From assembly GCF_900059565.1 (NCBI RefSeq), contig NZ_FIZW01000002.1, positions 682,001 to 746,000 on the forward strand: a stretch of 64,000 nt of DNA. Reading direction: 5' to 3'. Below, piece by piece: positions 1-64,000 of the stretch (the first letter of the stretch is position 1; each line of letters starts with the position of its first letter). The notes beneath the pieces are model-generated. The model was not told where the DNA came from, did not search any database, and saw only the letters and a list, made by a program, of their open reading frames with translations. Made by a program: the position numbers and the translations under genes. The stretch is from Murdochiella massiliensis. GTDB lineage: Bacteria; Bacillota; Clostridia; Tissierellales; Peptoniphilaceae.

Positions 1-265
1 ACGTGCCGTCAAGCAGCATTTCCAAATCCAACTGAGCCAGTGAGCAATAGAAGGAAGCGCAATATTCTTTCGCTTCTTTGATATTCTTCTTATTCGTTCC
101 CCACATGCCCATGGGAACCATACCGGCCGCAAAGACCAGTTCTTCCGGTGCATAGTACGGCATAACGCCGATTGCCTTTTTCCCCTGCGCTTTATAGGCC
201 TTGAGCTGCTCGTCGGGATGATTGGCGACCTTGGCAAACGCTTCAAACTGTTGTTGCATGCTCAT
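1..265 (-). CDS. hgdB: 2-hydroxyglutaryl-CoA dehydratase, beta subunit (partial)
   Basis: This is the N-terminal 88 codons of the beta subunit of component D of (R)-2-hydroxyglutaryl-CoA dehydratase, which removes water from 2-hydroxyglutaryl-CoA to give glutaconyl-CoA in glutamate fermentation. The window edge cuts the gene. The translated segment matches what I know of the Acidaminococcus subunit: a YKAQGKKAIG stretch, PEELVFAAGMVPMG, and KEYCASFYC, whose cysteines belong to the iron-sulfur region of the family. The ATG at 265 is chosen because an AAGGAGGA ribosome site lies inside the end of hgdA, whose stop ends one base away, so the two genes are translationally coupled. A second in-frame ATG lies two codons later. 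Confidence 0.93.
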   Translation of the reverse strand, partial: MSMQQQFEAFAKVANHPDEQLKAYKAQGKKAIGVMPYYAPEELVFAAGMVPMGMWGTNKKNIKEAKEYCASFYCSLAQLDLEMLLDGT

Positions 266-266
266 C

Positions 267-1571
267 TTAGTCCTCCTTCATCTTCGCACGACGATCGGCC
301 ATGGCTTCCACCAAGCCCTGAACACGGGTTTCATATTGCGCGGCGTTAAAGTTGCGCGGATCCGCCTGGTCACCGTCAAAAGCGACGCAAGGAATGCCCA
401 GCTGCTCCGTCCAACGGCGCTGCATTTCCGGCATATAGCCCGACCACGGTTTGCAACTGCGGTTGTAATGCACAAGCGCGCCATCCACCTTATTATCGCG
501 GCAAAGTTTGGCACGCCACTCAACGCCTTCCTCAAGGCAAACGCTGTTCGGCGCTTTGCAGTACGCAGCACACATGCTGTCCAAATCATCATAGACGAAA
601 CCGAATGCCGGTGCGTAAACAACGGCGGTGACGTTTAATCCATCCTTCTTTAACGGCTTAAAGAGGTCACGCAATGCCGGCCAGCACGGAATGCCTTCAA
701 AGAGAATGCGATACTGTTCCTCAAACGGTGCCGTGGACTTTCCTTCCTGGCGATAGCGTTCCAGGTCAACCGCGAGTTGATTAAACGCTTCCGCCGTAGC
801 TTTTTTGCCGCGTGCGGTGACGATGTCCGCCATATGATTGAACAGGTCGAATCCGGACATCGGCGATGGCACATATTTCTGGAAATCGCAGACTTTCAGC
901 CATGCCTGAGAGGTACGGTTGGCATTGGCGCAAACTTCCTCAAATTTCTTCTCGTCAAACTTTTTGCCCGAGATTTTTTCCAGCTGCTTAATGGCATCCT
1001 GGAACTGTGCTTTGATGTAGTCGATGTTGTCCTGAGAAACGCCGACTTCGTTACGGTACGGAATATCGATCATGATCAGTGGAATATTGTGCATGCGCGC
1101 AATATTCTCATACCATTTGGTCATGCAGTTGCAGATATTGTTGCAGCAAAGCACAAAATCCGGCTCCGGTACGCGACGACTCTCATTGGTCGTCTCAACG
1201 CCGGCGGAGTACGCCAAGCTGATGCGCGCATAACCGCAAATATCGTTGTCAAAGCCCATGTTTTCGGCTTCCTGGCACATACGCTCACCGTCATGGCGTG
1301 CGGCAATGCCCGCTGCCTGGTTTTCGGGATACACGACTGCCAAATCGAAAACTTCAGCTAATTCGCACGGAAACTTCGAAGAAGACCAACCTACCGGGCG
1401 GCCCGCTTTTTTCGCGTCCCACGCCGCCTGATAGACGTTCGTTACGATGTCCTGCAACATTTTAACGCCGGGCAATACCTCTTTTTTCTTCTTCGGTGCA
1501 GCCGGAGCAGCGTCCGTCTTCGGTGCCTCCGTTACGGCTTTATCCTGTACCGTGTCTTTTTGTTCCGTCAC
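267..1571 (-). CDS. hgdA: 2-hydroxyglutaryl-CoA dehydratase, alpha subunit
   Basis: Alpha subunit of the oxygen-sensitive dehydratase that, after ATP-driven one-electron activation, converts (R)-2-hydroxyglutaryl-CoA to (E)-glutaconyl-CoA. The protein has the family segment DFVLCCNNICNCMTKWYENI with the cysteines that hold the [4Fe-4S] cluster, followed by PLIMIDIPY and QLEKISGKK. The open frame extends to 1631, but a GTG at 1571 is preceded by GGAAAGGAG at good spacing, so I start there (434 residues). Residues 2-35 are a lysine/alanine/proline-rich N-terminal tail not needed for the fold. The activator gene hgdC, often found next to hgdA, is absent: only about 70 bp separate this start from the gcdA stop. 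Confidence 0.93.
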   Translation of the reverse strand: MTEQKDTVQDKAVTEAPKTDAAPAAPKKKKEVLPGVKMLQDIVTNVYQAAWDAKKAGRPVGWSSSKFPCELAEVFDLAVVYPENQAAGIAARHDGERMCQEAENMGFDNDICGYARISLAYSAGVETTNESRRVPEPDFVLCCNNICNCMTKWYENIARMHNIPLIMIDIPYRNEVGVSQDNIDYIKAQFQDAIKQLEKISGKKFDEKKFEEVCANANRTSQAWLKVCDFQKYVPSPMSGFDLFNHMADIVTARGKKATAEAFNQLAVDLERYRQEGKSTAPFEEQYRILFEGIPCWPALRDLFKPLKKDGLNVTAVVYAPAFGFVYDDLDSMCAAYCKAPNSVCLEEGVEWRAKLCRDNKVDGALVHYNRSCKPWSGYMPEMQRRWTEQLGIPCVAFDGDQADPRNFNAAQYETRVQGLVEAMADRRAKMKED

Positions 1572-1644
1572 TGTAATCTCCTTTCCTCCATCGGGAGATC
1601 GCGCCGCACCGAATCGAATCCGGCGCGGCACGAACTTCCTTTAT

Positions 1645-3405
1645 TTATTTCTGCAGCATATCAAAATCGCGAATGATGCGCGGAGTCATCATCTGATGCA
1701 TCGGGGCGATCGACAGCGGATTCTGATAATAGCTCTCGGTAAATGCCTGAATGTACGAACGGAGGTGAACCATGTTGACCACTTCATCGACAAGTCCCAA
1801 CTTCGCGCAATACTGCGGCGTCGATTTCTCCGTGTAATCATTGATTAGCTCATTCATCTTCTCAATCGTCGGATCAAGCGGGTTGCCTGCTTTCTGCTCT
1901 TTAACCAGGCGACGGCTGTACATCGCTGCAGCAGCAGTTTCACCGGTCATAACGTTCATCTCGGTCGCAGCTGTTCCCAGGGAGAAGACGTTCGACGTAT
2001 GTCCCTGCGGACCGCCCATGACGTAGTGCGCCGCAGCGGTACCCTTGCGCAAGGTGATTTCGAGCGATGCCATATGCGTATCCTGAATGGAATAGATGAG
2101 CGACTGGCCTAAGCCCAAAAGCTCTGCGCGCTCCGCCGGATCGCCGACATCAATACCGGTCGTATCCTGAATCCAAACCAGCGGTACACGATCACGCGCA
2201 CACAGCGTTACAAATTCGTTCATCTTGATCAGGCCCTGACGATACAGTTTCCCACCGATACCAACGGAGCCTTCCTTATACTCGGGATAGTTCATCAGCA
2301 AGCCCTGGTTATTGGTCACAACACCGACGAGCAAGCCGTTGACTTTGGCAAGGCCGCAGATGATTTCGGGGCCATAGCCTTTCTTAAACTCCATGAATTC
2401 CGAACCATCGAAGAGACGACCGAGCACGTCATCCGGCTTATATTGTTTCTTCTTATTCAGCGGAACGATGGAATAGAGATCTTCCGAGGAGTAAAGCGGT
2501 TCCTTCGGGTCGTCCACGCGGAAGAACTGGGGATCATAGCAAGGCAGGAAGCCCACATACTTGCGGATGCCCGCTAAAACGCCCTGTTCATCGGCATAGA
2601 CTTCGCGGAAGAATCCCGTTTCGTTGTAATGAACCGCCACACGTCCCGGCGGTGTCGAGGTATCGCGCTTAGTCGCTTCAATCAGCTGCTCGGCGCTTTC
2701 CTGATCCATGTAGCCCTTCGGGTTCATGCCGCCCAAGATACCGGCGCCACCGACAGCCATGTTGGCATCCTGATGGGCAATTAGAATCGTCGGGCTGATG
2801 GAGTGATAGCCACCACCGGCCGGGTTGGTGCCGAAGATACCGACGATGACGGGAACGCCCAACTGGTTCAGTTCCGAATTGCGGTAGAACGGCGCGCCGC
2901 CGCCGCGACGGTTGGCATACACCAATTCCTGCTCATCCAGCTTGACGCCGGAGCAGTTGAGAACATAGACCAGCGGAATATGCAGCATCTTCGCGGTATC
3001 GGATGCGCGGATGAGGTTTTCGGACTGTCCCGGAACCCAAGCACCGGCCAACTTCTTGTTGTCGGATGCCACAATCACCGTCCAGCGACCGGCGATTTTG
3101 CCCAGTCCCTTGACAATACCGGTGGACCCATTTTTGTTGTTCATGGGATTGTAAAGGGAGTTCAGCGGCAGGAACATGCCGTCGTCCACCAAGGTCAGAA
3201 TGCGCTCCCACGCGGTCATCTGGCCCGATTTATGAATGCCTTCATCCGGTTTTCCGGCATCGGCAGCTTCCTTCACGCGACGGGCAATATCCGCCTCAAT
3301 ATCTTTCAGTTCTTTTTCATTCTCCGGATTCGGACGATTCAACGGTCTGCCGACAGTCGGCATCGTCTGAAAATACCCGGGCATGGAATACATGTAATCG
3401 CTCAT
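1645..3405 (-). CDS. gcdA: glutaconyl-CoA decarboxylase, alpha (carboxyltransferase) subunit
   Basis: Carboxyltransferase subunit of the biotin-dependent, sodium-pumping glutaconyl-CoA decarboxylase. It transfers the carboxyl of glutaconyl-CoA to biotin on another subunit, leaving crotonyl-CoA. The 586-residue length is almost that of the Acidaminococcus enzyme (587). Two crotonase-like acyl-CoA carboxyltransferase halves are visible, with glycine-rich oxyanion segments such as GGAGILGGMNPKGYMD and YVMGGPQGHTSNVFSLG. The ATG at 3405 (protein MSDYMYSMPGYF) has GGAGG just upstream; an earlier in-frame ATG is less likely. The biotin carrier and membrane subunits (gcdB, C, D) are not in the window and may lie beyond its left edge. 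Confidence 0.95.
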   Translation of the reverse strand: MSDYMYSMPGYFQTMPTVGRPLNRPNPENEKELKDIEADIARRVKEAADAGKPDEGIHKSGQMTAWERILTLVDDGMFLPLNSLYNPMNNKNGSTGIVKGLGKIAGRWTVIVASDNKKLAGAWVPGQSENLIRASDTAKMLHIPLVYVLNCSGVKLDEQELVYANRRGGGAPFYRNSELNQLGVPVIVGIFGTNPAGGGYHSISPTILIAHQDANMAVGGAGILGGMNPKGYMDQESAEQLIEATKRDTSTPPGRVAVHYNETGFFREVYADEQGVLAGIRKYVGFLPCYDPQFFRVDDPKEPLYSSEDLYSIVPLNKKKQYKPDDVLGRLFDGSEFMEFKKGYGPEIICGLAKVNGLLVGVVTNNQGLLMNYPEYKEGSVGIGGKLYRQGLIKMNEFVTLCARDRVPLVWIQDTTGIDVGDPAERAELLGLGQSLIYSIQDTHMASLEITLRKGTAAAHYVMGGPQGHTSNVFSLGTAATEMNVMTGETAAAAMYSRRLVKEQKAGNPLDPTIEKMNELINDYTEKSTPQYCAKLGLVDEVVNMVHLRSYIQAFTESYYQNPLSIAPMHQMMTPRIIRDFDMLQK

Positions 3406-3454
3406 TGTTCCTCCATTTTTCACTACCGATTTTCGTTAGTTCGGCATTCGTTGA

Positions 3455-4255
3455 TTACTTCGCTTCTTTCGGGACCTTGATAAACACCTGGCCCGGATCA
3501 ATTTCTTCACGGATGATGCGAATGATTTCGGGGCTCGGTCCTTCCATCAATTCCGCACGGCTCAGATCAATCTCAAAGCCGGTATTTTCCTGAATCTCTT
3601 CCGGCGACGAGTACGGATAATAATAGGCAAGATACATTCTCTTCGTCTGCTCATCAAATTTCATGATGCCCAAATCGGTAACGACCATCTGCGGGCCGCG
3701 ATCTTCCGGAAGCCCGGCAGCGGCGCGCGTTCCCGGACCAGTAACCCATCCCGGGCTGGTGACGTAGTCGATATGTTCTGTGAAACGGCGTTTCTGGTGC
3801 TGCATCATAAGTACCGTATTTTGATATGTCGCGATACCGTTCGCACCGCCTGAACCCGTAAAGCGGGTCTTCGGATGATTGTAGTCTCCGATCGAGGTCG
3901 AGTTGACGTTGCCGTACGGATCGATTTCAGCGCCGCCGATAAAGGCGATATTGTTGTCAAAACCGTGCAGATACATATTCGTCTCAAAGCCGACAAAGCG
4001 AACGTTCGGCCATTGTACGGCGCAATGCGCCATAAAGCGGCAATCGCCGACGCTTCTGGGCACCTCAATCGGCGCACAGTCCATAAGGCCGCTCTCGACG
4101 ATGAGGTGGCAGCTCGGCTGAATCACACGTTTAGCCAAAGAACCGCCAATCAGCGGCAGTCCCGTACCGATCGTGACGATCATTTCCGGTTTGATGGATT
4201 TGGCAATGGCATACGCCTGCATTTCCTGTTTGGTATATTTTGTGTAATCTGACAT
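3455..4255 (-). CDS. gctB: glutaconate CoA-transferase, subunit B
   Basis: Subunit B of glutaconate CoA-transferase, which moves CoA from acetyl-CoA or glutaconyl-CoA onto (R)-2-hydroxyglutarate. The catalytic glutamate that forms the enzyme-CoA thioester in the Acidaminococcus enzyme is Glu54 of the beta subunit; here residue 54 is the Glu in LIVESGLMD, so the subunit looks active. Length (266) is normal for the family. It lies 16 bp downstream of gctA and 50 bp upstream of gcdA in one apparent operon. Confidence 0.95.
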   Translation of the reverse strand: MSDYTKYTKQEMQAYAIAKSIKPEMIVTIGTGLPLIGGSLAKRVIQPSCHLIVESGLMDCAPIEVPRSVGDCRFMAHCAVQWPNVRFVGFETNMYLHGFDNNIAFIGGAEIDPYGNVNSTSIGDYNHPKTRFTGSGGANGIATYQNTVLMMQHQKRRFTEHIDYVTSPGWVTGPGTRAAAGLPEDRGPQMVVTDLGIMKFDEQTKRMYLAYYYPYSSPEEIQENTGFEIDLSRAELMEGPSPEIIRIIREEIDPGQVFIKVPKEAK

Positions 4256-4271
4256 GTCGATTCCCCTCCTG

Positions 4272-5291
4272 CTATTTCACGTAGGTCGAGTAACCGAGAC
4301 CCGGCACAACTTTCAGCTTGGCTAAACGGCTTCCACCGATCTTGTCTAAAAGCTGATCGTGATTCTCTACACTATAGATCCACTTTTCGCAGTAGTCCTT
4401 GAAGGTTTCCGGCTTGTTTTCCGGATCATAGGGAATGTTTTTCTTCGCCATTTTTGCCTTGGCGTCCTCATCATCCATGTATTTGGATGCCCGGTCGTAT
4501 TCGCGAAGCGCATCCGGATCATCGTCATAGTAGTCGTAGCACTGTGCCGGCCATGCGCCGTAAAGGGCATGAACAACGGCATCTACACAGCCTTGGAAGA
4601 TGTTGGGTTGCGCGGGGTCTTTGCGGATTTCTTCATTGCTGACCAGCTCTTCGCACGTCACGATGGTTTTGCGTGCGGCCATGGCAATGTCCACGTCATG
4701 GAATTCATCACCATAAATAATGGCTGTGCCGTCGGGGCTGGCTTTCTGCACATGAATAATCGCCGTATCCAGCTTCGGTACCGGAACAGCGACACACTTT
4801 TCGCCCGGATGGAACGGATTATCCATCTCTATGAGCTTTAAATCATCTACTTTTTCGAGACTCTTGCGTACCTCTTTGGACATTCCCCAATACTTCGTCA
4901 ATCCACTGGCGGCCATGAAACGCGTCGGTAAAAACGGAAGACCCAGTGCAGCCGCGTGCAACTGCAACATCAGAACATCTTGTGAGTAATCTTCAAACAG
5001 AAGCTCGCCTTTTTCAATTGCTTCACGGAAACGACGGGATACATTGGTGAAACCCGAATTCGCCGTATAGCAATTGATATACGCCTTGACACGTCCGGAT
5101 CCGATTAAAAGATCCCAATCGCCGCCCGCAGGGCTCGACCAGCCAACCAGATCTTTCTGCCCCTGACGCAAAATTTCGTACACAGCGGCATACGGTTTGC
5201 GGTTTGTGGTGAAACCGCCGAAGCACAGGACATCGCCGTCTTCGACATACTTCGCGACGGCGTCCTTCATGGACATCACTTTGTCCGACAT
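4272..5291 (-). CDS. gctA: glutaconate CoA-transferase, subunit A
   Basis: Subunit A of the hetero-octameric glutaconate CoA-transferase and first gene of the glutamate-fermentation operon gctA-gctB-gcdA-hgdA-hgdB. The product begins MSDKVMSMKDAV and shows the class I CoA-transferase fold segments VLCFGGFTTNRKP and IGSGRVKAYI. At 339 residues it is slightly longer than the Acidaminococcus subunit (about 320), with the extra residues near the C-terminus. The ATG at 5291 follows AGGAGGGG. A candidate promoter at 5418-5446 drives it, divergent from bioY. Confidence 0.95.
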   Translation of the reverse strand: MSDKVMSMKDAVAKYVEDGDVLCFGGFTTNRKPYAAVYEILRQGQKDLVGWSSPAGGDWDLLIGSGRVKAYINCYTANSGFTNVSRRFREAIEKGELLFEDYSQDVLMLQLHAAALGLPFLPTRFMAASGLTKYWGMSKEVRKSLEKVDDLKLIEMDNPFHPGEKCVAVPVPKLDTAIIHVQKASPDGTAIIYGDEFHDVDIAMAARKTIVTCEELVSNEEIRKDPAQPNIFQGCVDAVVHALYGAWPAQCYDYYDDDPDALREYDRASKYMDDEDAKAKMAKKNIPYDPENKPETFKDYCEKWIYSVENHDQLLDKIGGSRLAKLKVVPGLGYSTYVK

Positions 5292-5417
5292 GATTCCCCT
5301 CCTCTTTCATTTGCAAAGGTTTTTCCTTGTTGCATGCCTTCCTATCCATTCTACAGAACTTTCGGGATTCCGTCCACCGAAAAGCCAAAATCAAGTTATT
5401 CTTCCTCGCGAACAGCC

Positions 5418-5446
5418 ATAACAAATAGATACGCAGGCGCTTGCAA
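5418..5446 (-). promoter_or_regulatory. candidate promoter of the gctAB-gcdA-hgdAB operon
   Basis: On the minus strand TTGCAA (5446-5441), a 17-base spacer and TGTTAT (5423-5418) form a sigma-A-like promoter about 125 bases before gctA. TTGCAA is its own reverse complement, so the same hexamer can serve as the -35 of the bioY promoter on the other strand. Predicted from sequence alone. Confidence 0.4.
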
Positions 5447-5470
5447 AAAATACTTTTTCTGTGGTAAACT
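5441..5470 (+). promoter_or_regulatory. candidate bioY promoter
   Basis: TTGCAA at 5441-5446 and TAAACT at 5465-5470 are separated by 18 bases and precede the BirA-like operator. It shares its -35 hexamer with the divergent gctA promoter. Confidence 0.4.
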
Positions 5471-5479
5471 TCGTCCATC

Positions 5480-5510
5480 GTGTTAACCTTATTTTGTTTT
5501 AGGTTGTCAA
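5480..5510 (+). promoter_or_regulatory. candidate BirA (biotin repressor) operator
   Basis: GTGTTAACC (5480-5488) and GGTTGTCAA (5502-5510) are imperfect inverted half sites 13 bases apart, just downstream of the bioY -10. They resemble the TTGTTAACC...GGTTAACAA type of site that BirA with biotinyl-AMP binds in Firmicutes. The right half departs at two to three bases. The position, over the start of a biotin transporter transcript, supports the call. Confidence 0.5.
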
Positions 5511-5593
5511 TTGGTTTGGTAATTCTTGCCGCACGAAGCATGTTGCCACCTCTCGCCGAAACCCGTGTCGGTGAAAATGTAGAAGGAGAAAAA

Positions 5594-6127
5594 ATGAACG
5601 CAAGACGTATTACCCGCATCGCCGTAATGGCTGCCCTCACCTTTATCGGTTCCCTGATTCGCATTCCCATCGGGCCCATTCCCATTACTCTGCAAACCGT
5701 GTTTGTCATTTTGACCGCCCTGCTCCTCCAGCCCGCTGATGCGGCGCTTGCCATGGGCGTTCACTTTGTGCTCATGCTGTTCTTGAAAGGATCGGCGATT
5801 TTCGTTTCACCGTCAACCGGCTTTCTGTTCGGATTCATCCTTTCCGCTTTTTTGGGTTCGCTCATTACCCATCGCACCGCATTCGGCAAAACGACCGCCG
5901 GTATGGCCTTTGCCGTTCTTGTCGCTGCAGCCAGCTGCTATATCATCGGCCTTCCGTATATGTACTATGTTCTCGACGTCCTTAAAGGCGCGGACATGAA
6001 TCTGATGGCCGTCTTGGAAGCCGGACTCATTCCCTTTATCCCCGGCGATCTGATCAAGGCCGGCATTGCCTTTGCGGTTGGAAAAGTAGCCCTTCCCCAC
6101 GTTGAACCGCTGTTAAAACAAGCCTAA
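5594..6127 (+). CDS. bioY: biotin transporter substrate-binding component BioY
   Basis: S component of an ECF-type biotin importer, an integral membrane protein of about six helices that captures biotin. Family features are present: the basic N-terminal MNARRITRIAVMAALTFIG, IPIGPIPITLQT, a loop SPSTGFLFGF and IPGDLIKAG near the end. The ATG at 5594 follows AGAAGGAG; the longer open frame to 5480 would run through the promoter region. At 177 residues it is normal for BioY. Biotin supply matters here because the divergent operon encodes part of a biotin-dependent decarboxylase. No ECF ATPase or EcfT gene is adjacent, so it probably uses shared energising subunits encoded elsewhere. Confidence 0.93.
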   Translation: MNARRITRIAVMAALTFIGSLIRIPIGPIPITLQTVFVILTALLLQPADAALAMGVHFVLMLFLKGSAIFVSPSTGFLFGFILSAFLGSLITHRTAFGKTTAGMAFAVLVAAASCYIIGLPYMYYVLDVLKGADMNLMAVLEAGLIPFIPGDLIKAGIAFAVGKVALPHVEPLLKQA

Positions 6128-6154
6128 TCAAACGTCTCCGATCCCCTACCTACT

Positions 6155-6196
6155 AAACGCCCCGTACATTGACTCTCATGGCGGGGCGTTTTTTAA
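6155..6196 (+). terminator. rho-independent terminator after bioY
   Basis: AAACGCCCCG (6155-6164) pairs with CGGGGCGTTT (6182-6191), followed by a run of T. It lies 28 bases after the bioY stop. Confidence 0.9.
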
Positions 6197-6294
6197 TAAC
6201 AATATCCCTTTTCTTTGCATAATTAGCACAATTTATCCCCTGTCTTGCGTCGTAACGTTTTCCTTTAGAAACGACAGAATTTCAACCACTTTTT

Positions 6295-6323
6295 TTGACA
6301 TTTTCCCTTATTTGCGTTAGATT
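6295..6323 (+). promoter_or_regulatory. candidate promoter of the liv operon
   Basis: A consensus TTGACA at 6295-6300, 17-base spacer and TAGATT at 6318-6323 lie about 235 bases before livK. The leader between contains a possible hairpin (CTTGCTC with GAGCAAG, near 6371-6406). I see no recognisable T-box or riboswitch motif in it. Confidence 0.5.
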
Positions 6324-6559
6324 TTTATAAATTACTTTTCATGGTTTTGCAAAGTAATGCGTTTTTAGTCTTGCTCACGAATGGCTTTGCCGAAGGAAGA
6401 GCAAGATTGTCAACGCCTTCTTTATTCTTTATGGATTACCGTGCTTACGGGTTATCGGGCAGATGGCCTTTCATCACAAGAGCCGCCATCGTACGAAGAT
6501 GCTATCAGTCGCACGGATGTTCCGAAGAAAAACAGGCGTATGAACCGAAGGAGCAGCGT

Positions 6560-7765
6560 ATGAAGCGATTTTTTGCCTTGATGGTGATGTTGATGTTTTT
6601 TGTGACGGCCTGTTCCGGCAATGCCACGGAAAGCGACAGCAAAAAGCCTGCCGATAACGGGGAAGGTTCCGATAAAGCCATTAAAGTCGCTTTTATCGGC
6701 AATACAACCGGGGATTATCAACAGTACGGCATTCCTGTTCGAAATGCGGTGAAGCTCTGGTTTGACCAATTGAACGAGAGTGGCGGTATCAATGGAAAGA
6801 AAGTGGAACTTCTCGACTATGATGATAAAGCCGACGGCGTGGAAGCCATCAACGCCTATCATCTCGCAAAACAGGAAGGAGCCACCGCAATTATCGGCTC
6901 CGTGTTGACCGGTCCTACCATCCAGTTGGCGGATGAAACGTTTGAGGATAATGTGCCGCAAATCACCGCCTCCGGAACGGCTTTAGGCGTAACGGTAATC
7001 GATCCGGATGCCGATAAGCCGGAAGTACGCACCAACGTCTTCCGCTCCTGCTTTACCGATCCGTATCAGGGCGAAAAGATGGCGAAGTATGCGAAGGAGA
7101 AGTTAGGAGCAAAATCGGTTGCCGTCTTCTATGAAACGGGCAGCGACTATTCGGAAGGTGTTAAAGATGCATTTGTCAAGACAGCGGAAGATCTCGGTAT
7201 GACTGTCGTAGGCATTGAAGCCTTCGGCACCGGCGATAAAGATTTCCGTGCACAAATGACAAAGCTTAGTGCGGCCAAACCGGATGCCATTATGCTTCCG
7301 ATCTACTATAGCGAGGCTGGTCTTGCCGTTACCGCAGCCCGTAACGCCGGCTTCCAAGGTAAATTTATGGGTGGTGACGGCATGGGGTCTATTAAGGAAT
7401 ATGCCAGTCCCGAGCACCTAGAGGGTTTGGTATACTGCTCCGGCTATGCTCCGGGAACGGACAGCGTGGCGGACTTTGAAGCGAAATATAAGAGTACATT
7501 CTCTTCGGATGTGCCGAATATGTTTGCCCCGCTCGGCTATGATGCGGCCATGCTGATGACCTATGGGCTGAAAGCAGCGGAGGAAAAAGGGCTCACCCCG
7601 CAGACACCGGAATACTATGATGCCGTAATTGAAGCGCTTAAGGGCGCATCCAACCTGAAAGGCATTACCGGAACCTATTCCTTTGATGAACAGAACAATC
7701 CAATTAAGGAGGCGGCGATTATCGAATTGAAGAACGGACAAGAGGTCTTCAAAGAAATGTATTGA
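6560..7765 (+). CDS. livK: branched-chain amino acid ABC transporter, substrate-binding lipoprotein
   Basis: Extracytoplasmic binding protein of a LIV-I/HAAT-type importer. A lipoprotein signal ends at Cys18 (FFVTACSGN), so the protein is tethered to the outer face of the membrane. The mature part is a type I periplasmic-binding fold, with VAFIGNTTGDYQQYG at the start, GGINGKKVELL, and IIGSVLTGPT. The ATG at 6560 has GAAGGAG seven bases upstream; the longer open frame adds 73 unlikely residues. It is first in the operon livK-H-M-G-F, and a strong hairpin directly after its stop would favour its expression over the permease genes. The ligand is inferred from the family; leucine, isoleucine and valine are likely but unproven. 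Confidence 0.9.
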   Translation: MKRFFALMVMLMFFVTACSGNATESDSKKPADNGEGSDKAIKVAFIGNTTGDYQQYGIPVRNAVKLWFDQLNESGGINGKKVELLDYDDKADGVEAINAYHLAKQEGATAIIGSVLTGPTIQLADETFEDNVPQITASGTALGVTVIDPDADKPEVRTNVFRSCFTDPYQGEKMAKYAKEKLGAKSVAVFYETGSDYSEGVKDAFVKTAEDLGMTVVGIEAFGTGDKDFRAQMTKLSAAKPDAIMLPIYYSEAGLAVTAARNAGFQGKFMGGDGMGSIKEYASPEHLEGLVYCSGYAPGTDSVADFEAKYKSTFSSDVPNMFAPLGYDAAMLMTYGLKAAEEKGLTPQTPEYYDAVIEALKGASNLKGITGTYSFDEQNNPIKEAAIIELKNGQEVFKEMY

Positions 7766-7781
7766 TTTTCGCTTCGCCGGA

Positions 7782-7812
7782 AAAGACGCCGACGATCGTC
7801 GGCGTCTTTTTT
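7782..7812 (+). terminator. intercistronic terminator/attenuator after livK
   Basis: AAAGACGCCGACGA and TCGTCGGCGTCTTT are perfectly complementary and end in a T run, between livK and livH. It should cut transcription partially so that the binding protein is made in excess over the permease. Confidence 0.85.
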
Positions 7813-7845
7813 ATCCACGCTGTTCGGAATTTTTCGGAGGAACGT

Positions 7846-8727
7846 ATGAACTTATCTCTATTTTTCACACAATTCATCAACGGCTTACAGACCGGCTCGA
7901 TTTATGCCTTGGTGGCTTTAGGCTATTCCATGGTCTACGGCATTATTCTTTTGCTCAACTTTGCGCACGGCGACGTCATCATGATCGGTGCCTACAGTCT
8001 GTTTTATGCCCTGGTACAATTTCATTTTCATCCTGTACTGGCAGCCATTGTTGCCGTTGCCGCTTCTACAATTGTCGGACTTCTCATCCAGCAGATCGCG
8101 TATCGTCCCCTTCTTAATGCGCCACGTCTGTCGCTGTTAATCACGGCCATTGCCATGAGTTTTCTGTTGCAGAACGGAGCACAAATTCTCTTCGGCGCGG
8201 ACGCGAAAAGCTTGGATCCGCTGGTGCCCGGATCACTACAATTGGGCAGCACCAGCATCAGTTATGCCGCTATCGTTACCCTCTTCGTTTCTGTTCTGAG
8301 CATGATCGGTTTGACGCTTCTGGTTTCGCGCTCCAAGCGCGGACAAGCGATGCGCGCCGTTTCGGAAGACATGGATGCTGCGCGGCTCATGGGCATTGAT
8401 GTCAATCGTACCATTGCCTTCACCTTCCTGATCGGATCGGCGCTTGCCGGCATCGGTGCGGTGCTCTACGTCAGTTCCTATCCGCAGGTATCCCCTACCA
8501 TGGGTTCCATGCTCGGCTTGAAAGCCTTTGTTGCCGCGGTTCTTGGCGGAATCGGTTCACTTCCCGGTGCCATGGTGGGCGGATTGCTCATCGGGATATT
8601 AGAAGTGCTGGCTTCGGCTGTCGGTCTGTCGATCTGGAAAGATGCCGTCGTCTTTGCGATTCTCATTCTGGTTTTGCTCTTCAAACCGGATGGAATCATG
8701 GGCGTGACACGGCGTGAGAAAGTGTAG
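7846..8727 (+). CDS. livH: branched-chain amino acid ABC transporter, permease LivH
   Basis: First membrane subunit of the branched-chain amino acid importer. Recognisable LivH segments are NGLQTGSIYALVALGYSMVYGI, split here for length, the loop LNFAHGDVIMIGAY and LKAFVAAVLGGIGSLPGAM near the C-terminus, where the EAA-like contact to the ATPase is expected. About eight hydrophobic segments fit the family, and 293 residues is normal. The ATG at 7846 follows CGGAGGAA. It forms a heterodimer with LivM, whose gene begins six bases after this stop. Confidence 0.93.
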   Translation: MNLSLFFTQFINGLQTGSIYALVALGYSMVYGIILLLNFAHGDVIMIGAYSLFYALVQFHFHPVLAAIVAVAASTIVGLLIQQIAYRPLLNAPRLSLLITAIAMSFLLQNGAQILFGADAKSLDPLVPGSLQLGSTSISYAAIVTLFVSVLSMIGLTLLVSRSKRGQAMRAVSEDMDAARLMGIDVNRTIAFTFLIGSALAGIGAVLYVSSYPQVSPTMGSMLGLKAFVAAVLGGIGSLPGAMVGGLLIGILEVLASAVGLSIWKDAVVFAILILVLLFKPDGIMGVTRREKV

Positions 8728-8733
8728 GTTGCT

Positions 8734-9774
8734 ATGGTTCGATCTTATCCCATGCCGGCACGTTATGCGGTGAATACGATCCTCGTCGTGCTCTGCGGCG
8801 TCCTGCTGATGGCACTTCGCTCCGCCGGCATCATTACCGAATATTGGAACGGTATTTTCATCATGGTCGGCATCAACATCATCCTCGCCGCATCATTGAA
8901 CATTCCGGTAGGCTATCTTGGTCAGCTGCCGTTGGGGCATGCCGGCTTTATGGCCATCGGCGCCTATGCCTCCGGTATCTATCTGAAAACCACGCCGCTG
9001 GCCAAACTGGTGCGCGGTAATCTGACGCCGGAAGCGGTCTTCTATATTGTCATGGGGCTGCTCATCGCCATGCTGGTTTCCGGATTTTTAGGCTTTCTGA
9101 TCGGTATTCCCGCCCTTCGTCTGCGTGGTGATTATCTGGCTATTATCACCCTCGGCTTCGGCGAGATTATTCGCGTCGTGCTGACCAATATCGACCAGAC
9201 GCTCGGCATTACGCTCACGTATGGCGCCGCCGGACTCAAGCGTTTGCCGAAATTCACCAGCCTGCTGCTGATCTATATCTGTGTCGTGCTGTGTCTTTTC
9301 CTGATTCATGTGCTAATGAAATCTCGTCATGGCCGCGCCATTCTCTCGATTCGGGAAAATGAAATTGCTGCAGAAAGCGTGGGCATCCCCACAACATATT
9401 ACAAAACCTATGCGTTCGCCTTTTCCGCTGCCTTGGCGGGACTGGCCGGAGCGCTTTATGCCGGTTATCTCGGCTCCCTCTACCCCACAAGCTTCACCTT
9501 CATGAAATCTATTGAGGTGTTGGTCATCGTCGTCCTGGGCGGTATGGGGTCGATGCTGGGCTCTGTTCTGTCGGCTACGCTTTATACAACCTTGCAGGAG
9601 CTTCTTCGCGGCTTTGAAAGCTATCGCATGGTCGCCTTTGCTTTACTGCTCATTCTGATGATGATTTTCCGTCCCAAGGGACTTCTTGGCGACTATGACT
9701 TTTCCCTGAGCCGGTGGATAGAAAAGCTGCTGGCACGGCGAAAGAAGACGGGAAAGGAGGAAAACCATGCGTAA
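8734..9774 (+). CDS. livM: branched-chain amino acid ABC transporter, permease LivM
   Basis: Second membrane subunit of the importer. It carries LivM hallmarks: LNIPVGYLGQLPLGHAGFM in the first third, RLRGDYLAIITLGFGEIIR in the middle, and the EAA-like region EVLVIVVLGGMGSMLGSV. The C-terminal tail is cytoplasmic and basic. It overlaps livG by eight bases, the ribosome site of livG (AAAGGAGG) lying inside its last codons. Confidence 0.93.
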   Translation: MVRSYPMPARYAVNTILVVLCGVLLMALRSAGIITEYWNGIFIMVGINIILAASLNIPVGYLGQLPLGHAGFMAIGAYASGIYLKTTPLAKLVRGNLTPEAVFYIVMGLLIAMLVSGFLGFLIGIPALRLRGDYLAIITLGFGEIIRVVLTNIDQTLGITLTYGAAGLKRLPKFTSLLLIYICVVLCLFLIHVLMKSRHGRAILSIRENEIAAESVGIPTTYYKTYAFAFSAALAGLAGALYAGYLGSLYPTSFTFMKSIEVLVIVVLGGMGSMLGSVLSATLYTTLQELLRGFESYRMVAFALLLILMMIFRPKGLLGDYDFSLSRWIEKLLARRKKTGKEENHA

Positions 9775-10651
9775 TCTCCCTCAAGAGACCGCCGGACAGG
9801 GATGGCGCAATCGTCCGGAAACAAAACTGGTTCCGGTGCCAAGCCGTAACCGCATCCCGGAGCGCGATGTGCAAAGCGCACCTATTCTTGAGTGCCGTAA
9901 TCTGGGCATTGATTTCGGCGGACTAACCGCCGTCAGCGATTTTGATATTGCTATCGGGCGCACCGAAATCGCCGGCCTCATCGGCCCGAACGGTGCAGGA
10001 AAGACCACGATTTTTAACCTGCTCACACGCGTTTATGATCCCACGCGCGGCACGATTCTTATGGACGGACGCGATGCGCTTCGCATGAACACGCCGCAAC
10101 TCAATCAGGCGGGCATCGCGCGCACATTCCAGAATATCCGCCTGTTCAAGAATTTGAGCGTTCTGGAAAACATTCTGATTGCCCTGCATCAGCGTTCGAC
10201 CTACTCGATGATGGATACCTTCCTGCGCCTGCCAAAGTATTGGCGTCAGGAAAAAGAAGCACGTGAAAAAGCCATGGATCTTCTTTCGATCTTCAATCTT
10301 CAGGGCTTGGCCAACCAGCGAGCGGATTCTCTTCCCTACGGTGCCCAGCGACGTCTGGAAATTGTGCGCGCACTGGCCACCAATCCCAAGATTCTCCTAT
10401 TGGATGAGCCGGCGGCCGGCATGAACCCCTCGGAAACGGCGGAGCTGATGGATAACATCGTCTATATCCGTGACCGGTTTCAGATTGCCATCTTCCTCAT
10501 TGAACACGATATGAATCTCGTCATGGGCATCTGTGAGGGTATTGCCGTACTCAACTTCGGTCGCATCATCGCTAAAGGCACGCCCTCGGAAGTATCCAAT
10601 GACCCGGCGGTGATTGAAGCCTATTTGGGAAAGGAGGCCACGCATGCCTGA
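9767..10651 (+). CDS. livG: branched-chain amino acid ABC transporter, ATPase LivG
   Basis: One of two cytoplasmic ATPases of the importer. Walker A is GPNGAGKTT, the signature region is LPYGAQRRLEIVRAL and Walker B is ILLLDEPAAGMNPSE, the last stretch being typical of LivG. The protein has an N-terminal extension of about 42 residues, rich in Arg and Pro, before the domain start ILECRNLGIDFGG; LivG proteins usually begin near that point. No better internal start with a ribosome site is apparent, since AAAGGAGG precedes the ATG at 9767. Confidence 0.92.
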   Translation: MRNLPQETAGQGWRNRPETKLVPVPSRNRIPERDVQSAPILECRNLGIDFGGLTAVSDFDIAIGRTEIAGLIGPNGAGKTTIFNLLTRVYDPTRGTILMDGRDALRMNTPQLNQAGIARTFQNIRLFKNLSVLENILIALHQRSTYSMMDTFLRLPKYWRQEKEAREKAMDLLSIFNLQGLANQRADSLPYGAQRRLEIVRALATNPKILLLDEPAAGMNPSETAELMDNIVYIRDRFQIAIFLIEHDMNLVMGICEGIAVLNFGRIIAKGTPSEVSNDPAVIEAYLGKEATHA

Positions 10652-11447
10652 GAAAGTCTTGCTGCACTCCGATTCCGTTGCGGTCGATCACGGTACTGCT
10701 TTACGCGAAACGAAGTCCGCTTCCGAAAAAACGACTTCCGCGTTGTTGCAGGTGGAGGGTCTCAACGTCTTCTATGGCGCTATTCACGCCATCAAGGACA
10801 TCTCGTTTCAGGTCAATGAAGGCGAAATCGTCACCTTAATCGGTGCCAATGGTGCCGGTAAGACCACCACATTGCAGTCCATTTCCGGACTTCTGCCCAT
10901 CAAGTCCGGCAAAATTCAATTTGAAGGAAGCGATTTGGTTCACGTTCCGGCGCATAAGGTTGTCGGACGCGGAATTGCCCAGTCGCCAGAAGGACGCCGA
11001 ATCTTTACGAAAATGACGGTGGAGGAAAACCTCCGCATGGGTGCCTATCTTCAGTCCGAAGAAGCCGTCGTAAAAGCCGATTTTGAGCGAGTCTATGCTC
11101 TCTTTCCACGTCTTGAAGAACGACGTGAACAGATTGCCGGCACGCTTTCCGGCGGTGAACAACAGATGCTTGCCATCGGTCGCGCGCTGATGTCGCGTCC
11201 GAAGATGCTCATGCTGGATGAACCGTCTATGGGTCTCGCTCCGCTCATCGTGGAGCAGATCTTTTCCATCATTCGCCGCTTGCATGAAGCCGGTACCACC
11301 ATCCTGCTCGTAGAGCAGAATGCCCAGGCTGCCCTTTCCGTTGCCGATCGCTGTTACGTGATGGAAACCGGTCGCATTGTGATGGAAGGCTCCGGCGAGG
11401 AATTGTTAAATGCGCCGGAAATCAAGAAAGCGTATTTGGGCGGATAA
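10644..11447 (+). CDS. livF: branched-chain amino acid ABC transporter, ATPase LivF
   Basis: Second ATPase of the importer, pairing with LivG. Walker A is GANGAGKTT, the signature is LSGGEQQMLAIGRAL and Walker B is MLMLDEPSMGLAP, the LivF form. The ATG at 10644 overlaps the end of livG by eight bases and follows AAAGGAGG. Some 30 polar residues precede the ABC domain (LLQVEGLNVFYG), a second N-terminal extension in this operon. The chain ends right after the C-terminal helix (YLGG). Confidence 0.93.
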   Translation: MPEKVLLHSDSVAVDHGTALRETKSASEKTTSALLQVEGLNVFYGAIHAIKDISFQVNEGEIVTLIGANGAGKTTTLQSISGLLPIKSGKIQFEGSDLVHVPAHKVVGRGIAQSPEGRRIFTKMTVEENLRMGAYLQSEEAVVKADFERVYALFPRLEERREQIAGTLSGGEQQMLAIGRALMSRPKMLMLDEPSMGLAPLIVEQIFSIIRRLHEAGTTILLVEQNAQAALSVADRCYVMETGRIVMEGSGEELLNAPEIKKAYLGG

Positions 11448-11480
11448 ACGAAGCTTTGCCAGAGACCATTCGCGTGTCGT

Positions 11481-11600
11481 CGGCATGTCTGCCCCGGCAG
11501 CCTTCCTTGCGCCGCCGGCATGTCCGCCCTGGCACCCTTCCTTGCTCCACCGGCATGTCCGCCCCGGCACTCTCCCTTGCGCCGCCGGCTTCTCCTCGGC
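11481..11600. repeat. 35-bp tandem repeat downstream of livF
   Basis: Three full copies of a 35-bp GC-rich unit beginning CGGCATGTCYGCCCYGGCA start at 11481, 11516 and 11551, with a partial fourth at 11586. They differ by a few substitutions. No gene is supported here; the short open frames across it are in low-complexity sequence. Confidence 0.85.
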
Positions 11601-11739
11601 GATTTACTTGAGGATGACGAACTTCCGGTTCGTCGAAGATGCGGCGCGCGGAAGGTCGCCGGGGTGGTGGATGGTGCGGGCGAGGAAATTGCGGGGGCAA
11701 AGCTTTTTGGGGAGCGGCTTTGAACATGAATTACAGATC

Positions 11740-11785
11740 GCTGCCTTCGGCAGCGTTTTCAAATCGCCGACCATAGGCCGGCTCC
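11740..11785. repeat. double-hairpin REP-like element, copy B1
   Basis: CGCTG-CCTT-CGGCAGCG is followed by TTTTCAAATCGCC and a second GC palindrome (GCCGACC/GGCCGGC). It is the most diverged of five copies of a two-hairpin module seen in this window; the others are at 12286, 42721, 43156 and 49175. Confidence 0.7.
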
Positions 11786-11797
11786 TTATACAGATTA

Positions 11798-11826
11798 AGG
11801 AAGCGACGGATTCATCGCTTCCTTTT
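11798..11826 (+). terminator. rho-independent terminator, end of liv region
   Basis: AAGGAAGCGA and TCGCTTCCTT form a stem with a T tail. It lies about 350 bases after livF, beyond the 35-bp repeats. A near-identical stem follows the tlpA-like gene at 55143. Confidence 0.8.
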
Positions 11827-11880
11827 TGATTAGGAGATGTGCGCCGTTAGAAACCATGTTGGCGGGACGGCTTCGTGTAG

Positions 11881-11915
11881 AGCGCCGCTGGTGTCATCAT
11901 TGGCGGAGCAGTTTT
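11881..11915. repeat. GCGCCGC hairpin element, copy A1
   Basis: GCGCCGCTG, a short variable middle and TTGGCGGAGCAGTTTT form an imperfect palindrome. It belongs to a dispersed family also seen at 12243, 29617-29800, 30409-30540, 42780, 43213 and 55767. Confidence 0.7.
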
Positions 11916-11933
11916 GCACACGAAATATACACG

Positions 11934-12238
11934 TCCCTGGCTGCAAATAAGAGTGTACGTCAGCCAGGGTTGTTTTTTCTTTTCCGACCCTGGCTGAGCG
12001 AAGCAAAGTGTCATAGCCAGGGTTTCTTTTCATTTTTGAACCCTGGCTGCGGAAAATATCGTGCGCAAGCCAGGGGCGATTCACCGCCTCCAGGCCCTGG
12101 CTGGGCAAAGCTAAGTGTTATAGCCAGGGTTTCTTTTCATTTTCGAACCCTGGCTGCGGATAATATCGTGCATGAGCCAGGGGCTGGCATGCCGATTTAA
12201 CCCTGGCAAATGGCCAAAAATGTCTCCAGCCAGGGTCA
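11934..12238. repeat. GCCAGGG/CCCTGGC hairpin array 1, 53-bp period
   Basis: AGCCAGGG occurs at 11962, 12015, 12068, 12122, 12175 and 12228, a mean spacing of 53.2 bp. Between them lie inverted copies CCCTGGCT, so each unit is a potential hairpin with a loop of roughly 18 bases rich in T, and linkers that resemble each other but are not identical. No convincing gene lies in this stretch. The same word and period recur at 29886-30405 and 49068-49160. Confidence 0.9.
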
Positions 12239-12242
12239 TCCA

Positions 12243-12400
12243 AGTGCCGCCGAAACTGCTACTGGCGGCGCAATTTCTAAAGTGGAGCCGCCTTCGGCGG
12301 CGTTTTCAAATCGCCGGCCGCAGGCCGGCACCGCCTTTCTATGGTGATGGTGATATGGCATTTTCCTCAAATCGCCACAATCGCTAATATCGCAAGAAGT
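12243..12400. repeat. composite palindromic element A2-B2-D (mirror of 42662-42815)
   Basis: A GCGCCGC-type hairpin (12243-12275) is followed by the two-hairpin module GCCGCC-TTC-GGCGGC, TTTTCAAATC, GCCGGCC-GCA-GGCCGGC (12286-12330), and then a looser inverted repeat containing CACCATCACC on the complement. Read on the minus strand, the whole 150 bp aligns with the element at 42662-42815, with arms that differ but stay complementary. Confidence 0.8.
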
Positions 12401-12497
12401 GGTGGTAGTGCAGCAGTTTTGGTAAACAGCCACCATCGATAAAATCATAAACGATGGTGGTAGAATCCCCATTTCAGCAAACCACCACCATCGCTAC
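12395..12497. repeat. CGATGGTGG/CCACCATCG hairpin element (D1)
   Basis: CCACCATCG (12431-12439) and CGATGGTGG form a stem around an AT-rich loop, and another CCACCATCG follows near 12484. The related word pair is found at 42669-42711. Function unknown. Confidence 0.7.
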
Positions 12498-12546
12498 ATA
12501 CGTATACAAAAAGCTCCTCAGCAATGTCGCCTCCAAAAAAAAACTC

Positions 12547-12790
12547 TGTCCCACCACATCCTCAAAAGCCACCTCGTCCGCGAGTCGCCTCTTCGACGAG
12601 TCGCGACAGTTGCAATAGGCGATACAGCGAGGCGACGAGGAGAAGCGAGCGACAAGCGGACGAGGTGGCTTTGCCTGGACGAGGAGAAGCGAGCGACGAG
12701 CGGACGGGACGGCTTTGCCTGGACGAGGCGGCCTTCCCGAACATGAGAAGCGAGCGGTCAACTCACAAGGCCGCTTTGCTCAGCGAACGG
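12547..12790. repeat. long inverted-repeat element C1 with repeated arms
   Basis: AAAGCCACCTCGTCCG (12565) is matched by CGGACGAGGTGGCTTT (12657). Between them is a core that, on the minus strand, contains ACTCGTCGAAGAGGCGACTC, shared with the elements at 42491-42601 and near 29515-29540. Downstream the arm and part of the core repeat at about 44 bp (CGAGGAGAAGCG at 12636 and 12680, a diverged one near 12742). Open frames here are by-products of the repeats. Confidence 0.75.
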
Positions 12791-12816
12791 ACTTGGACAT
12801 AAAAGGCTTGACCTTC

Positions 12817-14805
12817 TCAGCTTAATTCCACCAATTCATCCACGATGGAGCCGATATACGCAATTGTGTCTTTCAGCGGCTTATCGGTGGTGATGTCCAC
12901 GCCGACGAGCGCGGCTTGGGCAATGGGATCTAACGATCCGCCGGCGGCGAGGAAGGAACGCCAAGCATTGACGACCGCCTGGCTCTCCGCGCTACCGGCA
13001 GAATTCTGGTCAACCCCATGGTCATGCAGTCCGGCAGCATTGCTATCCGCGATGACCGCTTGACGATCCGAGCCACCGACATGCTCCTCACCCGTTGCAC
13101 GGTCGTTCCGTCCAACCTTATTTCGATCCGAGCTGCCGGCCTTTCCGGACGCGGCATCGCCTTTTCCATTCGCTCCCGAGGACGCCATCAGCCGAAGCGC
13201 CATCTGGGTGCCGACGGTAAGGCCGGCGGAATAGGTATAGGAATAAAGGCCGTTGTAGTAGTGCGGTTGGCGCATCCAGGTGAGCGTAGAGCCGTCTTTG
13301 ATTTCCACCGCATCCCCCCAGAAGCGTGTCAAGACGTCGCGATAGATGCCGGAAAGATCGTCTGCATCGACGGAACCACCCCGATCCACGATACGATAGA
13401 CTTCACGCTGGTAGGTTGCCTCCAAAAGATGCGTCACAAAGTTGTGATAATAGGTCTTGGAAAGCATTTGTGAGAGCACCCATCGACGTTCACGCTTATT
13501 GTTGCCGGCTTTTTGGAGCAAATAATTTTCCATGATGAGCTCATTGGTGGTCGATGGCGACTCCACCATGTAAAGCGACATTTCCTTATTCAGATAGGGC
13601 TGCGCCGCACAGGTGAGCACGCTTTGGCCGGCATGGCCCAGTTCGTGGGCAAGCGTCGCCACTTCATCCATGCGGTAATTGAAACTGGTAAGAATATAGG
13701 GATGGACGCCGTAAACATCGGCACAGAAGGCACCGGTACACTTGCCCTGATTTTCGGCATAATCAATCCACCGCTCGTTGAAGGCCTGCGAAAGCATCTT
13801 CACATAGTCTTCGCCCAAAATGGAAAGGCCATCTTTAATGTACGTCGCCGCTTCCTCATACGAGACGTGAGAAACAAATGTAGGGTCCAGCTCCAACTTG
13901 AGATCGTAGCTCGTCATGGAAGGCAAGTTATAAACGCTCTGTAACAGACGCGCATACTTCTGCATAATGGGCGCAAGATCCTGCATGATGATGTCGATCT
14001 GACGGTCGTATAGCTCACGCGGCACCTCCTGATCGGCGAGAAGGAAGGAAAATACGGAATCGTAACCGCGCAGATCCGCTTCGATTTTCTCCTGCTGAAC
14101 ACGGGCGTTATACGCCGAGGCCGTGACATGACGATGACGGGAAAGTTCCCCGTAAAAGACTTCCGCCGCCCGATGGCGCAGGGCATGATCCGTCTCCGTT
14201 TCATAGCGATTTTCAAAGGTATTGTAGGTCATCTGGACGGTTTTGCCATTCACAGTAAATGGCGGAAAAACGGTGTCGCCGAATTTACTGTCCGCATAAA
14301 TCTGTTCCGGCGCCGCAAGAGTCGGTGCCATAGCCGCCAAGGCTGCTTCGGTTTCCGGCGAGAGAAAATGTGCCTTGTCTTTTGCGAGGCGCGCAAGATA
14401 GCGCGCATGCTCGGGCATGAGACGAGCCGCTTCTTCCCGTATGCCTTCTTCCATATGGGCAAGCGTGATCGGAACAAACGCCAGCTTCTTGCCGAGGATG
14501 GCGAGACGCGACGCAGTGTGTGCCTCCCGTTGCGCATTGGTCTTATTGGAGGTATCCTCCTCCACTTGCAGGGAGGCATAGGCCTCTACACGTTCCACTT
14601 GTGCAAACAGGTTCGCATACGCCGTCAACGCTTCATTCACCTGCTTTGCCGACGTCCATTTGCCATCATAACGCGCCACAAACGCATCAGCCTCTTGCTC
14701 TGCTTTTGTAAATGCCGCTTCAAAGGCTTCTTCGGTTTCAAAAATCGGACGAAGATCCCAAGTCTCTTCGACCGGCACCTCCGCGCGAGATACACTCTTT
14801 TCCAT
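12817..14805 (-). CDS. pepF: oligoendopeptidase F (M3B family)
   Basis: Cytoplasmic zinc metallopeptidase that trims short peptides, fitting a peptide-fermenting lifestyle. The zinc motif HELGH is at residues 387-391 (ATLAHELGHAG), with the expected downstream Glu region (MVESPSTTNE). The N-terminal PepF domain begins ETWDLRPIF. The family is usually about 600 residues; this one is 662 because of a Gly/Ser/Asp/Asn-rich insert at roughly residues 541-608, between MALRLMASSG and AVVNAWRSFL. The frame is open through the insert. Start ATG at 14805 follows GGAAAGGAG. It is divergent from the M29 aminopeptidase gene, with a dyad between them. Confidence 0.94.
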   Translation of the reverse strand: MEKSVSRAEVPVEETWDLRPIFETEEAFEAAFTKAEQEADAFVARYDGKWTSAKQVNEALTAYANLFAQVERVEAYASLQVEEDTSNKTNAQREAHTASRLAILGKKLAFVPITLAHMEEGIREEAARLMPEHARYLARLAKDKAHFLSPETEAALAAMAPTLAAPEQIYADSKFGDTVFPPFTVNGKTVQMTYNTFENRYETETDHALRHRAAEVFYGELSRHRHVTASAYNARVQQEKIEADLRGYDSVFSFLLADQEVPRELYDRQIDIIMQDLAPIMQKYARLLQSVYNLPSMTSYDLKLELDPTFVSHVSYEEAATYIKDGLSILGEDYVKMLSQAFNERWIDYAENQGKCTGAFCADVYGVHPYILTSFNYRMDEVATLAHELGHAGQSVLTCAAQPYLNKEMSLYMVESPSTTNELIMENYLLQKAGNNKRERRWVLSQMLSKTYYHNFVTHLLEATYQREVYRIVDRGGSVDADDLSGIYRDVLTRFWGDAVEIKDGSTLTWMRQPHYYNGLYSYTYSAGLTVGTQMALRLMASSGANGKGDAASGKAGSSDRNKVGRNDRATGEEHVGGSDRQAVIADSNAAGLHDHGVDQNSAGSAESQAVVNAWRSFLAAGGSLDPIAQAALVGVDITTDKPLKDTIAYIGSIVDELVELS

Positions 14806-14834
14806 CGTTTCTCCTTTCCAACGGGATTCCGTTA

Positions 14835-14870
14835 TAATAACGATAGCGATATCAACGATATTCGTTATTA
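14835..14870. promoter_or_regulatory. dyad between pepF and ampS, candidate operator
   Basis: TAATAACGA (14835-14843) and TCGTTATTA (14862-14870) are perfect inverted arms 18 bases apart, with a GATATC palindrome inside. They lie between two divergent peptidase genes, 30 bases upstream of pepF, in the zone expected for promoters. A shared regulator site is plausible; the regulator is unknown. Confidence 0.45.
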
Positions 14871-15009
14871 TGCTACCCTATTTTCTTTTTCCACGCATTG
14901 GAAAAGGATGCGCGCCGGAAAAGGATAAAGCAAGCCCTCAGGGAGAAAACACTTTCGTTTTAACAAAAAATCACCAAACATCACTCATCAAACATCACAA
15001 GGAGGAATC

Positions 15010-16251
15010 ATGAACGTCAACGATCAACGTCTCGATGCCTATGCGCGTCTTATTGTGGAAGTCGGATCCAATGTCCAGCCGGGTGTGCCTGTATTGATCA
15101 CGGGTGCCATCGAAGTGGCAGATTTTGTGCGTCTCGTTGTGAGGTATGCCTACGAAGCGGGGGCAAGCGAAGTTGTCGTGGATTGGCAGGATGATGCGCT
15201 TAGCCGACTGCGCTTGGAAAATGCTTCTCTCGATGTGTTGGACAACGTGCCCGATTTTCTGTACGACAAACGTGAATACTATTGTCAAAAAGGGGTGCAC
15301 ATGATCCATTTGATTTCCTCTGATCCGGAAGCGCTTGCCGGCGTGGATCATGACCGTGTACAGCGTGCTTCGACGGCGGTAAATAAGAAATTTAAACCTT
15401 TGCGGCATTACACCATGAACGATGAGGTCTCATGGTGCATCGTTGCCGTTCCCAGTGCAGCGTGGGCGAAAAAAGTCTATCCCGATGCAACGGAGGCCAA
15501 AGAGGCGATCCATCGCCTCTGGGAACAGATTTTTTCCGTCATGCGCCTTAACGAGGAAGATCCTGTGGCCGCTTGGCAGGCGCATCTCAAGCGTCTGCAA
15601 GAGCGCGCAGATCGTTTAAATCACTATCGTTTTGAACGGCTGCACTATCGAGCGGAAAACGGAACCGACCTTGTTGTTCGTCTTCCGGAAGGACACATCT
15701 GGTGCGCCGCGACGTCCAAGGATAACCGCGGAACAGCGTTTGTTCCCAATATGCCCACCGAGGAAGTGTTCACGATGCCGCATCGCGAAGGGGTAGATGG
15801 AACACTCGTGGCCACTCGACCGCTGTCCTATAACGGCAGCCTGATTGAAGACTTCACCTTGCACTTTAAGGACGGTGCCGTGACATCCTATTCCGCCAAA
15901 AAAGGAGAGGAAAAGCTGAAGGCGCTCCTTGCGGAAGATGAAAACGCTGTGCGTCTTGGCGAGATTGCACTGGTTCCCTATGACTCCCCTATCTCCCTTT
16001 CAAAAACGCTGTTTTATGAAACGCTCTTCGATGAAAATGCATCTTGCCATTTCGCTTTCGGGGCAAGCTACCCGACAACCATCCAAGGCGGAGAGAACAT
16101 GAGCGACGATGAATTAAAAGCGCACGGTGCCAATGTCTCGCAAATCCATGAAGATTTCATGGTTGGCACAAGAGACTTGTCCATTGTCGGCATTACGGCA
16201 GATGGCGAGGAAAAGACCGTTTTTGCACACGGCAACTTTGTTCTCGAATAA
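15010..16251 (+). CDS. ampS: aminopeptidase, M29 (AmpS/PepS) family
   Basis: Metal-dependent aminopeptidase that releases N-terminal residues from peptides; cytoplasmic. The 413-residue length and the segments LDAYARLIVEVGSNVQPGVPVLI, broken here for length, GTAFVPNMPTEEVFTMPHR and GENMSDDELKAHGAN are characteristic of the M29 family, whose two metals are bound by the Glu, His and Asp residues in the latter regions. The ATG at 15010 follows CAAGGAGGA. Together with divergent pepF it forms a peptide-degradation pair. Confidence 0.93.
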   Translation: MNVNDQRLDAYARLIVEVGSNVQPGVPVLITGAIEVADFVRLVVRYAYEAGASEVVVDWQDDALSRLRLENASLDVLDNVPDFLYDKREYYCQKGVHMIHLISSDPEALAGVDHDRVQRASTAVNKKFKPLRHYTMNDEVSWCIVAVPSAAWAKKVYPDATEAKEAIHRLWEQIFSVMRLNEEDPVAAWQAHLKRLQERADRLNHYRFERLHYRAENGTDLVVRLPEGHIWCAATSKDNRGTAFVPNMPTEEVFTMPHREGVDGTLVATRPLSYNGSLIEDFTLHFKDGAVTSYSAKKGEEKLKALLAEDENAVRLGEIALVPYDSPISLSKTLFYETLFDENASCHFAFGASYPTTIQGGENMSDDELKAHGANVSQIHEDFMVGTRDLSIVGITADGEEKTVFAHGNFVLE

Positions 16252-16262
16252 TACAAACAAAA

Positions 16263-16295
16263 ATCCGATGCCCTCGAGGGCATCGGATGATTTTG
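16263..16295 (+). terminator. hairpin terminator after ampS
   Basis: A perfect 26-bp palindrome centred on CTCGAG (16263-16288) is followed by GATTTTG. The T tract is short but the stem is very strong, and the opposite side also has a run of A, so it may act in both directions. Confidence 0.7.
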
Positions 16296-16571
16296 CTTTC
16301 GTTAGTCGCCTGAAAGCAGGACAGGCGAGTACGAAACGCCAACCGCCAGCTGATGTGTCATGCATAGAGATAACTTATCCATTACCAGTGTAGCATGCGC
16401 GACGATCGGAATTTTGATTTCTTTGTGATGATTTCTCCTTCCGAGCGGAAATCTACCCGACCGAAAATCCCGCCGGTCAGTAATCCACCCTACCGGAGGT
16501 TCATCCGAGCGGATTTTCAAGCAGAAAAATCTATCCGGGCAAAATCATCACGATCAAAAAAGGAGGAAAGG

Positions 16572-17612
16572 ATGTTTTCGACCGTACCGAAGGAAAACGG
16601 AATACTCGGCTTTTTTGAGCACGTCGTGCTGATGAGCGGCTCTCCGAGAAGGCGCGCCTTGTTGGCGTTTCTGCATCCGAGACGGGAACACGTTCCTTGC
16701 GATGAAGAGGCTATACGGCAGACGTCGTTGGCGAAGACGGTCGGAAAGCCGATGGTGGAACGCGCAGCCATCGCCGCCCGGGCGCTCGCCGAAGCAAAAG
16801 CCGGCGGAAACGACGAGGAATTTTCCCTTTTGGCGAATACCCTCTATATCGCTGCCGATACCATCGTCGTCCACAATGAGGAAATCTACAACAAACCACG
16901 AAATATGGCGGAAGCGGAACAAATGATGCGCTCCTACTTTGGGAAGACCCATACTGTCGTTACGGCAGTCTGTCTGCGGACACTACAAGGTTCGCTGCAC
17001 TATGAAACTTTTGCGGATGTTACTTTTTCCCCCTATGCGCCACAGATGGAAGCGCAGCTTCAAGCCTACCTCACCCCACAGCTTCTGGATCGTGCCGGAG
17101 CCTATGGTCTGCAGGATATGCCGCCCGGCTTTCTATCCGGCGTAGAGGGAGACCCCTATACGGTGATCGGCTTTTCGGTTTCTGCCCTCTGGCGCGCCAT
17201 TGCGCCCTATTACGTTGCCGACGGAAGCGCCCCCTCGCCATCAGCTTTTCCATCCATTGCCGATTTTGAGCAAATTGTCCGCGAATTAGCCGACGAACTG
17301 CCGGATTTCCTCTTTCGCGACTTAAACGGACAGATTCAAATTCAACCGCAAAAAGAAATCCATCCGCAAGCTAAGCATGGTGATTTACTGGTTCTGGGGC
17401 GCTATATCCGTGACAACCTCGGAAGACATATTGAACTCTACTATGGCTCCTTCCGGCAACAATTTCCTTCCTGTGGGCGCGAAGAACTCAAAGCGCATGT
17501 GCGCGAGACGCTTCGTCATGAATTTGAACACCATGTGGAAGAAATGGCAGGCAATGCGGATTTGGCGCTGGAAGATGCTCGTTTTTTACACGATTACCTA
17601 CACCGAAAATAG
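16572..17612 (+). CDS. Maf-like nucleotide pyrophosphatase fused to a metallopeptidase-like domain
   Basis: Two domains in one chain of 346 residues. Residues 15-220 are a Maf/YhdE-type nucleoside triphosphate pyrophosphatase: VLMSGSPRRRALL at the start, AADTIVVHNEEIYNKP, and YGLQDMPPGFLSGVEGD. Residues 235-346 resemble the small metallopeptidase family found as separate proteins in Clostridia: HIELYYGSF, then LRHEFEHHVEEMAG with an HExxH-type zinc motif, and a final LHDYL. The ATG at 16572 follows AGGAGGAAAGG; the open frame upstream is not credible. I know of the two domains separately; the fusion is unusual. Neighbours are ampS and gltS. Confidence 0.85.
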   Translation: MFSTVPKENGILGFFEHVVLMSGSPRRRALLAFLHPRREHVPCDEEAIRQTSLAKTVGKPMVERAAIAARALAEAKAGGNDEEFSLLANTLYIAADTIVVHNEEIYNKPRNMAEAEQMMRSYFGKTHTVVTAVCLRTLQGSLHYETFADVTFSPYAPQMEAQLQAYLTPQLLDRAGAYGLQDMPPGFLSGVEGDPYTVIGFSVSALWRAIAPYYVADGSAPSPSAFPSIADFEQIVRELADELPDFLFRDLNGQIQIQPQKEIHPQAKHGDLLVLGRYIRDNLGRHIELYYGSFRQQFPSCGREELKAHVRETLRHEFEHHVEEMAGNADLALEDARFLHDYLHRK

Positions 17613-17680
17613 GAATCCATGATACAATGAAATCGCATCTGTAGAAGCGAAACAAAATAGAAACGAGAAAAGGAGGCATT

Positions 17681-18919
17681 ATGACATTCGAAGTTGTCGA
17701 TAATTTATTTACGATTAATCTCAACAGCGTGCTTACCCTTGCGTTAGCCGCCATCCTTCTTCTCATCGGATACGTTCTGGTGCGCAAAGTACATTTCCTC
17801 GCGAAATTCTGCATTCCCGCACCGGTCGTTGGCGGCTTTCTGTTTATGCTCATCACCTGGATTGGGCATACTACCGGAAGCTTTTCCTTTGTATTCGATG
17901 ACCCGTTCCAAAGCGTGTTTATGCTGGCATTCTTTACGACCGTCGGTCTGGGCGCGAGCTTTAAGCTGCTCAAGAGCGGCGGAAAACTGCTGCTGATCTA
18001 CTGGTTGATCTGCGGCGTTATTTCCATCATCCAGAACAGCATCGGCATCGGCATTGCCAAAGCCACCGGCTTGGAACCACCGTATGCTCTGTTGGCAAGC
18101 GCTATCTCCATGATTGGCGGACACGGCGCTGCCCTGTCCTATGGCAACGATTTTGTGGAAATGGGCTACCCGCTCGCCAAAACGGTTGGTGCCGCAGCAG
18201 CGACATTCGGTTTGATCTCCGCTGTTCTGTTGGGCGGACCGCTCGGTCGTCTGCTCATTGAACGCCATCACCTGAAGCCGACCAATGAAGACTTTGTGAC
18301 CGATGCCGCAAATGTCAATACCACCGAAGGTAACGAGAAGCTCACGAGCTTTGAGCTCATTCAAAACGTGGTGGTCATTATCCTCTGTATGGCAGCCGGT
18401 ACGCTCATTTCCGGCTGGATCAAGAGCCTGATCAATCTATCGTTCCCGACCTACGTCGGTGCCATGTTCGTCGCCGTCATCGTCCGCAACCTGAATGAGA
18501 AATTTCACTTCTATCATTTCGATTTTGCCCTTACGGACGGTATCGGTACGGTGATGTTGAACCTGTTCTTGTCTTTGGCGCTAATGACGCTGAAACTTTG
18601 GGAAATTGCGGATCTGGTCGGTGGCGTATTGCTCGTCGTACTTTGCCAGGTGCTTTTCCTTGGTTTGGTATCCTACTTCATCGTCTTCCGTCTCCTCGGG
18701 TCGGACTACGATGCGGCGGTTATGTGCGCCGGTCTTTGCGGACACGGTTTGGGTGCAACGCCTTCGGCAATCGTCAACATGACCGCGGTCAACGACCGCT
18801 ATGGGTATTCCCGTAAAGCTATGATGATCGTGCCGATTGTCGGCGCGTTCTTGGTCGATATTATCTACCAACCGCAGACGATAACCTTTATCAGTATGTT
18901 CGTCAAAAACCTGAAATAA
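17681..18919 (+). CDS. gltS: sodium/glutamate symporter GltS
   Basis: Membrane transporter taking up glutamate with sodium, which would feed the gct/hgd/gcd pathway and use the sodium gradient produced by the decarboxylase. GltS features include LTLALAAILLLIGYVL near the N-terminus, FCIPAPVVGG, MIGGHGAALSYG and its mirrored counterpart CAGLCGHGLGATPSAIVNM. The two GG/HG segments belong to the re-entrant loops of the two half repeats. About ten hydrophobic segments; 412 residues is normal. RBS AAAGGAGG precedes the ATG. It is followed by a bidirectional terminator shared with convergent kbl. Confidence 0.94.
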   Translation: MTFEVVDNLFTINLNSVLTLALAAILLLIGYVLVRKVHFLAKFCIPAPVVGGFLFMLITWIGHTTGSFSFVFDDPFQSVFMLAFFTTVGLGASFKLLKSGGKLLLIYWLICGVISIIQNSIGIGIAKATGLEPPYALLASAISMIGGHGAALSYGNDFVEMGYPLAKTVGAAAATFGLISAVLLGGPLGRLLIERHHLKPTNEDFVTDAANVNTTEGNEKLTSFELIQNVVVIILCMAAGTLISGWIKSLINLSFPTYVGAMFVAVIVRNLNEKFHFYHFDFALTDGIGTVMLNLFLSLALMTLKLWEIADLVGGVLLVVLCQVLFLGLVSYFIVFRLLGSDYDAAVMCAGLCGHGLGATPSAIVNMTAVNDRYGYSRKAMMIVPIVGAFLVDIIYQPQTITFISMFVKNLK

Positions 18920-18941
18920 GTTCCCCTGCAAGGCAGATGCA

Positions 18942-18980
18942 AAAAGGCTGTACGTCGGTTTTTCCGACGTACAGCCTTTT
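18942..18980. terminator. bidirectional terminator between gltS and kbl
   Basis: AAAAGGCTGTACGTCGG (18942-18958) pairs perfectly with the complement at 18964-18980 around a T loop; A and T runs flank both sides, as expected between convergent genes. Confidence 0.9.
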
Positions 18981-19009
18981 CTTTGTTCGCAACTTTTGCA
19001 CGCGACGGC

Positions 19010-20194
19010 TTAAATAATGCCCATTTCCTTGCCCACGCGACCGATAATCTCCACCGCACGTGTAATCTGCTCCGGCGTATGCGCCGCCGTAATCATGCAA
19101 CGCACGCGGCCCGTTCCCTTGGGAACGGTCGGAAAAACGATGGGGCTGGTGAATACGCCCGCATCGAAGAGTTTCGCAGAAAATTCACCTGTCTTGGCTT
19201 CGTCGCCGATAATAATCGGGGTGATGGGCGTTTCGCTGTGTCCCGTATCAAAACCTAAGGTATTGAGTTTTTCTTTGAACAGGCGCGCGTTCGCCCAAAG
19301 TTTTTCGGTGTATTCGTCGCTTTCCATCAGCATTTTGATGGCTTCGATGATCGCTGCCGTATCCGCCGGTGTATTGCCGGTGGAAAAGAGCAACGGACGA
19401 CTGCGGTTCTTCAGCCATTCAATCGTGGCTTTCTTTCCCGCCACGTAGCCGCCGATCACACCGATGGCTTTGGACAGCGTACCGATGATGAAATCCACCT
19501 TACCGTGCAGATGGAAGTGATCCACCGTGCCGCGTCCGCTGCGTCCCAGAACGCCGGAGGCATGGGCATCATCGACATAGGTCATGCAATCATACTTTTC
19601 TGCCAGAGCAACGATGCCCGGCAAGTTAGCGATGTCCCCGTCCATAGAAAAGACACCGTCCGTAATGATGAGCACCTTATCGTAGTCCGCACGGCGCTCT
19701 TTTAACACGCGCTCAAGATCCGCCATATCACTGTGACGGAACACGGTTTTCTTGGCCTTGGATAAACGGCAGCCGTCAATAATCGAGGCATGGTTGAGTT
19801 CATCCGAAATAATGAGATCGCCTTCATCTACTGCCGCCTGGATCGTTCCGGCATTGCAGTTGAATCCGGATTGATAAACGACAACAGCTTCCTCCTCCTT
19901 GAACTCGGCAAGCAATTTTTCCAATTCTTCATGCAGAAGCAGGTTGCCGTTGATGGGGCGAACTGCACCGGCGCCGACACCGTATTCGCGAATCGCTTTG
20001 ATCGCCGCCTCTTTCAAACGCGGATGATTGGCAAACCCCAAATAATTGTTGGACGAAAGGTTGATCACCTTTTTTCCGTCGATCACGCACTCCGCTTCAT
20101 TTGGACCTTCCACCACTTTGAACGATTTATACAGACCATCAGCCTTTAATCCATCAATTTTTTGTTGCAAATACGCCATGTCATGAACACTCAC
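19010..20194 (-). CDS. kbl: glycine C-acetyltransferase (2-amino-3-ketobutyrate CoA ligase)
   Basis: PLP enzyme that splits 2-amino-3-ketobutyrate with CoA into glycine and acetyl-CoA, the second step of threonine breakdown. The PLP lysine is in [15 protein letters not shown]; other family segments are [25 protein letters not shown] and [12 protein letters not shown]. Length (394) is typical of the alpha-oxoamine synthase family and closer to Kbl than to BioF, and tdh directly upstream supports Kbl. RBS AAGGAGC precedes the ATG. Confidence 0.93.
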
Positions 20195-20286
20195 GGTCAG
20201 CTCCTTTCAAGCACGAGAAACGTTACGCCGCATCGGCAGGTGCAGAAAGCCGGGAGGCCTTCTCCTTTCGCAAACGGGAAACGTCC

Positions 20287-21240
20287 TTATTTTCCCTCGG
20301 CCAAACGCGGCCGCAAATTCTTCAGCATATCTTTCGTCATCGTTTTCAGGTCGTATTGCGCCTTCCATCCCCATTCCTCACGAGCCGCCGTATCATCCAG
20401 CTTATCCGGCCAGGAATCAGCAATGGCCTGTAAAGTGGGATTAACCTGATACGTCATGGTAAAAGCGGGCAGCTCCTGTTGAATAGCCGATGCGATGTCT
20501 TCCGGCGCAAAACTCATCGCCGCAATATTGAATGCATTTCTATGCGTTAACTTCGTCGGATCCGCCTCCATCAGCTCATGCACGGCGCGCAGCGCATCGG
20601 GAATATACATCATATCCATCAACGTTCCTTCGGCGATGGGACAATCATAATGTCCCGCTTTCAACGCCGCATAGTAAATGTCCACTGCGTAATCCGTCGT
20701 CCCTCCGCCCGGAAGCGCCGCATACGAAATCAGGCCCGGAAAACGCACGCCGCGCGTATCCACACCGAAGCGGTGAAAATAGTAATCACAAAGGAGTTCG
20801 CCTGCGACTTTCGTCACGCCATACATCGTGCTCGGACGTTGGATGGTATCCTGCGGCGTCACTTTCGGCGTGGACGCACCGAAGGCACCGATGGAACTCG
20901 GTGTAAAGACCGCCAATCGCTTTTCGCGTGCCACTTCCAACACCTGAAAAAGGCCGTCGAGATTGATGCGATACGCCGCTTGCGGATGTGCCTCTGCCAC
21001 GGCCGACAACAACGCCGCCAGATGCATTACCGTATCCACATGATAGCGATCCACCAATTCCGCCAGCCGCTTGCCGTCGGTCACGTCCAGTTGTTCAAAA
21101 GGTCCCTCCTCCACAACGGGGGATTCCTTCTTCACGACATCCGTGACAATGACGTTGTTCGTTCCATACGCCCGGCGCAGATAGGTCGACAGTTCCGTGC
21201 CGATCTGCCCCAGACCGCCTGTGATCAGAATCGTTTTCAT
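20287..21240 (-). CDS. tdh: L-threonine 3-dehydrogenase, short-chain (epimerase-like) type
   Basis: NAD-dependent enzyme of the extended SDR family. The dinucleotide motif GGLGQIG follows the first strand (TILITGG), and the catalytic YxxxK is in STMYGVTKVAGE. The segment RFPGLISY and PGGGTTDYAVDIYYAA are typical of bacterial epimerase-type threonine dehydrogenases. It would make 2-amino-3-ketobutyrate for Kbl, encoded 92 bp downstream. The ATG at 21240 has GGAGAGGG upstream; the longer open frame would overlap phoR and is rejected. 317 residues is normal. Confidence 0.9.
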   Translation of the reverse strand: MKTILITGGLGQIGTELSTYLRRAYGTNNVIVTDVVKKESPVVEEGPFEQLDVTDGKRLAELVDRYHVDTVMHLAALLSAVAEAHPQAAYRINLDGLFQVLEVAREKRLAVFTPSSIGAFGASTPKVTPQDTIQRPSTMYGVTKVAGELLCDYYFHRFGVDTRGVRFPGLISYAALPGGGTTDYAVDIYYAALKAGHYDCPIAEGTLMDMMYIPDALRAVHELMEADPTKLTHRNAFNIAAMSFAPEDIASAIQQELPAFTMTYQVNPTLQAIADSWPDKLDDTAAREEWGWKAQYDLKTMTKDMLKNLRPRLAEGK

Positions 21241-21286
21241 TCCCTCTCCTTGGTAGGTCCATTCCGCCATGTTCGTCGTCGGAAGG

Positions 21287-22417
21287 TTAGTTATCCTTCT
21301 CTTGCGATGACGTTTCGGTCGTGACGGATGCGGTTTCTTGCGCGTCACGCGGCAGGAGAATCGAAAAACGTGATCCTTTTCCCCATTCGCTGTCCAGGCG
21401 CAGAATTCCCTCATGCGCCTGAACAATATGCTTGACCAGGGAAAGACCTAATCCCGTTCCTGAGCCGTCTCTGCGCGTTCTGCCCGGATCCACCGTAAAA
21501 AAGCGTTCAAATACGCGCTTCTGGTATTCCGGGGCAATACCGATGCCGTCATCTTCCACAATGATGCTTACATTGTGTTCATCCTGACGCAACTTTGTCA
21601 AGACATATCCCCCGTTTGGTTTGGAATATTTAATCGCATTGCTGAGCAGATTGCGCAAAACATCCGCCAACAGGCGCCGATTACCGAACAGCACGACGCG
21701 ATCGGATTCTCCCTCCCCGACCACATCGCTCTCCAAGCGCACATGGCGTTCCTCGGCCATGGAAGAGAGAGAGGTCATCTCTTCGCGCAGCACCTCGTGG
21801 AGATCCACCTCTTCGCGTTGGTCAAAATCGGAATAGCCCGTATCAAATTGAGAAAGCTGAATGATTTCGTTGATCATGTTGAGTAGGCGAACACCCTCGC
21901 GATGAATAATGTCGGCAAAGCGACGGGTGTCTTCCGGATTCACCATCCCCGAGGCGATCAATTCGGCATACCCGTTGATGGACGTTAACGGACTTTTAAG
22001 TTCATGACTGACATTCGCGGAAAACTGGCGTCGCATCGTTTCATTTTCCCGCACATTGGCCAGCTGTTGAAAAAAATTCTTGCGTTCCTCTTCGGTATCC
22101 AAGAGGCTTGCCAACATCTCTTCGGCTTCCTGTGCAGGAAGGCCGTCCGTGTCCTTCCCGGAAAGCAGGTCCTTCCAATAGCGCACCAGTATGCGCAAAG
22201 GGCAAAGACTCTCGTTGTAGATGCGCTGCGTAAAAATCGCTGAAAGCGCCAGCGCCGTGATGAGCAACACCACAACGACGCCGATGATCAGCGGAATACG
22301 CTGGCCTACGTTGCTTTTCGGTAAAATCACCTGCAAAAGGCCGACACAAATAAGAGAAGAAATGCCGGCAAAAATCATGCCGGCTCCTAAAAAATGACGC
22401 CAAATATTGCGCTTCAT
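21287..22417 (-). CDS. phoR: phosphate-regulon sensor histidine kinase (PhoR-like)
   Basis: Membrane sensor kinase of the two-component system in this phosphate operon. Two N-terminal hydrophobic segments (about 10-32 and 42-62) with almost no extracellular loop, then a linker, the phosphoacceptor His138 in FSANVSHELKSPLTSINGY, and an ATPase domain with NLLSNAIKYS (N box), DDGIGIAPE, RFFTVDP and GTGLGLSLVKH. The minimal external part agrees with PhoR proteins that sense through the Pst/PhoU complex. It lies 18 bp after phoB. Confidence 0.88.
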   Translation of the reverse strand: MKRNIWRHFLGAGMIFAGISSLICVGLLQVILPKSNVGQRIPLIIGVVVVLLITALALSAIFTQRIYNESLCPLRILVRYWKDLLSGKDTDGLPAQEAEEMLASLLDTEEERKNFFQQLANVRENETMRRQFSANVSHELKSPLTSINGYAELIASGMVNPEDTRRFADIIHREGVRLLNMINEIIQLSQFDTGYSDFDQREEVDLHEVLREEMTSLSSMAEERHVRLESDVVGEGESDRVVLFGNRRLLADVLRNLLSNAIKYSKPNGGYVLTKLRQDEHNVSIIVEDDGIGIAPEYQKRVFERFFTVDPGRTRRDGSGTGLGLSLVKHIVQAHEGILRLDSEWGKGSRFSILLPRDAQETASVTTETSSQEKDN

Positions 22418-22435
22418 GCTTGATCCTCCGCCCGG

Positions 22436-23119
22436 TTAAGCCTCTTTGCTCAGTTTATACCCGACGTTGCGCACGGTTTTGATATACCGGCCGGCATCGC
22501 CAAGTTTCTGGCGTAACGCGCGAATATGCACGTCAACCGTACGGGTTTCACCGGCATAATCGTAACCCCAAATCGCATTCATAATGCGGTCGCGCGAAAG
22601 AACAACGTCCAGATTATTCATCAGATAGTAGAGCAGTTCAAATTCCTTATAGGTCAGCTGAACCGGTTTTCCGCCGACGATCGTCTCCCTCTTCTTCGGA
22701 TCCATCGCAATTTCGTTATGCACCAGGAGAGAACGCTCTTCACTGTCGCCGTAGCGGCGTAAAACCGCCTTCACACGGCTAAGCAATTCCAGTACGCCGA
22801 ACGGCTTGGTGACATAATCGTCCGCGCCCATATCGAGACCGCGCACCTTTTCAAATTCACTCGTCTTCGCCGTGACCATGATGACGGGAATTTCTTTGGT
22901 ATCGACACGATTGCGAATCGTGGATAAAATCGAATACCCGTCTTCCCCCTCCAGCATGATATCCAGCAAAAACAGAATGGGCGCACCATCGCTGTCGAGT
23001 GCCGCATAAAGCGCTTTCGCATCCTCGAATCCACGAGCTTTATAACCGTTATTGTTGAGCGCGTAGCTGATCAGTTCGCGAATATTTTGATCATCTTCTA
23101 CAATATAAACCTGTTTCAT
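22436..23119 (-). CDS. phoB: phosphate-regulon response regulator (PhoB/PhoP-like)
   Basis: OmpR-family transcription factor. Receiver domain with acidic DD at 9-10, phosphorylated Asp53 in LFLLDIMLEGEDG, Thr in MVTAKT and Lys in DYVTKPF; winged-helix DNA-binding domain ends YIKTVRNVGYKLS. The ATG at 23119 (protein MKQVYIVEDD) is preceded by GAGGATGG; an earlier ATG ten codons upstream is less likely. PhoB-type boxes upstream of pstS (27801-27840) are the obvious targets. Confidence 0.9.
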   Translation of the reverse strand: MKQVYIVEDDQNIRELISYALNNNGYKARGFEDAKALYAALDSDGAPILFLLDIMLEGEDGYSILSTIRNRVDTKEIPVIMVTAKTSEFEKVRGLDMGADDYVTKPFGVLELLSRVKAVLRRYGDSEERSLLVHNEIAMDPKKRETIVGGKPVQLTYKEFELLYYLMNNLDVVLSRDRIMNAIWGYDYAGETRTVDVHIRALRQKLGDAGRYIKTVRNVGYKLSKEA

Positions 23120-23169
23120 GCCATCCTCACGATCATAAAAGCCGTCCAAAAAATTCGGGCGGCAAAAGG

Positions 23170-23823
23170 TCAGTTAAATTTTTCCATTGCCCCCGTTATC
23201 GAGTATACCACGGCTTCCGCGATATTTTGGGCATGATCGGCGCTGCGTTCCAGATATTTGGAAATCATCAACAAGTCAATCACCAAATTCGCTTCAATGG
23301 TCTCCGCACGAATCTCAGCAATGATCTCTTCACGAACCTTCATAAAGAGGGCATCCACCTCATCGTCCATCTCAGCGGCATGATAGGCCAACGCGCTGTC
23401 TCCTTCAACGAAGGCACGTACGGCATCGGATACCATCGTTTGCGTAATTTCCGACATTTTGGTCAGGCTGCCGAGATTCGCCTCCTGATATCCGAATGTC
23501 AGCATCTGCTTCACCAACACGGCAATGTCTTCCGCCTGATCGCCGATGCGTTCCAAGTCGGTGTTCATGCGAATCGCCGCCGAAATGAACCGAAAGTCGC
23601 GCGCCAAAGGCTGTTCCTTGAGCAGAAGCAGCAACGCCTGTTGTTCAATTTCGGAAGAGAAATGATTGATCTTTTCTTCCTGTTGCAAAACATAGTCAAT
23701 CTGTTCCTTATCCTTGCTGATCAGTGCTCCCAACGCATAGGACAGGGATTGATTGACCATCTCGCCCATTTCTACCAAATTGGCATTGAGCTCTTCCAAT
23801 TTATTCACAAAGTTGTTCCGCAT
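23170..23823 (-). CDS. phoU: phosphate signalling protein PhoU
   Basis: Cytoplasmic all-helical protein of two similar three-helix halves that links the Pst transporter to PhoR. Metal-binding type motifs of the family occur in ERIGDQAEDIA (first half) and ERSADHAQNIAEAVVY (second half). Length 217 is normal. It lies between pstB and phoB in the operon. Confidence 0.95.
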   Translation of the reverse strand: MRNNFVNKLEELNANLVEMGEMVNQSLSYALGALISKDKEQIDYVLQQEEKINHFSSEIEQQALLLLLKEQPLARDFRFISAAIRMNTDLERIGDQAEDIAVLVKQMLTFGYQEANLGSLTKMSEITQTMVSDAVRAFVEGDSALAYHAAEMDDEVDALFMKVREEIIAEIRAETIEANLVIDLLMISKYLERSADHAQNIAEAVVYSITGAMEKFN

Positions 23824-23847
23824 AGTTTTCCTCCGTTGCCGCGATGA

Positions 23848-24615
23848 TCAACCGAAATGACCGGTAACATAACGTTCCGTGCGTTCATAGCGCGGATTCT
23901 CAAAAATTTGCACGGTGTCCCCGAATTCGATGAGCTCCCCCAGATAAAAGAAGCCCGTTTCATCGGCAATACGCGTCGCCTGTTGCATATTATGGGTGAC
24001 GATAATGATCGTAAATTCCTTTTTCAGCTCGAACATCAAGTCTTCGATTTTCGTTGTCGAAATCGGATCCAATGCGGACGTCGGCTCATCCATCAGAATG
24101 ACTTCCGGTTCTACCGCGAGAGTACGTGCGATGCAAAGGCGCTGTTGCTGTCCGCCGGAAAGCCCCAGCGCGCTTTTATGCAGACGATCCTTTAACTCAT
24201 CCCAAATCGCCGCCTCTTTCAGACTGCGCTCGACGATCTCATCCAATGTCTTACGATCTTTGATGCCGTTGATTCGCGGACCGTAGGCCACATTGTCATA
24301 CACACTCTTTGGAAAGGGATTCGGCTGTTGGAAGACCATTCCGACGCGCTTGCGCAATTCCAAGGCATCCATATCCTTGTAGACATCTTTTCCGTCCATG
24401 CACAGCATCCCCTCCACACGCGTTTCAGGAATGAGGTCGTTCATACGATTGATGGTCTTCAAAAACGTTGATTTTCCGCATCCGGACGGGCCGATGAACG
24501 CGGTAATCTGATTCGCCTTCACGTCCATATCAATGCCTTTGAGTGCCTGGAATGTGCCATAGTAAAAATCCAGATTGGAAACTTCAAATTTAAGCGGCTG
24601 TTGTTTGTTGTCCAT
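23848..24615 (-). CDS. pstB: phosphate ABC transporter, ATP-binding protein
   Basis: ATPase of the high-affinity phosphate importer. Walker A is GPSGCGKST, with the PstB-typical [13 protein letters not shown] following; the Q loop is in [20 protein letters not shown], the signature [16 protein letters not shown] and Walker [14 protein letters not shown]. The C-terminus [18 protein letters not shown] is diagnostic for PstB. Confidence 0.97.
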
Positions 24616-24660
24616 AGTAGTCCTCTACTCTCCTTTGCGACGTCGTTTTGCTCCGAGGCG

Positions 24661-25560
24661 CTATTTCTTCTCGCTTCCCGTTTGTTTCTTGTTAATATTG
24701 CTGACAATTTTTCGCGCGGCAAGGGAGAAGAGCAGCACGACGATAACTAAAATCGCAGCCGAGAAGTTGGCAATCTTGGCGCTGTTCGGATCCACCGCTT
24801 CGGAACGCATAACCCAGATGTGCAAGGCAAGCGTTTCTCCTGTACGGAACGGGTTGAGTGCATTTAACGGGGAAGTTAAATCCCAGTTGGACCAATCGAT
24901 GCGCGTTGACATACCGGCGGTATACATGAGCGCGGTCGCCTCACCGAACACACGACCGGCGGCCAGGATAATGCCTGAGCCGATGCGTGGAAGCGCCGCC
25001 GGTAAAAGAGTGTGCACGATGGCATACCAATGCGTGGAGCCGAGCGCCATACTACCTTCGACGAAGCTGGGAGGGAGGGCGCGAATGGCATCTTCTGTTG
25101 ACGTGGTAATGAGCGGAATGCTCAGAATAGATACCGTAATCGCGCCGGCCATTAAGTTCCAACTCGCGCCGAAGCTCAGCACGAAAGCCAGATAGCCGAA
25201 CAAGCCGATAACAATTGACGGCAGTGACGAAAGCGACTCAATGCTCATACGCAAAAACTCAGTCGTTTTTCCCTTTCCCGCGTATTCCGCCATATAGATG
25301 CCGGCAGGAATACCCACAAGACAGCTGAACACCAGGGAAAGAAACAGAAGATAAATGGTATTAAACAGCTGGTTGCCGATGCCCTTGGACGAAAACGAAA
25401 GCACGCCCGGGAAATAGCTCATCAGTCCACCGATGATAATATAACCGGCAAGAAACAAAATGAACACGAGAAAGAATCCGCCAATCGCGGTAAACAATAA
25501 GGTCATCAGACGATCGATTCGTTTTGCCCGCGAAATACGCGAACGCATACGCTCATTCAT
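24661..25560 (-). CDS. pstA: phosphate ABC transporter, permease PstA
   Basis: Membrane subunit of the phosphate importer with six predicted helices. The coupling region is ALPPSFVEGSMALGSTHWYAI, typical of PstA; GIPAGIYMAEYAGKG and SLPSIVIGLFGYLAFV are also family segments. It overlaps pstC by four bases (ATGA), indicating coupled translation. Confidence 0.95.
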   Translation of the reverse strand: MNERMRSRISRAKRIDRLMTLLFTAIGGFFLVFILFLAGYIIIGGLMSYFPGVLSFSSKGIGNQLFNTIYLLFLSLVFSCLVGIPAGIYMAEYAGKGKTTEFLRMSIESLSSLPSIVIGLFGYLAFVLSFGASWNLMAGAITVSILSIPLITTSTEDAIRALPPSFVEGSMALGSTHWYAIVHTLLPAALPRIGSGIILAAGRVFGEATALMYTAGMSTRIDWSNWDLTSPLNALNPFRTGETLALHIWVMRSEAVDPNSAKIANFSAAILVIVVLLFSLAARKIVSNINKKQTGSEKK

Positions 25561-26597
25561 CCGGCCACCTCCTCTTCCAACAAGGGTTCTTTTTTCTCCG
25601 CCGCCTTCATCGCTTTATGCTCCTGATCCAGTTTATTTTTCTGCTTTGCGGAGAAGAAATGAATGAGTACGATGAACAGAATGGAAATGAGCATCAGCAG
25701 AAGCGCTAGGCTCCACAACGCCATGTTCGCTTCACTTCCGTCAATGGTGTTGCCCATGTCGGAGGCAAGAATGCCCGTGATGTTCGCCGTAGGGTGAAGA
25801 ATACTCTGGGGAAATAGCCGTGTTCGACCGATGACCATGGAAACCGCCAGCGCTTCCCCGAAGGCACGCGCCAATCCGAGGATGATGCCCGTATAGATTC
25901 CTGTACTGGACGCCGGTATCACGACGTTTTTAATCACCTGCCAGCGCGTGGAGCCCATGCCGTACGCGGCCTGACGATAGCTGTCCGGCACGCCCCGAAT
26001 AGTATCGGTGATATAGGTGGTAATTGTCGGAAAGATCATTACGGTCAATACAATCACCGCGGCAAGGACAGAATAACCGCCGACCGGCGCCTTAAAGGTA
26101 TCGCGAATCCAAGGTACCAACACCGTCAAGCCCACCCAGCCATAGACGATGGACGGAATACCCACAAAGATTTCTACGGCCGGCTGGAAGATTTTTTGCC
26201 CGGCCTTTGGCGCAATTTCCGTCATAAAAATCGCCGCGCCGAGTGAAAACGGGGTGGCCAGAAGAATTGCCAATCCACACGTGATGATGGAACCAAAAAT
26301 GAATACCGCTGCGCCAATGGAACCTTCGCCCGGTTTGTTGAAGGAATCGGTCGGCGCCCAGTTCGCATCCGTCAAAAAGTCCGACACACTTTGTTGGAAC
26401 TGCGTAAAGGAAGCCGTCCCACGCACCAGAAGAAACAGGAGGATGGAAATCGTGATAACGATGATGATGAGACCCATAAGCGTCACGAATCCCCGTCCCA
26501 ACCATTCTCGTCTGAACTTTTCTCCCGCAGGCGTGCGCAGCCTTTTTTGCGTCGGCATACTATTTGCCGTCGCCTGTTCTTGTTGTTTCGTCGTCAT
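25557..26597 (-). CDS. pstC: phosphate ABC transporter, permease PstC
   Basis: Partner permease of PstA. Family segments are SLGAAIFMTEIAPK, GIPSIVYGWVGLTVLVP and the coupling region VPDSYRQAAYGMGSTRWQ. I start at the ATG at 26597, seven bases after AGGA; a GTG two codons earlier is also in frame. The N-terminus is a basic cytoplasmic tail of about 30 residues. A hairpin after pstS lies in the 129-bp gap upstream. Confidence 0.95.
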   Translation of the reverse strand: MTTKQQEQATANSMPTQKRLRTPAGEKFRREWLGRGFVTLMGLIIIVITISILLFLLVRGTASFTQFQQSVSDFLTDANWAPTDSFNKPGEGSIGAAVFIFGSIITCGLAILLATPFSLGAAIFMTEIAPKAGQKIFQPAVEIFVGIPSIVYGWVGLTVLVPWIRDTFKAPVGGYSVLAAVIVLTVMIFPTITTYITDTIRGVPDSYRQAAYGMGSTRWQVIKNVVIPASSTGIYTGIILGLARAFGEALAVSMVIGRTRLFPQSILHPTANITGILASDMGNTIDGSEANMALWSLALLLMLISILFIVLIHFFSAKQKNKLDQEHKAMKAAEKKEPLLEEEVAG

Positions 26598-26631
26598 ATG
26601 CACGTCCTATCTCATTTGCAGTACAGCTAAG

Positions 26632-26667
26632 AAAAAGGCATTGCGAAACTGTCATTCCACAATGCCT
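26632..26667 (-). terminator. intercistronic terminator/attenuator after pstS
   Basis: On the minus strand AGGCATTG and CAATGCCT form a stem followed by TTTTTC, between pstS and pstC. As with livK, this would make more binding protein than permease. Confidence 0.75.
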
Positions 26668-26726
26668 CCGTTCCCTATTGTCCGTTCTTTGTCCTCCGAC
26701 ATACGGATGCCGGAAGGAGACGTGCG

Positions 26727-27725
26727 TTATTTTGAAGGCGTGTCATGTCCGGTCATCGCTTCCGGAGCAAGTTTGGACGATACGCCGTAGCCCATCTCTT
26801 CGATGTTCTTGCCGAATTCCTCACCCATGAAGTAATCCAGGAACTCTTTTGCCGGCGTCGTGGCTTCTCCTTTGGTGTACACATGCTCGAAGCCCCATAC
26901 CGGGTATTTTCCGCTGTAGGTGTTCTCGAGATTCGGCTCCACGCCGTCCAGTTTCACCGCTTTAACCCCTTTGCCCTGATCACCGACCAGGTAGGACAGT
27001 GCAACGTAGCCGATTGCACCTTCGTTTTGTTTGACGCTCTGGAGCAGCTCGCCGGAGTTGTCCGTTTCCATGGATCCCATGGTCTCTTCCGTGCCGTTCA
27101 ATGCGAACTTCGTGAACAGTGCGCGAGTACCTGAAGATGAAGGACGCGTAATCAGCATGATGGGCAGGTCAGCGCCGCCAACTTCTTTCCAGTTCGTGAC
27201 TTTGCCGGAGAAGATGTCGATCATCTGCTGCTGGGTCAAATCGCCCACTGTGTTCTTTTCGTTGACGATCGGGGCCATCGTGATGATGCAGACTTTGTGA
27301 TCCACAAGATCTTTTGCCTGATCGGCTTCCAGTTTCTCCTCTGCAAAAACATCAGACATACCAAGCGTGACGGTGCCGGCCGCAACGTCTTTCAATCCCT
27401 GACCCGAACCGCCGGCATTCACGGTAATGGCCACGCCGCTTGCTTTCGCCATGAAGGCTTCCGCTGCTTTATCCGCCAACGGCTTTAATGCCGAGGAGCC
27501 CGAAGCACTGATCTGTCCCTTTAAGCTGGGATCTACTTCCCCGTCTTTGGCCGCTTCGGAGGTTTCTGAAGACGCTTCCGTATCTTCCGATTTCTCCGCT
27601 GCGACGCTTTCCGACGCCGGAGCCGAACTGTTATCCTTCTTGTCATTGCCGCCGCATGCCGCCAATGTGACGACTAAGGCAAGCGCCAATACCACACCGA
27701 ATACTTTTTTTATGGTCGATTTCAT
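26727..27725 (-). CDS. pstS: phosphate-binding lipoprotein PstS
   Basis: Extracytoplasmic phosphate-binding protein, membrane-anchored through the lipobox LAACGG (Cys about residue 24). A Ser/Glu-rich linker of about 45 residues precedes the domain. Phosphate-binding segments of the family are present: ISASGSSALKPLADK, NAGGSGQGLKDVAAG, and RPSSSGTRALF. First gene of the operon pstSCAB-phoU-phoB-phoR, behind Pho-box-like repeats. Confidence 0.95.
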   Translation of the reverse strand: MKSTIKKVFGVVLALALVVTLAACGGNDKKDNSSAPASESVAAEKSEDTEASSETSEAAKDGEVDPSLKGQISASGSSALKPLADKAAEAFMAKASGVAITVNAGGSGQGLKDVAAGTVTLGMSDVFAEEKLEADQAKDLVDHKVCIITMAPIVNEKNTVGDLTQQQMIDIFSGKVTNWKEVGGADLPIMLITRPSSSGTRALFTKFALNGTEETMGSMETDNSGELLQSVKQNEGAIGYVALSYLVGDQGKGVKAVKLDGVEPNLENTYSGKYPVWGFEHVYTKGEATTPAKEFLDYFMGEEFGKNIEEMGYGVSSKLAPEAMTGHDTPSK

Positions 27726-27800
27726 TGTCTACCACCTCTTCTTTTCTTATCCTTGTTGTTTTCCTATTTCTGTGTACCGTCCATAGGATAAGAGGGGAAG

Positions 27801-27840
27801 GTTAAGCCCATACCATGCATTCGGTTAAGGTTATGTTAAG
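27801..27840 (-). promoter_or_regulatory. candidate Pho boxes upstream of pstS
   Basis: GTTAAG occurs on the plus strand at 27801, 27825 and 27835; on the minus strand this reads CTTAACATAACCTTAACC, that is TTAACA and TTAACC hexamers in direct repeat with about 11-bp periodicity, as in PhoP/PhoB boxes of Firmicutes. The site lies 75-115 bp upstream of pstS. Confidence 0.6.
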
Positions 27841-27933
27841 TTTAGGCCGTAACGCTACGAGCAACGGTGCGAGTTACGGGGCCGAGCGACACAGCACAGC
27901 AGTTGGAGCGCCAGGAGGCGCTTCGCAGGCCGC

Positions 27934-29181
27934 TTACGGAACCAGCTCAATATCAGGCAGAATTTCCGGTGTTGCCGTAACGTTCATTTGTTGGTCCACC
28001 CAGATCACGTCAACACCGGCATCCCTATAATGTGCCAAAATCTGCTGTGCTTCGTTTTCATCGGCAATGAAGAACGCCGTTGAAAGGTAGTCTGCCAAAC
28101 CGGAATCCGCTGTGCGGATGCTGACGGACGCATACCGTTTTGCCGGAAAGAGGGTTTCCGGGTCAATGATATGGGCGTAACGCACCCCGTCCAGCTCGAA
28201 GTAGCGTTGATAGTCTCCGGAAGTCACCATCGCTGTATCGCCGGATACCAGAACGGTCGCCAAGACATCCTTCTGTTCCGGCCGCGGATGCATAATGCCC
28301 ACCTTCCACTGCGTGCGATCGTCGACGGGAGTTCCAATCGTTTTAATGTTCCCGCCGGCGCTGATGATCCCGTGCTCCAAGCCTGCGGCCTTCAACTTTC
28401 TGGCCACCAATTCCGTCGCATAGCCTTTTGCGACGGCACCGGCATCCAGCTGCAATTCGGGGTCACGAATCTGTACCGTCCTATTCGCTTCATCCAAAAC
28501 AAGATCGTCGAGATTGCTGTGACGATTGGCTTCCTCCAATGCCTCCTTAGTAGGAAGGGCGATCGTTTTGCCCGCTCCGGCTGAGTCGTGCTCGGTTTGC
28601 ACGGTGACTGTCTCGCGCAGATCATGCCAAATCGCAAGGGGCTTGCCCATGGCGATGTTAACTTTGCCCAATGTTTTGTCGTAATTGTCCCTGCTGAACC
28701 GAAGGAGAGAAAACAATTCCTCTTCCACCTTTACCGGCGCTTTGGAAGCCATGCGATTCAGAGTCATCAAATTGGTCACACCGTCGTATTCATGATAGTT
28801 GTCAAAAAGTTTATGCAGACGCTGATATTCGCTTTGGCAGAGCGCAAACGCCTGCTTAAACGTTTCTTCGTCCTTGGTATAGCCGGTCAGCTGAATGACC
28901 GTATCAAAGGCATCATAGAAGGTCCCTTTGTTTTTGTACCATTTTTCGCCGTTTTTACCGGTAATCCACGTTCCTTCGTCTAAAAACGGCATCTTTTGCA
29001 GTTCCTCTTTCGTCAGCATTCCCTGGCCACTCTGTGCTTGTGACGTTCCTATTTCTGAGGACGCCTGCCCTTCCTTATTATTGGACTCTCCACTATTGGA
29101 TTCGCCGACGGTTCCGCTTCCACAGCCGACAAGCATGCTGAGGGCAAGACCCAAGGCAAGTAGTTTCTTTTTTGCTTTCAT
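27934..29181 (-). CDS. apbE: FAD:protein FMN transferase, ApbE-family lipoprotein
   Basis: Extracytoplasmic flavin transferase that attaches FMN to threonine of membrane redox proteins such as Rnf or Nqr subunits. A lipoprotein signal ends at Cys20 (MLVGCGSG), followed by a Ser/Glu/Gln-rich linker. ApbE motifs: FDTVIQLTGYT, LDAGAVAKGYATELVA, ISAGGNIKTIG and HIIDPETLFPAK, where the Asp and Thr/Ser residues that hold magnesium and FAD are expected. 415 residues. The likely target protein is not in the window. Confidence 0.92.
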   Translation of the reverse strand: MKAKKKLLALGLALSMLVGCGSGTVGESNSGESNNKEGQASSEIGTSQAQSGQGMLTKEELQKMPFLDEGTWITGKNGEKWYKNKGTFYDAFDTVIQLTGYTKDEETFKQAFALCQSEYQRLHKLFDNYHEYDGVTNLMTLNRMASKAPVKVEEELFSLLRFSRDNYDKTLGKVNIAMGKPLAIWHDLRETVTVQTEHDSAGAGKTIALPTKEALEEANRHSNLDDLVLDEANRTVQIRDPELQLDAGAVAKGYATELVARKLKAAGLEHGIISAGGNIKTIGTPVDDRTQWKVGIMHPRPEQKDVLATVLVSGDTAMVTSGDYQRYFELDGVRYAHIIDPETLFPAKRYASVSIRTADSGLADYLSTAFFIADENEAQQILAHYRDAGVDVIWVDQQMNVTATPEILPDIELVP

Positions 29182-29239
29182 TTGTATTCTCCCCCGGTTC
29201 GTGATGGTAGGTTCTTTGTAATTCTTTCGACGATTCAGC

Positions 29240-29560
29240 GCCTTGCTCTACAAATGCATACACGTTTGCTGGGCGTTTCGGTCTGTACGCTCGCACACGT
29301 CCGTTCGGTTTTTTCTCCGCAAATTCGCATATGTCCGCTCAGCGTTTCGCCCTGCAAATTCGTACACATCCGCTCGGCGCACGCCCTTTGCTTCGCCCGG
29401 CAAATTCGTGCACATCCACTCGGCGCACGTCCTTTGCTTCGCCCGGCAAATTCGTGCACATCCGCTCGGCGCACACTCTCCTCGTCACTTCGCTTTCCAT
29501 TATACTTATACTGTCGTGACTCGTCGAAGAGGCGTCTCGCGGATGGTACGAATTTGCAAG
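29240..29560. repeat. long inverted-repeat element C3 with a multi-copy left arm
   Basis: GCAAATTCG-containing units recur at 29319, 29354, 29400 and 29446 (35 to 46 bp apart, earlier ones more diverged). Near 29470-29538 is the core TCTCCTCGTCACTTCGCT ... ACTCGTCGAAGAGGCGTCTC shared with elements C1 and C2. The right arm GCGGATGGTACGAATTTGCA (29539-29558) is the inverse of the repeated left arm. Several long open frames on both strands come from this repetition and are not genes. Confidence 0.75.
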
Positions 29561-29616
29561 GGATGTGACAGATATGTGACTTTTTTAGCACTGCTGTTGG
29601 AAAGCGGATCGTCTCT

Positions 29617-29800
29617 GGTTGCCTTTTGCAAACGCGCCGCTAACGGCGGGGCAAGCGGCGCTCCCTTCTGCAAACTCGCCGCCAACGGCGGGACAAGCGG
29701 CGCTCCCTTCTGCAAACTCGCCGCCAACGGCGGGACAAGTGGCGCTCCCTTCTGCAAATGCGCCGCCAACGGCGGAACCAGCGGCGCTCCTTCTGTGCGT
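29617..29800. repeat. 42-bp tandem array of GCGCCGC hairpins
   Basis: GCGGCGCTCC (one copy GTGGCGCTCC) starts at 29655, 29697, 29739 and 29781, exactly 42 bp apart, each with CTTCTGCAAAC and CGCCGCCAACGGCGG. On the minus strand each unit is the A-type hairpin GGAGCGCCGC...GTTGGCGGCG seen singly elsewhere. It appears to be a local amplification of the dispersed element. Confidence 0.85.
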
Positions 29801-29885
29801 TGAAAACAGAGGCAAGAGATTGTGTCTTTTTTTGCTTTCCGCATTTTCAGACATACGCTTCCCTGTCGCGAAGAAAAAACCCGTA

Positions 29886-30405
29886 TGACCCTGGCTGGAC
29901 AAAACTACAGTCCTTTGCCAGGGTCATTTTTCTCGGTCAAACCCTGGCTGACGATAAAGTCATTTAATAGCCAGGGCTGATTTTTTCGGCGTAACCCTGG
30001 CTAACAGAAAAAAAGTTTGACAGCCAGGGACGATCAGGTAGTTCCCAGCCCTGGCTGAGTAAAATGAAATATTATAGCCAGGGTCTTTTTCTTCCAACAA
30101 GCCCTGGCTAAAGAAAATAGTGTGCGCCAGCCAGGGTCGATCTTTGCGGCGAAACCCTGGCTAAAAGAAAAAAAGTTTGACAGCCAGGGACGATCCGGTG
30201 CTTCCCAACCCTGGCTGAACAAAACGAAATTTCATAGCCAGGGTTTCTTCTCTCCCGGCAAACCCTGGCTGCAGAAAATAGTGTGTGACAGCCAGGGTCA
30301 GGTATGCTATATCGAACCCTATCAAAGAGCAAAAGGTTTTTCCAGCCAGGGTCGAACACCATTTTTTGATCTTGGTAAAAAAATAAAACTATCCTAACCC
30401 AGGGT
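29886..30405. repeat. GCCAGGG/CCCTGGC hairpin array 2, 53/54-bp period
   Basis: GCCAGGG-type words start at 29916, 29969, 30022, 30076, 30129, 30182, 30236, 30290 and 30344, with a degenerate one at 30397; mean spacing 53.4 bp. Inverted CCCTGGC words alternate with them. The linkers fall into two alternating kinds (one with AAAATAGTGTG, one with AAAAAGTTTGACAG). Nothing coding is supported. Confidence 0.92.
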
Positions 30406-30408
30406 CAC

Positions 30409-30540
30409 CGGAGCACCGCTGGAATCAGTATTGGCGACGCGATTGCACAATGCGAAACACCGCCGAAATCAACGTGAAGGGTGCCGTTGATATGCTGAGT
30501 GCCGCTGAAATCAATATTGGCAGCGCGGTGGCAAAACGGA
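30409..30540. repeat. diverged A-type hairpin elements upstream of the tRNA
   Basis: ACCGCTGGAATCAGTATTGGC near 30413 (split: ACCGCTGGAATC, AGTATTGGC) and GCCGCTGAAATC, AATATTGGCAGCG near 30503 match the A element consensus, with a weaker copy (ACCGCCGAAATCA) between. Stems are partly degraded. Confidence 0.55.
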
Positions 30541-30610
30541 GTGTTTCCGGAATAGCTATTTACTTGGTTACAGAGGGCATACCGCTGTTGTCGGCACATT
30601 TACAGAAATT

Positions 30611-30648
30611 GAAAATGCCCGTTCCGTTGGAATTTCAACGAAGCGGGC
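30611..30648 (-). terminator. terminator downstream of tRNA-Val(GAC)
   Basis: On the minus strand GCCCGCTTCGTTG and CAACGGAACGGGC pair around AAATTC and are followed by ATTTTC. The same hairpin follows the second tRNA-Val at 34203-34242 with one base changed in the stem. Confidence 0.8.
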
Positions 30649-30659
30649 AAAAATGGCTT

Positions 30660-30733
30660 TGGACCACACTGGAGTCGAACCAGCGACCTCCACGATGTCA
30701 ACGTGGCGCTCTAACCAACTGAGCTAATGGTCC
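30660..30733 (-). tRNA. tRNA-Val (anticodon GAC)
   Basis: The minus strand folds as a cloverleaf: acceptor GGACCAT with GTGGTCC, D arm AGCTCAGTTGGTTAGAGC, anticodon stem CCACG/CGTGG with loop TTGACAT (anticodon GAC), variable AGGTC, T arm CTGGTTCGACTCCAG. Discriminator A; no CCA is encoded. GAC reads GUC and GUU. Confidence 0.95.
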
Positions 30734-30808
30734 GTACTCAGGGAATAATAACAGATGGAAAAGAGCCTGTCAAGACAGCGTTAGAAACAACAACATACCC
30801 TAAACAAC

Positions 30809-30845
30809 AAGGCAGCGACAGGTAAACCTGTCGCTGCCTTTCTTT
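30809..30845. terminator. terminator between tRNA-Val and the CWB2 gene
   Basis: AAGGCAGCGACAGGT and ACCTGTCGCTGCCTT are perfectly complementary around AA. A T-rich tract follows on the plus strand, and TTGTTGTTT on the minus strand, where the CWB2 gene would need it. The rest of 30734-31000 holds the duplicated gene end at 30953 and nothing else I can name. Confidence 0.75.
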
Positions 30846-30952
30846 TCCAACCTTAAGGCGGATACCCTTGATCCGAATTGCCTTTGAACATCCTCAAGCC
30901 GTATTCACCCATCTGTTCACCGTAAATTTATCCTATCGTTATCTGCTTTCCC

Positions 30953-30980
30953 CTACTTCACCAGGAAAATCGGCGTCCTG
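30953..30980 (-). pseudogene. duplicate of the CWB2 gene 3' end
   Basis: On the minus strand GATTTTCCTGGTGAAGTAG encodes I-F-L-V-K-stop, nearly the same as the last codons of the CWB2 gene (I-F-P-V-K-stop) 48 bp upstream. It is a remnant of a tandem duplication or a deletion. Confidence 0.6.
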
Positions 30981-31000
30981 ACTTTTTACCAACTTTTTCT

Positions 31001-33607
31001 CTACTTCACCGGGAAAATCGCCTTCACCGCATTGCGCACACTCTCTCCCACCGAAGCCGGTCCGCCAACAATGAGAATCTGCTCAAGATCGGTATGCGTA
31101 TTGAGATAGGCATCAATCGGCATCGGCAGATTCGCCTGTTTCGTTAGGAGTACCGGCGCATTCAGCTTCTGCGCTACCGGACCGGCGACCAACGCATCCG
31201 ACCACTTCTCTCCACTCGTAATTATCGCGCGTGTCGGATTCATCACCATCTCCGCCATCTTTGCCGAGACCACATAACGATCCGCACCGTCCACACGAGA
31301 TACGGTTTTACCAATCATGGCTTCAATCGCCTGTTTCGTCTCGGGAGCGATCGTTCCTTCGCCGCCGCTGATCACGGCATCGCGAATGCGTGCCTTTAGG
31401 ACATCCGCCACAAACTCGGGAACACGATCCTCACGTACCAGAAGAATCGGCGCCTTCCACTGATGCGCATACGGTACCGACGAAAGGGCATCCGTATAGA
31501 TCATACCGTTTGCAATCACCGCATTCGTGCTCTCCGGCAGATACGCTGCGGAATTCTTGTTCACCTCAAAGCGATCAATGCCGCCCACGCGCGTGATCTT
31601 TGCATTCGTCATGGCCTTAAGCTCGTCAATGACCTTTTCCGAGATGGTTCCCGGGCCACCCATGACGATAATCTCGTCACGCTCGGTACGAAGAATTTCC
31701 TGCTTCGTCACGGCGAAGAGTTCATCCTTCTGCGTATACAGAATCGGGATGTTTCCCTGGGAGACGTTCATGGCACTCATGGAATCGGCATAGGCCATAT
31801 TCTGCACAAGGATCACTTTTCTGGCATCGCCGAAATACGTTTTGGAAATCGTAGCGGCGATATCCTGCCGTGTCGGGTCATCGATAGGTTTGATGACATC
31901 CGGTGTTTCCGGTTCTTCCGTCTTTTTGTCGTTCTTGACGTAGATGGTACGAACGATTTGATTCTCGTAGCGGACACGCCCATCCTTAACGGAGAAGGAG
32001 AGCGGCTTATCCAGTGGGATATAGCCTTCTGGGGTCTTAATTTCCTGTAAGGAATAATCGCCCGTTGAGAGGAATTCCACCCTTGCTTCTCCCGATTTAT
32101 CCGTCGTGACCACGCGGTTGATGGAGGAGATCATCTTGTCCGTAATCTTAAACGTTACGGGCAGCGGAATCCGGTTGCCGTCGCCGTCGATCTTTACGAT
32201 GCGAAGGATCGGGGTGGAGGGCTTGGGATCCGGCTTTGGTGTCGGTGTATCGGGCTTCTTCCACTGTGCATAGACCTTCATGTCCGCTTTGACCGTCGAA
32301 TTTGCAGTAAAGGTTTCTCCCGTTCCGTCGGGTTTCGTATTCCATCCGGAAAAGAGCAGGCCTTCGCGTTTCGGGTTATCCGGCAAGTCCTTTGGCAAAC
32401 ACGTACCATTGGATAAGCAATTATCCGCTAAAGAATGCTTATAGTATACCTGACGCGTGTCTAAGAGCGTATTGTCTGCTTCCTGTTCGCTGCCTTCGTT
32501 TTGATAGAAACGCACGACCGGAATACGTTGTTCCAAGACGAGCGTATAGATACTAGAGGAATTGAATTTAAAATTGGTATTAATTCCATTGGAATCATTC
32601 CAGGATCGCAAAAATCCATATTCAGGCGCCATTGGAGGAATAGCGCGCAGAGGCAATTTTAAATCCGGCTTACCTTTCTGCGCATAATAAAAATAAAACC
32701 CTACCGGCCAATTGCCTTCATCGGCAAGCTTTTCCTTTTCTGCTTCGGTAAGCGTAGGCAGCTTATGATCCTTTTCAATCGTCTTAAGAAGGTAATCCTT
32801 CCCCTCTAAATATTGAGGATTTCGACCGGTTACCTTGCCTTCACCATCTAATATAAATTGATTTTTACCGACATCCTCATTTTTGACAAATGCGATACTA
32901 ACCATTTCCATGTGAAAACGCGTTACCGCATATGTTTCTGTCCCGTTTCCGTCATAAAACGCTTTTATACCACCGGACATATTGTTTACCATATTATTTA
33001 CGGTTAAGGGATATTCAGGATAACCGCCTGTAGTTTTTTGTGTAAACCAGGAATAATAATACGGAGGAAGCGTAGACACGTCGACCTCAATCGTGTACTT
33101 TTTTCCTTTTTCGAAGGGACCAAGATATTTGGTTCCACTCCAACGCCCATGATCACCAATCGTGCCATTCGTTCTCACATTAAGGGTTCCGTCCTCATTA
33201 TAGACGTTAAAATACACATTTTCCCAAGTTGTCTTTGCTGCGTTTTTCAGTGGACCGCCAAAAACCATAGTATCACGCCAAATGCCAATCGCTGAGTCCG
33301 GTGTTAACAATTTAGGCATATCCGGCGTACCTGAATAATCATCATACAGAAGAATTTCCGGTAAAATCTCAAAATACACCTTATCTTGCGCTACCGGGGC
33401 TCGTTGCGCTTTATTGTTTAGTGAGACCCCCCCCACATCCTGCGCCATAGTGCCGTCTGTGGTCGCTTTCGTTTCTTCTTTTTCGGCTTGTGTCGTTGTC
33501 ACTTTTCCCGTGGCTTCATCCGCAAGAACTTCCCCTGCGGTCAGAAAGCTAAGGGCAAGAGCAAGAACGAAAAGTATCGAGAAAAACCGTTTTTTTGCCG
33601 TCTTCAT
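31001..33607 (-). CDS. secreted surface protein with InlB-type, Cna-B-like and three CWB2 repeats
   Basis: An 868-residue cell-surface protein. Residues 1-30 are a signal peptide (KKRFFSILFVLALALSFL). Residues 65-360 form an unassigned region. About 363-452 is an InlB B-repeat-like unit ending VKADMKVYAQWKKP, followed by a short Pro/Thr/Lys linker. About 468-560 is a Cna-B/SpaA-like unit (ILRIVKIDGDGNRIP, YSLQEIKTPEGYIPLD). Residues 580-868 hold three cell-wall-binding type 2 repeats, with IIVMGGPGTIS, AVISGGEGTIA and ILIVGGPASVG, which anchor proteins to wall polymers in Clostridia. A run of eight C at 33427-33434 lies in the early coding region and could slip. Probably an adhesin or wall-associated protein; the ligand is unknown. 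Confidence 0.9.
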   Translation of the reverse strand: MKTAKKRFFSILFVLALALSFLTAGEVLADEATGKVTTTQAEKEETKATTDGTMAQDVGGVSLNNKAQRAPVAQDKVYFEILPEILLYDDYSGTPDMPKLLTPDSAIGIWRDTMVFGGPLKNAAKTTWENVYFNVYNEDGTLNVRTNGTIGDHGRWSGTKYLGPFEKGKKYTIEVDVSTLPPYYYSWFTQKTTGGYPEYPLTVNNMVNNMSGGIKAFYDGNGTETYAVTRFHMEMVSIAFVKNEDVGKNQFILDGEGKVTGRNPQYLEGKDYLLKTIEKDHKLPTLTEAEKEKLADEGNWPVGFYFYYAQKGKPDLKLPLRAIPPMAPEYGFLRSWNDSNGINTNFKFNSSSIYTLVLEQRIPVVRFYQNEGSEQEADNTLLDTRQVYYKHSLADNCLSNGTCLPKDLPDNPKREGLLFSGWNTKPDGTGETFTANSTVKADMKVYAQWKKPDTPTPKPDPKPSTPILRIVKIDGDGNRIPLPVTFKITDKMISSINRVVTTDKSGEARVEFLSTGDYSLQEIKTPEGYIPLDKPLSFSVKDGRVRYENQIVRTIYVKNDKKTEEPETPDVIKPIDDPTRQDIAATISKTYFGDARKVILVQNMAYADSMSAMNVSQGNIPILYTQKDELFAVTKQEILRTERDEIIVMGGPGTISEKVIDELKAMTNAKITRVGGIDRFEVNKNSAAYLPESTNAVIANGMIYTDALSSVPYAHQWKAPILLVREDRVPEFVADVLKARIRDAVISGGEGTIAPETKQAIEAMIGKTVSRVDGADRYVVSAKMAEMVMNPTRAIITSGEKWSDALVAGPVAQKLNAPVLLTKQANLPMPIDAYLNTHTDLEQILIVGGPASVGESVRNAVKAIFPVK

Positions 33608-33734
33608 GATTGCCTCCTCCGTTATTATTTTTCCTTTTTACTGATGCCATGAACATCTCCGCCATTAGAATATAGCACACATTCTTTAGATCCGGATAAT
33701 GGAATCGCATGCGAATTGACAAATACTCATGCGC

Positions 33735-33766
33735 AAAAAAGCGACGGAACCACCCGCCGCTTTTTG
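33735..33766 (-). terminator. terminator of the small amphipathic protein gene
   Basis: On the minus strand AAAAAGCGGCGGG and CCGTCGCTTTTTT form a stem with a T tail about 40 bases after the stop at 33809. Confidence 0.75.
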
Positions 33767-33808
33767 ACTATGCCCTTACGCATTAATGAAAGGGAAGAGC
33801 GGGCTCGC

Positions 33809-34039
33809 CTACTTCCCAATTCCGCCCAAGAAATCCTTAGCGCTATCCACGCCTTCCTTCGCTTTTTCTTTCAGATCTTCAGCTGTTTGTTCCGCTTTCT
33901 TTCCGGCGTCTTTTCCGGCTTTTTGAGCACGTTCGCCCATTTCGCCGACTTTTTTCTCCACATCGTCTTTCATCTCACCGGCACGTTTTGCCGCCTCATC
34001 CATTTTTTCTTTTGCTTCGCGCATAAAATCATTAGTCAT
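33809..34039 (-). CDS. small amphipathic helical protein (YtxH/LEA-like), unknown function
   Basis: A 76-residue protein beginning MTNDFMREAKEKMDEAAKRA, almost entirely Lys, Glu, Ala, Asp and Gly in a continuous amphipathic helix, with repeated patterns such as GEMKDDVEKK and GERAQKAGKDAGKK. It ends in FLGGIGK. Such proteins are common in Firmicutes as stress-related or YtxH-like small proteins; no catalytic motif exists. The ATG at 34039 is preceded by a weak AGAGAG site; the longer open frame to 34216 runs into the tRNA region and is rejected. A terminator follows. Confidence 0.75.
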   Translation of the reverse strand: MTNDFMREAKEKMDEAAKRAGEMKDDVEKKVGEMGERAQKAGKDAGKKAEQTAEDLKEKAKEGVDSAKDFLGGIGK

Positions 34040-34202
34040 GTTTGCTCTCTTTCTGTTTCTAATTACTTGGTATCTTCGGCGCTTTCGGAAGTTTCTCGTA
34101 TAACAACCGGCGCTCCCACATCTTGACTTACGCCCGGTGGAAAGGATTCCCATTCCCGGCGCTGATAATAGTATACCCTTCCTTTCCTGTTTCCATTCAA
34201 AA

Positions 34203-34242
34203 TGAAAAATGCCCATTCCGTTGGAATTTCAACGAAGCGGGC
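34203..34242 (-). terminator. terminator downstream of tRNA-Val(CAC)
   Basis: Same hairpin as at 30611-30648 (CGTTG/CAACG core and GCCC/GGGC base) followed by ATTTTTCATT on the minus strand. Confidence 0.8.
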
Positions 34243-34253
34243 AAAGGTGGTTT

Positions 34254-34327
34254 TGGACCATGTTGGACTCGAACCGACGACCTCCACGATGTGAACGTGG
34301 CGCTCTAACCAACTGAGCTAATGATCC
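34254..34327 (-). tRNA. tRNA-Val (anticodon CAC)
   Basis: Cloverleaf on the minus strand: acceptor GGATCAT with ATGGTCC, D arm AGCTCAGTTGGTTAGAGC, anticodon stem CCACG/CGTGG with loop TTCACAT (anticodon CAC), T arm GTCGGTTCGAGTCCAAC. Discriminator A, CCA not encoded. It differs from the tRNA at 30660 mainly in the anticodon, acceptor position 4 and T stem, so the two are paralogues. CAC reads GUG only. Confidence 0.95.
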
Positions 34328-34391
34328 GTACAACGGGGACATTATACCATGGTCATTCATGGTGCGCAAGACAGAGGAAAGGCGGAAAATG

Positions 34392-34427
34392 CACAAGACC
34401 CCTGCAAAAAACGAGGGGTCTTGTGTG
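34392..34427 (-). terminator. terminator after purA
   Basis: CACAAGACCCC (34392-34402) and GGGGTCTTGTG (34415-34425) form a perfect stem 8 bases beyond the purA stop; on the minus strand it is followed by CATTTTCC. Confidence 0.8.
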
Positions 34428-34434
34428 AAAATGC

Positions 34435-35709
34435 TTATCGCAAAATGATCGCGTCGCGCTCGGGGCCGACGGAAACATAGTGAATCGGGCAATCGAGTGC
34501 TTGTTCAAGATAGAGGACGTAGTCCTTGGCCTCTTTTGGCAGGGCATCCCAGGTACGGCAGGAGGAAATATCCTGTTTCCAGCCGGGAAGCGTGATTTCC
34601 ACCGGTTTTGCTTCTTCCAGACAAGCCGGGAACGGGAACTCGTCGGTCTCCTCGCCATCCACGGTGTAGCGCACGACGACGGGAATTTCGGAAAGATAGC
34701 TGAGGACATCCAGTTTTGTTAAGGCCAGGGTGGTTGCACCTTGAGCCTGCACGCCGTAGCGCGTAGCGACAAGGTCGATGGGTCCGACACGACGCGGACG
34801 TCCGGTTTTTGCGCCGTATTCGTTGCCGGCCTTGCGAAGCGCTTCGGCTTCTTCTCCAAACCACTCACAGGTGAAAGGGCCTTCCCCGACACAGCTGGAA
34901 TAGGCCTTCACCACCCCGATGACGTTGTCCAATTTCACACCGGGATAACCGGATCCGACCGGTGCATAGGCAGCGAGAGCATTGGACGAAGTGGTGTACG
35001 GATGAATGCCTAAATCAAGATCGCGAAGGGCGCCTAACTGCGCTTCAAAAAGAATGCGCTTTCCGGCACGATCCGCCTCACGCAGAACCTTCGCCGTGTT
35101 GCCGATGTAGGGCTTTAGCGGCGTCCCATACTGATCCAGCCAGGCAAGAACCTCCTCGGTGGTGGTCGGTTTCGCACCGTAGACCTTCGTCAGCGTAAGA
35201 TTTTTCCATTCCACCAGCTGTTCCACATGGGCACGCAGATACGCAGGATGCAAAAGTTCGCCGGCAAGGATGGTTTTTTTCGCGGCTTTATCTGCATAGA
35301 ATGGCGCAATCCCCTGTTTGGTCGAGCCGAATTTCTGATCGGCAAGACGCGCTTCTTCCAGAGCGTCCAGCTCACGATGCCAGGGCAAGACGAGAGACGC
35401 CCGTTCGGAAATCTGAAAATGCGGGGGCAACAATTTTACGCCCTTCTTCTCCACTTCCTGCATTTCCTTCCAGAGGTTTTCGCAATCCACGGCAACCCCG
35501 TTGCCGAGAATGTTGATCACGTCCGGGCGAAAAATACCGGAGGGCAAAAGATGTAAAGCAAACGTGCCCTGTTCATTGACCACGGTATGACCGGCATTTC
35601 CGCCGCCCTGATAGCGAACAACCACATCATAGTCTTCCGTTAAAAGGTCCACCATACGGCCTTTGCCTTCATCTCCCCAGTTGATGCCTACAATGGCGCT
35701 ATGTGCCAT
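34435..35709 (-). CDS. purA: adenylosuccinate synthetase
   Basis: Joins IMP and aspartate using GTP to make adenylosuccinate, the committed step to AMP. The N-terminal GTP/IMP-binding loop is WGDEGKGRMVDLL with the general base Asp and RYQGGGNAGHTVV after it. Further family segments are GSTKQGIAPFYADKA, EAQLGALRDLDLGIHPYTTSSN and RPRRVGPIDLVATRY. 424 residues is normal. The DMT transporter gene ends two bases upstream of the start, so the two may be cotranscribed. Confidence 0.97.
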   Translation of the reverse strand: MAHSAIVGINWGDEGKGRMVDLLTEDYDVVVRYQGGGNAGHTVVNEQGTFALHLLPSGIFRPDVINILGNGVAVDCENLWKEMQEVEKKGVKLLPPHFQISERASLVLPWHRELDALEEARLADQKFGSTKQGIAPFYADKAAKKTILAGELLHPAYLRAHVEQLVEWKNLTLTKVYGAKPTTTEEVLAWLDQYGTPLKPYIGNTAKVLREADRAGKRILFEAQLGALRDLDLGIHPYTTSSNALAAYAPVGSGYPGVKLDNVIGVVKAYSSCVGEGPFTCEWFGEEAEALRKAGNEYGAKTGRPRRVGPIDLVATRYGVQAQGATTLALTKLDVLSYLSEIPVVVRYTVDGEETDEFPFPACLEEAKPVEITLPGWKQDISSCRTWDALPKEAKDYVLYLEQALDCPIHYVSVGPERDAIILR

Positions 35710-35710
35710 A

Positions 35711-36748
35711 TCACTTCCTCCATTCGTTTGACGAGCGTACTGTTCCGGATCCGACGGACTGCTTTATCGGCGTTGCTTCGGCCTGTGCAATCGAAATTGC
35801 CTCGGCCTTCGTTATTGGAATCGCTTCTGCCTTCGTTATCGGCATCGCTTCTGCCGATTCGACCAAATTTGCTTCGGCCTGTCCTGCCGATCCGCCCAAT
35901 TCACTATACACCATCGACGCGATCACGATCACACATCCGATGGCCGTGATCGGGGACAGGGGTTCGCTGAGCAAAATGGCCGAGACAAAAACGGCCGAAA
36001 CCGGGTCGACATAGCTCAGCAGGGAAATCGTCGGTGCGGGCAAATGTTGAATGGCGTTGAACCACATGGCGTAGGCCAGACCCGTATGCACCACGCCGAG
36101 TATTAAGGTGTAAACGATCGAACGCATGTCCACCTGTAAAAGCGTCAGGTCTTCAGTGAACAAAACATAGGGAATCAGTACGACGGTCGCGACGCTAAAT
36201 TCCATAAGCGCGAGGCTTGCCCCGTCCACTCCTTTCAGACTTTTCCCGATGCCCATGACCCCGGCATAGCACACTGCGCCCATCAATGCCAAAGCAATGC
36301 CGAGACCGCCTTTCAGCTCACCGTTGATCACGCCCGAGACGAAGAGCATCCCGAAAATAGCGCCACCCATGGCCACTCCTTTGCGCATCGTGATCTTATC
36401 GCCAAAGAAAAAGGGCGAAGCCAACATAAACATCAGCGAAGACATACAATAGCACATCGTAGCGATGGCCACGGTCGTATATCGGTAAGCCTCAAAGAGC
36501 AGAATCCAGTCCGCCGCCGTAATGATTCCGGCCAAAAGGATGCGATTTTTATATTTCATGACCGCCGATGAGAAAGACAGCCGGCCAAAGGCGAATAACA
36601 CCGCCAGAAAAAGGGATCCGATCAAGGCGCGAAATAATACGACTACACTGGAAGGAAAAAGAATTCCGTGTCGAAACAGCCCCAAAGTGCTAAACAGGAG
36701 CATAGTGACGACGAGTTTTCGTTTCGGCGTGAGGAACTTTTCTTCCAT
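35711..36748 (-). CDS. EamA/DMT-family transporter with a repetitive C-terminal tail
   Basis: Ten hydrophobic segments in two EamA halves (residues about 10-135 and 148-280), as in drug/metabolite exporters: ALIGSLFLAVLFAFGRL in the first half and LSYVDPVSAVFVSAILLSEPLS in the second, the latter being the usual EamA end motif. The substrate is unknown; many relatives export amino acids or related metabolites. Residues about 298-330 are an added tail of 8-residue repeats (AEAIPITK and variants, four copies), encoded by a 24-bp DNA repeat at about 35765-35865. Confidence 0.85.
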   Translation of the reverse strand: MEEKFLTPKRKLVVTMLLFSTLGLFRHGILFPSSVVVLFRALIGSLFLAVLFAFGRLSFSSAVMKYKNRILLAGIITAADWILLFEAYRYTTVAIATMCYCMSSLMFMLASPFFFGDKITMRKGVAMGGAIFGMLFVSGVINGELKGGLGIALALMGAVCYAGVMGIGKSLKGVDGASLALMEFSVATVVLIPYVLFTEDLTLLQVDMRSIVYTLILGVVHTGLAYAMWFNAIQHLPAPTISLLSYVDPVSAVFVSAILLSEPLSPITAIGCVIVIASMVYSELGGSAGQAEANLVESAEAMPITKAEAIPITKAEAISIAQAEATPIKQSVGSGTVRSSNEWRK

Positions 36749-36859
36749 TTTTCCTTCCTTTCTGTGAGATTTTTATTGCTTTTGAGGTGAAGTTTTGCAC
36801 GTTGCGCTTTAGACGTTCGAAGAAGGATGTTCAACGATTCGTCGCGCGCCTGTCCTTTT

Positions 36860-38173
36860 CTATTTCACTTCCACGCGATACACACGTGATGCGATGGCAG
36901 TCAATAATTCATACGAAATGGTTTCGGCGCGATAGGCCAAACTGTCGGCGGAAATGCCCCAGCGATTTTCCCTTGCCGGGGAAAGCTTCGTATCGTTACG
37001 TTCCGCCGCAGTGGTCGTAGCACTCGCCATTTTGGTGTCGTCGGTTGTTGTCGTCTTTCCCGCTGCTATCGACGCGCTTTCGTCTCCGAAAAGCGCGGAA
37101 AACGCACGCTCGCTTTCTTCGCGAATTCGGCGAGAATCCGTGTGTTCCCAATCGGAAGCCCCCATCACGAGCACCCGATCGCCCACGTCAACCGGCGGTG
37201 CGTCGGTCACATCCAGCATCAGCTGATCCATGCAAATGCGCCCGATGACCGGACAGGCGACACCTTTCACCAGCATCATGGCGCGGCCGGAAAGAATGCG
37301 CGGATAGCCGTCTGCATAGCCGACCTGCACGGTGGCCACCTTAGTTTTGCGCTTGCTGAACCACGTCCGCCCGTAACCCACGCTCTCGTTTTCGTCCATC
37401 CATTTCACACGGGAAATAGGTGCCGTCCAGCGATACGGAATTTGCAAATCGATGGCACAAGCCGCTTCGCTTTCAATGGAAGGATAGTGTCCATAGAGAC
37501 AAACGCCCAGCCGCGCCGCATCAAACAGTTCTTCGTCCGGGAAGAAGAGAAGACCGGCGTCGTTGGCAATATGACGAAAGGGAATTGAAATTCCTGCCGC
37601 TTTGAGACGTTCAGCCATCCGCCGAAAACGGGAAAGTTGCTCGCGGGCAAAGGGATGCGGAAACGGTACTTCATCCGCCGTCGCAAAGTGAGAAAAGAGC
37701 CCCTCAATGCGCAGATGCGGAAGCTTGGCTACGGCACAAATGTCCGCAAAGGCTTCATCGCTTTCCGTCAGAAAACCGATGCGGCGATGACCCGTGTCCA
37801 GAGCAATATGAATCGGTGCACAAATGCCCAATTTCTCCGCTTCCCGATTCCATGCCTCGGCATCCGCCAAAGTCGAAATGGCGGGACGAATGCCCATCCG
37901 AATGAGTTCAGGACGATCGTCCGGATCGGTGTAGCCAAACAGAAGAATCGGCTTATTGCCTATCGTCTGACGCAAGCTGAACGCTTCCGAGACGGTGGCG
38001 ACACAAAAGCCGGCAACCTCATTGCGAATTGCCTGTGCTACGCGCACCGCGCCCAGGCCATAGGCATCTGCCTTGACGACGCCGAAAATCGATTGCGGAT
38101 GGTCCTTACACATCGCCAACAGATTTTCGCGAATTTTCGTCGTATTCACTTCCAATACGGACTGCGCCTTCAT
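36860..38173 (-). CDS. alr: alanine racemase with a C-terminal low-complexity insert
   Basis: PLP enzyme making D-alanine for peptidoglycan. The PLP lysine is Lys34 in GVVKADAYGLGA; the second catalytic base is Tyr267 in SVGYGRTW; VGYADGYPR and GRICMDQLMLDVT are also diagnostic. The open frame extends to 38404, but ATG 38173 follows GGAGGAAG and gives the correct N-terminus (437 residues). The family usually has 370-390 residues; the excess is a Thr/Ala/Ser-rich stretch at about 349-405, between the RRIREE and DSLAYRAETISYELL segments, the latter being part of the conserved C-terminal domain. Confidence 0.93.
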   Translation of the reverse strand: MKAQSVLEVNTTKIRENLLAMCKDHPQSIFGVVKADAYGLGAVRVAQAIRNEVAGFCVATVSEAFSLRQTIGNKPILLFGYTDPDDRPELIRMGIRPAISTLADAEAWNREAEKLGICAPIHIALDTGHRRIGFLTESDEAFADICAVAKLPHLRIEGLFSHFATADEVPFPHPFAREQLSRFRRMAERLKAAGISIPFRHIANDAGLLFFPDEELFDAARLGVCLYGHYPSIESEAACAIDLQIPYRWTAPISRVKWMDENESVGYGRTWFSKRKTKVATVQVGYADGYPRILSGRAMMLVKGVACPVIGRICMDQLMLDVTDAPPVDVGDRVLVMGASDWEHTDSRRIREESERAFSALFGDESASIAAGKTTTTDDTKMASATTTAAERNDTKLSPARENRWGISADSLAYRAETISYELLTAIASRVYRVEVK

Positions 38174-38393
38174 TCTTCCTCCTTCTGCGCAGCTTGCGCA
38201 GATTATGACAAATATGCTTGGCAGAACGTGCCAATGGTTGGCGATCACGTTTTCGATGAGACGCAACGCCGGTTCGCTTTTCCCCGCCGCGTTGTGTGAC
38301 AAGCCTGCTGTTTCTGGAGGCATGCTTCCCGCAAAGCTTGCGAGGGTCGGTTGTAACGGGCTACAATGAAAAAAAAGCGAAAAGGAGTCTGCT

Positions 38394-39152
38394 ATGAAGC
38401 CCATTATCGGTCTTAGTACGACCTACACCCACAACGATAAGCTTGGCGCCATGTTACACATGGGCGTTCCCGGTCAAAGCTATCACGTCTGCACAGATGA
38501 TTTTGTGTGCGCGGTTTCGGCTGCCGGGGCAACGCCTGTCCTGTTGCCGACGCTAGAAACGGAAGAAGAGCGCGAAGCGCTTCTCGACGTGCTCGACGGC
38601 ATCGTTTTTTGTGGCGGTGCGGATCTCTATACGCCACTCTATGGCGAAAGCACCGAAAAGACCTGCGGTCCCGTTGTTCCCGAGCAGGATCAACACGAAG
38701 CCGCCCTCGCCCGATTGGCAAAGAAACGGAATCTTCCCATGCTTGGCGTTTGCCGCGGAATGCAGCTTCTCAACATTGCCTTCGGCGGAACGCTCTATCA
38801 GGATTTGCCTACGCAAAAACCTTCTTCACTATATCACAGCAATGAGAACGTGCCACGGGAATATGGCGTGCATGCGCTGGAAATTCGGCCACATTCGCTT
38901 CTTGCAGATCTATTCGGTGAAAGCGTCTGGGTGAATTCCTTTCATCATCAGGCAGTGAAAGACGTCGCGCCGTCTCTTTCTGTCAGTGCGCAAACAAAAG
39001 ACGGCGTGATTGAGGCATTGGAATGTTCGGAAATGCCTGCATTTCTCGCCGTTCAATGGCATCCGGAAATGATGGCTGCCAAAGATGATGCTCAGCAGGC
39101 CATTTTTTCCTGGTTGGTCACGTGCGCCCGAGCATTTGCCGGTCGGAAATAA
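38394..39152 (+). CDS. gamma-glutamyl-gamma-aminobutyrate hydrolase-like (peptidase C26, class I GATase)
   Basis: Class I glutamine amidotransferase-fold hydrolase of the PuuD/C26 type, which cleaves gamma-glutamyl amide bonds. The nucleophilic Cys is in MLGVCRGMQLLN; the His-Glu pair is in AVQWHPEMM; VNSFHHQAVKDVA is a family signature. It starts MKPIIGLSTTY, a common start for this family, with AAAAGGAG upstream. 252 residues. The substrate is not determined by sequence; no putrescine-pathway genes are nearby. It is divergent from alr. Confidence 0.88.
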   Translation: MKPIIGLSTTYTHNDKLGAMLHMGVPGQSYHVCTDDFVCAVSAAGATPVLLPTLETEEEREALLDVLDGIVFCGGADLYTPLYGESTEKTCGPVVPEQDQHEAALARLAKKRNLPMLGVCRGMQLLNIAFGGTLYQDLPTQKPSSLYHSNENVPREYGVHALEIRPHSLLADLFGESVWVNSFHHQAVKDVAPSLSVSAQTKDGVIEALECSEMPAFLAVQWHPEMMAAKDDAQQAIFSWLVTCARAFAGRK

Positions 39153-39223
39153 GGCCGTGCGTTCCGTCGGACTGTGCTGCCGAGGCCTTTCGTAACACGT
39201 GCTGACGCGTTCGTTACGTTATG

Positions 39224-39250
39224 TCAACGGTCGTTCATCGCGCGACGGCG
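39224..39250 (-). pseudogene. duplicate of the recR 3' end
   Basis: The minus strand carries CGTCGCGCGATGAACGACCG followed by TTGA, encoding R-R-A-M-N-D-R-stop. The same codons end recR 67 bp upstream, there with a TAA stop. The rest of the gap shows nothing else. Confidence 0.65.
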
Positions 39251-39290
39251 CATGATGGTCGGCGAAAAAACACCGCGGAGGTTCTTCACC

Positions 39291-39911
39291 TTAGCGGTCG
39301 TTCATCGCGCGACGATCTTGCATGGCGCGAGCAAGCGTTAATTCGTCATAATATTCGAGTGAACCGCCAACGGGAATGCCACTGGCAATGCGGCTTACGC
39401 GCACAGGATATGCTTCCAGCTGATCCGCCAGAAAGAGCATGGTGGTCTCCCCTTCCACCGTAGGCGAAAGAGCCAGAATGACCTCTTTTACCGGCGTAGA
39501 ACTGTTCATGGAGTCTTTAATGCGCTGTAGCAGGCGGTGTACGCCGATATCTTCCGGTCCTCGCTGATCCATGGGCGATAGCAGGCCGTCCAGCACATGG
39601 TAGGTGCCGAAATAGGCGGCGCCGCGCTCAATGGCCAACAGATTGGTGACGTCTTCGACAACCGTGATCACGGAATGGTCGCGTTTCGTGGACGCGCAAA
39701 TGGGGCAAATCGCCTCTTCGGTGATATTGCCACAAATGCGACAGCGGTGCACCTTCTCCGTCACGTCCAAAAGGGCGCGGGCAAAGGCGCGTGTGGCGGC
39801 CGGATCTTTCAGGGCATGCAACGCCAGACGTTGTGCCGTCTTTTTCCCAATGGTAGGTTGCTGACGAAAGCGTTCGATCAGCACCTCTACGGACGCCGGA
39901 AATTCGTTCAT
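39291..39911 (-). CDS. recR: recombination protein RecR
   Basis: Part of the RecFOR pathway that loads RecA on gapped DNA. A helix-hairpin-helix region at the start (LIERFRQQPTIGKKTAQRLALHAL, split for length: PTIGKKTAQRLA), a four-cysteine zinc finger CRICGNITEEAICPICAS, and a Toprim domain with ITVVEDVTNLLAIERG and the C-terminal Walker-like GIPVGGSLEYYDELTLARA. 206 residues; last in the conserved dnaX-ybaB-recR set. Confidence 0.96.
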   Translation of the reverse strand: MNEFPASVEVLIERFRQQPTIGKKTAQRLALHALKDPAATRAFARALLDVTEKVHRCRICGNITEEAICPICASTKRDHSVITVVEDVTNLLAIERGAAYFGTYHVLDGLLSPMDQRGPEDIGVHRLLQRIKDSMNSSTPVKEVILALSPTVEGETTMLFLADQLEAYPVRVSRIASGIPVGGSLEYYDELTLARAMQDRRAMNDR

Positions 39912-39970
39912 ATCCCCTCCTTTATTCGCGTTCGGGATGGTAATGTCCCGAATGAGTAGAGTTCAGAATA

Positions 39971-40306
39971 TTAGAGTCCCGGAATGTTCATCCCGCCCGT
40001 TAGGCGTCCCATCTCCGATTCGTTAAGCGCTGTCGCCTGCTGAATTGCATCATTCACGGCAACCATGACGAGATCGGCCAACATTTCTGTATCTTCGGGA
40101 TCCACGACTTCTGGATCAATCACAAGCTCTAACAGCTCATGTTTTCCGTTCATTTTGACTTTAACGACACCGCCGCCGGCACTGGTCTCGATTTCGGTTG
40201 CGTCGATCTTCTGCTGCGTCTCTTCCATCTGACGCTGCAGGCGCTGCATCTTCTTCATCATATTGTTCATATTGTTGCCGCTGCGCGGTCCTTTGAATCC
40301 CTTCAT
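39971..40306 (-). CDS. ybaB: YbaB/EbfC nucleoid-associated protein
   Basis: Small DNA-binding protein that forms tweezer-like dimers. The Met-rich coiled N-terminus (NNMMKKMQRLQRQMEETQQK) and the core GGGVVKVKMNGKHELLELVID, cut here, are typical; it ends in a Gly-rich tail (GGMNIPGL). Located nine bases after dnaX and before recR, the usual arrangement. Confidence 0.95.
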   Translation of the reverse strand: MKGFKGPRSGNNMNNMMKKMQRLQRQMEETQQKIDATEIETSAGGGVVKVKMNGKHELLELVIDPEVVDPEDTEMLADLVMVAVNDAIQQATALNESEMGRLTGGMNIPGL

Positions 40307-40315
40307 GTCTCCTCC

Positions 40316-42418
40316 TTATTCCATCTTTTTGAGTATTTCTTTGGGGATGGTACGTTGTAATTCCTGCCATGTCCAGTCTTCCGCTTCCGACGCCGGGTCC
40401 GCATCGCCGGACAAATTCGTCGGCACGCTTCCTTTGTCTATCGCGCTTGCTGAGGGAGGCGTTGTTGGAACGGCAGTCGTTGGTACAGTTGTCGTTTTTG
40501 TCGACGTGCTCATCCCGTCCTTGGATTTCTTCCTGTCCTCAGGTTGCGTCCCATCCTTAGGTTGCTTCCTGCCCTCAGGTTGTGTCCCGTTCTTAGGTTG
40601 CGTCGACAAGCTCGTCAAATCCTTTAATTGTGTCGACCCGGTTGTGCTGCTCGAAGGTCGCCTTGCCGGTGATTCTTCGCCGAGATGCAGGCGGATCGTT
40701 TCCCCGGCAAAACGGGAAAATGCGGCGGACAGTTCTTCTTCTTTTCCCTTGAGGAGGGCGCCTTTTGCTTCGTTTTCCCGGGCATAGGAAACGTAAGTCT
40801 CGCCCTGGTGTACGTCTATTTTAGCAAAACGCCCCAGAAAAAACGTGGGCACGATTTTTTCTTTTTCCACAACATTGCGCCAGGCATTCTCATGGCGTCG
40901 ATACCAACCTTCGGGATCCGCCGAAAAGGAGTTGGATGGTGTAGTCGGCTGCGGAGCCGTCGTGGGTTGCACCGGCGTTGTCGGCTGTTCCGGACTTTGG
41001 GATGCTGTCGGCGGTGCAGTCTTCGGCTGTTCCGGACTTTTGGGTGCTATTGACGGTGTAGCCTTCGGCTGTTCCGGGCTTTTGAGTGCTATTGACGGTG
41101 TAGCGGGTTGCGGTGGCGCCGATGTTCGAGATGCACCGGCCGGCTGTGGAGCGACAGGTGCAACGGCAGACGTCGGTGTCTCTTTTGCCGATGGAATGGT
41201 AGCCTGCGGCGCGGTGGACGCAACCGCCTGCAACCGTTCCAGCGCATCCCGGATGGCTTTTTCCGGGGATTGCCAGCGTTCCACGATGGCCAGTTTTTGT
41301 TCCAGCGCGACAATACGGCTTTCCAGCACGCGCGGGGAGGCATAATTGATGAGTCGCGCGACGGCGGCCAGAAAGAGCGTTTCCGCGTGATCGGATTTTT
41401 GCAACAGCACCTCGGTTTCCACCAAGTGATCGACGGAGTCAAGCAGGCGCGTCATGGGAATGTCAGCCACGAGCTCCTCCATTTCCCGGCGTTCCATGTC
41501 CGAAATAGGTGCCTTCCACTCCTTGCCGGCCCCTTTGATCAGCAACAATTGCTGAAAATAGGCGATCCATTCCCGAAGGAGTACGGCAGCCTCTTTTCCT
41601 TCCTTAAGGAGGGAGGCGGCATGAGTCATTGCTGCAGTCATGCGATCATTCAACACATCACGCGTAAGCTCGGTCAGCGACAACTTGCCGGCAGTGCCAA
41701 GCACACGATCAACCAGTTCTTCCGTGATATCGGTATCGCCCATGGCCATCACCTGATCGAGCAGCGAGAGCGCGTCACGCAAAGCACCGTCCGCGGCACG
41801 TGCCAGAGCGGTCAACGCTTCCGGTGTAATCGTAACGCCCTGCTTTTCCGCAATGTAGGAAAGGCGTTGCGTAATAACTTCCACATCAATGCGCTTAAAT
41901 TCATAACGTTGGACGCGCGACAGTATAGTGGGCGGAATTTTTTCCGGCTCGGTCGTCGCCAGAATAAAAATCAGGTGTGCGGGCGGTTCTTCCATCATCT
42001 TGAGCAGTGCATTAAAGCCTTCTTTAGTGATCATATGGGCTTCGTCGATGATGTAGACCTTGTAACGCACTTGTGCCGGCGGATAAATGACGGTTTCCCT
42101 TAACTCCCGAATGTCGTCAATTCCGCGGTTGGAGGCGGCATCCATTTCGACGACGTCCATAGTGGTTTCGTCCAAGATGGCACGACAATGAGCGCACGCA
42201 TTACAGGGATTGCCTTCTTGCGGTTCCAAGCAGTTGACCGCGCGTGAAAAAATTTTGGCGCAGGACGTTTTGCCCGTGCCGCGTGTGCCGGAAAAGAGGT
42301 ATGCATGGCCGATATGCCCGGTCATGATCTGATTTTTCAATGCGGTAACAATAGCATCCTGGCCGACCACCTCGTCAAAGGTCTGTGGACGGTAGGCGCG
42401 ATAAAGAGCTTTTTGCAT
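40316..42418 (-). CDS. dnaX: DNA polymerase III subunits gamma/tau
   Basis: Clamp-loader ATPase. Residues 1-370 are the conserved part: start YRAYRPQTFDEVVGQD, Walker A SGTRGTGKTS, a zinc module with CLEPQEGNPCNACAHC, Walker B IIDEAHM and sensor region ATTEPEKIPPTILSR. Residues about 400-510 are a Pro/Thr/Ser/Gln linker with imperfect repeats built on SPEQPK and TAPQPTTP. A C-terminal folded piece (GWYRRHENAWRNVV...) is followed by another Lys/Gln/Asp-rich repeat area (about 600-670). 700 residues, long for the family because of these linkers. Upstream lies a kilobase of repeats. Confidence 0.96.
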   Translation of the reverse strand: MQKALYRAYRPQTFDEVVGQDAIVTALKNQIMTGHIGHAYLFSGTRGTGKTSCAKIFSRAVNCLEPQEGNPCNACAHCRAILDETTMDVVEMDAASNRGIDDIRELRETVIYPPAQVRYKVYIIDEAHMITKEGFNALLKMMEEPPAHLIFILATTEPEKIPPTILSRVQRYEFKRIDVEVITQRLSYIAEKQGVTITPEALTALARAADGALRDALSLLDQVMAMGDTDITEELVDRVLGTAGKLSLTELTRDVLNDRMTAAMTHAASLLKEGKEAAVLLREWIAYFQQLLLIKGAGKEWKAPISDMERREMEELVADIPMTRLLDSVDHLVETEVLLQKSDHAETLFLAAVARLINYASPRVLESRIVALEQKLAIVERWQSPEKAIRDALERLQAVASTAPQATIPSAKETPTSAVAPVAPQPAGASRTSAPPQPATPSIALKSPEQPKATPSIAPKSPEQPKTAPPTASQSPEQPTTPVQPTTAPQPTTPSNSFSADPEGWYRRHENAWRNVVEKEKIVPTFFLGRFAKIDVHQGETYVSYARENEAKGALLKGKEEELSAAFSRFAGETIRLHLGEESPARRPSSSTTGSTQLKDLTSLSTQPKNGTQPEGRKQPKDGTQPEDRKKSKDGMSTSTKTTTVPTTAVPTTPPSASAIDKGSVPTNLSGDADPASEAEDWTWQELQRTIPKEILKKME

Positions 42419-42484
42419 GGTTGCCTCCTATCCTCCATTTTAGCATAGGTGTTGGCGAGCAGAACAAAACTGCCACGTCCGGTC

Positions 42485-42605
42485 GCCTATGCAAAGCCGC
42501 CCCGTCCGCTCGTCGCTCGCTTCTCCTCGTCGCCTCGCTTTATAGCCATTGCTACGGACGCAACTCGTCGAAGAGGCGACTCACGGACGGGGCGGCTTTG
42601 CGGTG
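42485..42605. repeat. long inverted-repeat element C2
   Basis: GCAAAGCCGCCCCGTCCG (42491-42508) and its exact complement (42584-42601) flank a core with CTTCTCCTCGTCGCCTCGCT and ACTCGTCGAAGAGGCGACTC. The core is shared with C1 (12547-12790, opposite strand) and C3 (29470-29560), while the arms are different at each locus and still perfectly complementary. Confidence 0.8.
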
Positions 42606-42661
42606 GATGTGGTGGACAGTAGTTCTTTCGGGGGCGAAATTGCTGAGGGATTTTGATTACA

Positions 42662-42815
42662 CGCGCATAGCGATGGTGGTTTGAGGAAAATGGGTCTCCA
42701 CCACCATCGTAAAAAGGCGGTGCCGGCCTCCGGCCGGCGGTTTGAAAACGCCGCCGAAGGCGGCTACACTTTCGTAATCGCGCCGCCAACGCTGATTTCA
42801 GCGGCGCTCCGCTTT
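42662..42815. repeat. composite palindromic element D2-B3-A3
   Basis: In order: CGATGGTGGTTTGAGG ... CACCACCATCG hairpin (42669-42711); double GC hairpin GCCGGCCTCCGGCCGGC, GGTTTGAAAACG and GCCGCCGAAGGCGGC (42721-42765); linker ACACTTTCGTAATC; A hairpin GCGCCGCCAACGCTGA/TTTCAGCGGCGC. The minus strand of 12242-12400 has the same order. Confidence 0.8.
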
Positions 42816-42863
42816 ATTTTTCGTCGTGTGTCATTGAAATCGTGTTTGTTTTGCAATTATCGT

Positions 42864-43147
42864 GAAACCACTCTACCGATATGCAGGTCGGTGTGGAGTG
42901 GTTTTGCGTTTTTCGGCCATTCCCCTCTACAAGATGATGAATGGGTGTGGAGTGGTTTTGCGTTTTTTGACAGTTCCACTCTACAAGATGATGAATGGGT
43001 GTGGAGTGGTTTTGCCCTTTTCGACGGTTCCCCTCCACAGGATCGCGAAAGGGTGTGGAGTGGTTTTGCACTTTTTGGCAATTCCCCTCTACAAGATGAT
43101 GAATGGGTGTGGAGTGGTTTTGTGTTTTTCGGCCATTCCCCTCTACA
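42864..43147. repeat. GTGTGGAGTGG hairpin array, exact 54-bp period
   Basis: GTGTGGAGTGGTTTTG starts at 42891, 42945, 42999, 43053 and 43107, always 54 bp apart. Before each copy is an inverse word (AACCACTCTACC before the first, then CCCCTCTACA, CCACTCTACA, CCCCTCCACA, CCCCTCTACA), so each unit can fold. Loop sequence AGATGATGAATGG is mostly constant. The six-frame translations are repetitive artefacts. Confidence 0.92.
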
Positions 43148-43152
43148 GCATA

Positions 43153-43252
43153 AGGAGCCGGCCTTTGGCCGGCGGTTTGAAAACGCCGCCGAAGGCGGCT
43201 ACACTTTCGTAATCGCGCCGCCAACAGCAGATCCGGCGGCGCTCCGCTTTCC
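43153..43252. repeat. composite palindromic element B4-A4
   Basis: GCCGGCCTTTGGCCGGC, GGTTTGAAAACGCC, GCCGAAGGCGGC, then ACACTTTCGTAATCGC and a GCGCCGCCAAC ... GGCGGCGCTCCGC hairpin. It repeats the B3-A3 part of 42721-42812 almost exactly, so B-A modules flank both ends of the 54-bp array. The rest to 43472 has no feature I can support. Confidence 0.8.
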
Positions 43253-43472
43253 AACCGCACCAATGGTATTTCCGGCGTCGCTGCGCTGATTTCGACGCCC
43301 GAAGAACGCATTCATTTACCGCAGTTCATTTCGCCCTCACCACTATGCTGCCAGATTTTCTACCCACGAACAGCGTTTTCACGCCGAAACGGAACAGCAT
43401 GCCGCCGAAGATCACCCTCTGCGCACTAAAGGTGTAGTTCTATCGCGTATCGTGACCAAATAGCATGCTAAA

Positions 43473-44339
43473 TCACAGCTCCCGCCAGGAACGCGGACGA
43501 TAGGCTTGCCAGCGACGAGCCTCTTCAATTTGCTGCAGCATGTGGGCACGATCTCGGTTAAAGGTACCGCCGACGGGAACGGGATTGGACGCGTGATTGG
43601 AGCGGAAAATCGTCCCTTCGCTATCCACCTGTTCAATGAACCGCTTCATTTCATCTAAAATCTCCTCATCGCTGATAAGCGTGAATCGACCTTCTTTGAC
43701 GTCGTCATAGAGCGGGGCGCCAGGGCTCAGATGCAAGCTTAAAAAGGAAACATATGCCGGTTTAGACAGGCTGATGGCCTTTGCACTTTCGTTAATATGC
43801 AGGTCACTTAATGCTTGTTCACCCAGTCCAAAAATGAGTGTTACCGAGGTATCGATGCCGTTGCGCTTTGCCTTCAAGACGGCCTCCACATAGTCTGCCT
43901 GCGTCTGCTTTTTATGAATGCGTTGCAGGATTTCATCGGAACCGCTTTCCAGACCCAGATAAATCATCGTCAAACCCAATGCGCGAAGCTGCTGCAATTC
44001 TTCATCACTTTTCGCCAGCACATCCCGAACCGTGGCATAGGCCGTTGCCCGCTCGAGGTAGGGAAAGTGCCGTTGTGCCGTTTCCAGAATCTCGACCAGA
44101 CGCGGCGTGGGCATAACCAGGGCATCGCCATCCGCAAGGAAAATGCGGCGAAGCGCCGGCCAATGCGTTGCCACTTCCGCAATATCCGCCAAAATATCCT
44201 CCTGGGAACGCATGAAAAAGGAATCCTTTTTATACATGGAGCAAAAGCGGCAGGTATTCTGTGCACATCCCACCGTACATTGCAAAATGAACGAAGATGC
44301 CTCCGAGGGAGGCCGATAAACATCACCGATATATTGCAT
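43473..44339 (-). CDS. radical SAM protein (Elp3/HemN-like), function unknown
   Basis: A 288-residue radical SAM enzyme. The cluster motif is CAQNTCRFC (C-x4-C-x2-C), the longer first spacing known from a set of Clostridial radical SAM proteins. Other features: ADGDALVMPTPRLVEIL, YLGLESGSDEILQRIHKKQT (SAM-binding face) and VTLIFGLGEQALSD. No extra iron-sulfur cysteines or substrate-binding domain are visible. The substrate cannot be inferred from neighbours (MFS transporter, repeat island). Confidence 0.85.
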   Translation of the reverse strand: MQYIGDVYRPPSEASSFILQCTVGCAQNTCRFCSMYKKDSFFMRSQEDILADIAEVATHWPALRRIFLADGDALVMPTPRLVEILETAQRHFPYLERATAYATVRDVLAKSDEELQQLRALGLTMIYLGLESGSDEILQRIHKKQTQADYVEAVLKAKRNGIDTSVTLIFGLGEQALSDLHINESAKAISLSKPAYVSFLSLHLSPGAPLYDDVKEGRFTLISDEEILDEMKRFIEQVDSEGTIFRSNHASNPVPVGGTFNRDRAHMLQQIEEARRWQAYRPRSWREL

Positions 44340-44358
44340 TGCATCTCCTTTCCTGCGT

Positions 44359-44453
44359 CAGATGGGCATCGCCTACCCAGATGGGCATCGCCTACCCAGA
44401 CGGGCATCTCCTACCCAGACGGGCATCGCCTACCCAGACGGGCATCGACAAAC
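44359..44453. repeat. 19-bp tandem repeat
   Basis: Five copies of a unit like CAGAYGGGCATCGCCTACC start at 44359, 44378, 44397, 44416 and 44435. They lie directly upstream of the radical SAM gene start (44339), where its promoter or leader should be. Confidence 0.9.
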
Positions 44454-44469
44454 AGCCGTCGCTGAACAG

Positions 44470-44498
44470 TCACCGCACAACGGTTTCACGTAACACGC
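44470..44498 (-). pseudogene. duplicate of the MFS gene 3' end
   Basis: On the minus strand GTGTTACGTGAAACCGTTGTG encodes V-L-R-E-T-V-V (written in parts: GTGTTACGTGAAACC, GTTGTG), then CGG and a TGA. The MFS gene ends V-L-R-E-T-A-V-stop 64 bp upstream. Confidence 0.6.
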
Positions 44499-44536
44499 AG
44501 CGGATATCACCAACATTAACGCCGGCAAAACGAGCA

Positions 44537-45781
44537 TCACACAGCGGTTTCACGTAACACGCGCCGATGTGTCCACGCCATCAATGCGAGCAAAATAAGC
44601 ACATAAAGCGGCAAAAGCGAAACGGAAAGGCTCCGGGCAAGAACGCCGAAAAGGGGCGGCAAAAAGCAGGAGCCGACATAGGCGCATGCCATCTGCATGC
44701 CGATCATCGCTTGTGAATGAGCTTCACCAAAATGTGCCGGCGTGGAATGGATAATGCCGGGATAAATCGGTGCGCAGCCCAATCCCATCAGCACCAGGCC
44801 GATAAGAGCGAGCATCGTGGGCAACGATTCCGCATGATTTGCCCAAAGCATACCACAAAACAGGCTCATTCCTAGAAAGGTAAGGCCGAGACCGATGGTC
44901 AGAAGACCACCGCGAATAAGAGCATCGTCATCAAAGCGCAGCGAAAGAAAGCCGGAAACGGCTCTTCCGCCGGTAATGCCAAGATAAAACAGGCCGGCAA
45001 AACCGGCAGCCATTTCCGGATCCACGTCGATGGCCAGAGAAAGGAAACTGCTCGCCCAGAGACCAACCGTCGCTTCCAGCGCGCTGTAGGAAAAGAAACA
45101 GAGTAGTATCGCTTTAGCGCCGGGAAGGGAAAGAATCGTGGAAAGCCCTGTTGTCGAAGCGGGCTTTTTCTCCAATTTTCCCTCCGATGTTTTCTCCGAT
45201 TTTTCCTCTGATTTCGCCGCCGGGAGCTGCGTGTCCGCCTGTTTCCACAATGGCAACGTGAAGAACAAAACGGCGCTCAAAACAACCTGGATCACGCCAA
45301 CACTGCGATAGCCGTTTGCCCATCCCCATCCATGGGTTAGGCAAAGCCCCATCAGGTACGGCCCAAGCGATGCCCCGACGCCCCACATACAATGCAGCCA
45401 ATTCATGTGCCGACTTTCGTAATGCAAAGCAACATAATTATTTAAGGCGGCATCAACGCTCCCTGCGCCTAATCCGTAGGGAATGGCCCAAAAACAGAGT
45501 TGTATAAAAGAGGACGAAAGAGAAAAGCCGAGCAGCGCGATTGCCGTGAGGGACACACTAAACGCAGTAATGCGACCGGTTCCGAAACGGCGATTTAATC
45601 GGTCGCTGAGCAAGCTCGACACAATTGTTCCGGCGGAAATGATCATGGCGATTATGCCGGCATAGGAAATTGGAACGCCAAGGCTCGGATAAAGACTCGG
45701 CCATGCAGCGCCAAGCAGGGCATCCGGAAGGCCGAGGCTGATAAAAGCGAAATAGATGATAACCAGAAGAAGTTGCAGCAA
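44537..45781 (-). CDS. major facilitator superfamily transporter
   Basis: Twelve hydrophobic segments over 414 residues, with the MFS loop motif DRLNRRFGTGR between helices 2 and 3 and a GxxxGP-like WGVGASLGPYLMGL in helix 5. A charged central loop (KSEEKSEKTSEGKLEKKP) separates the halves. It resembles the FucP/YfkF-like sugar or metabolite branch (start LLLVIIYFAFISLGLPDALLG, cut here), but the substrate is unknown. The gene end is partly duplicated downstream. Confidence 0.85.
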   Translation of the reverse strand: MLQLLLVIIYFAFISLGLPDALLGAAWPSLYPSLGVPISYAGIIAMIISAGTIVSSLLSDRLNRRFGTGRITAFSVSLTAIALLGFSLSSSFIQLCFWAIPYGLGAGSVDAALNNYVALHYESRHMNWLHCMWGVGASLGPYLMGLCLTHGWGWANGYRSVGVIQVVLSAVLFFTLPLWKQADTQLPAAKSEEKSEKTSEGKLEKKPASTTGLSTILSLPGAKAILLCFFSYSALEATVGLWASSFLSLAIDVDPEMAAGFAGLFYLGITGGRAVSGFLSLRFDDDALIRGGLLTIGLGLTFLGMSLFCGMLWANHAESLPTMLALIGLVLMGLGCAPIYPGIIHSTPAHFGEAHSQAMIGMQMACAYVGSCFLPPLFGVLARSLSVSLLPLYVLILLALMAWTHRRVLRETAV

Positions 45782-45974
45782 GAAAACTCCTTTCGGGGTG
45801 ATGTCCTTCCATTACACATTAGCCGGCAAACGACCACCTTGTAAAAAGCGCCCCATGAACAATCGCCCGATGAATACGGTCGGGCAGACGATCATCCTGC
45901 GAATGATCACCCGGAAGAGTTAGCCGATTATGAACACCATGAGGACAGTCACCATGCCAATTGTCGACCGCGTA

Positions 45975-46928
45975 CTATAATCCGGCAGATCGCGCGACTT
46001 CCTTTAAGGCATTGGCTGAGGCAAGCAGTTTTTCCTGCTCTTCATCATTCAAAACCAGGGGCACATGAACCCCTGCGCCCTCTTCTCCAACGATGACCGG
46101 CATGCTCAAACAAATGCCGTCAACACCGTATTCGCCGTGCATCATCGTAGACACCGGCAAGATGGAGTGTTCGTTCATGACGATGGCCTTACAAATGCGA
46201 ACGACCGACATCGCAATGCCGTAATAGGTCGCGTGTTTTTTAGCGATGATTTCATAGGCGCTGTTGCGTACCTCATCAGCAATACGCTCCATGGCCTCCT
46301 GGTGATTAAAATGGCCGCGCATCTCGCAAAAATCGTTCAGGGGAATGCCGGAAACATTGGTACTGCTCCACGCAACCATCTCGCTGTCCCCGTGCTCACC
46401 AATAATAAAGGAATGTACGCTTCGGCTGTCCACATCAAGATGTTCACCAAGTGCCGTCTTTAAGCGCGCCGTATCCAGCACGGTACCGGATCCGATCACT
46501 CGCTGTTCGGGAAGGCCGCTCAGCTCCAACGCCGCTAACGTCAGAATGTCGACGGGATTGGATACCACCAGCAAAATACCGCCATAGTTGCGTTTCTTAA
46601 ACTCGGGCAGAATGCTTTGAAAAATGCGGATATTCTTGTTCACCAGATCCAAACGCGTCTCTCCCGGCTTCTGCGCAGCGCCTGCCGTCACCACGACAAT
46701 GGCCGCGTCCATGATATCCGCATAATCGGCAGCGTACACCTTCACCTGCCCGACAAAGGGAACGCCGTGAGAAATGTCCAGGGCCTCGCCTTCCGCCTTT
46801 TCCCGGTTCACATCCACTAACGCGATTTCCGAAAACAATCCGCTTTGCATCAACGCAAATGCGGACGATGAACCGACAAAGCCGCAGCCGACAACAGCGA
46901 CTTTTCGATTATCCACTCTATTTGTCAT
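45975..46928 (-). CDS. ldh: L-lactate dehydrogenase
   Basis: NAD-dependent reduction of pyruvate to lactate. The Rossmann motif is VAVVGCGFVGSSSAFAL; the coenzyme loop with the substrate-polarising Arg is AAQKPGETRLDLVN; the catalytic His is in FIIGEHGDSEMVAWS; the substrate-binding Arg region is GSGTVLDTARLK. 317 residues is normal. It lies nine bases after the P-type ATPase gene on the same strand, so both may be in one transcript. Confidence 0.96.
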   Translation of the reverse strand: MTNRVDNRKVAVVGCGFVGSSSAFALMQSGLFSEIALVDVNREKAEGEALDISHGVPFVGQVKVYAADYADIMDAAIVVVTAGAAQKPGETRLDLVNKNIRIFQSILPEFKKRNYGGILLVVSNPVDILTLAALELSGLPEQRVIGSGTVLDTARLKTALGEHLDVDSRSVHSFIIGEHGDSEMVAWSSTNVSGIPLNDFCEMRGHFNHQEAMERIADEVRNSAYEIIAKKHATYYGIAMSVVRICKAIVMNEHSILPVSTMMHGEYGVDGICLSMPVIVGEEGAGVHVPLVLNDEEQEKLLASANALKEVARSAGL

Positions 46929-46937
46929 TCGTTCCTC

Positions 46938-48977
46938 CTAATATGCCTTTGATATCCCTGTATCGCTTCCGCCAACACGCAGGCATCGCATCGCATTTAA
47001 AACGGCCAAAATCATAACGCCAACGTCCGCAAAAATGGCAAGATACATGCCGGCAAGTCCGAACGCTCCCAGTAATAAACAGACGAACTTGACCGTCAAG
47101 GCCAAAATAATGTTCTGCTTTACAATACCCAAACAATGTCTCGAAATACGCATCGCCTGCGCAATTTTCAAGGGGTCGTCATCCATCAAGACGACGTCCG
47201 CCGCTTCGATGGCGGCGTCGGAGCCCATCGCGCCCATGGCGATGCCGATGTCGGCCAGCGCCAGCACCGGTGCGTCGTTAATCCCGTCACCGACAAAGGC
47301 CAGCTGCTCACTCTTATGCTTTCTCTGCAGGAGGCGCTCCACATTTTCTACCTTGCCGTCCGGAAGAAGCTCGCTGACCACCTCGTCAATACCGAGTTTC
47401 TGCGCAATTTCCTGCGCCACTTTATCACTGTCGCCCGTGAGCATGACCGTGTGATGAATTCCTACGGTTTTCAGCTCCTGAATGGCTTTCGAAGCGGTGG
47501 GCTTCAGTCGGTCAGAAATGACGATATGACCGGCATACTCGCCGTCCAGTGCCATGTGGATAATCGTGCCCGTCATGTGGCAATCTTGATACGCCACGCC
47601 CAGATACTCCATCAGTTTATCGTTGCCGGCGGCCACTTCGATGCCGTCGACCCGTGCCAAAACGCCCTTTCCGCTGAGTTCCTGAATATTGGTCACACGA
47701 TCCGTATCAATTTTCTTGCCGTAGGCGCGCAACAAACTCTTGCTGATGGGATGCGAAGAAGCGCTTTCCGCGAGCGCCGCCAGTTCGATGAGCCGATCTT
47801 CTTCACAAATGGCATGGTGCAGCGCGTTGACTTCAAAAACGCCCTGCGTAAGCGTGCCTGTTTTATCCATCACGAGGATGCCGGTTTTTGACAGAAGCTC
47901 AAGGTAATTGGAGCCTTTAACGAGTATACCGGCGCGGCTCGCTCCACCTATGCCGGCAAAGAAGCTCAACGGAATGCTGATGACCAGCGCGCAGGGGCAG
48001 CTGATGACGAGAAAAGTTAACGCACGATACAGCCAAACCATCCATGCGGCAGGCAGTTGCAGGATGAATAGGCGCACCAACGGTGGCAGGATCGCAAGCG
48101 CCAGAGCGGCAGCGCAAACTGCCGGCGTATAGACGCGGGCAAAGCGCGAGATAAATTCCTCGGATTGCGCCTTGCGGGAGCTGGCATTCTCCACCAAATC
48201 GAGAATTTTCGATACGGTGGATTGTTCAAATTCCTTGGTCGTACGAATGGTCAGCACGCCGGTCATGCTGAGACATCCGCTGAGGACTTCCTCTCCTTCG
48301 TGCACGTCTCTCGGCAAACTTTCACCGGTCAGCGCTGCTGTGTTGAGGCTCGACGTGCCTTCCACAACCACACCGTCCAGAGGAATCTTTTCGCCCGGAT
48401 GCACCATAATGTGACTTCCTACCGGCACATCATCCGGATCCACTTTGACCCACTCGCCGTTACGCTCAATGCGGGCATAGTCTGGACGAATGTCCATCAG
48501 GTCGCTGATGCTGCGGCGGCTTTTTCCCACCGCATAGCGCTGGAACCATTCGCCGATCTGGTAAAACAGCATGACGGCAATAGCTTCCAGGTAATCACCG
48601 TCTTCGATGATGGCAAGCGTCATGGCACCGATGGTCGCTACCGCCATCAGGAAATTTTCATCGAAGAGTCGTTTGTTGCGCACGCCAAGCAGAGCCTTTT
48701 GCAAGATGTCGTAACCGATAATGCCGTAATCCACCACGTAAAGTGCGAAGCGCAGGCCCCTTCCTGCTCCGGGAAACAAGGACGCATCGAGCGTTGCAAA
48801 GGCCTCGGCAGGAAGCAGTTCCAGCACAAAGAGCAAAGCCGCACTGGCGAGGATGCGTTTGAGCATGATGCGTTGTTTTTTCGGCATGTCGTCCGGCTTA
48901 TTTTTCACCCGGATGAGCAGGGTGCAGGCCATGACGATGACGACCAAGAGCAAAATGCTCGTGATAATTTTTCCCAT
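46938..48977 (-). CDS. heavy-metal P1B-type ATPase (Zn/Cd/Co class likely)
   Basis: Exports a heavy metal with ATP. The intramembrane metal site is CPC in LVISCPCALVISIPLSF; the phosphorylated Asp is in VMDKTGTLTQG; actuator TGES is in AALTGESLP; HP motif is in SSHPISKS; GDGINDAPVLA is the hinge. The last helices contain ADVGVMILAVLNAMR, which fits the ZntA/CadA type rather than the copper type. There is no N-terminal metal-binding domain; a separate HMA protein is encoded upstream (49225-49443), and an ArsR regulator further up. 679 residues. Confidence 0.92.
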   Translation of the reverse strand: MGKIITSILLLVVIVMACTLLIRVKNKPDDMPKKQRIMLKRILASAALLFVLELLPAEAFATLDASLFPGAGRGLRFALYVVDYGIIGYDILQKALLGVRNKRLFDENFLMAVATIGAMTLAIIEDGDYLEAIAVMLFYQIGEWFQRYAVGKSRRSISDLMDIRPDYARIERNGEWVKVDPDDVPVGSHIMVHPGEKIPLDGVVVEGTSSLNTAALTGESLPRDVHEGEEVLSGCLSMTGVLTIRTTKEFEQSTVSKILDLVENASSRKAQSEEFISRFARVYTPAVCAAALALAILPPLVRLFILQLPAAWMVWLYRALTFLVISCPCALVISIPLSFFAGIGGASRAGILVKGSNYLELLSKTGILVMDKTGTLTQGVFEVNALHHAICEEDRLIELAALAESASSHPISKSLLRAYGKKIDTDRVTNIQELSGKGVLARVDGIEVAAGNDKLMEYLGVAYQDCHMTGTIIHMALDGEYAGHIVISDRLKPTASKAIQELKTVGIHHTVMLTGDSDKVAQEIAQKLGIDEVVSELLPDGKVENVERLLQRKHKSEQLAFVGDGINDAPVLALADIGIAMGAMGSDAAIEAADVVLMDDDPLKIAQAMRISRHCLGIVKQNIILALTVKFVCLLLGAFGLAGMYLAIFADVGVMILAVLNAMRCLRVGGSDTGISKAY

Positions 48978-48999
48978 ATTGTTTCCTTTCTATGGTGGA

Positions 49000-49222
49000 T
49001 GGTGGATCTAAGGTGGATGTCGGGTCTAAGGGGAATGGCGGGCCTAAGGGGAATGGCGCTGTTTGACCCTGGCCAGTCGCAAAATCGTCCGTTAGCCAGG
49101 GATGTTTCCCTTTGTTGAACCCCTGGCTATCGGCTAAAAAGGCGATTTGCCAGGGGTGGTTGGTCTGTAAGGTACGCCGCCTCCGGCGGCGATTTCCATC
49201 CGCCGGCCGAAGGCCGGCTCCT
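49000..49222. repeat. GCCAGGG array 3 plus double-hairpin element B5
   Basis: Short direct repeats of CTAAGGGGAATGGCGGGC type lead into GCCAGGG/CCCTGGC hairpins with words at 49094 and 49148 (54 bp apart) and inverse words at 49068 and 49130. Then comes the double hairpin CGCCGCCTCCGGCGGCG, ATTTCCATC, GCCGGCCGAAGGCCGGC (49175-49220). It separates the HMA gene from the ATPase gene within the same direction of transcription. Confidence 0.85.
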
Positions 49223-49224
49223 GG

Positions 49225-49443
49225 TCAATACTCGATCGAGCAATCCGGTTCAATTTTTTTGCACGCCTTATACACTTCGTCCATTACATCCTGTGCGTCA
49301 GCGCCGTCGGCAAATTTTACTGTCAATTTTTGCATCATGAAATTGATGCTTGCTTTTTCCACGCCGGCTGTTTTGTTGGCTGCTTCTTCCATCAAGTTAG
49401 CGCAATTTGCGCAATCGACTTCAATCGCATACGTTTTTTTCAT
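49225..49443 (-). CDS. small heavy-metal-associated (HMA) domain protein
   Basis: A 72-residue ferredoxin-fold metal carrier with the CxxC site at Cys11 and Cys14 (IEVDCANCANLMEEA). It ends CKKIEPDCSIEY, a form often seen in HMA proteins encoded beside Zn/Cd ATPases. It probably passes metal to the ATPase encoded 250 bp downstream, replacing the N-terminal domain that the ATPase lacks. The ATG at 49443 follows AAAGGAG. Confidence 0.9.
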   Translation of the reverse strand: MKKTYAIEVDCANCANLMEEAANKTAGVEKASINFMMQKLTVKFADGADAQDVMDEVYKACKKIEPDCSIEY

Positions 49444-49635
49444 GTTTTTCTCCTTTTGTAATACCTTTTTGTGATGCGCCTCGCCGCTTTCCAAACCGGG
49501 AGAGTCTTTGCGTTCCTCTTCTCTGGAACGTAAGATTTCTAAGGGACCGTAGGATTTTCCTTGCTTTCCCAGCAAAGTCAGCCGACGCTTTTCTGAATAT
49601 GTACGAGATGCACCGATTTCACTACGATTCTACGT

Positions 49636-49693
49636 TTAAGCACTTGTTTAATTGTCGTGCCTAAATTATAATATCGAGTAAGCGGAAAGTCAA
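49636..49693 (-). promoter_or_regulatory. promoter of the HMA/ATPase genes with candidate ArsR operator
   Basis: On the minus strand TTGACT (49693-49688), a 17-base spacer and a perfect TATAAT (49670-49665) make a strong promoter. Just after the expected start is an imperfect palindrome TTAAGCACTTGTTTAA (49636-49651), with the TTAA...TTAA ends and CA...TG seen in metal-sensor ArsR operators. It lies about 190 bases before the HMA gene. Confidence 0.6.
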
Positions 49694-49727
49694 TAGTTTC
49701 CTGTGATGGCATGCAAGAAAGGTCGAG

Positions 49728-50024
49728 TTGTGTCCCTTTCTCCACGATTCGTGTTTTTGGGACACAACTTGAGGCTCTTAGTCCGAAAAGTGTGTCCCTA
49801 TTTTCGCGTTTTGCGTTTTTCGGACACAAAAGGTGACTACCGTGCAGCGAAAGTGTGTCCCTATTTTCGCGTTTTGCGTTTTTCGGACACAAAAGGTGGC
49901 TACCGTGCAGCGAAGGCATGTCCCTATTTTCACGTTTTGCGTTTTTCGGACACAAAATCCACCATTGCTCCATGAAAATCGTGTCCCTATTTCGCACTTT
50001 ACGTTTTTTCGGACACAAAAGGTA
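49728..50024. repeat. GTGTCC/GGACAC hairpin array, 62-63-bp period
   Basis: Five units start GTGTCC (one ATGTCC) at 49730, 49792, 49855, 49918 and 49981. Each ends about 30 bases later in GGACACAA, forming a hairpin with loop CTATTTTCGCG, TTTTGCG, TTTTTC. Linkers such as GGTGACTACCGTGCAGCGAA are partly shared. The array sits between the HMA promoter and the ArsR gene. Confidence 0.92.
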
Positions 50025-50152
50025 TCATTTCACCACAAATGGGTCGAAAATAACCTCAGCAAACCAAATAAACCTTAGCACGCGTGCATAACGACAACAA
50101 GCCCCGCAGGACGAAAAAGAACCAAGCAAACAAAAATAGAAGAGAGGTCAAT

Positions 50153-50518
50153 ATGGAAAACAAAGCCATGCCCAAGCATCCGCCGGCGCCGCCGGAGCCG
50201 GATCGCATCAAGCGTCAGCTGCAGATTGTGAGCGATTTCCAAATTGTGTCGGATATATTTAAGCAATTGGGCGATACGACGCGCATCCGCATTTTCTGGC
50301 TTTTATGCCACCATGAAGAATGCGTACAGGATATTTCGGCGCTGCTCGAAATGTCCAGTCCCGCCATTTCACACCATTTGCGGCCTTTGCGTAACAGCAA
50401 TCTGGTGGTCAGTCGCCGGGAAGGAAAAGAAGTGTACTATCGAGCAGCGGACAATGCCCAGAGTCAGCTTTTGCATCAGATGATTGAGCAGGTCATGGAG
50501 ATTGCTTGCCCGAAATAA
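50153..50518 (+). CDS. ArsR/SmtB-family metal-responsive repressor
   Basis: Winged-helix repressor of 121 residues. The DNA-binding region is QDISALLEMSSPAISHHLRPLRNSNLVVSR (helix-turn-helix around SSPAISHHL, wing REGKEVYYRA). The start of the domain LGDTTRIRIFWLLCHHEECV has a cysteine where CadC/SmtB types have a metal ligand, and the C-terminal helix NAQSQLLHQMIEQV has a His that could complete an alpha-5 type site. It is divergent from the HMA and ATPase genes, its probable targets. The ATG at 50153 follows AGAGAGG. Confidence 0.88.
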   Translation: MENKAMPKHPPAPPEPDRIKRQLQIVSDFQIVSDIFKQLGDTTRIRIFWLLCHHEECVQDISALLEMSSPAISHHLRPLRNSNLVVSRREGKEVYYRAADNAQSQLLHQMIEQVMEIACPK

Positions 50519-50616
50519 GAGTCAGCACAACCGGAACGACGAGGCCAACACAACCAAGCTGTACGACAAGCGGAATCGGCGAGTCAGCACAGCACAGCGC
50601 GGCCGTCCCCACAACC

Positions 50617-52041
50617 TCACGACGAAAACGGCAAGGTAACCCGGATGGTCGTGCCGGCAGAGGAACTTTCGACGACGCGAAGGGTTCCTTGATGCAATTT
50701 AACAATCTCGCCGGCAAGAGCGAGCCCTAAACCGACGCCTCCCTGCTGGCGGCTGCGAGACGAATCCAAACGATAAAACGGCTGAAAAATGGTCTCCCAA
50801 TCCTCTTCGGGAATACCGAAGCCCGTATCCGTAAGGGTGACAACAACGCCCGATTCGAGTGCACAGTTGGTGAATCCCGAGACGTCATCCGATGTTGAAA
50901 CCGCAACATTAAACGCGGCAGTACCGGCTGTGGCGCTGCCGTGCGCAGCAGGAACGCTGCAACCAGCCTCTCCGGGCGCGGCGGCGACGTCGCCTGCGAT
51001 AGAAACCGAAAGCGAAACACTGCCGCCGGGACGATTGTATTTGATGGCATTTTCCGTAAGGTTGAAAAACAGGCGAGAAAGCAAACGGTCGCTGGCAAGA
51101 AGCGAAACATCGTCGCCACCGAAGGAAAGAGCGACCTGCTTCTGTTCGGCAAGCGGCGTCAGATCCGTAACAATTTCCTCCAGCATCGGCAAAAGCGAGA
51201 CATGATCTGTGCGCGGAATGTGTTGAGCGCTGCTCATCTCCAGAAGAATTGTCACTGTTTCCGCCAAACGTTCCGTCTGCTCCCGAAGTGAAGCGATGAG
51301 CTGTGTCAACTCCTCATCCGTATCGGGATGTTCTTCGACAAAGGCATCCAAGCGCATTTGTAAAAGAGCAAGCGGCGTACGCAATTCATGCGCGGCATTG
51401 CCGGTAAACTGGCGCTGTGCGGCAAAAGAGGTGTGCAGGCGGTCAAGCATTTCGTTAAACGAATCCGCGATCGAACGAAATTCGGTAAGCGTATCCGTGC
51501 TGACGTGCATATCTTCGAGATTCGTCAGCTGAACCTTTTCAATCTGACGTGAAAAGTCTTCCAGCGGACGTAGCGCACGGCCACTAACAAAATAGGCAAT
51601 AATGCCGCTGAGTAGTGTTACACCGGCTGTCACGTACCAATTGGTAAGGGTAAACCGCGCTTGTGCCTCATCAATGACAATCGTCAGGTTCTTCTCGCGA
51701 CTCATTCCCTGCGGATCAAACGATGCCTGCGGCGTTTCTCCCGGCACCGGCGTCTCGCCTGAAGGCAGGTTCTGCGATAAGTCCGGCGACATGCCCGATG
51801 TCTCGCCTGATGGCCTGTCCGGCGACAAGTCCGGCGACAAACCCGGCACGACATGCGCCGAGCTGTCGGATGTAGCATCCTCCGAATCCAGGTGCAATTC
51901 TAACGCTTCAATGTTTTTTCCGATTTCTTCCATGCGACGAAGGCCTGAGCCTCCCAGTAAGACCATCATGGTCATGCAGCTGATGGCGATGAGTAACGAG
52001 GTCATCAGGGCAATGCGCCACTGTAAAGAACGACGAATCAT
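50617..52041 (-). CDS. sensor histidine kinase with external Ser/Pro-rich loop and an ATPase-lid insert
   Basis: A 474-residue membrane kinase. Two membrane helices (about 10-30 and 134-155) bound an external region of about 100 residues, half of it a repetitive Ser/Pro/Asp/Gly/Glu stretch (LSPDLSPDRPSGET and variants). HAMP follows, then the phosphoacceptor His218 in FTGNAAHELRTPLALLQ. The ATPase domain has NLTENAIKYNRPGG (N box), DTGFGIPEE and GVGLGLALAGEI, but between the N box and DTGFG a non-conserved Ala/Gly/Ser-rich piece of about 50 residues (349-397) is inserted. The response regulator gene overlaps it by four bases. Confidence 0.9.
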   Translation of the reverse strand: MIRRSLQWRIALMTSLLIAISCMTMMVLLGGSGLRRMEEIGKNIEALELHLDSEDATSDSSAHVVPGLSPDLSPDRPSGETSGMSPDLSQNLPSGETPVPGETPQASFDPQGMSREKNLTIVIDEAQARFTLTNWYVTAGVTLLSGIIAYFVSGRALRPLEDFSRQIEKVQLTNLEDMHVSTDTLTEFRSIADSFNEMLDRLHTSFAAQRQFTGNAAHELRTPLALLQMRLDAFVEEHPDTDEELTQLIASLREQTERLAETVTILLEMSSAQHIPRTDHVSLLPMLEEIVTDLTPLAEQKQVALSFGGDDVSLLASDRLLSRLFFNLTENAIKYNRPGGSVSLSVSIAGDVAAAPGEAGCSVPAAHGSATAGTAAFNVAVSTSDDVSGFTNCALESGVVVTLTDTGFGIPEEDWETIFQPFYRLDSSRSRQQGGVGLGLALAGEIVKLHQGTLRVVESSSAGTTIRVTLPFSS

Positions 52042-52715
52042 GGTGTGGGTCCTTCCAAAAGGTAACCTTCTCCGATGCGGTTTCGCACCGGATCATAGCC
52101 CAGCGCTGCACGCAATTTCTTGCGCAAAGCGCTGATGTGTACACGAATCGCATTGCTGAAGCTGTCTACGCTGCCGTCCCAAACATGCTCCATCAGCTCT
52201 TCCTGGCTGATCGGACGACCGGGATGCAGGAGCAAATATTCCAAAATGCCGCTCTCCTTTTTGGTGAGGGCGATCACCTGTTCGCCGACCGTTGTTGTAC
52301 GCGTACGCGTATCAAAAGTCAGTTCGCCAAAGCGAAGGCACACTTCCTGCTGAATAAAATCCCGACGCAAAAGGCTGCGCACCCGAGCTGCCAGCTCTTC
52401 CAGATGAAAGGGCTTGGAAAGATAATCGTTCGCCCCTGCATCCAGACCATTGACTTTATCCGCAATCTCACTGCGCGCCGAAAGAATAAGAACCGGCGTT
52501 TGCAAATCTTCCTTACGAATTGTGCGCAAAACCGTCATGCCGTCCACCTTGGGCAAATTCAAATCCAAAAGCACTAAATCATACGGTTCCAACGTTACGG
52601 CCTCCATGGCCGCTTCACCATCCGCACAAATATCCACGCTATAGCCCTGCCGGCGCAAACTTTTCGCAATGCTGTCGCTTAAAAAAGGCTCATCTTCCAC
52701 AAGTAATAAACGCAT
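52038..52715 (-). CDS. OmpR-family response regulator
   Basis: Receiver domain with Asp51 in LVLLDLNLPKVDG, Ser/Thr in LILSARS and Lys in DYLSKPFHLEELAAR; the C-terminal winged helix includes SQEELMEHVWDGSVDSFSNAI and ends GYLLEGPTP. The pattern of VDSFSNAIRVHI is that of the QseB/PmrA-like branch. It forms an operon with the kinase and is divergent from the redox genes at 52843, with a direct repeat between them. Confidence 0.92.
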   Translation of the reverse strand: MRLLLVEDEPFLSDSIAKSLRRQGYSVDICADGEAAMEAVTLEPYDLVLLDLNLPKVDGMTVLRTIRKEDLQTPVLILSARSEIADKVNGLDAGANDYLSKPFHLEELAARVRSLLRRDFIQQEVCLRFGELTFDTRTRTTTVGEQVIALTKKESGILEYLLLHPGRPISQEELMEHVWDGSVDSFSNAIRVHISALRKKLRAALGYDPVRNRIGEGYLLEGPTP

Positions 52716-52754
52716 ACCTTCCTCCGTTTCGGATGCAGTATAGCATACGATCTC

Positions 52755-52795
52755 TTCTTAACACCATCTTTCGTGTTCTTCTTAACACCATCTTT
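52755..52795. promoter_or_regulatory. 17-bp direct repeat, candidate response-regulator site
   Basis: TTCTTAACACCATCTTT occurs identically at 52755-52771 and 52779-52795, 24 bp apart, between the divergent regulator gene and the small CXXC protein gene. OmpR-type regulators bind direct repeats, so this is a candidate site controlling both transcripts. Confidence 0.5.
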
Positions 52796-52842
52796 ATGTT
52801 TGTTCTGCTATTCTTCTTCTTGTCAACAAGAAAGGAGTCGCC

Positions 52843-52989
52843 ATGAAGACAAAAAAACGAAGCATTACCCAGATTGCCCTGCTCGTCGCCGCTGTGGGCA
52901 TGATCGTCGTGGGTGCTATGCGTGGTGAGGTAGAGACCGTCCTCGCCAAAGCCATCCGTCTGTGCATGGAGTGTGTGGGCATTGGCTGA
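52843..52989 (+). CDS. CD1871A-type small CXXC membrane protein
   Basis: A 48-residue protein: basic N-terminus MKTKKRSITQIALL, one membrane segment (IALLVAAVGMIVVGAM), a short amphipathic part VETVLAKAIRLC and a C-terminal CMECVGIG with a CxxC. It matches the short CD1871A family of Clostridia as I recall it. AGAAAGGAG lies seven bases before the ATG. It overlaps the following polyferredoxin gene and is probably its partner. Function unknown; a thiol or metal role is suggested by the two cysteines. Confidence 0.85.
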   Translation: MKTKKRSITQIALLVAAVGMIVVGAMRGEVETVLAKAIRLCMECVGIG

Positions 52990-53920
52990 TCCGAAAAAAA
53001 GCAAATCCCGGTTACTTTCCCGCTTCCGCGGATGGGGGCAAGCAGGTGCGACGCTGCTGACCAATATCCATCTGCCGAATTTTTTCACCGGGTCGCTCTA
53101 TCAGGGAAATGGAAAAATGGTCTGTGTGCCGGGGCTTAATTGTTATTCCTGCCCGGCAGCCTCCGGAGCCTGTCCCATCGGATCATTCCAAGCCGTAGTC
53201 GGATCTTCCAAATTCCGCTTTTCGTACTACATAACCGGCATTCTTATCCTCATCGGCGTATTGCTCGGTCGCTTCATCTGCGGCTTTTTATGTCCGTTCG
53301 GCTGGTTTCAGGAATTGCTGCATAAAATTCCGACAAAGAAGTTCTCGACCAAGCGGCTTCGCCCTCTGACCTACCTCAAATACATCATTCTGGTGGTCAT
53401 GGTGTTTCTGTTGCCCCTGTTCTTGGTGAACGAGATCGGATTGGGAGATCCCTACTTCTGTAAGTACCTTTGTCCGCAGGGCGTGTTGGAAGGCGCTATT
53501 CCGCTTTCTTTGGTCAATAGCGGTATCCGCGCGGCGCTGGGGGCCCTGTTCACTTGGAAGTTGGGCATTTTGCTGACCATCGTCGTTCTAAGCATCCTGT
53601 TCTTTCGTCCCTTCTGCAAATGGCTGTGTCCGCTTGGTGCATTCTATGCCCTCTTTAACCGGATCTCCCTGTTGCAAATTCAGGTGGAAGAACACCGCTG
53701 CGTTTCCTGCGGAAAATGCGCGAAGGCCTGCAAAATGGACGTTGATGTGTTAAAAACACCGGCACATACGGAATGCATCCGCTGCGGCATGTGCATCAAC
53801 GCCTGTCCCACCGGTGCCCTGCATTTCCGCTACGGGCTGGGATGCGGTAGAAAAAATGCGCCGGAAGCATTGGAACCGGAAAAACCGGTCGCCGAAAAGC
53901 CAATCGTTGTGGAAAAATAG
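52982..53920 (+). CDS. membrane 4Fe-4S polyferredoxin, NapH/RdxA-like
   Basis: A quinol- or thiol-linked electron carrier in the membrane. It contains four to five helices, three C-x3-CP motifs (CGFLCP, CKYLCP, CKWLCP), an extra external cysteine group (NCYSCPAASGACPIG) and two C-terminal ferredoxin motifs, CVSCGKCAKAC and CIRCGMCINACPTGA. The frame begins with GTG 52973 or TTG 52982; I chose TTG because a GGAG at 52968 is ten bases before it and only one base before the GTG. It overlaps the small CXXC gene by eight bases. The C-terminus ends in a Glu/Pro/Lys tail. Confidence 0.88.
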   Translation: MADPKKSKSRLLSRFRGWGQAGATLLTNIHLPNFFTGSLYQGNGKMVCVPGLNCYSCPAASGACPIGSFQAVVGSSKFRFSYYITGILILIGVLLGRFICGFLCPFGWFQELLHKIPTKKFSTKRLRPLTYLKYIILVVMVFLLPLFLVNEIGLGDPYFCKYLCPQGVLEGAIPLSLVNSGIRAALGALFTWKLGILLTIVVLSILFFRPFCKWLCPLGAFYALFNRISLLQIQVEEHRCVSCGKCAKACKMDVDVLKTPAHTECIRCGMCINACPTGALHFRYGLGCGRKNAPEALEPEKPVAEKPIVVEK

Positions 53921-53948
53921 AAGTTGGGCAAACCTTTAAAGGTAAAAA

Positions 53949-54028
53949 CGTCAATCGCAGTGAACACGCGCCTTCAGCAAGCGCAATTGTCAATCGCAGT
54001 GAATATGCGCCTTCAGCAAGCGCAAACA
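53949..54028. repeat. 40-bp direct repeat between the polyferredoxin and TlpA-like genes
   Basis: Two adjacent copies begin TGTCAATCGCAGTGAA or GTCAATCGCAGTGAA and end GCGCCTTCAGCAAGCGCAA, about 41 bp apart with two base differences. They lie in the 190-bp gap before the lipoprotein gene. They could hold an RNA structure or a binding site; no terminator is seen. Confidence 0.75.
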
Positions 54029-54112
54029 ATGTCGTGTAAAGCAGGCACGGCATGGCATACGAAGAATGGAAGAAAATATCCGTTAGGAAGAATACCAGTA
54101 AAGGAGAATCAC

Positions 54113-55099
54113 ATGAATACGAAAAAAGTATCTTTGCTTTTGTTGGCTGCCGGCCTGGCTTTCGGTCTGGCCGCTTGTGGGAGTAAAAAACCTGCAGAAG
54201 ACAGCCAAATGCCGGAAAGCGGCATGAGCGTGCCGGCAGCGGAGGCCGGAAAAACGGATCCGACCGCGGAAAAAGACGGATCGGAGATCGATGCCAAATT
54301 AGCGGAATTACACGATCAGGAAAACGCCATTTTCAGCAAGGACCAAGAACTGTGGGATAAGCTCTTCCTGTCAGCCAACAAGAATTCCGGGATGATTTCC
54401 GACGGCACCAACTATGGTGATTTCCTGTTGCAGACCATTGAGAGTGCAAAAGACAAGTTCACGGAAGCGGAGCTGAAAACCTTGAAAGCGGGTGCCGAGG
54501 AAATTCGTGCCATTGAAGAAAAAATTCTTGCGCTGGAAAAAGAAGCGCCGAAGGATAACAAGGGCGGCGCCTCCGATAAGGGTGGTGCAAAGCAGGGTGC
54601 CACAACCCCCTTTCCCGACTTTACCGGTAAAGATCTGGATGGCAACAACGTCGATTCCGGCATCTTCCGCCAGCATGCCGTCACCGTCATCAATTTCTGG
54701 TTCAGCACCTGCAAGCCTTGCGTCGGTGAGCTGGGTGATTTAGAGGCCCTTCATCAGCAGTTGAAGGAAAAAGACGGCATTGTCGTCGGCGTCAACTCCT
54801 TCACGCTGGATGGTGACAAGGATGCCATTGCCGAAGCCAAATCCATCCTGCAAAAGAAAAACGCCACGTATCCGAACCTCACGTTTGCATCAGATAGTGA
54901 AGCCGGAAAATATGTGAAGAACATTATGGCCTTCCCTACCACCGTCGTTGTAGACCGTGACGGAAACATCGTCGGTGACCCGATTCTCGGTTCGGTAGCC
55001 GAAGGAAACGGCAAAAAGGCCTTAGAGGAGCGCATCGCCCAAGTTTTGGAAAGCGATCCGGATAAAGACGCAGCATACAAGGAGAACGCGAAAAATTAA
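54113..55099 (+). CDS. TlpA-like thioredoxin-fold lipoprotein
   Basis: Extracytoplasmic thiol-disulfide protein. Lipoprotein signal with Cys22 (LAACGSKK), an acidic linker, a helical region of about 90 residues (AKLAELHDQENAIFSKDQ...), then a thioredoxin fold with the active site CKPC (Cys200, Cys203) in FWFSTCKPCVGELG and the cis-Pro region MAFPTTVVVDRDGNIV. 328 residues. The ATG at 54113 follows AAAGGAG. It would receive electrons from the membrane polyferredoxin just upstream and reduce outside proteins; this is inference from context. Confidence 0.9.
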   Translation: MNTKKVSLLLLAAGLAFGLAACGSKKPAEDSQMPESGMSVPAAEAGKTDPTAEKDGSEIDAKLAELHDQENAIFSKDQELWDKLFLSANKNSGMISDGTNYGDFLLQTIESAKDKFTEAELKTLKAGAEEIRAIEEKILALEKEAPKDNKGGASDKGGAKQGATTPFPDFTGKDLDGNNVDSGIFRQHAVTVINFWFSTCKPCVGELGDLEALHQQLKEKDGIVVGVNSFTLDGDKDAIAEAKSILQKKNATYPNLTFASDSEAGKYVKNIMAFPTTVVVDRDGNIVGDPILGSVAEGNGKKALEERIAQVLESDPDKDAAYKENAKN

Positions 55100-55142
55100 A
55101 TGCACTTCAACTCTCGGTATTACCGAGCAACAGTATACGACG

Positions 55143-55177
55143 AGGAAGCGACGGGTACGCCCGTCGCTTCCTTTTTT
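55143..55177 (+). terminator. terminator after the TlpA-like gene
   Basis: AGGAAGCGACGGG and CCCGTCGCTTCCT pair around TACG, followed by TTTTTT. It closes the redox operon. Confidence 0.9.
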
Positions 55178-55228
55178 GATGGCATGGCGAAGGCGCCTTG
55201 AATGGACGAGGTGTGTGTTTCACGTAAA

Positions 55229-55745
55229 TGCCAGGAGCCAACGTACCCTGATGACTTACTAAATTATGATGTTATCAGGGTTCGCATCCCTGACGAAAGG
55301 GCTAAAACGAGATGTTGTCAGGGTTCGAATCCCCGACGTAAAGGAAATATCGTGTTAATACAGGGGTCGACGTACCCTGACGGCTTGCTATGTTGAGAAG
55401 ATATCAGGGACGATGTCCCTGACGAAGAGTCAATTCACGTAATTCCAGGGATCAACCTACCCTGATGAATTGCTAAATTAGGATGTTATCAGGGCCGGCG
55501 TCCCTGACGAATGGCTGAAACGAGAGGCTGTCAGGGTCCGAACCCCTGACGAAGGGTAAATATCGTGTTAAAACAGGGTACGACGTACCCTGACGAATGC
55601 CTGAAACGAGAGGTTGTCAGGGTCGGTGTCCCTGATGAAGGGAAAATATCGTGTTAAAACAGGGCCAGCCCCCTGACGAATGGCTGAAACGAGAGGTTGT
55701 CAGGGTCTGCACCCCTGACGAATGGTTCATTTCGTGTTAATATCA
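55229..55745. repeat. TCAGGG/CCCTGA hairpin array, 42.5-bp mean period
   Basis: CAGGG words preceded by T, A or C start at 55275, 55318, 55360, 55404, 55445, 55489, 55531, 55573, 55617, 55659 and 55700, with a degenerate one near 55230. Each is followed after 7 to 12 bases by CCCTGA. Two linker types alternate: GAAACGAGAGGTTG-like and AATATCGTGTTAA-like, so the true repeat is about 85 bp. No coding region is supported. Confidence 0.92.
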
Positions 55746-55766
55746 AGGTTCGACGGCCTCAGAAGG

Positions 55767-55801
55767 AGGGCCGCTGGAACGGTCGTTGGCGGCGCAGTTT
55801 T
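55767..55801. repeat. GCGCCGC hairpin element, A-type
   Basis: GGGCCGCTGGAACGG and TCGTTGGCGGCGCAGTTTT match the dispersed A element and lie at the end of the TCAGGG array, as A elements do at other arrays in the window. Confidence 0.7.
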
Positions 55802-55824
55802 AGAGGAATTTCCTTGCCAGCGGC

Positions 55825-56709
55825 TTACTTCACCAGACGAATGTACTGGGGCGAAGGAAACGTAAAGCCGTTCGCGCGTAACGCATCGTACAGAGCATTT
55901 TCCATGACCATCTTGTTTTTGCCGATTTCATCATAGGAAGTAAAAAATTGAATATAAATGCGGACACCATTCGGATCAAGGGTTGCGCGGATTTTGGGCT
56001 TGGCATCCCCACTCATGGCGCCAACTGCATTTTCAAAATGCTGCATTTCATCTTCGTCGTAGTCGGCGATGATATTCTGATATTTCTCATAGGCAACTTT
56101 TCCGGCAATTTCCAGCGCTTTTTGGCGATCATCTTTCCCATCAATGAGAACGAAGACATCCTGCATCACAAAGGGATCATCCCGGTTGTAATTAAATACC
56201 GCCTCTTGAAAAATAAAACGGTTGGGAAACGAAACGTAACGCCCGGTTGGCGTCATACAATCTACCAATGCGCCCATTTCCGCCATATTGAATTGAATAA
56301 AATCAATATCAATGACCTCACCTTGAACTCCCCTGATTTCCACGAGATCGCCCACGGCAAATGGGCGACGCAAAGAAATATAAATAAAGGCGAAGATGTC
56401 CATGATAAGATCTTTGAGCGCTAATACCAGCAAGGCCAGGCCGATGCCCACAATGAGGCCGACGGATTTTGCGCGGGAAAACCAAACATAGAGCACCAGA
56501 TAAACCGTCAGGATAACTGTAAAGAAGCGCGTTACCGACTGAATGCGATGACGACGCTTCTCGTCTTTCACCACTCCATCGATGCTTTTCGTCACCAAAA
56601 GCCGCACCACAAAGACGGCCAAAAAAATCAACGCCGAGACTGCTATTTTTTCCAAAAAGGAATGTTGATCATCTCCGATATCGCGTAAATATTCAAAATA
56701 TTGTTGCAT
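55825..56709 (-). CDS. small-conductance mechanosensitive channel (MscS family)
   Basis: Osmotic safety channel. Three membrane segments (about 22-42, 62-82 and 86-115), the pore helix region GLIVGIGLALLVLALKDLIMD, then the beta domain with RRPFAVGDLVEIRGVQGEVIDIDF and VSFPNRFIFQEAVFNY. C-terminal alpha/beta domain follows. The ATG at 56709 (MQQYFEYLRDIGDD) has GAGAGAGGG upstream; the longer open frame is rejected. 294 residues. Confidence 0.9.
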   Translation of the reverse strand: MQQYFEYLRDIGDDQHSFLEKIAVSALIFLAVFVVRLLVTKSIDGVVKDEKRRHRIQSVTRFFTVILTVYLVLYVWFSRAKSVGLIVGIGLALLVLALKDLIMDIFAFIYISLRRPFAVGDLVEIRGVQGEVIDIDFIQFNMAEMGALVDCMTPTGRYVSFPNRFIFQEAVFNYNRDDPFVMQDVFVLIDGKDDRQKALEIAGKVAYEKYQNIIADYDEDEMQHFENAVGAMSGDAKPKIRATLDPNGVRIYIQFFTSYDEIGKNKMVMENALYDALRANGFTFPSPQYIRLVK

Positions 56710-56848
56710 CCCTCTCTCCCTTCGCAAACGAACAAAGCAATCGATACTGCTCTTTAGCTTATCAAGAGAGAGAAGGAAAGGCAAAGTGTTGGATGGGACG
56801 GAAACCCGCCTTACCGCATCACAGCACAAATATATTTTCCTCCCAGCC

Positions 56849-57277
56849 TCATTTTTGGAGCAAAGAACAGAAGGTCGCAATCTCTTCCTTTTGGTTTTTA
56901 ATGCTTGCCGTGACGGGATTTCGGGACATCAGGGAGAGTTTGATTTTTTCCTGGCCGACTTGCAGAATGACCATCGATTTTCCGGGAAGGAAGGAACGCT
57001 TGACCTTCACCAGGTCAATTTCTTCTAAAGGAAGCACCAGCTCGCCTTGCCGTTGGGAAATGGACACGGTTCCCATCAGGGCCATCACCAAGTGTTTTTC
57101 CGTTACGCCAAAGTACGTGCATACATTATTTAGTGCTGACATATTTCCAAGGAGGAAACGTTCCAGGCTCGAACCGCCAAGAATCAGGCCCCATATCTGT
57201 ACCTGATACGTCTCCCCTTCCGGCAACAATTCCGCAAGGTTTTTGTGCATATCCTCTTCATTCAAAAACAGCGTCAT
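56849..57277 (-). CDS. PH-like domain protein of unknown function
   Basis: A 142-residue soluble protein without signal or membrane segment. The middle, GVTEKHLVMALMG, LVLPLEEIDLVKVKRSFL and MVILQVGQEKIKLSL, has the alternating strands of bacterial PH domains (as in YokE-like proteins), ending in a helix (NQKEEIATFCSLLQK). I cannot assign a family with certainty. The ATG at 57277 follows GGAAAGGGG. It stands alone between the mscS gene and 300 bp of sequence (57278-57575) where I see nothing definite. Confidence 0.6.
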   Translation of the reverse strand: MTLFLNEEDMHKNLAELLPEGETYQVQIWGLILGGSSLERFLLGNMSALNNVCTYFGVTEKHLVMALMGTVSISQRQGELVLPLEEIDLVKVKRSFLPGKSMVILQVGQEKIKLSLMSRNPVTASIKNQKEEIATFCSLLQK

Positions 57278-57575
57278 CGCGATCCCCTTTCCTGTACTTT
57301 CCTGCCGTGTGGGTAATTTCCGATCATCCCTGCACTTTCCGATCATCGGTATGATAACCTGCCGTCTATCGATCGAAAATAAGGAAATACCTGAAGGCAT
57401 TGTCCCGCAGATCCGAAGCAATTACTGTGCATTGCCATAAAAAAGGCGTAAAAAACAGGTAAAGAGGGCGCTTGGCGCTGTTATGTCATCTGTCGACTAT
57501 CTTGCAGCGGAGCGCTTCCCGGTGACATTTCCTTCTTCACCGCGGAATCTCTTCCACCGAATTACTCTGTCTGCA

Positions 57576-59846
57576 CTACACTTCTTTCAACGTCTCCGTC
57601 ATACTGATTTTGGCGATTTTTCGCTTCTGCAAAGCCTGCACCAGGAAGAAGAGCACTGCGCCCGTCACGCTGACCAGGAAATAGATGTGCATGGACAAGT
57701 GCGGATCCATGTAGGAATCGAGTTTGGCGAGCGACGCGGTTAAGAGTACGGCCATAGCAGAACGCAAAATGAACGGCAATACCAGAAGGAAGAGACCGAG
57801 AAGAATGCCGGTGGCACGTAAATAGATGCCGGTCGTTTCTGCGTCGGTATAGCCGAAGATTTTCAGATAGGCAATTTCCGTCTTGGCCTTGTCCACAATG
57901 GCTTTGGACAGGAAGTCGATGAAGATAAAGTAGAACAGAACCGCGATGAACACGATGGGACCGATGATCTGACCGAACGTGTCCAGAAAATGATCCGATG
58001 CTTTGCCCACGGTATCCAGGTCGATGCAGGAAGCCACATAGGCGGGATCCAGGTGTAATTTTTCTTCCGAATAGTAGCCGGAAAAGGCCTCCTTATCGTA
58101 GCCCATGACGGCATTAAAGGCGGGAAGCGGCATATAGGCCGAGAGCGTGACCGCCTGCCGGCGCATGGCGCGAATGCAGAACGTATACTTTTTTCCCGTG
58201 TATGGATTGACCACCGTGATGTTATCCCCTTCCGCAAGGCCAAATCGTTTCATAAGGCCCTCCGAAGCTTGAATTTCTTTGTCCTGCAGCGGATCAATTG
58301 CTTCAGCATCGAAGTAGCGGCTATGAGGGGCCACGCCATAGAGAGCAAAAGGATGCACGTCGCCGTTGATGGAAAGGTCAAAGGCGGCATATCCGAATTT
58401 TTCTGCCTTTTCATCGGCTGCGTCAAGCACCGCTCCCGGACGGACAAAGGTCTGCACCTTTGCCGGAAACTCCTTTTGCATCAGATCGGCATGCCGTTCA
58501 AAAATCGGACGCATGCCCAGTCCGAAGCAAAGAAATACGCTCGAGAGCGTAACCCCGAAGAGCAGAACCAGGACATTGAGTTTGTTGTTAAACAACACCT
58601 TCAGACGATAGCGAGAAAGAAAGCCCAGGCTGGAAAAGAAAGCGAAACGAGAGAGACGCATCTTGGAAATACGCGGTTTGCGTCCCAATTCATGGCGCAA
58701 AAAACGCAATGGGCGCAGACGCAGCTTGGTCATCAGCATCAGAAATTGGATGAGCATCACGATTGTCGCGGGTATAACCGTCGTTAGCAAAAAAGCACGC
58801 GCATTGAACAGCGGATGAAAAACCGGCAACGAAAAAGAGGCATAGTACAAGTTCAGATACAGTTTATAGCCCACCTGATACGTGATGAAATTGCCCAGCA
58901 CAGCCGCCGAAAACACCGCTATCGTCGGCAATAACATATAATGAGCAATCAACTCCCGACGGGTATAGCCCGACGCCATCAGCGTTCCGATGGCGCTGGA
59001 TTCCGATATAATCTGATTGCGGGTCTGCATGGTGAACACAAAGGCAATCGACAGCACCGCCAACACGAGAACCGTCTGCATCATCGGCACATCGCCGCCC
59101 ATATCATCCATCATATAGGAAATGCGCTTATTTTGTGCTTTGGTCATGGCTTCCGTCAAGATGTTGTCTTCATAAACGGTTTTCGTGAGCTCTTTGAGTG
59201 TGTCATTTGCTTCTTTTTTTGTGGTGGAAGTCTTGTTTTCACGATAGGAATACGTATATTGCAACCCCTGCCGATCAAAGTGCGAAAGCCCGTCCGCGCT
59301 GACGATGCCCACGCCGAAGTTTTTCGTGTCCATAACCAAGTCGGCACGGTTGCGCATCATTGCGATGTAGTCGGGAAGTACCACCGTTCCGACCAGATGC
59401 ATCTTGTGTCCGCTGAGTGTCACGTCCTGACCGATCGTATAAGCGTGCTCCCCGGCATAATTCACATCCAGCGCCACTTCGTCGTCTTTTTCCGGCATGC
59501 GTCCGGCGATCACATCGGGAAGATTGATTTTCTGTCGCTTGGCATAAAGATGCACGTCGGCATTCTCGTCCTTTGCCTCGGCATAGTAACTTTTTTCCAG
59601 TCGGACACCTTTCTCTTCCAGACGTTTCCAGGTCGAATTGCTTAACGGTGAAAGGGTCGTAAAGCGACCGTCCTCCACGTGAGAGCGATCCATAAAATCA
59701 TAGTAGAGACGTTCCACCGACCCCTGCACGAGGAAAAAGGCGGAGCAAAAAATAATTGTAATCAACAGAAGCAGAAACAACGGCACATAATGTGCCGGCT
59801 GATGAAGCAGCATCCGGGGGATGCGCTTGTTCATCGGATTTCGCAT
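57576..59846 (-). CDS. ABC transporter permease, FtsX-like (two-domain)
   Basis: A 756-residue permease with ten hydrophobic segments: one N-terminal (LFLLLLITIIFCSAFFLV), three around 262-380, a further one near 415-445, and three at the C-terminal end. Two FtsX domains flank large external domains of about 200 residues each. The family exports lipoproteins, peptides or mediates resistance to antimicrobial peptides, without transport of a known substrate here. Its start ATG overlaps the last base of the ATPase stop codon (TAATG). Confidence 0.88.
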   Translation of the reverse strand: MRNPMNKRIPRMLLHQPAHYVPLFLLLLITIIFCSAFFLVQGSVERLYYDFMDRSHVEDGRFTTLSPLSNSTWKRLEEKGVRLEKSYYAEAKDENADVHLYAKRQKINLPDVIAGRMPEKDDEVALDVNYAGEHAYTIGQDVTLSGHKMHLVGTVVLPDYIAMMRNRADLVMDTKNFGVGIVSADGLSHFDRQGLQYTYSYRENKTSTTKKEANDTLKELTKTVYEDNILTEAMTKAQNKRISYMMDDMGGDVPMMQTVLVLAVLSIAFVFTMQTRNQIISESSAIGTLMASGYTRRELIAHYMLLPTIAVFSAAVLGNFITYQVGYKLYLNLYYASFSLPVFHPLFNARAFLLTTVIPATIVMLIQFLMLMTKLRLRPLRFLRHELGRKPRISKMRLSRFAFFSSLGFLSRYRLKVLFNNKLNVLVLLFGVTLSSVFLCFGLGMRPIFERHADLMQKEFPAKVQTFVRPGAVLDAADEKAEKFGYAAFDLSINGDVHPFALYGVAPHSRYFDAEAIDPLQDKEIQASEGLMKRFGLAEGDNITVVNPYTGKKYTFCIRAMRRQAVTLSAYMPLPAFNAVMGYDKEAFSGYYSEEKLHLDPAYVASCIDLDTVGKASDHFLDTFGQIIGPIVFIAVLFYFIFIDFLSKAIVDKAKTEIAYLKIFGYTDAETTGIYLRATGILLGLFLLVLPFILRSAMAVLLTASLAKLDSYMDPHLSMHIYFLVSVTGAVLFFLVQALQKRKIAKISMTETLKEV

Positions 59847-60541
59847 TACCAGCTCACCTCCTCGGCCGTAATCGGCTGCAGATTCGGCGCTACCTCCAGC
59901 ACCGATCCGTTATGCAGGCGAATGGTGGTGTCACACATCCGGGCGATCTGTGTATTGTGCGTGGCGATAATAATGATGGGATGATATTTTTCTTTCAGCG
60001 TTTCAATGAGTCCCAACACATCTTTTGCGCTTTCATAGTCCAAGGCTCCGGTGGGTTCGTCGCACAACAAAAGCGAAGGATTCTTGACAATGGCGCGTCC
60101 GATGGAAGTTCTCTGTGCCTGCCCTCCGGAAATCTGATTGGGATATTTGTGCGTCTGGTCGCGCAGACCAAGCGTGTCGATGGTCTCCTCGACATTCAGC
60201 GGATTGGTGGACAGATACGCGCCTACCTCGATGTTTTCCTTCACATTCAAATTGCTGATCAAATTGTAAAATTGGAAAACAAAGCCGACGTGATGGCGCC
60301 GATACTGTTCCAACTCTTTTTTTCCTGCCTTATGCAGGGCAACGTCGGAAACCATCACCTCGCCCTCGTCAATATCTTCAATGCCGCCGAGAATATTCAG
60401 CAATGTTGACTTCCCTGATCCGGATGGCCCCAACACGCATACGACTTCTCCGTCAGCGATGGTTAGGTCAATGTTTTTTAGGACCTCCACCCGGTTTTCC
60501 CCTTCTCCGTAAAACTTATGTAAATTGCGTATCGTAATCAT
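59846..60541 (-). CDS. ABC transporter ATP-binding protein, LolD/MacB type
   Basis: ATPase partner of the FtsX-like permease. Walker A is GPSGSGKSTLLNILGG, which with the following residues is typical of the MacB/LolD group; Q loop VGFVFQFYNLI; signature ISGGQAQRTSIGRAI; Walker B LLLCDEPTGALDYE. 231 residues. The signature LSGGQ is ISGGQ here, a tolerated change. Confidence 0.93.
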   Translation of the reverse strand: MITIRNLHKFYGEGENRVEVLKNIDLTIADGEVVCVLGPSGSGKSTLLNILGGIEDIDEGEVMVSDVALHKAGKKELEQYRRHHVGFVFQFYNLISNLNVKENIEVGAYLSTNPLNVEETIDTLGLRDQTHKYPNQISGGQAQRTSIGRAIVKNPSLLLCDEPTGALDYESAKDVLGLIETLKEKYHPIIIIATHNTQIARMCDTTIRLHNGSVLEVAPNLQPITAEEVSW

Positions 60542-60663
60542 TTTTTCCTCCGTAAAGGTGGAATGGACGAACGTGACTCGCCGCCGGGCCGCAGTCTGCG
60601 ATTCCTGGTTTTCACCGCATCAAGGCGTGCAGCCTCCGGTTGTTCCGTCGCCTCCCTCCTATA

Positions 60664-60679
60664 GTTAGTTATAGCTAAC
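60664..60679. promoter_or_regulatory. candidate operator upstream of the ABC pair
   Basis: GTTAG (60664-60668) and CTAAC (60675-60679) with a 6-base AT-rich centre form a small dyad 125 bp before the ATPase start, of the kind used by TetR-type regulators. No regulator gene is adjacent, and the dyad is short. Confidence 0.3.
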
Positions 60680-60728
60680 GCTATCCTCCTGTACTCTACT
60701 GCAAAGTAAAAACGGACGCAAGCGATTT

Positions 60729-61232
60729 TTACATGTTGTCCTTGACGCCGACGGCCACCATGCGCGCTTTGGCACGAAGTTCGCCGTCCGCTTCCATTTC
60801 CATGGCGACGATGACTTTGCGTTCGCCGATTTCTTCCGCTGTTGCGGTGACGGTTACTTCTATATCCATCGGCACCGGCTTCTTAAAATCCACTTCCAGA
60901 TGCGCAGTAATGAACCGGCCGATCACGGTATCCGCCGTCAATGCCAGCCCTTTCTTACGATGCGAAAACCACGCCGCCGAGGCTGTGCCGTGACAGTCGA
61001 AAATCATCGCAATCATTCCGCCGAAAAGATTGGCCGGCACACCGCCGGTAAACTGCTTGGAAGGCGTCACGCAGCAGACGCACCGCTCGCCGTCCTCGGT
61101 CGGATACGATTTAATATGCATTCCTTCTTCGTTTTTCGGTCCGCATCCCCAGCAGTGCTGAAAGCGCTCGCCGTATGTCTCCTGAATGGCGATGGCCATC
61201 GCCTTGTTGTTCTCCATCATGGTTTTCTCCAT
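60729..61232 (-). CDS. PaaI-family hotdog thioesterase
   Basis: A 167-residue hotdog-fold protein. The N-terminal CWGCGPKNEEGMHIKSY segment, the helix GGMIAMIFDCHGTASAAW with the catalytic Asp, and ITAHLEVDFKKPVPMDIEV belong to the PaaI/YbgC-related acyl-CoA thioesterases. The substrate is unknown. The ATG at 61232 follows GGGAGC; a second ATG is five codons on. Confidence 0.85.
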   Translation of the reverse strand: MEKTMMENNKAMAIAIQETYGERFQHCWGCGPKNEEGMHIKSYPTEDGERCVCCVTPSKQFTGGVPANLFGGMIAMIFDCHGTASAAWFSHRKKGLALTADTVIGRFITAHLEVDFKKPVPMDIEVTVTATAEEIGERKVIVAMEMEADGELRAKARMVAVGVKDNM

Positions 61233-61512
61233 TTCGCTTGCTCCCCTGTTTTAGCAACTTTTCCTCTTTCCCCATTGTAGCATGGAATGGTTCGCACGGA
61301 TTCCCTTTAGACGGAATCCGGAAAGGCTGGTGATTTTTCCACAACTACCTTACGGATAAATTTGTAAAGACAAGGTTTTTTACTAAGATTTTCCTTATGC
61401 ATGAATGCGTAAGAATCTCGTTGTGAACGATCTTAATACATTCTTAAAAAATGTCGCCTAAAAATACAAATTCGCGGAATACACTAAAAAAGAAGAGGCG
61501 AAAGGAGAGCCT

Positions 61513-62259
61513 ATGCCACGCACGTCATCCCGTCAAACATCCGTTTCATCTTTTTCCTCGCATCACAGGGCGTCCGTTCATACACGTCGTTCGGGGAAAC
61601 CGAGAAAAAAGCATCGCCTTCTTCCCCTTCTCTTTCTTCTATTGCTTTTTGCCGGCGGTTGGTGGCTTAGAAAAACGTATTTGTTGCAAGGGTTCCATCG
61701 TCTTCCAAACGCCTATCAAGAATCGATCACCCAAGTCACCAGTTCCGTTGATCGCGACGGGGACGGTATCGACGACCAGACCGATATTTTACAAGGAACT
61801 ATTGCCTACCTTTCCACCAATCCCATATATGAAAGCCGCTATTACCCGAACGGTTATCCTAACGATGAGTACGGCGTTTGTACCGACGTCGTCGCCTTTT
61901 CGCTCCTCAACGCCGGCTATGATCTTAAGACACTGGTGGCGGAAGATATCGACAAACACCCCGAAGACTACGATATCGACATCCCCGATCCCAATATCGA
62001 TTTTCGTCGTGTGCGCAACCTGAAGGTCTTTTTTGCCCATTGTGCGATAAAAAAGGCAACCGATTTTGCGGACATTCGCCAGTGGCAAGGCGGCGACATT
62101 GTAATCTTTACGGATCACATCGGCATGGTTTCCGACCACCGCAATGCCCGCGGCATTCCCTATGTGTTACACAACGGCTCGCCGACACAGCTTGGCTATG
62201 AGCAGGATATTCTGGAAAGTCGCAACGATATTGAGGGGCATTATCGGATGTCGGAGTGA
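61513..62259 (+). CDS. DUF1287-family secreted protein
   Basis: A 248-residue protein with a basic Ser/His/Arg-rich N-terminus (residues 1-35), one membrane segment (LLPLLFLLLLFAGGWWL) and an external domain of the DUF1287 family, an NlpC/P60-like papain fold. Likely active-site residues are the Cys in YGVCTDVVAFSLLNAGYD, the His in ITDHIGMVSDHRN (here FTDHIGMVSDHRN) and the following HNGS. A wall- or peptide-directed hydrolase is likely but unproven. AAAGGAG precedes the ATG. Upstream (61233-61512) is AT-rich with no certain feature. Confidence 0.8.
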   Translation: MPRTSSRQTSVSSFSSHHRASVHTRRSGKPRKKHRLLPLLFLLLLFAGGWWLRKTYLLQGFHRLPNAYQESITQVTSSVDRDGDGIDDQTDILQGTIAYLSTNPIYESRYYPNGYPNDEYGVCTDVVAFSLLNAGYDLKTLVAEDIDKHPEDYDIDIPDPNIDFRRVRNLKVFFAHCAIKKATDFADIRQWQGGDIVIFTDHIGMVSDHRNARGIPYVLHNGSPTQLGYEQDILESRNDIEGHYRMSE

Positions 62260-62265
62260 AGCGCT

Positions 62266-62425
62266 GTTTGGCAAGAATAATGTCATATTCCAGCTCCAGG
62301 AGCGGCATCTATTACGTTCTGAACGACAATACTGGACGAACGTACCGGGAGAGTTTCTTGTTGCGATATCACATGAAAAGATCGAATTTATTGGTCATGC
62401 TTTAGCCAATATGCGAGATCCATAA
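62266..62425 (+). pseudogene. short open fragment without a start, possible gene remnant
   Basis: Just after the DUF1287 stop a frame encodes about 50 residues, with FQLQERHLLRSERQ, VPGEFLVAISHEKIEF and ending ALANMRDP. There is no start codon with a ribosome site, and its end overlaps the opposite ATPase gene. The composition looks protein-like, so it may be the tail of a lost gene. I do not recognise it. Confidence 0.25.
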
Positions 62426-63584
62426 TCTTAATTCCTTCAATATCATAAGGTGCATGGCCTGTATTAGCGAAAATCATTTTTGGATACGCATCCTTTACGG
62501 AAGCCAAAGGTAACAACTCCCTTTCCCATGTTTCTTTGTTTGAAATATGATCAGCAACCTGAATATATAACTTTTCGTTATTCTTGAACGCAACAAAGTC
62601 AATTTCTTTTTCGTATAACTTGCCCACATAAATAGCGTATCCTCGTCTCAATAGTTCTATCGCTACTATGTTTTCATACATTCTACCATAATCCATATTA
62701 CGAGTGCCCAATAGCGCAAAGCGAAAAGAGGGATCCACAAGATAATATTTATCATTCGTCTCCAAGTACTTCTTGCCTCGAACATCATATCTTTTTACTT
62801 TGTAAAAAAGAAACGCACTACAAAGATATTGGAGGTAATTTTTAATGGTTATGTGGTTTGTCTTCATTTTGTTCTGCTTTAATGTATTACTGATATTGTT
62901 TGCCGTCGTTAAATTTGAAACGTTATCCATCAAATAGTCGGTTAATGTGTCAAGAAGAGCATGCTCGGTAATTCCATATTTATCAACTAGATCGCGTTTT
63001 ACAGAGGTTCTATATATATCTTCAATGTACTGCATTCTGTCTCTATTTTCCGTATATACATAGGAACCCGCCATTCCGCCATTCACTAAATATTGCTGTA
63101 GATCCAGCATACTCCCCTCAATTTCAAAATACTGGCAATACTCCTTAAAGCTGAAAGGGAAGATAGGAATCTCAATAAATCTGCCGGTAAACAATGTAGC
63201 TAAATCCGAACTTAATAGGAATGCATTTGAGCCGGTAATGTAAATATCATACTTTTGACTATTATGAAAACTATTAATCGCCAATTCAAATTGGTCGCAT
63301 AGTTGTACTTCATCAATCAATAGAATATTATCCACCCCGGCATGATATCGTTCTTCTACATACTGATAGAGTTTTTTATACTTTTTCAATGGATCGAATT
63401 TCAAGTCGGCATAATCAATCATAATGATATTTGCTTTGTCGTTCCTCTCCATCATTTCCTTTTTTAAAGCTTTTAGGATTTCCGACTTTCCCGACCTTCG
63501 CATTCCAGTAATGATTTTTATGTCTGGTGTACCGATAAGCTTTTTCAATCTGTCCATATATTGCTGACGATAGATAAGTTTCAT
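62388..63584 (-). CDS. ATPase of the AAA/DUF4143 type
   Basis: A 398-residue protein with an AAA-like ATPase domain (Walker A ITGMRRSGKSEI, Walker B NILLIDEVQLCD, sensor ITGSNAFLL) and a C-terminal DUF4143 domain that resembles a PD-(D/E)xK nuclease fold (EKEIDFVAFKNNEKLYIQVAD). The family is widespread and patchy in bacteria; its role is unsettled, often suggested to be in mobile or defence contexts. The gene is clearly richer in AT than its neighbours, suggesting transfer. ATG 63584 follows GGGAAGAG. A perfect 16-bp inverted repeat lies upstream. Confidence 0.88.
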   Translation of the reverse strand: MKLIYRQQYMDRLKKLIGTPDIKIITGMRRSGKSEILKALKKEMMERNDKANIIMIDYADLKFDPLKKYKKLYQYVEERYHAGVDNILLIDEVQLCDQFELAINSFHNSQKYDIYITGSNAFLLSSDLATLFTGRFIEIPIFPFSFKEYCQYFEIEGSMLDLQQYLVNGGMAGSYVYTENRDRMQYIEDIYRTSVKRDLVDKYGITEHALLDTLTDYLMDNVSNLTTANNISNTLKQNKMKTNHITIKNYLQYLCSAFLFYKVKRYDVRGKKYLETNDKYYLVDPSFRFALLGTRNMDYGRMYENIVAIELLRRGYAIYVGKLYEKEIDFVAFKNNEKLYIQVADHISNKETWERELLPLASVKDAYPKMIFANTGHAPYDIEGIKIMDLAYWLKHDQ

Positions 63585-63643
63585 TCTTCTCTTCCCTTTC
63601 AAAACGTTAAGATAATTCTTCTTCTGAATGTAGTATACCACCG

Positions 63644-63682
63644 CACTTTCAAAACTTTAAAATAAATAAAGTTTTGAAAGTG
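63644..63682. promoter_or_regulatory. perfect inverted repeat upstream of the DUF4143 ATPase gene
   Basis: CACTTTCAAAACTTTA (63644-63659) and its exact complement (63667-63682) are separated by seven A/T bases. A partial third copy, CTTTCAAAACGTTA, lies at 63596 close to the gene start. Placement around the likely promoter suggests an operator. Confidence 0.6.
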
Positions 63683-63833
63683 GAGACGAAGGATATCTAC
63701 ACGCACGTCACCAAGCGTAGACGGAAAGAATCTACGCAAGATTTTGAAAAGTTCATTTCATGTTAGATTTCATGTTAACTTTATTCGATAAAATAATGAA
63801 ATAGAGTGGCAAAGCTAAATAGCACAAGCATTA

Positions 63834-63875
63834 AAAAATGCCCGTTTCCTTGAAAAATCAAGGGCGGGCATTTTC
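63834..63875 (+). terminator. hairpin terminator near the window end
   Basis: AAAATGCCCG and CGGGCATTTT flank CCTTGAAAAATCAAGG, giving a continuous stem with T run on the plus strand and A run on the other side. No gene directly before it on the plus strand is seen (63683-63833 is AT-rich and empty). Confidence 0.7.
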
Positions 63876-63879
63876 CTAC

Positions 63880-64000
63880 CACGGAGAAGGTGGGATTGCG
63901 GCTGAGCCGCATGCCGGGCCCATACCAATCGCGACTACGCCGCTCTTGGGGGCCCTGACAATCTTACCCGGGTTCGAATCCCTTCCGTTTTCAAAAATAA
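63880..64000 (+). other. GC-rich structured segment with a T-arm-like motif, cut by the window end
   Basis: GCGGCTGAGCCGC, GGGCCC and GGGGGCCC pairings are followed by CGGGTTCGAATCCC, which looks like a tRNA T arm, and TTCCG, which could pair with CGGA near 63884. The stem arms do not give a proper cloverleaf, so this is not called a tRNA. Confidence 0.25.

Follow-up and report, generated by a model that had tools for sequence, protein, structure and literature searches.

A dispersed family of gene-adjacent imperfect DNA hairpins with a conserved core and covarying arms in Murdochiella

A 64-kb stretch of DNA (hereafter the window; 682–746 kb of contig C2 in a 1.64 Mb, two-contig genome of Murdochiella, a genus placed in Peptoniphilaceae) contains three loci at which a constant core is flanked by arms that differ from locus to locus, each arm being matched by its own complement. 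What keeps such arms complementary while they change, and does the stem belong to an RNA, to a cruciform or to the end of a mobile element, the three options raised in the first-pass annotation?

The common core reported at these loci was found at all three, with ACTCGTCGAAGAGGCG occurring exactly at 12586–12601 (minus strand), 29519–29534 (plus) and 42563–42578 (plus). By chance, 0.54 matches with at most three mismatches would be expected in the window, and four matches were reached by no shuffle. Each exact core is the 3' half of an imperfect hairpin of ~ 110 bp, which we refer to as the C element; compared with shuffled sequence, positions 42488–42605 reach fold z-scores of −6.6 (RNA) and −6.8 (DNA). 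The locus-specific arms are equally real: 42491–42508 (GCAAAGCCGCCCCGTCCG) pairs with 42584–42601 at 18 of 18 positions, and 12565–12580 (AAAGCCACCTCGTCCG) is complementary to 12657–12672. At the third locus, 29446–29465 (GCAAATTCGTGCACATCCGC) does pair with 29539–29557, albeit imperfectly, and the originally proposed interval of 29470–29560 misses the 5' arm. Tandem copying at two of the loci was also correctly recognized, except that the copied unit is the entire outer half, an arm together with its core half, rather than just the arm. A fourth copy, divergent and of the D type described below, had been overlooked. The features of the window are as follows.

42491–42604, minus (purine) strand: full C element by dnaX, covariance model score 121.9 bits, E 2.6e-24
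42519–42531 (GCTTCTCCTCGTC) and 42563–42578 (ACTCGTCGAAGAGGCG): core halves of the dnaX C element
42463–42481, plus strand: degenerate outer half-unit between this C element and dnaX
40316–42418, minus strand: dnaX (DNA polymerase III gamma/tau), the gene toward which the 42491–42604 element turns its outer side
42605–43330: repeat island inward of the dnaX element, with GATGGTGG, GCCGGCC, GCCGCCGAAGGCGGC and GTGGAGTGG arrays
12560–12673, plus strand: C element downstream of pepF, core at 12586–12601, 121.3 bits
12634–12728, plus strand: gene-facing (outer) half of the pepF element repeated in tandem, 44-bp unit, 2.2 copies
29446–29560, minus strand: C element upstream of apbE, arms 29446–29465 and 29539–29557, core 29519–29534, 102.1 bits
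29346–29474, plus strand: tandem outer half copies at the apbE element, 46-bp unit, 2.8 copies
29561–30540: repeat island inward of the apbE element, 42-bp GCCGCCAACGGCGG units followed by a AGCCAGGG/CCCTGGCT array
11560–11669, minus strand: divergent D-type copy, 45.3 bits
11481–11589, plus strand: tandem outer half copies of the D-type element, 35-bp unit, 3.1 copies

One more degenerate unit of the 44-bp type extends at the pepF element to about 12770. The D-type copy at 11560–11669 and the element at 12560–12673 are inverted partners that enclose an island (11447–12817) between convergent genes.

Read on the purine strand from the outside in, the element has a variable outer arm of 18–19 bp, often with a GA/GA step. 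Next come 5 bp of stem and a small loop that is asymmetric, then CTTC/GAAG, and then GACGA, which faces GAGGA. A short, variable stem leads to the loop, which measures ~ 20–30 nt. The outer stem spans 18–24 bp, its arms being variable yet complementary, and the core (CTTC-GACGA ... C-GAGGA-GAAG) is imperfect and nearly invariant; CTTCGACGA and CGAGGAGAAG are near-invariant across the copies. The opposed GACGA and GAGGA may possibly be read as GA/AG, C-G, GA/AG, i.e. as two tandem G·A steps flanking a single Watson–Crick pair. There are two chief arm types, C (GCAAAGCCGCCCCGTCCG-like) and D (CCCCGGCATCCTTCCGCGC-like), connected by intermediates such as the copy at L076.

Searching with the core revealed more copies in this and related genomes, with arms that are complementary in most of them. 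The window's own genome (G000) contains seven exact cores as well as further relatives of them. A covariance model trained on 20 copies, with opposite-strand matches to the same site removed, found ~ 17 gene-adjacent sites in G000 and similar numbers in two other Murdochiella genomes, G001 and G004 (the latter from Murdochiella sp. Marseille-P8839), with 17, 16 and 15 strong sites, respectively. There was a single site in Levyella massiliensis (G003) and none in the fifth member of the genus (G002, 87% complete) or in 125 genomes from the rest of the family, outside this GTDB genus. When 84,980 species were scanned for the exact pattern, matches were confined to Murdochiella, Levyella and one Myxococcales MAG, and the last of these, judged from reading its GC-rich and probably coding sequence, looks like a chance match. 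No copy was found in the viral, phage and plasmid collections searched.

The alignment of these copies bears out the proposal that the arms of a dispersed family change in a coordinated manner around a constant core. Among 20 C copies, two-sided changes affect 20 of the 34 pairs, with 63 doubly changed cells compared to 18.2 after shuffling; this count was equalled in none of 500 shuffles, and the signal was lost once the partner was shifted by one to three columns. The arms of the same copy pair at 88% (C type) and 86% (D type) of positions, whereas arms exchanged among copies of the same type do so at 70% and 71%.

Covariation of this kind is widely taken as proof of RNA structure, but here it is strong and yet strand-neutral. 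On the purine strand, G·U mismatches number 59 in the 48 copies and A·C mismatches 79, even though this alignment was fitted to a purine-strand model that should favour G·U, a bias that opposes a DNA-level conclusion. Single-sided changes between orthologues comprise 61 G·U and 72 A·C. RNase P RNA, counted in the same manner at 22 loci in related genomes, shows 195 G·U to 7 A·C (it was taken as the control since tRNA offered only three molecules, too few for the strand test). The Fisher p-value for the difference between the element and RNase P, 9e-31, assumes independent cells and is only indicative, as copies and species are related and the counts are not independent events. The consensus fold energies of the two strands, −37.3 and −37.1, are virtually the same. 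Because G·U and A·C are about equally frequent and the strands are energetically equal, unlike in an RNA stem under selection, the structure is better explained at the level of DNA. Thus, of the three options considered initially, RNA is disfavoured, all the more as the element is used at both ends of genes and is followed by no terminator-like T run on either strand, and a cruciform or DNA hairpin fits best.

The elements are oriented with respect to genes. The CTTCTCCTCG half points toward the nearest gene in 44 of 46 copies, including 17 of 17 in G000, and the other half toward intergenic repeat arrays. With gene boundaries taken from our own codon-usage ORF caller, the median gap to the gene is 126 bp on the outer side and 881 bp on the inner side, the outer gap being the shorter one in 44 of 46 cases. 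On its outer side the element adjoins a gene 3' end in 26 cases and a gene 5' start in 22, and the genes involved (dnaX, apbE, pepF, secA, nrdB, those for serine dehydratase and a histidine kinase, and others) are functionally unrelated. Other intergenic repeats are found almost solely on the inner side, where the islands consist of arrays of short units (about 42–54 bp), many of which are hairpins. Tandem half-units are polar too, with the outer half repeated on the outer side in 15 of 48 copies and the other three combinations of half and side never seen. This orientation rule could partly be a by-product of islands growing one-sidedly after insertion.

The repeat islands have several other features. 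In the window, arrays of ~ 53–63 bp units occupy 11988–12184, 29969–30297, 42890–43147, 49787–50023 and 55219–55740, and at least three such intergenic arrays are built on a short inverted word (AGCCAGGG/CCCTGGCT, GTAGAGTGG/CCACTCTAC and GTCAGGG/CCCTGAC); no C element accompanies the islands at 49.8 and 55.2 kb. In the secA island of G000, two C elements inverted to each other flank an IS3-type transposase pair (HTH_Tnp_1 and rve; L055, 6929–8121). The Levyella copy (L084, 5800–6250), which carries tandem outer half-units, is placed between rpoC and rpsL. We rejected it as an rpsL leader, since a near-consensus promoter (TTGACG, 17 bp, TATACT) separates this element from rpsL. The elements are also clustered along the chromosome: 11 of the 18 G000 sites (one degenerate copy included) fall within 77 kb, ending about 32 kb from dnaA. 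Such clusters of ~ 80 kb, located at 880–957 kb of C2 in G000, 287–368 kb of C1 in G001 and 16–84 kb of C12 in G004, each lie to one side of dnaA, whose position is 988 kb in G000, 242 kb in G001 and C12:116 kb in G004, and hold more than half of the C and D elements in G000 and G001 and many of those in G004.

According to a comparison of flanking sequences, most G000 sites are matched by an element at the orthologous position in G001 and G004, and the single Levyella copy occupies the rpoC/rpsL site common to all four carriers. Between orthologous copies, the core diverges by 0.4% and the arms by 11–13% (G000–G004), or by 2.8% and 17–18%, respectively (G000–G001). Doubly changed pairs number 17 in the first comparison and 28 in the second, as against 4.8 and 8.8 expected if the arms changed independently. 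The low divergence of the core and the excess of double changes indicate that the core is constrained and that the arms turn over in a coupled fashion. In one case, the syntenic site at 934.7 kb of G000, two species have a D-type element and the third a C-type element with a mirrored TTTTTTT/AAAAAAA (T7/A7) run, which suggests wholesale arm replacement:

L056 8700–8809, L063 3013–3120 and L117 9553–9662: orthologous copies at the D/C switch site

We looked in orthologous loops for loop inversion, a footprint of template switching, and saw none. The full dnaX hairpin is present only in G000. We rejected a fresh insertion as its origin, since the orthologues in G001 and G004 keep the adjacent half-unit without the hairpin and loss elsewhere is equally likely; the site may be ancestral, with the hairpin lost in the other species. 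An old and mostly vertically inherited element is the best reading of these data.

The structure of the hairpin, the coupling of its arms, its strand neutrality, the constraint on its core and its orientation are all read from the sequence. The explanation that we prefer, and regard as probable though far from assured, is that of a lineage-specific, REP-like extragenic DNA hairpin or cruciform with a constrained core, serving as a boundary or landing mark. The element would act as DNA, either extruded as a cruciform or folded while single-stranded, and its mismatched conserved core would be bound by a putative chromosomal protein, a constrained core between freely changing but complementary arms being what is expected of a site that a protein reads in its folded form. 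The arms may stay complementary because template switching during replication copies one arm onto the other, which is a described route to compensatory changes in hairpins (PMC8794818; PMC7202029), because the hairpin is selected, or for both reasons. The gene-facing orientation suggests a border or landing role, with other repeats accumulating behind the element, away from the gene. A more elaborate form of this proposal, which we consider rather unlikely, is a dedicated boundary element, in which a genus-specific protein would read the core of the extruded hairpin, mark the border between gene and intergenic region and steer repeat insertion or fork restart, so that arrays would arise only away from the gene.

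A possible but doubtful alternative is that the elements are the ends of non-autonomous mobile elements similar to REPINs or MITEs, with an inverted pair of hairpins and the enclosed island mobilized together, by an enzyme that is unknown or since lost, and the present copies being old insertions. Its appeal lies in the dispersed copies that share an extended 3' flank (at dnaX, pepF and 1174 kb), in the inverted second elements that close several islands, the paired islands being 0.6–2.8 kb long, and in the C/D switch at a syntenic site. The flanks of the element are mosaic repeats, which prevents the reading of a clean target-site duplication. However, the ends of the element are its least conserved part and the centre its most conserved one, the opposite of terminal inverted repeats. 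The Y1/RAYT transposase (PF01797) is absent from G000, G001, G003 and G004, including all three Murdochiella carriers. Most sites are syntenic across the three species, the G000-only dnaX copy adjoins a half-unit that the other species also hold, and no copy was found in the phage, viral and plasmid collections. Among the five genomes of the genus, the only Y1-type transposase match comes from G002, the one in which no element was found.

We also judge it unlikely that the elements are neutral quasi-palindromes, whose arms are kept paired by template switching alone, whose tandem halves are made by slippage and which have no function. The equal frequency of G·U and A·C does fit a purely mutational process without function, the compensation being strand-neutral, and so does the homopolymer mirrored in the two arms of one copy. 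Long hairpins may also be tolerated, as SbcD above the family cut-off is missing from all five genomes (G000–G004), the only match being a weaker one of about 43 bits; this could allow long palindromes to exist, but it is not confined to the carriers of the element, and other genera without a full-scoring SbcD are also without the element. Purely mutational coupling of the arms leaves the constraint on the core unexplained: at 0.4% divergence in G000–G004, the core has retained mismatches that persist uncorrected, and the orientation is fixed. Some other Peptoniphilaceae likewise have no SbcD above the cut-off.

A structured RNA under stem selection, be it a 3'-UTR hairpin, an sRNA or a leader, is very improbable despite the strong covariation and the many copies that begin 1–50 nt from a stop codon on the sense strand, because the excess of G·U over A·C expected on the transcribed strand of a functional RNA is seen on neither strand and about half of the copies are located next to gene 5' starts, oriented in the opposite sense. 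Rfam has no match to the element at the gathering threshold, and the relaxed threshold added only a sub-threshold isrA match (13.6 bits versus 51). Although the hairpin is GC-rich and follows stop codons, standard intrinsic terminators are refuted and barely worth considering, since a run of at least four T within 12 nt past the hairpin is found in 0 of 48 copies on either strand and the element is almost as common at gene 5' starts.

The preferred reading, a DNA hairpin at the borders of repeat islands, has partial parallels in several known systems. The REP, BIME and REPIN sequences, both RAYT-associated and untagged, are also short imperfect extragenic palindromes that are dispersed, often located downstream of genes and often found in inverted pairs. 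They differ from the element in having a far shorter stem, which is conserved and carries a GTAG/CGTC tag, whereas the element has a conserved centre and variable arms, a fixed gene-facing orientation, tandem half-units and no RAYT that could be found. Assignment to the RAYT-REP class was rejected on the grounds that there is no GTAG tag or short conserved stem, that the arms are variable and 18–24 bp long, and that Y1 is absent from the carriers. The CGTC-tagged REPs have a CGTC end tag, an 8–9 bp stem, a 4–5 nt loop and a CCA tail (PMC3733652); the element, with its ~ 110 bp and a loop of about 20–30 nt, has CGTC inside the core and not as an unpaired terminal tag, and was rejected as a member of this class too. 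Integron attC sites are likewise imperfect hairpins in which the structure of the arms is conserved rather than their sequence; however, in attC it is the outer boxes that are conserved and IntI is required, whereas the element conserves the centre, and the best match to an IntI-class integrase (TIGR02249) scored 58 bits against a cut-off of 265. Like the islands described here, the intergenic mosaic elements of Neisseria (dRS3/RS; NIME) are repeat mosaics with short inverted repeats at their borders, but the border of the Murdochiella islands is a 110-bp hairpin with covarying arms; this comparison is by description and not by sequence test, and draws in part on PMC3733652. In template-switch quasi-palindromes, too, compensatory changes in the arms originate at the level of DNA (PMC8794818; PMC7202029); the element differs from them in that it forms a dispersed family whose core is constrained and uncorrected and whose orientation is fixed. 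Hairpins that sit in strict orientation at the borders of repeat islands open both template-switch evolution and the question of how repeats are kept out of genes to direct test in a small genome. Having failed the tests for RAYT-REPs, CGTC-REPs, attC sites, terminators and known RNA families, the element, with its many dispersed intergenic copies capable of forming hairpins, is a REP-like stem-loop family in the broad sense.
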